21,751 bases of DNA, taken from a virus. A model generated the notes under the pieces. The model was given only the letters and a program-made list of their open reading frames with translations, had not been told where the DNA came from and made no database searches. The stretch's first letter is position 1, and each line of letters opens with the position of its first letter. Positions 1 through 21,751 of this stretch are shown piece after piece. The translations under genes and the position numbers were made by a program. Location of the stretch: the IMG/VR virus record IMGVR_UViG_3300027721_000088, positions 1-21,751 of that record; one strand, 5' to 3'.

Positions 1-864
1 GCGCCAATCGTAACTTTGAGTAAATATAGTTTCAGAACCAAGCCTATTTGTAAAAGAGCAATTAGCCATGTTTATATCAAAACCATATCTTGTAGCTCCA
101 ACTTCTTGACCCACAGAAATATGTATAGGAATATTTGTATTCCATTGTAGTAAATTGGCATAATTAGTATCAGTTAAATACTGAGTTATAGTACCAGCTA
201 ATATACGTTTCTCTACAGTATACCCTGAAGGATACATAGAACTACTAGCATTAGCTGCTATTAAGGCTCCATTGACAGTAGTGTAAGGAATCCAATTTAT
301 ATCATTTTGTAATTCTACAGTTATAGAAGATAAATACTCCCCTAATTCAAGACTATTATTTAATAGTATAGAAGTGGTGCCAACTCTATTATATGTCATA
401 TTGTTACTGCGTGGTACTAGGGTGCCTGGCAGCGTTGGTGGGTATGCAATTTTATTCACTCTAGTAGCTTCACCACTAATTCCCATACTTAAAGGTCTTG
501 TTTTCTCTATTATAAAATTAGCATTAGTTATTACGCACCCGAGGATTTCAAAAGCATCTGACTCAGTAACTACATATAAGTCAAAACTATCGTAACTTAG
601 TGCTAAATCAAAGAGTATTTCAAAATCTGTTTCTCTTATAGCAGGGAAAGTAAGTTCAAAATTAGCCGGATTAGCTTTATTAATAACAGATTGTTCAAAC
701 ATGTACGGATTTTGTATAGTTTTATTACTATAGCTATACTCCGTAAACGTTTGTCCGAACGTTATTTCACTAATTTCAATATTGTAATGTAGTATAGATC
801 CAGTACGAGGATACACAACATATACTTTAGCTTCTCTTTTAAAACTGTAACCACAATTTGCCAT
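1..864 (-). CDS. tail-tube-like protein, paralogue of the neighbouring major tail protein (3' end missing)
   Basis: The frame is open from the ATG at 862-864 to the left edge (288 codons, no stop), so the C-terminus is missing. The start is set by AGGAG five bases upstream. The protein begins MANCGYSFKREAKVYVVYP and parallels the protein encoded just before it (MAICDSKLYFSRDVKVFIEP). Both then have an aromatic/Glu-rich strand region and an 'ELTFPAIRETDFEILFDLAL' versus 'EWSFSTYARPF...VLFAL' segment. Later both have an N-I-x-(W/F)-I stretch followed by R-x-(L/I)-(A/S)-G-x-(I/F)-T-x-YL. The order and spacing of these blocks suggest the same tail-tube fold. By position it could be a second tube subunit or a distal adaptor; which one is inference. 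Transcription must read through the terminator at 875-903, so it is probably made in smaller amounts than the major tail protein. Confidence 0.7.
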   Translation of the reverse strand, partial: MANCGYSFKREAKVYVVYPRTGSILHYNIEISEITFGQTFTEYSYSNKTIQNPYMFEQSVINKANPANFELTFPAIRETDFEILFDLALSYDSFDLYVVTESDAFEILGCVITNANFIIEKTRPLSMGISGEATRVNKIAYPPTLPGTLVPRSNNMTYNRVGTTSILLNNSLELGEYLSSITVELQNDINWIPYTTVNGALIAANASSSMYPSGYTVEKRILAGTITQYLTDTNYANLLQWNTNIPIHISVGQEVGATRYGFDINMANCSFTNRLGSETIFTQSYDWR

Positions 865-874
865 ACTTTCTCCT

Positions 875-903
875 AAATAAAAGGCGGAGATTTTACCCCC
901 GCC
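875..903 (-). terminator. intrinsic terminator after the major tail protein gene
   Basis: On the minus strand an 8-bp stem (GGCGGGGG paired with TCTCCGCC, two G-T wobbles) closes a TAAAA loop and is followed directly by TTTTATTT. It begins 22 bases after the tail-tube stop codon and ends just before the ribosome site of the next gene. GC-rich stem plus U-tract is the classical Rho-independent form. Read-through must occur for the downstream gene unless it has a promoter I do not see. Confidence 0.85.
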
Positions 904-924
904 CTCCATTATATTACATTATTA

Positions 925-2364
925 TTAGAATCCGTCTGCTGGTACTGCTGTTGCTGCGTAACTAATAATTAACTCATCTGCTGCATTAATACACGAACCA
1001 AGTGCAGTAAAATTAGTTTCTATAGAAATAACATCCTCTACAGAGTGTGTAGGAATTTCAATATGACAACTATTCATTTTGAATTCTATTCTAGGTACTC
1101 CAGTACTTCCACCTACATAGAAATTAAGTGCAAAATCATGGGTAACTACAGTAGTAAGCCCTTTAAGATCTCCCCAGAAATCTACTGACTTATTGGGAAC
1201 CGCATCACTAACTAGATAATTAGTAAAACTTCCAGAAATTGAACGTGTGCCTGTAACATGTCCTAAAGGAATATTTACTTTTCCAAGTTCCTCTGGTGTA
1301 ATAAACGTAATATTATTACTTATAGTGATAGATCCACCTGTTAGAGTAAGGTCATATGAATTTTCTAAGCCCGCATACTCAGCAGAATTTACCCCTGTTT
1401 TATTTGGAGCAGCTGTCATTTGAGTAAGTCTATTACGGATAAAGTTGTCTGTAGTTAGAACACCCTCATTAACCGTAGCAACCACAGCAGATCCATGTTC
1501 AAGAATATCAACACCCATACCTGACCATTCAATTTGAGCTATACCATCAATATCAAAATTAATAGTAGCTTCATTAACTGAGGCATTTTTTACTTTATAA
1601 GTTAACTCTGGGAAAACAAAGTAGATATGGGCCATACCAAGAGCTGAAGTATTAGATTGTCTAAAATTAATAGAGGTTTTAGTAAGTCCTAAATCAAAAT
1701 ATTCATATCCTATACCAGGCAAGGTAGTAACGCCATTTAATTCTGTATATCCAGTACCTGGAGTGGTTACTGCGGCGGCTGTTATAATACCTCCAGATGC
1801 TGTATATGTAACTACACAATTATTATCTCCACCAGGAACTATATAAGTTAACCCTATACCATTTTCATACCCTGTACCACCATTAGTTACAGTTAAAGTT
1901 TGATTAGCAATAGCACCACCACTAATTGGAGTGGTAACTACTGTTAAAATTGCTGAAGTTGCGTTTTTACCTTTCCAACCATGTCCAGATATTAAAGCCT
2001 TGCCTGCCATTAGAGCAAATAAAACTTCTTCAACTGCGTGAATATTTGCTAGAGTATCAGCATCATATTTGGTAGCACCTCTTCCTAGCCCACCAGATTT
2101 GAATGGACGAGCATATGTGGAAAAAGACCACTCTGCGGGTGCTAAACTATCATTAAACATCTTCTTGCCACGTCTGCTAACACCCGAGGCGCTTTCCATT
2201 TCTGCAAGCGTAACTTCGCTTGAATTATTAGATTGTGAGAAGCTAAAGCCATCTAATACAGGAACTTCCCATATCTGGCTTTGAGTAGCCCCTGCTTCAG
2301 TCAGCGGTTCAATAAAAACTTTTACGTCTCTACTGAAATATAATTTACTATCACAAATTGCCAT
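925..2364 (-). CDS. major tail tube protein with inserted GTGY beta module
   Basis: This 479-residue protein follows the tail terminator gene, the usual place for the tail-tube subunit. It starts at an ATG preceded by AGGAG at a 6-base spacing. The N-terminal part (about 1-130) is a beta-rich region ending in VEEVLFALMAG. Residues about 139-219 form a glycine-rich module with GGTGY, then Y-x-V-PGG-x-NN, then TTPGTGYT. The same module occurs in the 180-residue protein at 17573-18115. Residues about 230-479 resume a beta-rich tube-like pattern, including RSISGSFTNYL, which has a counterpart in the paralogue downstream. At 479 residues it is long for a tube protein, and the module looks like a surface-displayed insertion. 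Family is assigned from gene order and fold-like pattern, not catalytic motifs. A strong terminator follows. Confidence 0.75.
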   Translation of the reverse strand: MAICDSKLYFSRDVKVFIEPLTEAGATQSQIWEVPVLDGFSFSQSNNSSEVTLAEMESASGVSRRGKKMFNDSLAPAEWSFSTYARPFKSGGLGRGATKYDADTLANIHAVEEVLFALMAGKALISGHGWKGKNATSAILTVVTTPISGGAIANQTLTVTNGGTGYENGIGLTYIVPGGDNNCVVTYTASGGIITAAAVTTPGTGYTELNGVTTLPGIGYEYFDLGLTKTSINFRQSNTSALGMAHIYFVFPELTYKVKNASVNEATINFDIDGIAQIEWSGMGVDILEHGSAVVATVNEGVLTTDNFIRNRLTQMTAAPNKTGVNSAEYAGLENSYDLTLTGGSITISNNITFITPEELGKVNIPLGHVTGTRSISGSFTNYLVSDAVPNKSVDFWGDLKGLTTVVTHDFALNFYVGGSTGVPRIEFKMNSCHIEIPTHSVEDVISIETNFTALGSCINAADELIISYAATAVPADGF

Positions 2365-2429
2365 AGTTTTCTCCTATGTTTTTATCTTGAAAAGACTTGG
2401 ACTTGAACGTTTGTTCCTGCCAGTATTTT

Positions 2430-2885
2430 CTAATATTGTACAAAAATAGATATATCTGCCATTCCTGCAGGGTCTAATATACCCTCATCAGTTACAATAG
2501 TTGATACAGATATTTGATGTACTTTACACACATTACCTCGCTTATCAAAGTAACTTAGCTGAGAGTTTTCCTCTAATACGGTTTCTATATCTTCTATAAT
2601 TCTATCTAATGCCAGCGGAGAATTCTCTTCCTTAACATAAATTTTAATAGATACTGCTAGAAACCTATCCGCGTAACCCCCCCCTTGATACTCTCGATAT
2701 TCTGTGCCTGTAGATAGATGAACTGAGGGGTACTCTTCTATTTCATCCCAAAATTTAAGGGTAGGAAAGACCCTTTCAGATAAATTAGATAAAAACTCCC
2801 CAGTCCCATCTATTGTTTTTAAAACTTCACAAAGGGCTAAAAGTATGTCATTCCGCCTAGTTGTATATATTCTTGCCGCTTGCAT
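2430..2885 (-). CDS. tail terminator / tail completion protein (gpU-like)
   Basis: This 151-residue protein starts at an ATG with AAGGAG five bases upstream. It opens with an amphipathic helix (residues 8-24, RRNDILLALCEVLKTI) and has V-F-P-T-L and a 'YPSVHLSTGTEYREY' strand pair. The helix LDRIIEDIETVLEEN comes next, and it ends in an alternating strand. This helix-strand-helix order, the length, and the place directly before the tail-tube gene match the minor tail protein U / tail terminator group, which caps the growing tube and joins tail to head. An eight-base G run (minus strand) near 2677-2684 encodes the Gly-Gly-Gly at about residue 68-70; loss or gain of one G would bring a stop within a few codons. 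Role by order and general fold; no catalytic motif expected. Confidence 0.65.
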   Translation of the reverse strand: MQAARIYTTRRNDILLALCEVLKTIDGTGEFLSNLSERVFPTLKFWDEIEEYPSVHLSTGTEYREYQGGGYADRFLAVSIKIYVKEENSPLALDRIIEDIETVLEENSQLSYFDKRGNVCKVHQISVSTIVTDEGILDPAGMADISIFVQY

Positions 2886-2894
2886 AACTTCTCC

Positions 2895-4412
2895 TTAACT
2901 TATAGGTCTTCTAATAAGTATGTCGCCCAATCCAAGTCTAGTGAATCCTCTTTGTACCATTAAATCTTTAGCTATCTCTCTGATAGTCTCCGATATTATT
3001 CTATGAGGGTCTCTACCCTTACTATCTAAACCTCTAGTACCATATCCAGGCTCAAAAGTGCCGTACCTCTTTTTATTATAGTCATAACGTACTGAAACTC
3101 TCTTATTTACTCTAGAAAAGTTTACATCGTTGATTACTACAGATTTAGCAAAATTTGACCCATCCCTACCTTTTCCTTGTGTATTTTGATAGTTTAAAGG
3201 ATCAGTATTATTTTTTAAACTTGGAGGTCCTGGTCCTGGTCCCATCTTTTCTCGTATAGCCTCACCGCCTCTTAGACCCGCTATTAATTCTAGCATTATC
3301 TCGCCCGCCTTGGAACTTAACTGTTTACTCTTTTTACCTCTCTGCCAAGACTCTGTAGGTGGTCCAGGAGGTCTTAGGGTTTTGGACTTTTTGAAATTCT
3401 TTTTCTTACTTTTTGATTTAGTTGCTACTTTCAATTCTTTGTAAGTAACTGTAGCCCCATCTATCCCAAAAGATATTTTATTTGTAAACAACTTAGAAAG
3501 CTTATTTCTTACGCCATTTAATTCGACACCCTCAAATTTACCTTTATTTATCTCTAAAGATATAACATCATTAGTCCATACTATTAATGCTTCACGTAAT
3601 GCTTTCATATCCCAATCACGAGCCCCGGCCTCAACTACATTCATTTCATTGGTGCCTAACGTCGTATCAATTGCTCCTTTTGAACTCAGTTTAGTTCCTT
3701 TGCCACCTGGTATCCACTTAGCTGTTATGGAGCTTATAATATCGCCTGGTACCAAAGGAGTTCCGTTAGCCCCCACAAAACTAGATACAGTTGCTATTAC
3801 TGCTGAGGCCCTAGCACTAGCTATAGTAGAAACATCCATATGTAGTTGTTGCATTCTACGTCTAAATTCTTGCTCTTCTGCAGTTCCGCCGGTGTCAAGG
3901 TTAGCAGCTTCTGTAAATGCCCCCACCCTGCTTACACCATCATCATCCGGAGTTCTTGCAGTTTGATCTACCGTTCGAATAGCCGAGGCATTATATGTCT
4001 TAAGGACTTTATTATAATTAGCTATCCAATCAGTCTTCATATTCATAAATATAGGGTGGTAAGCCACTGGTTGGGTAAAAACAATTTTGTCCTTATCCGA
4101 TTGATCCATCAGTTGCGTCACTGATCCCTTTGGTCCAGAGGTAGAAGTTTCCCTTATAATTCTGGGCAAATTTTTAAATGTTTGATCTGCTATTTGCCTA
4201 AACTCCCATTCTTTTAACTGAGGCCAACGTGTTTGACCCTCGCCGCCATCTTTATTGAATATTTGTATGTATATATCCTTAGTAATCTTAAATAAAGAGT
4301 CCCTATAAACTGTAATTTTTTGATACTGGCTATTTACGAATAACTTAGTTAAATTATGACCGTACGTCTTCAATAAAGTATCTACAATATGTGTGGCTAG
4401 ATCTATAGTCAT
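2895..4412 (-). CDS. virion-associated protein of unknown function in the neck-gene position
   Basis: This 505-residue protein sits between the gp6-like connector and the tail terminator, where neck or tail-completion proteins are normally encoded. Its ATG overlaps the connector stop by one base (TAATG), implying translational coupling. Residues about 1-100 are mixed helix/strand and about 180-215 are helical (EEQEFRRRMQQLHMDVS). Residues about 335-375 are a very basic linker (KSKSKKKNFKKSK) with Pro-rich stretches (PPGPP; MGPGPGPP near 397-404). The C-terminal 90 residues (VNKRVSVRYDYNKKR to the end) look like a separate compact domain with GTFEPGYGTRGLD and the helix ISETIREIAKDLMV. It is much longer than typical head-tail adaptors, so it may be a fusion of a neck protein with an extra N-terminal region. 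I do not recognise it as a named family. Confidence 0.6.
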   Translation of the reverse strand: MTIDLATHIVDTLLKTYGHNLTKLFVNSQYQKITVYRDSLFKITKDIYIQIFNKDGGEGQTRWPQLKEWEFRQIADQTFKNLPRIIRETSTSGPKGSVTQLMDQSDKDKIVFTQPVAYHPIFMNMKTDWIANYNKVLKTYNASAIRTVDQTARTPDDDGVSRVGAFTEAANLDTGGTAEEQEFRRRMQQLHMDVSTIASARASAVIATVSSFVGANGTPLVPGDIISSITAKWIPGGKGTKLSSKGAIDTTLGTNEMNVVEAGARDWDMKALREALIVWTNDVISLEINKGKFEGVELNGVRNKLSKLFTNKISFGIDGATVTYKELKVATKSKSKKKNFKKSKTLRPPGPPTESWQRGKKSKQLSSKAGEIMLELIAGLRGGEAIREKMGPGPGPPSLKNNTDPLNYQNTQGKGRDGSNFAKSVVINDVNFSRVNKRVSVRYDYNKKRYGTFEPGYGTRGLDSKGRDPHRIISETIREIAKDLMVQRGFTRLGLGDILIRRPIS

Positions 4413-5005
4413 TATGCATACTGCTGTTTGTAATAATCTAATACACGTTTAATATGGTCAGGAAATCCGACATTACGCCACTGGCTACTAGTAGTTTCAT
4501 TAGTTATACTAGCACTCATTAAAGATTTATTAGGTTTATATTCTTCCTTAAAGTAATATTTAACCAGATCGAAGCAAGCTAGTTTTAAATCCATAGGAAT
4601 GTCTGCATATCCAGACTTATAAACTACCTTGACCGCGCCAGGCCCCATAGGCCAATCGCGGTACCCTGATATTGTAGTACGAAATAAACTATCACTTTCA
4701 GAATCTAAATAGTATTCCTGTGCGGCAGTAGTTAGCGCCACATAAGCACTACCATAGTTAATGCGTTCTTCTACAGATGTAATAGAACGTATAGGACTTT
4801 CTCCTAATTGTATATAATTTGTTGGGAATCCTATTGTGATTAATTCTGTTTTATCTGTATTGTAGTAATCTACAAAAGAGGTTCCACAGTGAGTCTTTAC
4901 TAATTGGCTTATAGCAGATATTAAAGTTTCCAGGCGCGCATCATCATCGGGCTTTTTTAGCCCTTGAGAGTTCTTATATTCTTCTAGTGTAATTAAGTTT
5001 GCCAT
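4412..5005 (-). CDS. head-tail connector protein (gp6/gp15-like)
   Basis: This 197-residue protein opens with an acidic helical region typical of portal-adjacent adaptors: LITLEEYKNSQ, then a pair of helices (ARLETLISAISQLVKTHCG). A beta segment (IQLGESPIRSITSVEER) follows, then YRDWPMGPGAVKVVYKSGYADIPMDLKLACFDLVKYYF. 'P-I-R-S-I-T-S-V' followed by 'Y-x-x-G-Y-x-x-(I/V)-P-x-x-L-(K/R)-x-A' is the signature pattern of HK97 gp6 / SPP1 gp15-like adaptors, which dock below the portal after packaging. It follows the capsid gene across a strong hairpin, and no good ribosome site is visible before its ATG, so its level is probably kept low. Confidence 0.8.
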   Translation of the reverse strand: MANLITLEEYKNSQGLKKPDDDARLETLISAISQLVKTHCGTSFVDYYNTDKTELITIGFPTNYIQLGESPIRSITSVEERINYGSAYVALTTAAQEYYLDSESDSLFRTTISGYRDWPMGPGAVKVVYKSGYADIPMDLKLACFDLVKYYFKEEYKPNKSLMSASITNETTSSQWRNVGFPDHIKRVLDYYKQQYA

Positions 5006-5024
5006 AAGCCAATTAAGAAAGACT

Positions 5025-5047
5025 TGGGGGAGAGCGAGTCTCCCCCA
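5025..5047 (-). terminator. strong hairpin after the capsid gene (terminator or attenuator)
   Basis: A perfect 9-bp stem (TGGGGGAGA with TCTCCCCCA) with the 5-base loop CTCGC lies 12 bases after the capsid stop codon. On the minus strand it is followed by AGTCTTTCTTAATT, a broken U-tract, so termination may be partial. It could also stabilise the 3' end of the capsid mRNA. The connector start lies 20 bases beyond it. Confidence 0.6.
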
Positions 5048-5059
5048 TGTTTATAGCTA

Positions 5060-6997
5060 TTATGCTACAGTACCGTATCTGATTACTACAGATGCCGGAG
5101 CAGCTGCGAACAGTTCGGTGAAGCCAAGTTGTTGCGTTGCAACAATAACTCTACGTTGATTCATAACTTCGTAGTCTTGTTCTACTTGTATGCCTTTCAG
5201 ACGTGGAATTACATAGCTTTGTCTGTGAACACAGAAAGCAAACGCCTTACCAGTAGCCCCAGTCTCAAACTCGTCAGAAACGATTACTGGAACTCCATAA
5301 ACCGCACCAACCATACCAGTGATCTTGGTAGCTAACGCACCAACTTCATGGATGTTCTCGAACTCTGGATCGTTTAGAAGCGCAAAGTACTCAGGTTGGC
5401 TAACGATGTAAGTAAGGTCAGCTGGATTCAGGCCGTATTTGCCCATAGAAGTGCGCATTTTCAATAGAAATGCTGCAGTAAGGGTACCAACAGTTGTAGG
5501 AGGGGTAATACCTGCAGCTACAGTTGCGTGAACATTAAGCGGATCGAAAGGACCAGTAGCTACTAGCAGTGCAGATTCAACGGCACGAGCGTGAGCACGA
5601 GCAACACCTTCAACTAGAACAGGCATTAAGTTAATAAGTACTTGTTCATCAGTGTTGTTGTCTAGGTATGAGCTAGAGATCAAACGCTCTACTAGCATAA
5701 TAACTTGCTTAACGTTGAACTGATTAGCCGTAACTTGTACTCTATTTTCAAGAATACCACCAGTAGCTGCGCCTGCTTGCCAGGTAGCCATATTGGTGTC
5801 AGTTTGTAATGGCATTACAGTTGATTGACCGTTAACTGGGATTTCACGGAATAGCTGTGCAACCTTAGTATAAACGGTAATTTCTTTCTGCATTTGATTT
5901 TGCAGCTCTTCGTCCAGTCTTGGAGCGTCAGCTTGGTAGTTAATACCAGCTTTTTCTAACAGTTGGGTAGCATACTGAGTATTCCAACCCTTGCCTGTCA
6001 TTTGGCCAAGCATATGAGCAGCAAGAAGTTCTTTACCACTCTTCTTAATCCACTCTTCCTTAGACTCGGTACGTCCTGAGAACGTTCCGCGTGACTTACG
6101 CATATCGTCTAACTCTTTAGCCGCAGTAGCTAGGTCAGCTTGGAATTTCGCAATTACTTGCGACATATCAGCATCCTTAACTTCTAGTTGTTTCTTAAGA
6201 TCTTCAACTAGTCTTTCTGCGCCAGTCTTTGCAGCTGCGATAGCTACTTTTTCTTCTGCCTCAGCCGCAGCTTTAGCAGCTGCCTTTGCTTGGGCTTCTT
6301 TCAGATCTTGCTGAAGTTGCATTTGCTTAGTAGCAGCTTCTGCTGCTTCTTTAGCTACTTTTTCAGTAAGGGCTTTTAGTTCTTCTGGGGTCATATCGAT
6401 CTCCATACGAGCACTTTGTGCTCCTGCCGGTGTGTGCCTAGCTATAGTAGAGGAATTTTCCTCTTTCTCAGTCGGCGACTGACCGGCTACACTATGTGTG
6501 AATGTTTTTTTATAGTCTTGATACTCTTCTTCAGAATCAAAAGACTTTGCCAATGAAAAGGTAGCTGCTTGATTGCAAGGTATCGATACCACCGATACTT
6601 CCAGCAATTCTGCATCCTTAATCATTAATCCATAAGTTTCCTCTATAAAATCGGCGTCCTTGATTAGGAAACTTACAGAAAAAGCTCCAAGTACACCTTC
6701 TTTAATTAATTTATAAGCTTTGCCAGAAGCTTTGCTTATCCATGCTGTTAACTCTAAACCTTTAGGAGTAGGGTCAATTAACTCTGCTTTACCAATAGGT
6801 TTATTGGAGTTATGGTTAAATAAGATAACTGGATTAGCTCTAAAGTTATTTAAGCCACCCTTTAACCAGGCCTCCTGGGGTATTACATCTCCTGCTCTAT
6901 CTATATCTGAAGTACTGGCGAAGCCTTTAATTCTAAGACCATCCTCTCCATCTTCCAGAGATTTGATAGAAGAAACAAGATTAAAAATCTTATTCAT
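5060..6997 (-). CDS. fused prohead protease, scaffold (delta) domain and HK97-fold major capsid protein
   Basis: The 645-residue polyprotein has three parts. Residues 1-165 match the HK97-type prohead protease (family S78): a GFAS...D-x-x-G-D opening, catalytic His in FNHN (H62), Ser in GAFSVSF (S107) and the ELLEVSVVSIP segment with E133. Residues about 202-300 are an Ala/Glu/Lys-rich coiled coil resembling the HK97 delta scaffold. Residues about 302-645 are the major capsid protein, with an extended arm, VMPLQTDTNMATW, an Ala-rich spine helix (LVEGVARAHARAVESALL) and a C-terminal YEVMNQRRVIVATQQLGF strand. The ATG at 6995-6997 overlaps the upstream stop (TAATG) with AGAGG seven bases upstream. 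Protease and capsid are more often separate genes; a second start inside (6392-6394) may restore capsid excess. Protease-capsid fusions are known in some phages. Confidence 0.93.
   Translation of the reverse strand: MNKIFNLVSSIKSLEDGEDGLRIKGFASTSDIDRAGDVIPQEAWLKGGLNNFRANPVILFNHNSNKPIGKAELIDPTPKGLELTAWISKASGKAYKLIKEGVLGAFSVSFLIKDADFIEETYGLMIKDAELLEVSVVSIPCNQAATFSLAKSFDSEEEYQDYKKTFTHSVAGQSPTEKEENSSTIARHTPAGAQSARMEIDMTPEELKALTEKVAKEAAEAATKQMQLQQDLKEAQAKAAAKAAAEAEEKVAIAAAKTGAERLVEDLKKQLEVKDADMSQVIAKFQADLATAAKELDDMRKSRGTFSGRTESKEEWIKKSGKELLAAHMLGQMTGKGWNTQYATQLLEKAGINYQADAPRLDEELQNQMQKEITVYTKVAQLFREIPVNGQSTVMPLQTDTNMATWQAGAATGGILENRVQVTANQFNVKQVIMLVERLISSSYLDNNTDEQVLINLMPVLVEGVARAHARAVESALLVATGPFDPLNVHATVAAGITPPTTVGTLTAAFLLKMRTSMGKYGLNPADLTYIVSQPEYFALLNDPEFENIHEVGALATKITGMVGAVYGVPVIVSDEFETGATGKAFAFCVHRQSYVIPRLKGIQVEQDYEVMNQRRVIVATQQLGFTELFAAAPASVVIRYGTVA
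6392..6425 (-). promoter_or_regulatory. candidate internal translation start for scaffold-capsid
   Basis: Two in-frame ATGs occur at the protease/scaffold boundary (codons 198 and 202). The second is preceded by GGAG at an ideal 6-base spacing (GGAG-ATCGAT-ATG). Just upstream, AGGAG overlaps a 6-bp hairpin (GAGCAC-AAA-GTGCTC, 6409-6423). Starting at codon 202 would give a 444-residue scaffold-capsid protein without the protease. This is inference from sequence. Confidence 0.5.
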
Positions 6998-7275
6998 TAT
7001 TTAGCCTCTACCGCTACCTTAGCGGGCTTAGCCGCTACTTTAGGGATAGCAGCTTTTGGCTTAGGATTATTGAGTTCTTCCCAGATTACTGGTTGAGCAG
7101 TCTCTATAAGTCTCATCATCCTATTCCAATTACCAAAAATATTCTTTATCTGTGAAATGCGCAAAGGTACTGGATTAGTAGCTTTATATTCCTCACAGGT
7201 GGGAATTTTCCCTATCTCCAGAAACCACATTCCCATTGTTTCTGTACATGCTAATTTTTGTCTGACTGTTGCCAT
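6997..7275 (-). CDS. small HNR-like (homing-endonuclease-associated repeat) putative DNA-binding protein
   Basis: This 92-residue protein lies between portal and protease-capsid. Its ATG has AAGGAA six bases upstream, four bases after the portal stop. Residues about 10-60 read M-W-F-L-E-I-G-K-I-PT-x-x-EY, then a short loop, then I-K-N-I-FG-N-WN-R-M-M-R-L-I-E. The spacing G-x-x-PT-x-x-x-Y ... (I)-x-x-x-FG-x-W(N/S) is that of the homing-nuclease-associated repeat, a short helical DNA-binding domain usually found beside HNH or other nucleases. Residues 70-92 are an Ala/Lys/Pro tail (KAAIPKVAAKPAKVAVEAK). No nuclease residues are present. The pairing with the HNH gene one gene upstream may be meaningful. 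The domain call rests on pattern only. Confidence 0.55.
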   Translation of the reverse strand: MATVRQKLACTETMGMWFLEIGKIPTCEEYKATNPVPLRISQIKNIFGNWNRMMRLIETAQPVIWEELNNPKPKAAIPKVAAKPAKVAVEAK

Positions 7276-7278
7276 GAT

Positions 7279-8508
7279 TTATTCCTTTTTAGGTGGCTTT
7301 GCACCTTCTTCTGGGTCTTTAGGGGGTTTTCCACCTTCTGACGGGTTAGCTGCACTACCAGCAATATTAGCGGGAATTCTTAACTCATCACTCGCAGGAT
7401 CTTTATCAGGCATATATCCTATAGCATCCCTAGCTTCATTGGGGGTTAATATCCCTGTATTAACTAATGTTGTGTAATAATTAGCTGTTTCTTGTAATTC
7501 TGGCTGCATTGCGACTATTTCTGTAGTATCTTCTTCAAGTATATAACCAAAGTATCTTTCAAATGCAAAATTAATTTTACGCACTATAGGAATTACTGTT
7601 TCTAAGTAGTACATCCTCATATTTGGTGCTAAATTAGCATTATTACCAGAATCTAATAATACTGGTGGAATTCCTAAAGCCTTTAGAATGATTTTCTCAT
7701 TATCTGCAATAGAATTTTGAAAATCTAAGTCTTTAAAGTTTACATCAGAAATAGTATCTATTTCTAATCCACCGTCTAATATAAGGGGGCGTCTGCCACC
7801 TGTATTAGGATTATACTTCTGACTCCAGGCCGCTAACATTCTAGCTTTAATTTTTTCTGATAAAGTGTTAGGACTTTTAATTATAAGGCCTGGTACTGCT
7901 CCATTTTCAAAGAAATTATCCTGAAAATTACGCATAGATAGCATTAATTTCATAGTACGTAATGCAGGTTTAAGTCTAGAAACACCTCTATATATATCTC
8001 TAAGGGAGTTTTCTTTTATATGAATTATTTCCTTAGGACTATAGGTGTCTTTTCCTTGATATACGAATTCTTTTATATATGTTATTTTATCAGATACAAT
8101 CTGCATATTTGCTGCTGGCATATGATACATATAAGAACCATCAAAATATATAAATATATTGCCATCTAGTAAATAATCAATAATTAAGTTGCGTTTAAAT
8201 GTATTTATATCTTGATACAAATTGGGTTCATGATTAAGTAACTTAGTTAACTTTTTAACTTGTACTCCTGAAATAACACTAAGACCAGGAGACTGTTTGC
8301 TTACTACTGTAGGTATCTCCGCTGTATCATCTACAATCATGTTAACCCCACGATTAACAATTTCTAATTCTTCATACATTTTAGTATAAGAAAAAGTGGC
8401 TTCCGTACTAGAGTACGAATTACCACCACTTATACTAGGCTGAGAAGGATTTAACTTCTCTACGCGTTTTTGTGCTGCGCTATCTAAAATTCTATTATAC
8501 CAAGCCAT
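7279..8508 (-). CDS. portal protein (HK97 family)
   Basis: The protein matches the HK97-type portal, the 12-subunit ring at the packaging vertex. Features are an N-terminal helix (MAWYNRILDSAAQKR), ELEIVNRGVNMIVDDTAEIP, NLIIDYLLDGNIFIYF, a crown/stem region with RDIYRGVSRLKPALRTM, and SMRNFQDNFFENGAVPGLII. These are followed by IADNEKIILKALGIPPVLL and NLAPNMRMYYLETVIPIVRKI, the signature Asn...Met-Arg...Val-Ile-Pro segment. The tail is Pro/Lys-rich (EGGKPPKDPEEGAKPPKKE). I chose the ATG at 8506-8508 (409 residues), with AAAGAG upstream, over a TTG seven codons earlier that lacks a better site. It overlaps the HNH stop by 14 bases. It is not next to large terminase, as is more usual, but 7.8 kb away. 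Confidence 0.92.
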   Translation of the reverse strand: MAWYNRILDSAAQKRVEKLNPSQPSISGGNSYSSTEATFSYTKMYEELEIVNRGVNMIVDDTAEIPTVVSKQSPGLSVISGVQVKKLTKLLNHEPNLYQDINTFKRNLIIDYLLDGNIFIYFDGSYMYHMPAANMQIVSDKITYIKEFVYQGKDTYSPKEIIHIKENSLRDIYRGVSRLKPALRTMKLMLSMRNFQDNFFENGAVPGLIIKSPNTLSEKIKARMLAAWSQKYNPNTGGRRPLILDGGLEIDTISDVNFKDLDFQNSIADNEKIILKALGIPPVLLDSGNNANLAPNMRMYYLETVIPIVRKINFAFERYFGYILEEDTTEIVAMQPELQETANYYTTLVNTGILTPNEARDAIGYMPDKDPASDELRIPANIAGSAANPSEGGKPPKDPEEGAKPPKKE

Positions 8509-8869
8509 TTTTTGCTCTTTGGATCTCAACCCACTTTATCTGTTTTTTAGCGGTGCCGAGAGCTGGATTTTTACCATAAACAGAATGAAGCTGTAAATGG
8601 TGGTCGTGGCATAGCGTTACTGCATGCTCATACAGTTCAGGCATATGTTCCTCGATGAACCTATCACGAAACTCCAAAACGTCTTCTGGCTTCAATCTAT
8701 TTAATTTCATCCAATGATGAAGTAAAGGACTTAAACTATAATGATGGTGAAAGTCTAACTTCTCCGTGGAACCGCAAATACGGCATTCAGTACCTTTCTC
8801 GTACCTGGCCTTTGCTCGATCTCGTATAAATTTGACCGTATCTCTTTGGTTTTTATATTCTACAGCCAT
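8495..8869 (-). CDS. HNH endonuclease
   Basis: This 124-residue protein has a zinc-knuckle Cys pair (C29-x-x-C32), the HHH at 41-43 holding the first catalytic His, and the second metal half VTLCHDHHLQLHSVYG (C87-x-x-H90, then H91 and H95). The order CxxC...DxHHH...LCxxHH is the HNH nuclease fold. The inserted segment (about 45-82) is helical and charged. The start has GAGG six bases upstream and lies about 22 bases after a predicted transcription start. Many HK97-type phages have an HNH protein beside the terminase that aids cos cleavage; here it leads the portal-capsid unit instead. It could be a packaging factor or a free-standing homing nuclease; sequence does not decide. Confidence 0.85.
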   Translation of the reverse strand: MAVEYKNQRDTVKFIRDRAKARYEKGTECRICGSTEKLDFHHHYSLSPLLHHWMKLNRLKPEDVLEFRDRFIEEHMPELYEHAVTLCHDHHLQLHSVYGKNPALGTAKKQIKWVEIQRAKNGLV

Positions 8870-8897
8870 TTAATACCTCATTGTTTTATATTCTTAT

Positions 8898-8926
8898 ATT
8901 ATCCTATAATTTAGATATATTGTCAA
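8898..8926 (-). promoter_or_regulatory. sigma70-type promoter of the HNH-portal-capsid-tail unit
   Basis: The -35 box TTGACA (8921-8926) and -10 box GATAAT (8898-8903) are 17 bases apart. The expected start of transcription is near 8891, about 22 bases before the HNH ATG. A small hairpin (TGCTA-CTA-TAGCA, 8941-8953) sits upstream of the -35 box and has no U-tract, so it may be a protein site rather than a terminator. Confidence 0.8.
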
Positions 8927-8959
8927 ACACTTTTTTTCTCTGCTATAGTAGCAAATAAA

Positions 8960-9268
8960 TTAAAAAGTCCCTGCCATCTTAGGATCAAAGGTATATCTAA
9001 CCTTATCACCAAAAAGGTCATAACCCTGTCCAATTACATGAGCTTGAAAATACCATACTCCTGGAGCATTAATATCTGAAGTTGACTGTGTAATATATCT
9101 TAAATAGTGTTGTGTATTTTCCAATACATATGTTACTAATGGATTTGACCACTTACCTGTGGTGTTGTCTGGCTTAGTATATCTGATTTCCTTAGTTGTT
9201 GCATCAACGGCATCAAAATCTATTTTAATAGATATTTCTATGCCTTTGCCTGTTGCTATAGCTGTCAT
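8960..9268 (-). CDS. small Ig-like appendage protein
   Basis: This 102-residue protein starts at an ATG with AAGGAG-type ribosome site (GGAGAAAACA-ATG). The sequence is all-beta in character: GIEISIKIDFD, TKEIRYTKPDNTTGKWS, NTQHYLRYITQ, then INAPGVWYFQAHVIGQGYDLFGDKVRYTF. The pattern 'K-P-D-G/N-T-T-G-x-W' followed by 'G-x-W-x-x-Q-A-x-V' is seen in small phage structural proteins and in N-terminal domains of baseplate/receptor-binding proteins. It is the last gene of the appendage cluster, before the HNH promoter. Probable role is in a fibre or tip attachment; function is inferred only from pattern and position. Confidence 0.6.
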   Translation of the reverse strand: MTAIATGKGIEISIKIDFDAVDATTKEIRYTKPDNTTGKWSNPLVTYVLENTQHYLRYITQSTSDINAPGVWYFQAHVIGQGYDLFGDKVRYTFDPKMAGTF

Positions 9269-9279
9269 TGTTTTCTCCT

Positions 9280-11823
9280 TTAGCGGCAGTCTTTTATCTT
9301 GCCGACAAGATTGATTCTTTGTACTACTGTTCCATGAAGGTTAACAGGACAAATTCTTCCATCAATCTCTATTTTAGTAATTATAGACCCAACCATTCGT
9401 GCATTAGTAACGGGTCCCTCTAAGTCCACTCTTGTAATTATAGTACCTAGTAAGCATACTCTAGCAGTTATTTGTTCTAAAACAGCATTCCATATATCAG
9501 CATAAGCTGTTGATATACCATTAACTGTGAATTCAGTTAATACATAATTAGCTGTATTAGCTTGGGTACTAGAGATACCATTAATACTGAAATCTGCTAG
9601 TACTATAACCCCAGATTGTCCGATAGCAGCAGATGTGCCGTCAGTATTAAATTGTACTAAATCTAATCTAGCTGATGTACCTAATGTGGTCGATGTAGCT
9701 GCAACATTACCAACTATTGGTTTAATAGCAGCAGCAATACCTATTGTAGTAGAAGTACCCGAAGCATTAAGATTAACAGGTACAGTGTTAGTATCTCCGC
9801 TATCCGCGGTAGAATACGACATACCAATTACATTAAATACTGTACCAGCTATCTTACTCGAAATCGCCGTGGTGCTAGAAGTACCATTGGCTGATGCTAC
9901 AGCGGCGAATACAACCTTACTTACACCTGTTGTAGAAGCTGTCCCAGCTTCATTAAATGTAGCTGATATTATAATAGCTGAATTAGCTAGTGCGGATGAT
10001 ATTCCAGATGCGCTAATATTAGCTGCTCTACGTGTTTCAGAGTAAGCTATCGCGCTAGAAGTACCTGAAGCATTAACATTTGCAGTTTTACGTGTTTCAG
10101 AATTAGCTACAGCACTAGAAGTACCACTTGCACTAGCATTTGCAGCTTTGCGTATTTCAGAATTAGCTACAGCACTGGAAATACCACTTGCATTAGCATT
10201 AACTGATATAGTATTAGTATCTCCGCTATTCGCAGTAGAATACGACATACCAATTACGTTAAATACTACACTAGCTATCTTACTTGAAGTTGCTTCAGCA
10301 CTAGAAGCACCCGCTGCGTTAGCTTCAGTAGCTTTAAGTGTTTCAGAGTTAGCTGCAGCACTAGAAGTACCAGAAGCATTAAAATCTGTTTCTACAACAC
10401 TTGTAGTAATAGTCCACTTAGGAGTTGCTGAAACTATTTGTGCTGGAACGCCATTAATAAGTACACGGAATTCGTATTGTTGTAAATCTATGGCGGCAGC
10501 AGTTGGTCTGATAGACCATTCGTCTTCTCTATACTGATTAACCCCTAAATCTACAGAATCAGTAGGATTTTGATCATCTTGTATGCGACCGCCACCAAAG
10601 GTTCTACCTGGTGGTGCTATAAGTTGTGCGGTAGTATTCTCACCACTTGGAGCAATATTAGCTGAGGGGGCAAGTTCAAACTCTGCCACTATGCCAATAT
10701 CTTCTATATCACCAATAGTTGTAGAGGTACCAACAGCATTAAATACTGCGGCTGCAATATTAGCAGAGTTACCAATAGTCGTAGAAGTACTTGGCTCAGT
10801 GAAGCTTGCTAAGGCTTTAGAGCTAGCATTTCCCGTTGTGCTAGAAGTACTAGGTTCATTGAATGTTGCTAGAGCAGTAGAATTGCCTACACCCGTTGTG
10901 CTTGACGCACCCGAGGCGGTGGCAGTCGTACCACTTAGAAAGCTAGAAACACCCGTTGTGCTTGACGCACCCGAGGCGGAAGCCGTACCAGGACATACAC
11001 AAGCAGTATTTCCTGTTGAAGCTGCTGAAGCTGCTACTGTGAAAGTCGCCTCTATTATAGCAGCAATTTGTCCTATTGTGGCTGAAGATGCTGGTGCATT
11101 AAAGGTTACGTTAGCTTGCGCTCCAGATACACCTGTTGTAGTAGCTTCAGCAACAGCAGAACCTTCGCCTTCCTGATAGTTGGGTTGCGGCTTAAGTGCA
11201 TATGCCCATGAACCACTCGCGCCATTGGTCTGCTCCCAAGTGAATGCACCTGTTGCGCCTGCCGTGGCTTTCTCACCGGAAGCATGAGCAATGGACGTAT
11301 CAATGCCGCCTGTAGATAGAGTCTCCGCACGGGCTACCAATGTCGGACTGGTACAGGCTTGAGCAGTAACGGCTACGTCAGGTGAGTTCGCAACTACCAG
11401 TACAACCCACGCACCGTTCGTTGCGGTGGTGATCTGCGCCTGTGTCTCGTCACCACTGGCATTTGCCTCGCCAACGATGGTTGCATCAGCTAATGGATCA
11501 CCCGTTGCCACGCAACCACGGTAAATCGTAATAATAGGTGCAGTACTATTCGTCAGACCAGAACCTGTAACTGTCTGACTAACATGGTTTCCAGTGGCTC
11601 TTGACCACAGCGTCTTGCCGCTAAACGTGGTGTTGTATGTCTGTGAGTGCTTCTGGGAGAACGCGGGGCCACTATAAGTGCCGCCAATCGTGCCATTGCC
11701 AGTGCCACGGTGCGTGAACTCCAAAATAATGATGTCACCAGCTTGTGTTACAGGCAGCGTAAGGCTGAATGACGTTGTGATGTTGCCCGACGTTTGTACT
11801 CTGTTAACGTATGTAATCGCCAT
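9280..11823 (-). CDS. long repeat-rich appendage/fibre protein (847 residues)
   Basis: The protein is modular. Residues 1-213 form a beta-sandwich domain (AGDIIILEFTHRG, ITIYRGC, TTATNGAWVVLVV, GATGAFTWEQ, SWAYALKP) of a kind common at the N-terminus of phage and secreted surface proteins. Residues about 225-372 carry 7-8 copies of a 20-residue A/S/T-rich repeat. Residues about 380-478 are a second beta domain (GGGRIQDDQNPTDSVDL, EDEWSIRPTAAAI, YEFRVLINGVP). Residues 481-784 carry about 15 more repeats. Residues 786-847 hold three copies of an 18-21 residue unit with G-(T/S)-(I/V)-(I/V)-x-(R/K)-(I/V)-x-(L/I)-x-G. The ATG overlaps the upstream stop (TAATG). The N-domain DNA is markedly GC-richer than the rest. 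Likely a virion fibre or decoration; no enzymatic motif is seen. Confidence 0.8.
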   Translation of the reverse strand: MAITYVNRVQTSGNITTSFSLTLPVTQAGDIIILEFTHRGTGNGTIGGTYSGPAFSQKHSQTYNTTFSGKTLWSRATGNHVSQTVTGSGLTNSTAPIITIYRGCVATGDPLADATIVGEANASGDETQAQITTATNGAWVVLVVANSPDVAVTAQACTSPTLVARAETLSTGGIDTSIAHASGEKATAGATGAFTWEQTNGASGSWAYALKPQPNYQEGEGSAVAEATTTGVSGAQANVTFNAPASSATIGQIAAIIEATFTVAASAASTGNTACVCPGTASASGASSTTGVSSFLSGTTATASGASSTTGVGNSTALATFNEPSTSSTTGNASSKALASFTEPSTSTTIGNSANIAAAVFNAVGTSTTIGDIEDIGIVAEFELAPSANIAPSGENTTAQLIAPPGRTFGGGRIQDDQNPTDSVDLGVNQYREDEWSIRPTAAAIDLQQYEFRVLINGVPAQIVSATPKWTITTSVVETDFNASGTSSAAANSETLKATEANAAGASSAEATSSKIASVVFNVIGMSYSTANSGDTNTISVNANASGISSAVANSEIRKAANASASGTSSAVANSETRKTANVNASGTSSAIAYSETRRAANISASGISSALANSAIIISATFNEAGTASTTGVSKVVFAAVASANGTSSTTAISSKIAGTVFNVIGMSYSTADSGDTNTVPVNLNASGTSTTIGIAAAIKPIVGNVAATSTTLGTSARLDLVQFNTDGTSAAIGQSGVIVLADFSINGISSTQANTANYVLTEFTVNGISTAYADIWNAVLEQITARVCLLGTIITRVDLEGPVTNARMVGSIITKIEIDGRICPVNLHGTVVQRINLVGKIKDCR
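9472..10383 (-). repeat. second block of 20-residue repeats in the 847-residue protein (about 15 copies)
   Basis: The coding period is about 60 bp. Typical units are NASGTSSAVANSETRKAAN and NEAGTASTTGVSKVVFAAV. The consensus is (N/S)-x-x-G-x-S-(S/T)-x-x-(A/G)-x-S-x-x-x-x-x-x-x. Two units are 22 residues long and nearly identical (NVIGMSYSTANSGDTNT). Confidence 0.85.
10708..11151 (-). repeat. first block of 20-residue repeats in the 847-residue protein (7-8 copies)
   Basis: Units include ASGASSTTGVSS, ASGASSTTGVGN, NEPSTSSTTGNASSKALAS and TEPSTSTTIGNSANIAAAV. The same units occur in the neighbouring 589-residue protein. Two adjacent units share an identical stretch of DNA around 10889-10918 and 10949-10978. 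Confidence 0.85.
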
Positions 11824-13592
11824 TACACGTTCCTCCAGCTAGGTTCACCAACTTTACGATACTGTAAAGTTACCTGGGCAGGATCAGCTTCACCTGTAGC
11901 ACTAGATATAATACGTAACCTCTTGGTTACTAACTTATCAGTAGAAATATCTACTTCTTGTGCAACCATCCAAGTGGCGGTGATTTCTGTACCGTCATCG
12001 TTTCTAAAACGATAACCTTCTTGCTCATATACAGCTGGAGTAATACCCGTAGTTGATGAACTACCCGTAGCATTAGCAGTTGTTAATATAATAGTGGATG
12101 AATTAGCCTGGCTAGTAGAGTCACCTATAGCGTTAGCATTTGTTAAGACTCTAGATGCTGTAGCACCTGTAGTTGATGAACTACCAGTAGCATTAGCAGT
12201 TATTAATATTTTAGCTGCTGCTACACCTGTAGTTGATGAACTACCAACTGCACTAGCAGTTGTCAGAGCTTCACTAGCCGCATTAGCTTGGCTAGTAGAG
12301 GTACCAGTGGCATTAGCAGTTGCTATTACAATAGAAGCCGCTATACCTATAGTTGACGAGATACCTGCAGCATTAGCATCTGCACCACCTGCCGCGGCAT
12401 CAGACATTTGAGCTTGTGAGGTTGAAGTACCCGCAGCAGCGATTGTACTACCTGCTGTAGCACCTGAATTAGATGCTGAAATAGAAGTACCAGGTTCAGT
12501 AAAGGTTGTTAAGGATAAAGCAGAAGCAACACCGGATGTTAATGCCGTCCCAGCGGCATTAAGATTCGTAGTCGCAATATTAGAAGAATTACCTGTAGTT
12601 GTAGCAGTACCATTCGCTGCCGCGATAGTTGTGAATACAGTACCAGAATCTGCTGAAGAAGTAGATTGAGCGATAGAACTAGTATCTGTTAACCAGATAG
12701 CCACGGTATTAGCTAGCGCCGAAGAGGCTGCTGTAGCTGCCGCCAGACTTAAATTAATAGAAGTTGCAATACCTGTGGTTGTTGAACTAGCAGTAGCACT
12801 AGCTACGGTATTAATTATCTTTGCACTTGCTCCAGTAGTGCCAGCAGATGCAGTCACACTACCTGTTGTTAATACTATATTAGAAGAATTTGCGGCAGAG
12901 GTTGCAGAAGCTGTAGCAGAAGCATTTGTTAATGCTAGTGCTGCTGCATTAGCTGTTGAGGTTGCAGCAGCTGTAGCAGAAGCTGTAGCAGAAAATATAG
13001 CCGCTGTGTTACCTATAGTTGTAGATGTACCTGATGCATTAGCGTCTGCTGACGCAGCATTGTTGCCATCAATACCATCCGCTGTAGCACTAGAAGCACC
13101 CGTTGCGGTAGCAGTTGTTAATGCTAGTACTAGTGCATTAGCAGCTGAAGTAGAAGTACTGGGTTCAGTGAAAGCTGTTAAAGCTCTAGCTGCTGCTATA
13201 CCTGTGGTGGTTGAAGAAGCCGGTGCAGTAAATGTTGCTCCAGATACATTTCCAGAGTTTGCTGCAGTACTAGAAGTACACGCCTCTGTAAAAGTAGTTG
13301 ATACTATCCAAGCACTAATACCTGTTGTACTAGAAGTAGCAGGCTCATTAAAAGTTACATTAGCGTCCGCACCTGAAACGCCCGTAGTGGTTGAAGATGC
13401 TGGTGCATTAAAAGTTACATTAGCGTCCGCACCTGAAACGCCTGTAGTGGTTGACGCACCCGTTGCGTTAGCATCAGTAGGTTGAAAATTCTGTGTAGGA
13501 GTCTCAACATCAAGATTACCAGACGTACCCCAGATAATACCTGCGGAGGTAACTCTGACTTGCGTTATGTGCCATGTAATATCAAAGGCCAT
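11823..13592 (-). CDS. repeat-rich appendage/fibre protein (589 residues)
   Basis: Residues 1-40 are a short N-terminal segment (MAFDITWHITQVRVTSAGII...). Residues 41-521 are about 24 tandem copies of a 20-residue Ala/Ser/Thr repeat, nearly all exactly 20 long. Residues 522-589 are a C-terminal beta domain beginning EQEGYRFRNDDGTEITATW and ending TLQYRKVGEPSWRNV. I know this domain as a frequent C-terminal or linking module of phage and bacterial surface proteins (typically EGFRWRNDDGSE...). It starts by TAATG overlap with the gene before and ends by TAATG overlap with the gene after, so the two repeat proteins are translationally coupled. The regular period and small residues suggest an extended beta-solenoid or fibrous shaft. 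Function as a virion appendage is inference. Reading the opposite strand gives long open frames only because the repeat is low in complexity. Confidence 0.8.
   Translation of the reverse strand: MAFDITWHITQVRVTSAGIIWGTSGNLDVETPTQNFQPTDANATGASTTTGVSGADANVTFNAPASSTTTGVSGADANVTFNEPATSSTTGISAWIVSTTFTEACTSSTAANSGNVSGATFTAPASSTTTGIAAARALTAFTEPSTSTSAANALVLALTTATATGASSATADGIDGNNAASADANASGTSTTIGNTAAIFSATASATAAATSTANAAALALTNASATASATSAANSSNIVLTTGSVTASAGTTGASAKIINTVASATASSTTTGIATSINLSLAAATAASSALANTVAIWLTDTSSIAQSTSSADSGTVFTTIAAANGTATTTGNSSNIATTNLNAAGTALTSGVASALSLTTFTEPGTSISASNSGATAGSTIAAAGTSTSQAQMSDAAAGGADANAAGISSTIGIAASIVIATANATGTSTSQANAASEALTTASAVGSSSTTGVAAAKILITANATGSSSTTGATASRVLTNANAIGDSTSQANSSTIILTTANATGSSSTTGITPAVYEQEGYRFRNDDGTEITATWMVAQEVDISTDKLVTKRLRIISSATGEADPAQVTLQYRKVGEPSWRNV
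12030..13472 (-). repeat. tandem 60-bp coding repeat, about 24 copies
   Basis: The period is 60 bp (20 residues), with two units of 22. Sample units are NAPASSTTTGVSGADANVTF, ANATGTSTSQANAASEALTT and ANATGSSSTTGATASRVLTN. Adjacent copies near 13345-13380 and 13405-13440 are identical for 36 bases, so recent duplication is likely. All copies stay in frame. Confidence 0.92.
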
Positions 13593-14620
13593 TACGCACC
13601 ATCATTATAGGTTATCTGAACGTTCAACTCAGCTACCTTTTCCCATGTCCAACCACCAAAGGGAACACTAAGCGAAGTCCAAGGTAGATAAGTGGTTGTG
13701 TTAATATTATGCGTTAACAAAGTTTCCAAGATATACTTAACAAATAGTGTGGCAGACCCACCATCAATTATATCGCACATATAACCGCTATTTACTTCGA
13801 CTAACGAAATTGCACCACCTGAAGTTGGGGCAGTTGTACCCCACCCAACAAGAGCACCATTACCTATCGACCTAAATGCGCCTGTAAGATCACTGCCATC
13901 AAACGCAAACTCGTCACCACTCCAGATATTTGCGCTGTCAGTAATATCAGTATGTCCATCAAAATAATAAACGTCTTCTCTGGTTGCTCCAATTACTGTT
14001 GTACCACTTAAGACTGCCGCGTGAACAACATCCAGTGCTCCGTTACCAGCACCGATAACAATATTGCTATTGATTGCTGTAGTGCCGCTTAACAGTCTCG
14101 CGGTATCTGACGTATAAGTTCCGGTAAGTTCTCCAGCGGAGACCTCCTTCTGAAGTGTGTCACCACCCATGCTTTTGGTGATGAACCAATAAACTACTAA
14201 AACCGCACCATTCCAATCAGCAAGTGTTGCAGCAGTGTCAACACCCGTAAACGCAATGACGGAACTGTTGGTGGATGCCGTCGTGGTGATGCTACTGGCA
14301 ACCGTAGCTTCATTGGTAAGCGCAGTCGTAAGGTCTGATTTGTATACACGGGCACGTAAACTGTCCCAAGTGTTTACTTGTGTTCCTGCTGCTCTCCTGT
14401 AGCGCAGTTGAACGGATAAGGTGTCTACATTCGATAGGCCAGAGGGAAACGCATCTATTTCAAATCGGGCTGAGTACGTGCCTGTTGCGTTTTGACTTGT
14501 GTAAACGTAGTCAGCATCATCAGCAGATGCAATAACCTCTAATACGGGGTCTGTTCCAACCTTGACCGTGCCGCTGACATTGGTATAGACACCTAATTCA
14601 ATGACTGGTAAATTAGCCAT
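13592..14620 (-). CDS. beta-rich virion appendage protein (unknown family)
   Basis: This 342-residue protein starts at an ATG eight bases inside the preceding gene and ends by TAATG overlap. It is all-beta in character. The N-terminal half reads like a jelly-roll or carbohydrate-binding type sandwich (ATGTYSARFEIDAFP, VDTLSVQLRYRRAAG, WDSLRARVY, WNGAVLVVYW). The second half has VYYFDGHTDITDSANIWSGD and ends with GGWTWEKVAELNVQITYN. No transmembrane segment or signal peptide is seen. Codons are GC-richer than in the terminase and head genes. The position among fibre-type genes suggests an appendage subunit. I do not recognise a named family. Confidence 0.6.
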   Translation of the reverse strand: MANLPVIELGVYTNVSGTVKVGTDPVLEVIASADDADYVYTSQNATGTYSARFEIDAFPSGLSNVDTLSVQLRYRRAAGTQVNTWDSLRARVYKSDLTTALTNEATVASSITTTASTNSSVIAFTGVDTAATLADWNGAVLVVYWFITKSMGGDTLQKEVSAGELTGTYTSDTARLLSGTTAINSNIVIGAGNGALDVVHAAVLSGTTVIGATREDVYYFDGHTDITDSANIWSGDEFAFDGSDLTGAFRSIGNGALVGWGTTAPTSGGAISLVEVNSGYMCDIIDGGSATLFVKYILETLLTHNINTTTYLPWTSLSVPFGGWTWEKVAELNVQITYNDGA

Positions 14621-14882
14621 TGTTCACGCCCCCGCAAGTATTACACCGTTCCCCTGAGACAGGCCATTCACCACACTTATTGGTGGATAACCCTACTTGC
14701 TCCCAGACGGGCTGAACTTGTTGAATGTAACGTACGTCAGCATGGACTAAATCCCAAGAACCTAATTCTCGGCGTAGACCACAAGCCCAACGGCGACCCC
14801 CAACAGTACCCTCTTCTAAGAATGGGCAGACGGGGCCATTCAAGTAACAGCAATGATCATCAGTGTTGCCAGAACAGAGCAT
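14613..14882 (-). CDS. cysteine-rich small protein, possible metal binder
   Basis: This 89-residue protein has eight cysteines (C3, C11, C12, C19, C34, C70, C80, C83). Conserved-looking blocks are C-P-F-L-E-E-G-T-V, RRWACGLRRELGSWD and a C-terminal C-x(9)-C-N-T-C-G. The ATG has AGGAG five bases upstream. The Cys spacing suggests a zinc or iron-sulphur site, or a disulphide-bonded virion protein. I recall similar small Cys-rich proteins annotated as hypothetical in other phages near tail genes, but no function is known to me. It lies in the GC-richer cassette between two structural genes. Confidence 0.65.
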   Translation of the reverse strand: MLCSGNTDDHCCYLNGPVCPFLEEGTVGGRRWACGLRRELGSWDLVHADVRYIQQVQPVWEQVGLSTNKCGEWPVSGERCNTCGGVNNG

Positions 14883-14893
14883 GACGGCTCCTG

Positions 14894-15307
14894 CTATGCC
14901 TCAGACATGGTAACGATCCAAGAACCGCTGATGTTTACTGTGTCTCCTGTGTTGATAGTGCCAGTGTCAATGATCAGGTCTGTGCCTGACGTTCCGACAG
15001 TACCTTGAATAACCACTGTCCCACCACTTGTCTTTGCACGGAAATGCATTGGAGTACTTCCAGTCGCATCTGCACTCGACTCACCCGTGATGGCATTCGC
15101 CGTTGCGGTTGCCTTGTCTGTGCCATCCGTTGCCGCCGCAAATGCGTTGGCATTGAGTGACAACGTAGCAAGCAACGTACCTGTATCAGCATCTTCACAG
15201 CGCGTAGGCGCGGCACCAGTGCGGATATACAAGAATCCGCTATCCAACGTATTTAGCAGTGCATCTAAAGCGGCGATAACGCCGCTTGTTCCCATTCTTA
15301 CAGCCAT
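14894..15307 (-). CDS. small phage structural protein (beta-rich)
   Basis: This 137-residue protein begins with a helix (VIAALDALLNTLDSG), then FLYIRTGAAPT, DTGTLLATLSLNANAF, ANAITGESSADATGSTPMHF and a C-terminal beta segment (GGTVVIQGTVGTSG). The DTGTLLATL...A-I-T...SADATG...FRAKTSGGTVVIQGTVG series is a recurring motif set in a family of small structural proteins of siphophages, typically near fibre genes. GGAG six bases upstream, overlapping the previous stop, fixes the start. Exact location in the virion is unknown; an appendage adaptor is possible. Confidence 0.7.
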   Translation of the reverse strand: MAVRMGTSGVIAALDALLNTLDSGFLYIRTGAAPTRCEDADTGTLLATLSLNANAFAAATDGTDKATATANAITGESSADATGSTPMHFRAKTSGGTVVIQGTVGTSGTDLIIDTGTINTGDTVNISGSWIVTMSEA

Positions 15308-15310
15308 GTC

Positions 15311-15634
15311 TTACTCCAGTGGTTCGTCTGTGCCAGCACCCGTAATGATACCAGCAGCAACGGCATCCAAAATTACTTTATCGTATACAGCCTTCACATC
15401 AGTCTTGAAGCCAGCAGGCCAATCCGTAAACCGCACATCCCTGTTGTCGATATGATCCTCAGAACCATTCGACAGGTAAGACGTAACGGCATAACTCACC
15501 CTGATCTGTGCCTTGTCAAACACCATCTCAGTATCTGCCTGATTTCTGACATGCGGGACGATGAACTCAATCTTCGTAACAGCCTGCTGTGTGATAACAG
15601 GCTGTACTTCTGGGTTGGTCAACGTTCTAGCCAT
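15311..15634 (-). CDS. conserved-type small phage protein of unknown function
   Basis: This 107-residue protein opens MARTLTNPEVQPVITQQAV, followed by a strand KIEFIVPHV and IRVSYAVTSYLSNGSEDHI. A helical C-terminus follows (FKTDVKAVYDKVILDAVAAGII) with the acidic tail GAGTDEPLE. It lies four bases after the preceding gene and four bases before the next, so it is part of the appendage operon. No catalytic or membrane features are seen. It may be a minor virion protein or a chaperone for one of the neighbouring fibre-type proteins. Confidence 0.6.
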   Translation of the reverse strand: MARTLTNPEVQPVITQQAVTKIEFIVPHVRNQADTEMVFDKAQIRVSYAVTSYLSNGSEDHIDNRDVRFTDWPAGFKTDVKAVYDKVILDAVAAGIITGAGTDEPLE

Positions 15635-15638
15635 TAGA

Positions 15639-16094
15639 TTAATCCTCAGTAATTGCTGAAGTAGCTTTAATACGTGGAATAACGCCAGTTGCCATTGTGA
15701 TGTTCGGAGTTACTGTACCTGAATATAATACAAGCTCATCCCCTGCTCCATCAATACCACCTGTAACAGCAAAGTGTGTTATTGCTGCTCCCGCTGTTAC
15801 TCCACATTCTGGGAAGTCAACATCAGCCGCAGGGCTAACACTTGCCGGATCAGTACCACTAACTGTCCAACCTGCACCTCTAACTACTGCTTGACGCACA
15901 TAGTTAGTATAAGTAGTTTCGGTAGTGGTAGGATTGGTTACAGCTTCACCTGGATCTGACGTATGTAGTGATAGGTATAGATTACCTGCTGATACAGACC
16001 CTCTTACACCTCCAGCATCACCAATAGTTGCGATATCTGTGTTTTTAAAAATTAAATTCAGCACAGCGGCTGCAAATTCATTACTTTTACTCAT
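15639..16094 (-). CDS. phage tail-fibre-associated protein (SLHTSDPGE family)
   Basis: This 151-residue protein has the recognisable series LYLSLHTSDPGEA, TYTNYVRQAVVRGAGWTVSG, VDFPECGVTAGAAITHFAV and VLYSGTVTPNITMATGVIPRI. This series defines a widespread family of small phage proteins usually annotated as tail-fibre or structural proteins. The N-terminal helix (EFAAAVLNLIFKN) is typical. GGAGAG five bases upstream sets the start. It is the first gene after the 16210-16238 promoter and therefore leads the appendage cluster. Biochemical role is unproven in the family as far as I know. Confidence 0.75.
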   Translation of the reverse strand: MSKSNEFAAAVLNLIFKNTDIATIGDAGGVRGSVSAGNLYLSLHTSDPGEAVTNPTTTETTYTNYVRQAVVRGAGWTVSGTDPASVSPAADVDFPECGVTAGAAITHFAVTGGIDGAGDELVLYSGTVTPNITMATGVIPRIKATSAITED

Positions 16095-16173
16095 TAATTC
16101 TCTCCATTACTTGTCCTAAGGGACTCTGATTTAAACATGCACTAAGTTGGAGAATGGTACATGCGGTTCATCT

Positions 16174-16198
16174 ATTGAAATATAAATTATTTTTCAAT
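16174..16198 (-). promoter_or_regulatory. interrupted palindrome in the appendage-operon leader (possible operator or RNA hairpin)
   Basis: Seven-base arms ATTGAAA and TTTCAAT flank an 11-base AT-rich centre. The site begins about 5 bases downstream of the predicted transcription start. It could be a repressor site or fold in the leader RNA. The function is unknown. Confidence 0.45.
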
Positions 16199-16209
16199 TA
16201 CATATTTGT

Positions 16210-16238
16210 ATTATATAATAGTGCTAATGCATTGTCAA
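16210..16238 (-). promoter_or_regulatory. perfect-consensus sigma70 promoter of the appendage cluster
   Basis: TTGACA (16233-16238) and TATAAT (16210-16215) are separated by exactly 17 bases, in the 165-base gap between large terminase and the next gene. The predicted start is near 16203, giving a leader of about 110 bases with a palindrome (16174-16198). Both boxes match consensus in all 12 positions. Confidence 0.9.
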
Positions 16239-16259
16239 CTATTATTTTTGTAGGTTCTA

Positions 16260-17573
16260 CTAAAACTCCATCATAGCAGTTTCAAAGCTATAAAGTCCAT
16301 ACCTCATGGCGTCTGCCATATGTGATGCTCTATTATGCTTTGGCTTTTCTTTTATTAAGTTGGGATTAGGATCCCATTGATATTGGTCTAAAGAGGTCAG
16401 GCATTCTTTAGCTCTTTGGTCTACAAACAGCTTATTATTATCTACTATAGCCTCTACATAGCCAATACCATCTAGTAGGGACTTTTTAGCATTGATTGTA
16501 GATATTCCATACAACTGAGCCAAGTCAAAACGAGTTTGCTGCGCTGCAGAATCCATATAGATATAATCTATATCGTACTTATCTATTAATCTTTGAATTC
16601 TTTCTGCCTGGTGTTCTGTAGTCATTTCTGAGTCCATGAACTCTTCCATCAGGTAAAATTTCTCTTCCTTCCAGAAATATGCAAAAACACAGAAAGCTGT
16701 GGCGTCCCTGAATCCAATGTCTAGTCCGGCAAATACATCTATATTTGCGCGGTCTGATAGATCTAATTCCTGACAGTTCGTTACACAGTTTTCAAAGTCG
16801 AATTTCCAAACTTGACCTTCGTACTGATTAAAATCTGCCATATACTCTTGAGCAAATTCTGCGACTGACATAGATTTACGTGCTTCGTCTATGTCATTAT
16901 CCGACATACGAGGATTTTCCTTGTAGTCAGCTGTGATTGAAGCCCATTCTGGGAATTCATCAGTCCAACCCCTATCGTAAAACTCGGCGAACCAATTATT
17001 ACGTCCACGAGGGGTGGATATAAACAACGCTTTTGAATTTGGTCGATCTAATGTAGGGCGTAACGCTACATTATATGCTTCCTTACCATCTACTAGAGCC
17101 GCTTCGTCAAAAATAATGAAGTCGTATGAACGCCCTACAGAAGATTCAACTATACCTACCGAACCCATCCTAATAGTAGAACCATTAGAAAGTTCGATAA
17201 TCTTGTCTTTAGCGTTATCTCTAGTAACTTCTAGGTCGAAGTGCCTAATCAATGAACGCTGTAAATCAAACGAAATTTGTGATAATTGGTAGTTGGGTGA
17301 CATAATAAGAATATTACACCCGGGCACTAATGAGACAAGTTGGCCGCATATGTTTGCAACATACGTTTTGCCAAGCCTTCTCGAGACCGCTGCTACTATA
17401 AACCTATACTTAGGATTGTTCAAAGCATTTATAATACCCCACTGGGGTCTTAAAGGTGTAACCCCCAATAACTCTAAGTATGGGGGTACGGGAATTTTTA
17501 GAAATCTAGTATCCGCAGGAAATTCTTGATAACCATCAACAAGTATATCAGCTCTACTAACTCTTAAGGACAT
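16260..17573 (-). CDS. terL: terminase large subunit (packaging ATPase and nuclease)
   Basis: The 437-residue protein drives DNA into the prohead and cuts it. ATPase: Walker A variant AVSRRLGKT (62-70), adenine-binding-type Gln near the RPQW motif (42-45), Walker B IIFDEAA (153-159) and coupling motif LFISTPRG (183-190). Nuclease (RNase H fold): first Asp in GLDIGFRD (D285), second in YMDSAAQQ (D341) and third in HMADAMRY (D421). All three acidic positions are intact, so it is probably active. The ATG overlaps the stop of the preceding gene by one base (TAATG). It closes the packaging operon and is followed by the appendage promoter. Length fits the family. Confidence 0.95.
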   Translation of the reverse strand: MSLRVSRADILVDGYQEFPADTRFLKIPVPPYLELLGVTPLRPQWGIINALNNPKYRFIVAAVSRRLGKTYVANICGQLVSLVPGCNILIMSPNYQLSQISFDLQRSLIRHFDLEVTRDNAKDKIIELSNGSTIRMGSVGIVESSVGRSYDFIIFDEAALVDGKEAYNVALRPTLDRPNSKALFISTPRGRNNWFAEFYDRGWTDEFPEWASITADYKENPRMSDNDIDEARKSMSVAEFAQEYMADFNQYEGQVWKFDFENCVTNCQELDLSDRANIDVFAGLDIGFRDATAFCVFAYFWKEEKFYLMEEFMDSEMTTEHQAERIQRLIDKYDIDYIYMDSAAQQTRFDLAQLYGISTINAKKSLLDGIGYVEAIVDNNKLFVDQRAKECLTSLDQYQWDPNPNLIKEKPKHNRASHMADAMRYGLYSFETAMMEF

Positions 17574-18115
17574 TAGATAGAGCCTGAAGTCTCAATTTCT
17601 ACTGCTAATGGCGGTGGTGCAGGGAATCCAGTTACAGCATATCCAGCACCATTTGGGGTATACCCAGTACCCGGTGTAGTTATCGACGCACCCGAGATAG
17701 CATTAGATACAACGTTATATGTAATTACAGCATTATTATTTCCACCAGGTATAGTATAAGTGAAACCAGTACCATTTAAATACCCCTTACCAGCTGCACT
17801 AGTTACTAAAGTACCGCACGCACCCGTTGTCACTGTACAAGTGAACGTTGCTTGAGTCCTACTAACCATAGTCATAGTGGTTGCATAACTTCCTGGATGT
17901 GGCAAAGATACAGTATTAACTGTTGGGCTTAGAGTAACTGCGGGAAGTACAGATTCGTATACTCCATTTATCTCTGTCCATAAAGTTACACTATCGCCTG
18001 TTTGTAAGTTTCCAGCTCTAAGAGCTGGTGTACCATATTCGAAATCATCGTTACCTAATCTAAACTTTTGTTTAGTGGCATTGGTAACTAAAGATGTTAC
18101 TAATACTTGACTCAT
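17573..18115 (-). CDS. beta-rich structural-type protein with GTGY module
   Basis: This 180-residue protein starts by ATGA overlap with the gene before it. Residues 1-85 are beta-rich (KFRLGNDDFEYGTPALRAG, GDSVTLWTEINGVYESV). Residues about 88-160 carry the module GKGY-x-NG-x-G-x-TY-x-IPGG-x-NN...TTPGTGYT. This matches residues 139-219 of the major tail protein in order and spacing. It is not an enzyme by any motif I see. Because the module is shared with a tail-tube protein, this is probably a virion or decoration protein despite its place just before large terminase. Confidence 0.65.
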   Translation of the reverse strand: MSQVLVTSLVTNATKQKFRLGNDDFEYGTPALRAGNLQTGDSVTLWTEINGVYESVLPAVTLSPTVNTVSLPHPGSYATTMTMVSRTQATFTCTVTTGACGTLVTSAAGKGYLNGTGFTYTIPGGNNNAVITYNVVSNAISGASITTPGTGYTPNGAGYAVTGFPAPPPLAVEIETSGSI

Positions 18116-18372
18116 GTGGTTAGTCCTCTAAGAATTAGAGTGTCTGAAGTAACTTCACCATCCCAATTCACTATGGTACACCCTGTAGTACTAGGGGTAT
18201 CCCAATTTTGTTGTTGTGCTGGCAAGTACCAATTAGGTGCATGCCACCGGTTTATAAATAAGTTATTTCCGATACCAAATGTATCGTTTAAAATTTCTTG
18301 TAATTCTTTGGCTTGCTCTAAGGTAAGCTTTATCTTTTTTCCGTCTAATTCTATTATTAATTTGCTAATCAT
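18112..18372 (-). CDS. small phage protein of unknown function
   Basis: This 86-residue protein starts by ATGA overlap with the upstream membrane-protein gene. The N-terminal half (KLIIELDGKKIKLTLEQAKELQEILNDTFG) looks like a strand-hairpin followed by a helix, a pattern found in small phage proteins of uncertain role. The C-terminal half is rich in Trp and Asn/Gln (HAPNWYLPAQQQNW, IVNWDGEV). No membrane or metal-binding motif is seen. It is coupled in the packaging operon. Confidence 0.6.
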   Translation of the reverse strand: MISKLIIELDGKKIKLTLEQAKELQEILNDTFGIGNNLFINRWHAPNWYLPAQQQNWDTPSTTGCTIVNWDGEVTSDTLILRGLTT

Positions 18373-18623
18373 TTTTTCTCATACCTAATTTCCGCGGGTG
18401 TGTCATAACTACGTCCAGAGTTATTATACATTCCGAACCAGGCAGCACCCGCTCCTATAATAACGCTTACTATACCTGCTTGTTCTACAGATACAGTAGG
18501 TAACCCCATAGCCCACATAGCAATATAAAAACAAAGCCAGATATAAGCACCAAAGAAAATCCTAGGAAATATTCTATAGGCATCTATAATTTCTGCTCCA
18601 TCTATCCAAGCTTGTTTATTCAT
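18369..18623 (-). CDS. two-helix membrane protein, holin-like
   Basis: This 84-residue protein has two hydrophobic segments, about 20-40 (FFGAYIWLCFYIAMWAMGL) and 47-65 (AGIVSVIIGAGAAWFGMY). A short loop separates them, and the hydrophilic tail is NNSGRSYDTPAEIRYEKK. The pattern GAGAAWFG-(L/M)-Y-x-x-(S/T)-G is common in small phage membrane proteins often labelled putative holins. The start overlaps the PAS gene stop by eight bases. Size and two TM helices fit a class II-like holin or a partner of the PAS protein, but no endolysin is in view, so the lysis role is inference. Confidence 0.65.
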   Translation of the reverse strand: MNKQAWIDGAEIIDAYRIFPRIFFGAYIWLCFYIAMWAMGLPTVSVEQAGIVSVIIGAGAAWFGMYNNSGRSYDTPAEIRYEKK

Positions 18624-19248
18624 GAGAATGACTCATTGCCTTAACACCAACTTTACATAAGTTTACGTGTGGACATACTGGATCGCCATCATGAGGAATT
18701 ATCACACCTAAATAACCTAAAACTTTTCCCCTGGAACTTATCTCTCTATATACATGAGAGTGAGCCCAGAAATCTTTTCCATCTGATGTAATATAGTGAA
18801 TGTCCTCGCTAAACTCTATTTGAGAGTTTATGGCGTTTTGCCACTTTTCTATTATTTTGTCTCTATTATCTGGGTGCACTACATTTATCCATCCATCACC
18901 TTCTACTTCTTGTAAGCTCACGCCAAGCAATTTTTGATAGTGTCTATTAATTGCTGTTAGTTTGCCTTTTGCATCAGTACGTAATATAGCTAGTTTTTGT
19001 AGATTCATCTGAGCAGTTAAGTAAGCTTCAAATCCTGCTTGCTTAGCCTCTATTCGATCTATAACGTCCCTTATAGAACTACCCCCATTGGGGCGCAACT
19101 CAGCTTCTATTCTATCTAATTGGACGCCTCTGCGTCCGAACGTTTTGTCCCATAACCACGCTAAATAATTACGTACTTGTTTGAATGCCAAACTTGCAGC
19201 TGAAATTAAAGTGCATAAGACTATCCACTCTTCCATTGTAGTTAGCAT
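18616..19248 (-). CDS. membrane-anchored PAS-domain protein
   Basis: Residues about 8-24 form a single hydrophobic anchor (WIVLCTLISAASLAF). Residues 40-82 are a charged helical linker with NGGSSIRDVIDRIEAK, a motif I associate with phage membrane proteins near lysis genes. Residues 84-184 are a PAS domain: ILRTDAKGKLTAINRHYQKLLG, the GWINVVHPDNRDKI helix, and YLGVI at the end. The C-terminus is Cys/His-rich (C192, H194, C198, H207, H209). No histidine kinase, GGDEF or HTH output is attached. PAS domains bind ligands or cofactors and mediate dimerisation. GAGGG a few bases upstream supports the ATG at 19248. Small phage PAS proteins are known but uncharacterised to my knowledge. Confidence 0.8.
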   Translation of the reverse strand: MLTTMEEWIVLCTLISAASLAFKQVRNYLAWLWDKTFGRRGVQLDRIEAELRPNGGSSIRDVIDRIEAKQAGFEAYLTAQMNLQKLAILRTDAKGKLTAINRHYQKLLGVSLQEVEGDGWINVVHPDNRDKIIEKWQNAINSQIEFSEDIHYITSDGKDFWAHSHVYREISSRGKVLGYLGVIIPHDGDPVCPHVNLCKVGVKAMSHSHE

Positions 19249-19254
19249 ATGCCC

Positions 19255-19722
19255 TCACTGTATGACTTTTCCATATATAGTTTCCAGAAGCTTACCATAA
19301 TTCCCTTGACCCCACGGATTAGCTCCACTATCATTAATCTGGACATTAGTCTGATTTTTAATATTAGTAGAATTCTTCTCCGCCTCACCCAATGCCTTGA
19401 TTTCCTCCATGCGCATTTTGTGAGCCATCATTAATAGATCGGCCAAATCTTTATTAGTATATATCCCGCTTTCTTGTGCTTCTTCTAGTTTTGAAGCGAT
19501 CATTTCATCAAGTAAACTACCTAGTGTATTCCTATTACGGTAGCCAGTGTCTAAATAGACTGTATCTATGTATTTCTTAACGCTTCGGGTGTTTAGCACC
19601 TCTGATACTTTATATTCTTGTACGCCTAGACATTGGGCAACACCTTTGATGTTCCCCAATGTCAAATAACAATTAGCTATCTCCATCCCTTCTGGAGAAA
19701 TTAAAGTCAACTCCTTACTCAT
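19255..19722 (-). CDS. terminase small subunit (putative)
   Basis: This 155-residue protein begins with a helix-turn-helix (SPEGMEIANCYLTLGNIKG-VAQCLGVQEYKVSEVLN, residues about 9-44), as expected for the DNA-recognition part. A long helical region follows (LGSLLDEMIASKLEEAQE, LADLLMMAHKMRMEEIKAL, about 66-112), typical of oligomerisation. The polar C-terminal tail (NQTNVQINDSGANPWGQGNYGK) may contact the large subunit. It is in the expected size range and in the same operon as the large subunit. The ATG lies six bases after a TATAAT box, so the transcript from this promoter would be leaderless. The family is assigned from architecture and context; a general HTH regulator is the alternative. 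Confidence 0.75.
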   Translation of the reverse strand: MSKELTLISPEGMEIANCYLTLGNIKGVAQCLGVQEYKVSEVLNTRSVKKYIDTVYLDTGYRNRNTLGSLLDEMIASKLEEAQESGIYTNKDLADLLMMAHKMRMEEIKALGEAEKNSTNIKNQTNVQINDSGANPWGQGNYGKLLETIYGKVIQ

Positions 19723-19728
19723 TATGCT

Positions 19729-19757
19729 ATTATACCTTTATTTAGTTACGAAGTCAA
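19729..19757 (-). promoter_or_regulatory. sigma70-type promoter abutting the small-terminase start
   Basis: TTGACT (19752-19757) and TATAAT (19729-19734) are 17 bases apart. Only six bases (19723-19728) separate the -10 box from the ATG, so the expected transcription start coincides with the initiation codon. The -35 box overlaps the stop of the 42-residue gene. Confidence 0.8.
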
Positions 19758-19882
19758 GCATCATTTTTTGGTGGTGTGTCTTTCCATGATCCACCAGTTC
19801 CAGATCCACTAGTTTTACTCTTGAAAATGCGCCAAGCTAAAAACATCCCAAATGTTACTACTACTAATATTACATATTCCAT
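19754..19882 (-). CDS. 42-residue single-pass membrane microprotein
   Basis: The frame starts at the ATG at 19880-19882, two bases after the fibre stop, with AAGGA about ten bases upstream. It runs MEYVILVVVTFGMFLAW-RIFKSK then GSGTGGSWKDTPPKNDA and stops at TGA. The first 17 residues are hydrophobic and the next are basic, so an N-out/C-in single helix is expected. The tail is Gly/Ser-rich. The short gap, a membrane helix followed by positive charges, and tight packing between genes support it as real. A role in lysis or membrane association is possible but unproven. Confidence 0.6.
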   Translation of the reverse strand: MEYVILVVVTFGMFLAWRIFKSKTSGSGTGGSWKDTPPKNDA

Positions 19883-19884
19883 AT

Positions 19885-21192
19885 TTATCTTATCCTTATT
19901 AAGGCTATATAGCCCGTGGGGTGAAAACTCCCAGTTATACGAGTGCCATATCCAGCCGTGTTAGGGCCGTCAGCAGTTCTATGCATCTTTATATCTACAG
20001 AGGCACCACCATTTATAAATCTAACTGAGGGCCAATGTTGACCACCACCTTTATATTGTGTAGTACCGCTAGTATTAACTTCACACTTATTAAATTCTAC
20101 TTTTCCATTACCAGCCCAGAAAGCTGCATAAGTATATAATGGATCCACGCTACAACTAATATTAACCGTCTCCCCGCTACTAGCATTTGTAGCTTTAGCA
20201 TAAGGATCAGGTGAAGAAGTCACTGAGGGCGCTGTAACTCCATCATACCCAGTTTCATAGTCATAAGTACCATTTTGATTTAAACCAGTAGTAAACTGAT
20301 TTAAATTAATTAATTTTTGTATTATTCCTTGTTTCCACTTAGATGACCATTTAAGCACATTAGAACTATTATAAATTTCTAAACCATAGGTGCTACCATC
20401 AGATGTAGGAGTATAATCATTAGGGGATACTAATATAGCATACTGGTATTGAAAACCATATTCTGCATGATCAGTGTGTACTACAGGCCTGTGAAATACT
20501 ATTTCTTGGTAATAACCACCAGAATTAGAAAATATATAAGGCTGAATAATAAATTTATCTGTAGTACATCTAACAGCAACCATAAAAGGTTTACTAGTCG
20601 AATATGTACTTCCTGGTAGGGTTAGAACATGGTACTCAGCATATTCGTCATAGTTAGTATCAGAGGGACTAGCGACAGGATCTGCAGTTCCATAAGGTGT
20701 CCAACCTATAGAAGGATCAGAAATATTTCTAAGTGTAGGTAGAGTTCCGGTTTCTTTAACAATCCATATAACAGATTGTTCATCTAGTACAACATCATTA
20801 TCTCCATTTTTTATTTGTAGTCCGTACGACCCAGCTCCAGGACTAGCATCTTTATACTGTAGTACTAAAACTCGCCCAGTCCTAGTAGTTGATGCAGTTC
20901 CTGTAGGGCGTATTTTTACTGAGGTGCCAGATATGTACCCTACATTTGTTTGACTCCATCCAGTTCCACTATCATAGTTAGTAACAACTATACTATTTGA
21001 TGCTGTAATACCTGTAGGTAGAGTACCAGATACAGTTATTTCAGTATTTTCGGCTCCACTAAAGGATGCTGAGAATACTTCCCTAAAAACTGTTTCACTA
21101 CCATTAAATCCAGTTAATAAATTTCCACTAGAATCATATAATGCTAGCCCATATCCGGGCAATGTGGGACTATTGGCAGTTAGAGTAGTCAT
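19885..21192 (-). CDS. tail-fibre/tip-like structural protein
   Basis: I take the ATG at 21190-21192 (435 residues). It overlaps the methyltransferase stop as ATGA, with GAGG seven bases upstream; an earlier in-frame TTG has less support. Three copies of a short beta-hairpin motif are visible: GYGLALYDSSGNLL (near residue 13), SYGLQIKNGDNDVV and TYGLEIYNSSNVLKW. This 'YGL-x-(V/I/L)-(Y/F/K)-(N/D)' motif is common in phage fibre/tip proteins. The rest is beta-rich, with many Thr/Ser/Gly/Tyr. The C-terminus (YGTRITGSFHPTGYIALIRIR) looks like a final strand. No enzyme signature is seen. It is separated from the main appendage cluster by the packaging operon. Confidence 0.7.
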   Translation of the reverse strand: MTTLTANSPTLPGYGLALYDSSGNLLTGFNGSETVFREVFSASFSGAENTEITVSGTLPTGITASNSIVVTNYDSGTGWSQTNVGYISGTSVKIRPTGTASTTRTGRVLVLQYKDASPGAGSYGLQIKNGDNDVVLDEQSVIWIVKETGTLPTLRNISDPSIGWTPYGTADPVASPSDTNYDEYAEYHVLTLPGSTYSTSKPFMVAVRCTTDKFIIQPYIFSNSGGYYQEIVFHRPVVHTDHAEYGFQYQYAILVSPNDYTPTSDGSTYGLEIYNSSNVLKWSSKWKQGIIQKLINLNQFTTGLNQNGTYDYETGYDGVTAPSVTSSPDPYAKATNASSGETVNISCSVDPLYTYAAFWAGNGKVEFNKCEVNTSGTTQYKGGGQHWPSVRFINGGASVDIKMHRTADGPNTAGYGTRITGSFHPTGYIALIRIR

Positions 21193-21751
21193 CCCCAAGC
21201 CTCAACCATTGCCCACGCAATGCCTGAATACGTTTTTGCCCGATCGTGACCGCGTGTGGCCGATTGTGGAAGAGCGTTTTGCCCGGAGTCTGTCTGATTG
21301 GCCCATCTATTATATACACGTCCGTTCTGTTCTACTAGTCGAGGTTCAATGTAGTCTTCGGCTCTGGCTACTAAGGGCGGGAGTCCACGAACCCATATAC
21401 CCGTTTTTTTAGAAGCATCATGCCCAAATTGATAGGGCTGAATATACTGAGGTTTAGGCATAAATGGAAGACGAGTATTAATTATACCGACTGGATTTTC
21501 TATACATATACGCGGTATTGGAGCGTGCCACAGATAAGTTATAAAATCCAAAGCGAGTTGAGTTTGTTGTTGTCGAGCAACCGCTTCGGGTGTATAATGA
21601 CTCTCACAAACTCCATTTTCGTTTATGTAGCTTTGTTTACGATTATTCCAATGATATCCACTTGAGCACAAGTATGTGCATGGGGGGTGGGCAATCATGA
21701 GATCGTATCCGTTTAGATCAACATCTCGTATATCACATTGTAGGTGTCTTC
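21189..21751 (-). CDS. cytosine DNA methyltransferase-like protein (5' end missing)
   Basis: The frame is open to the right edge, so the N-terminus (with the SAM-binding start) lies outside. The 186 visible residues begin RHLQCDIRDVDLNGYDLMIAHPPCTYL. AHPPCT is the PC-type catalytic loop (motif IV), and the later IENPVG matches the EN of motif VI in C5-cytosine methyltransferases. KTGIWVRGLPPL and the final RAKTYSGIAWAMVEAW are typical of the phage form of this family. A protein beginning at the internal ATG (21698) would lack the motif upstream and is unlikely to be real. Such enzymes can protect phage DNA from host restriction; target sequence is unknown. DNA here is GC-richer than in the packaging genes. 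The final ATGA couples it to the fibre gene. Confidence 0.72.
   Translation of the reverse strand, partial: RHLQCDIRDVDLNGYDLMIAHPPCTYLCSSGYHWNNRKQSYINENGVCESHYTPEAVARQQQTQLALDFITYLWHAPIPRICIENPVGIINTRLPFMPKPQYIQPYQFGHDASKKTGIWVRGLPPLVARAEDYIEPRLVEQNGRVYNRWANQTDSGQNALPQSATRGHDRAKTYSGIAWAMVEAWG

Follow-up and report, generated by a model that had tools for sequence, protein, structure and literature searches.

A membrane-anchored PAS protein encoded beside a holin-like protein in an uncultured marine phage, and its probable place in lysis cassettes

The window, meaning here the whole 21.7-kb stretch of DNA that was analysed, comes from an uncultured marine phage and carries on its minus strand the gene order TerS-PAS-2TM-86-180-TerL. 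The terminase small subunit gene (TerS, 19255..19722; phrog_3802, 2.4e-35) lies 6 bp upstream of the gene for a 210-aa protein that combines a transmembrane (TM) helix, an NGGSS motif and a PAS domain (18616..19248; identified by Pfam PAS_3, phrog_9869, AlphaFold and positive-inside topology). The stop of this gene overlaps the start of the next by 8 bp (ATGAATAA, 18616..18623, minus strand), the latter encoding an 84-aa two-TM holin-like protein (18369..18623; phrog_10198, 3.4e-17, with homologues in other phages and an AlphaFold model). Further downstream on the same strand are an 86-aa protein without Pfam or PHROG match (18112..18372), whose gene overlaps the two-TM gene by 4 bp, and a 180-aa structural-like protein (17573..18115; phrog_438, 2.8e-5, and weak baseplate/tail matches), whose ORF overlaps the 86-aa ORF by 4 bp and abuts the terminase large subunit gene (TerL, 16260..17573; PF03237, 1e-15, and PF17289, 1.7e-6). 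Judging from this arrangement, the genes from TerS to TerL probably form a tight, translationally coupled operon, and translational coupling of the PAS and two-TM genes through their 8-bp overlap is likely.

A preliminary description of this DNA had placed the pair between the small and large terminase genes and had noted the eight-base overlap. The overlap is confirmed and the coordinates are right, but the pair is not directly beside TerL since the 86-aa and 180-aa ORFs lie in between. No homologue of the 86-aa protein was found among 80 TerL relatives. We also agree that no endolysin is visible: none was recognised in the window, itself a 21.7-kb fragment. Elsewhere, positions 2430-8529 encode a portal, an S78 protease (645 aa, the capsid probably being fused to it), a T5 p143-like protein and a tail tube terminator, a set of head and tail genes that resembles those of T5-like siphoviruses.

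The 210-aa protein is divided into a single N-terminal TM helix (about residues 9-25), a coil with an RPNGGSSIRD hinge (52-61), the PAS domain (86-186) and a tail (187-210). In the AlphaFold model, which was built from 30 relatives, a helix spans residues 5-51, breaks at RPNGG, resumes over 57-83 and leads into the PAS domain; overall pLDDT is 86.9, and about 97 for the PAS part. All nine canonical PAS elements (Ab-Bb-Ca-Da-Ea-Fa-Gb-Hb-Ib) are found within residues 87-185 at pLDDT 96-98, including the five-stranded antiparallel sheet and the Ca-Fa helices. Pfam returns PAS_3 (PF08447) at E=3.3e-12, with 46.9 bits vs a cut-off of 25.6, and PAS (PF00989) at E=3.3e-7, again above the Pfam cut-off, while the top Foldseek matches in the PDB are PAS/LOV domains with E down to 8.5e-9. 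No output domain follows the PAS domain in the 210-aa protein. The single-pass anchor, NGGSS linker and full PAS domain lacking an output domain, as first read from the sequence, are thus borne out by Pfam, AlphaFold and Foldseek, and the PAS fold is confirmed in the predicted structure. By the positive-inside rule, the window protein is predicted to be N-out/C-in.

Less remains of the Cys/His-rich tail to which the same description had drawn attention. The residues exist, spanning positions 190-209, but the tail is modelled at a pLDDT of about 56 and nothing in the rest of the 30-sequence alignment corresponds to it. In L008, the nearest relative (45% identical over the PAS protein), the sequence stops soon after PAS and lacks all of the tail Cys/His residues. 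The tail should therefore carry no weight; we rejected it as a zinc or redox site, and redox sensing through it is not supported.

With respect to what the PAS domain might sense, a single-sequence search of the PDB with the window PAS ranks first the PAS domain of Aer (8dik, E=6.7e-4), a protein that monitors respiration through FAD. Aer contacts FAD with H53, N85 and R115 (PMC9668731), none of which is kept in the window PAS, where the aligned residues are W120, Y152 and I183. FAD binding in the Aer/NifL/MmoS group is reported to depend mainly on a tryptophan in Fa (PMC10468136), and in a pairwise alignment W136 of the window sits one position off the corresponding Aer residue, W70. An Aer-like FAD redox sensor was rejected despite the best PDB match, given that the flavin contacts are not conserved; unlike Aer, NifL and MmoS, the phage proteins also lack an output domain. 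A LOV photoreceptor was rejected as well: GDGWINVVHP stands where LOV domains have GxNCRFLQ, the flavin-adduct Cys of that motif is missing and the PAS core of the window protein has no Cys. No known ligand-contact set is conserved, and no cofactor is assignable from the residues of the window PAS.

PAS-bearing relatives were obtained by a search with a six-sequence alignment followed by ORF extraction, which yielded 41 loci. Thirty non-identical representatives, window included and all collected via the NGGSS motif, were aligned; they come from diverse uncultured phages, and 24 match PAS_3 at E<=0.01. Across the 30 sequences, a set collected by that very motif, no substitution occurs in PNGG, in the motif's S, R and D or at W120, and W136 is nearly invariant. 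Lys and Arg are richer after the TM helix than before it in every one of the 30, hence the PAS domain is predicted to be cytoplasmic (N-out/C-in) throughout. For pairs close enough to measure, dN/dS of the PAS part is about 0.01-0.15, and where testable this part is under purifying selection.

Single-sequence scans of IMG/VR for close relatives and a two-sequence genome scan were both negative, and a six-sequence genome scan yielded a single MAG contig with a PAS-bearing protein (L288). Queried by tblastn with the PAS proteins of the window, L008, L211, L231 and L213, phage isolates showed no relative that carries PAS. Within BFVD, two proteins of uncultured phages named only "PAS domain" (A0A6J5NY05 and A0A6J5QVN9) match the model over most of their own length. 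Foldseek alone also matched the model to two proteins of cultured phages, gp108 of Cellulophaga phage phi19:1 (L295:5703-6425) and gp090 of phi18:3 (L294:39102-39620), both near lysozyme/endolysin genes and possibly tractable analogues. Neither has a Pfam match and the profile comparison for gp108 was negative, so we keep both as leads only.

At least six PAS-bearing members sit in recognisable lysis cassettes, with the lysis genes of several loci assigned by eye. The arrangements differ: PAS-M15 endolysin-2TM-Rz-Rz1 (L209), CHAP endolysin-Rz-Rz1-PAS (L211), Rz-HNH-Rz1-PAS (L217), lysozyme-like-amidase-PAS (L212), CHAP endolysin-PAS-2TM with a two-TM protein that is Hol44-like at 0.0015, below the cut-off (L094), and PAS-2TM-lipoproteins-PG-binding endolysin (L179 and relatives). 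Pfam lysis families account for 7 of 102 ORFs near the PAS genes vs 0 of 79 ORFs 2.5-3.4 kb away (p=0.02, on small numbers). At other loci the surroundings are of another kind. PAS adjoins terminase genes in the window, L008, L177 and L214; no lysis gene is in view near PAS at many loci, L229, L231, L232, L234 and L238 among them; and in L210, L238 and L243 the genes around PAS are replication-, methyltransferase- or glycosyltransferase-like. These mixed contexts indicate that the association with lysis is strong in part of the family, not universal. Adjacency of a PAS and a two-TM gene, which the preliminary description had expected in related phages, does recur: in L008 with a homologous two-TM protein, and in L094 and L179/L224 with unrelated small two-TM proteins.

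The first half of the window PAS protein (TM, coil and PNGGSSIRD) corresponds to the phrog_9869 scaffold, which residues 43-69 match at 4.9e-7. A pattern scan of IMG/VR found 109 TM-NGGSS proteins, most of them 64-130 aa long, with one N-terminal TM helix, nothing beyond the coil and no PAS domain; the scaffold, usually PAS-less, is a widespread phage protein. Among the immediate neighbours of 53 non-redundant scaffold proteins are CHAP, NlpC/P60, M15, GH25, amidase and r1t-holin genes. Cultured phages offer PAS-less examples that share with the window protein the N-terminal TM helix, the coil and the (P)N(G/S)GSS(L/I)RD motif, and that lie beside a holin or endolysin gene. In Streptomyces phage mu1/6 the gene for gp52 is located downstream of the endolysin gene and overlaps that of the holin, Thermobifida phage P1312_040 (L207:4716-5159) overlaps the amidase gene that it immediately precedes, and in Arthrobacter phage Sonali the overlap is between gp22 and the gene for lysin A. 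Glutamicibacter phage BIM BV-113 has a scaffold protein in an unannotated context. P1312_040 is labelled "sensory protein kinase CreC", a name that looks wrong for a TM-NGGSS scaffold protein.

The 84-aa partner is modelled by AlphaFold as three helices (3-15, 18-39 and 46-72), the latter two being the TM helices. It has no Pfam match, and hence none to the Pfam holin families, and phrog_10198 carries no function label. In Puniceispirillum phage HMO-2011 the gene of a homologue (phrog_10198, 2.6e-12) shares 4 bp with the lysozyme gene, not far from TerL, and homologues precede TerL in L008, L029, L046 and others. By eye, the family directly follows XhlA-like coil+TM genes (L303, L311, L313, L334 and L335), lysozyme-like genes (L304 and L327), a SleB-like hydrolase (L370) and o-spanin-like lipoproteins (L356, L361 and L371). 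The XhlA-like gene of the first five loci holds the position that the PAS protein has in the window. Also by eye, T4-like phages have members of the family within their tail genes, with no adjacent endolysin there, so not every member has to be a holin. For the window protein, a holin role is likely.

The interval between TerS and TerL was compared across 80 IMG/VR contigs whose TerL is about 69-74% identical to that of the window, and it proved to be a variable accessory region. L008 retains TerS-PAS-2TM-TerL, and the window two-TM family stands just upstream of TerL in 11 loci, L008 included. In 50 of 79 TerL relatives the place is taken instead by a two-TM protein of ~105 aa, with an EF-hand loop in 47 of the 50 (L009-L083; e.g. 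L080:3617-3943), possibly a calcium-binding holin-like protein. In the 62 contigs that extend at least 1.2 kb upstream of TerL, the EF-hand form is present in 46 and the window form in 11, while five have neither and none has both, i.e., exactly one form is present at 57 loci. The hypergeometric chance of zero co-occurrence is about 1e-8 when relatedness is ignored, and the two forms look like functional alternatives. Since hhalign detected no homology between them, we treat the EF-hand protein as an analogous replacement.

At the other end of the interval, 25 loci carry a coil protein with a C-terminal TM helix, usually as the first gene past TerS, where the window has its PAS gene. A copy in L029 matches XhlA weakly (0.0045) and is followed directly by a cell-wall hydrolase (PF07486, 9e-23), and at this position in L068 another protein matches at 1.6e-7. 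The slot also holds, at L042:1275-1697 and in 26 further loci, a transglutaminase-like cysteine peptidase (Peptidase_C93, 7e-5, below the cut-off), which could be an unrecognised lysis enzyme. The terminase neighbourhood of the window pair is better explained by a slot for lysis and accessory genes than by packaging.

The nearest functional precedent is the LysF1a/LysF1b pair of the F1 mycobacteriophages Girr and NormanBulbieJr, where LysF1a has two TM helices (N-in/C-in) and LysF1b one (N-out/C-in), deletion of either shifts the time of lysis and efficient lysis requires the two together (PMC13056207). The likeness is one of topology, not sequence: neighbouring, overlapping genes encode a two-TM protein of some 80-88 aa and a one-TM protein whose cytoplasmic part is helical, with the same predicted topologies. 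LysF1b differs in having a charged helix and no PAS domain, and the order is two-TM then one-TM in F1 and the reverse in the window. A one-TM protein of the LysF1b type would be expected to be required for timely lysis and to be triggered by energy poisons. The XhlA/XhlB holin pair (PF10779) likewise sets a coiled-coil one-TM protein beside a small holin-like protein, and XhlA-like proteins take the post-TerS position in sister phages, while in other phages they stand just before the two-TM family of the window. Their TM helix is C-terminal, whereas the window protein has an N-terminal one and a PAS domain, and does not match PF10779 at E<=0.1. Phage Mu releasin is a further one-TM lysis protein of similar structure/topology class (PMC13056207); it has no PAS domain and acts on a SAR endolysin.

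From the LysF1a/LysF1b precedent, the matching topologies and the overlapping genes, we propose a holin-accessory protein with PAS-tuned triggering. That the PAS protein belongs to lysis cassettes is probable from gene context. That it is a one-TM lysis-cassette protein which acquired a cytoplasmic PAS domain and tunes the adjacent holin-like protein we put at about even, and likewise with a regulatory role for the PAS domain, whereas genuine sensing of a ligand or redox state that determines when lysis occurs is a more tentative suggestion, its chances somewhat short of even. The PAS protein would be co-translated with the two-TM protein and would probably act on it. Within the inner membrane, the TM helix and coil may form dimers or bind the holin-like protein, and the PAS domain, tethered beneath the membrane behind the Gly-Gly hinge, would bind a ligand or cofactor or read the metabolic state. 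A conformational change in PAS could then alter the coil and advance or delay holin triggering, by which lysis time would be tied to host physiology. Ligand binding, holin contact and the effect on timing are what we infer.

A lysis-cassette accessory does not require sensing, and the PAS domain could bind no ligand and serve only for dimerisation, setting the oligomeric state of the TM-coil scaffold. Most scaffold relatives apparently work without PAS, PAS domains are often dimerisation modules (PMC8694187) and none of the Aer cofactor-contact residues is conserved in the window. On the other hand, a short coiled coil would do for that purpose, as it apparently does in PAS-less members, and dimerisation alone sits poorly with a full PAS core, an invariant W120, a near-invariant W136 and purifying selection; we regard this reading as unlikely. 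Also to be weighed is a host-derived sensor fragment, occupying a late, permissive accessory slot and acting as a decoy or heterodimer on host PAS signalling or reprogramming host physiology. PAS_3 is a type known from bacterial sensor proteins, several PAS-bearing members lie outside lysis cassettes and the TerS-TerL gap of the relatives is hypervariable. Yet PAS is always found on the phage-specific NGGSS scaffold (in a search keyed on that motif) and PAS-less forms occur in lysis cassettes, while the predicted late co-expression with structural genes would be a poor moment for host takeover, all of which makes this explanation distinctly improbable.

The preliminary description had proposed control of pore formation or of the timing of packaging and lysis. 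A role of the pair in DNA packaging or head assembly could draw on the four loci where PAS stands beside terminase genes, but most other PAS loci have no terminase nearby and the same gap in relatives holds XhlA-like, SleB endolysin, lipoprotein, EF-hand two-TM and other accessory genes. On this gene context we rejected the packaging role, whose probability we consider very small, the TerS-TerL interval being an accessory slot. The lysis half of the proposal is supported by the lysis cassettes of relatives and by the two-TM family abutting the HMO-2011 lysozyme gene.

The TM-NGGSS-PAS architecture is real and recurrent and, within the searchable scope, apparently undescribed: among open-access papers we found nothing relevant on a phage PAS lysis protein. 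Its separate parts are of known kinds; what seems to have gone undescribed is the way they are combined and the repeated appearance of this combination in lysis cassettes. The usual picture of lysis timing is an internal holin clock, outside signals being known chiefly from T-even lysis inhibition and from collapse of the membrane potential. Our reading of a one-component sensor, in which membrane-tethered cytoplasmic PAS domains are widespread phage lysis regulators and give the host's metabolite, redox or energy state direct control of holin triggering, is offered tentatively. If true, the EF-hand two-TM proteins of sister phages would be a calcium-dependent counterpart, and the recurring proteins of uncultured phages annotated only as "PAS domain" would gain a function. 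Phages could then read host physiology in choosing the moment of lysis via a dedicated intracellular sensor domain, and a plastic, sensed lysis time would become a directly testable question.
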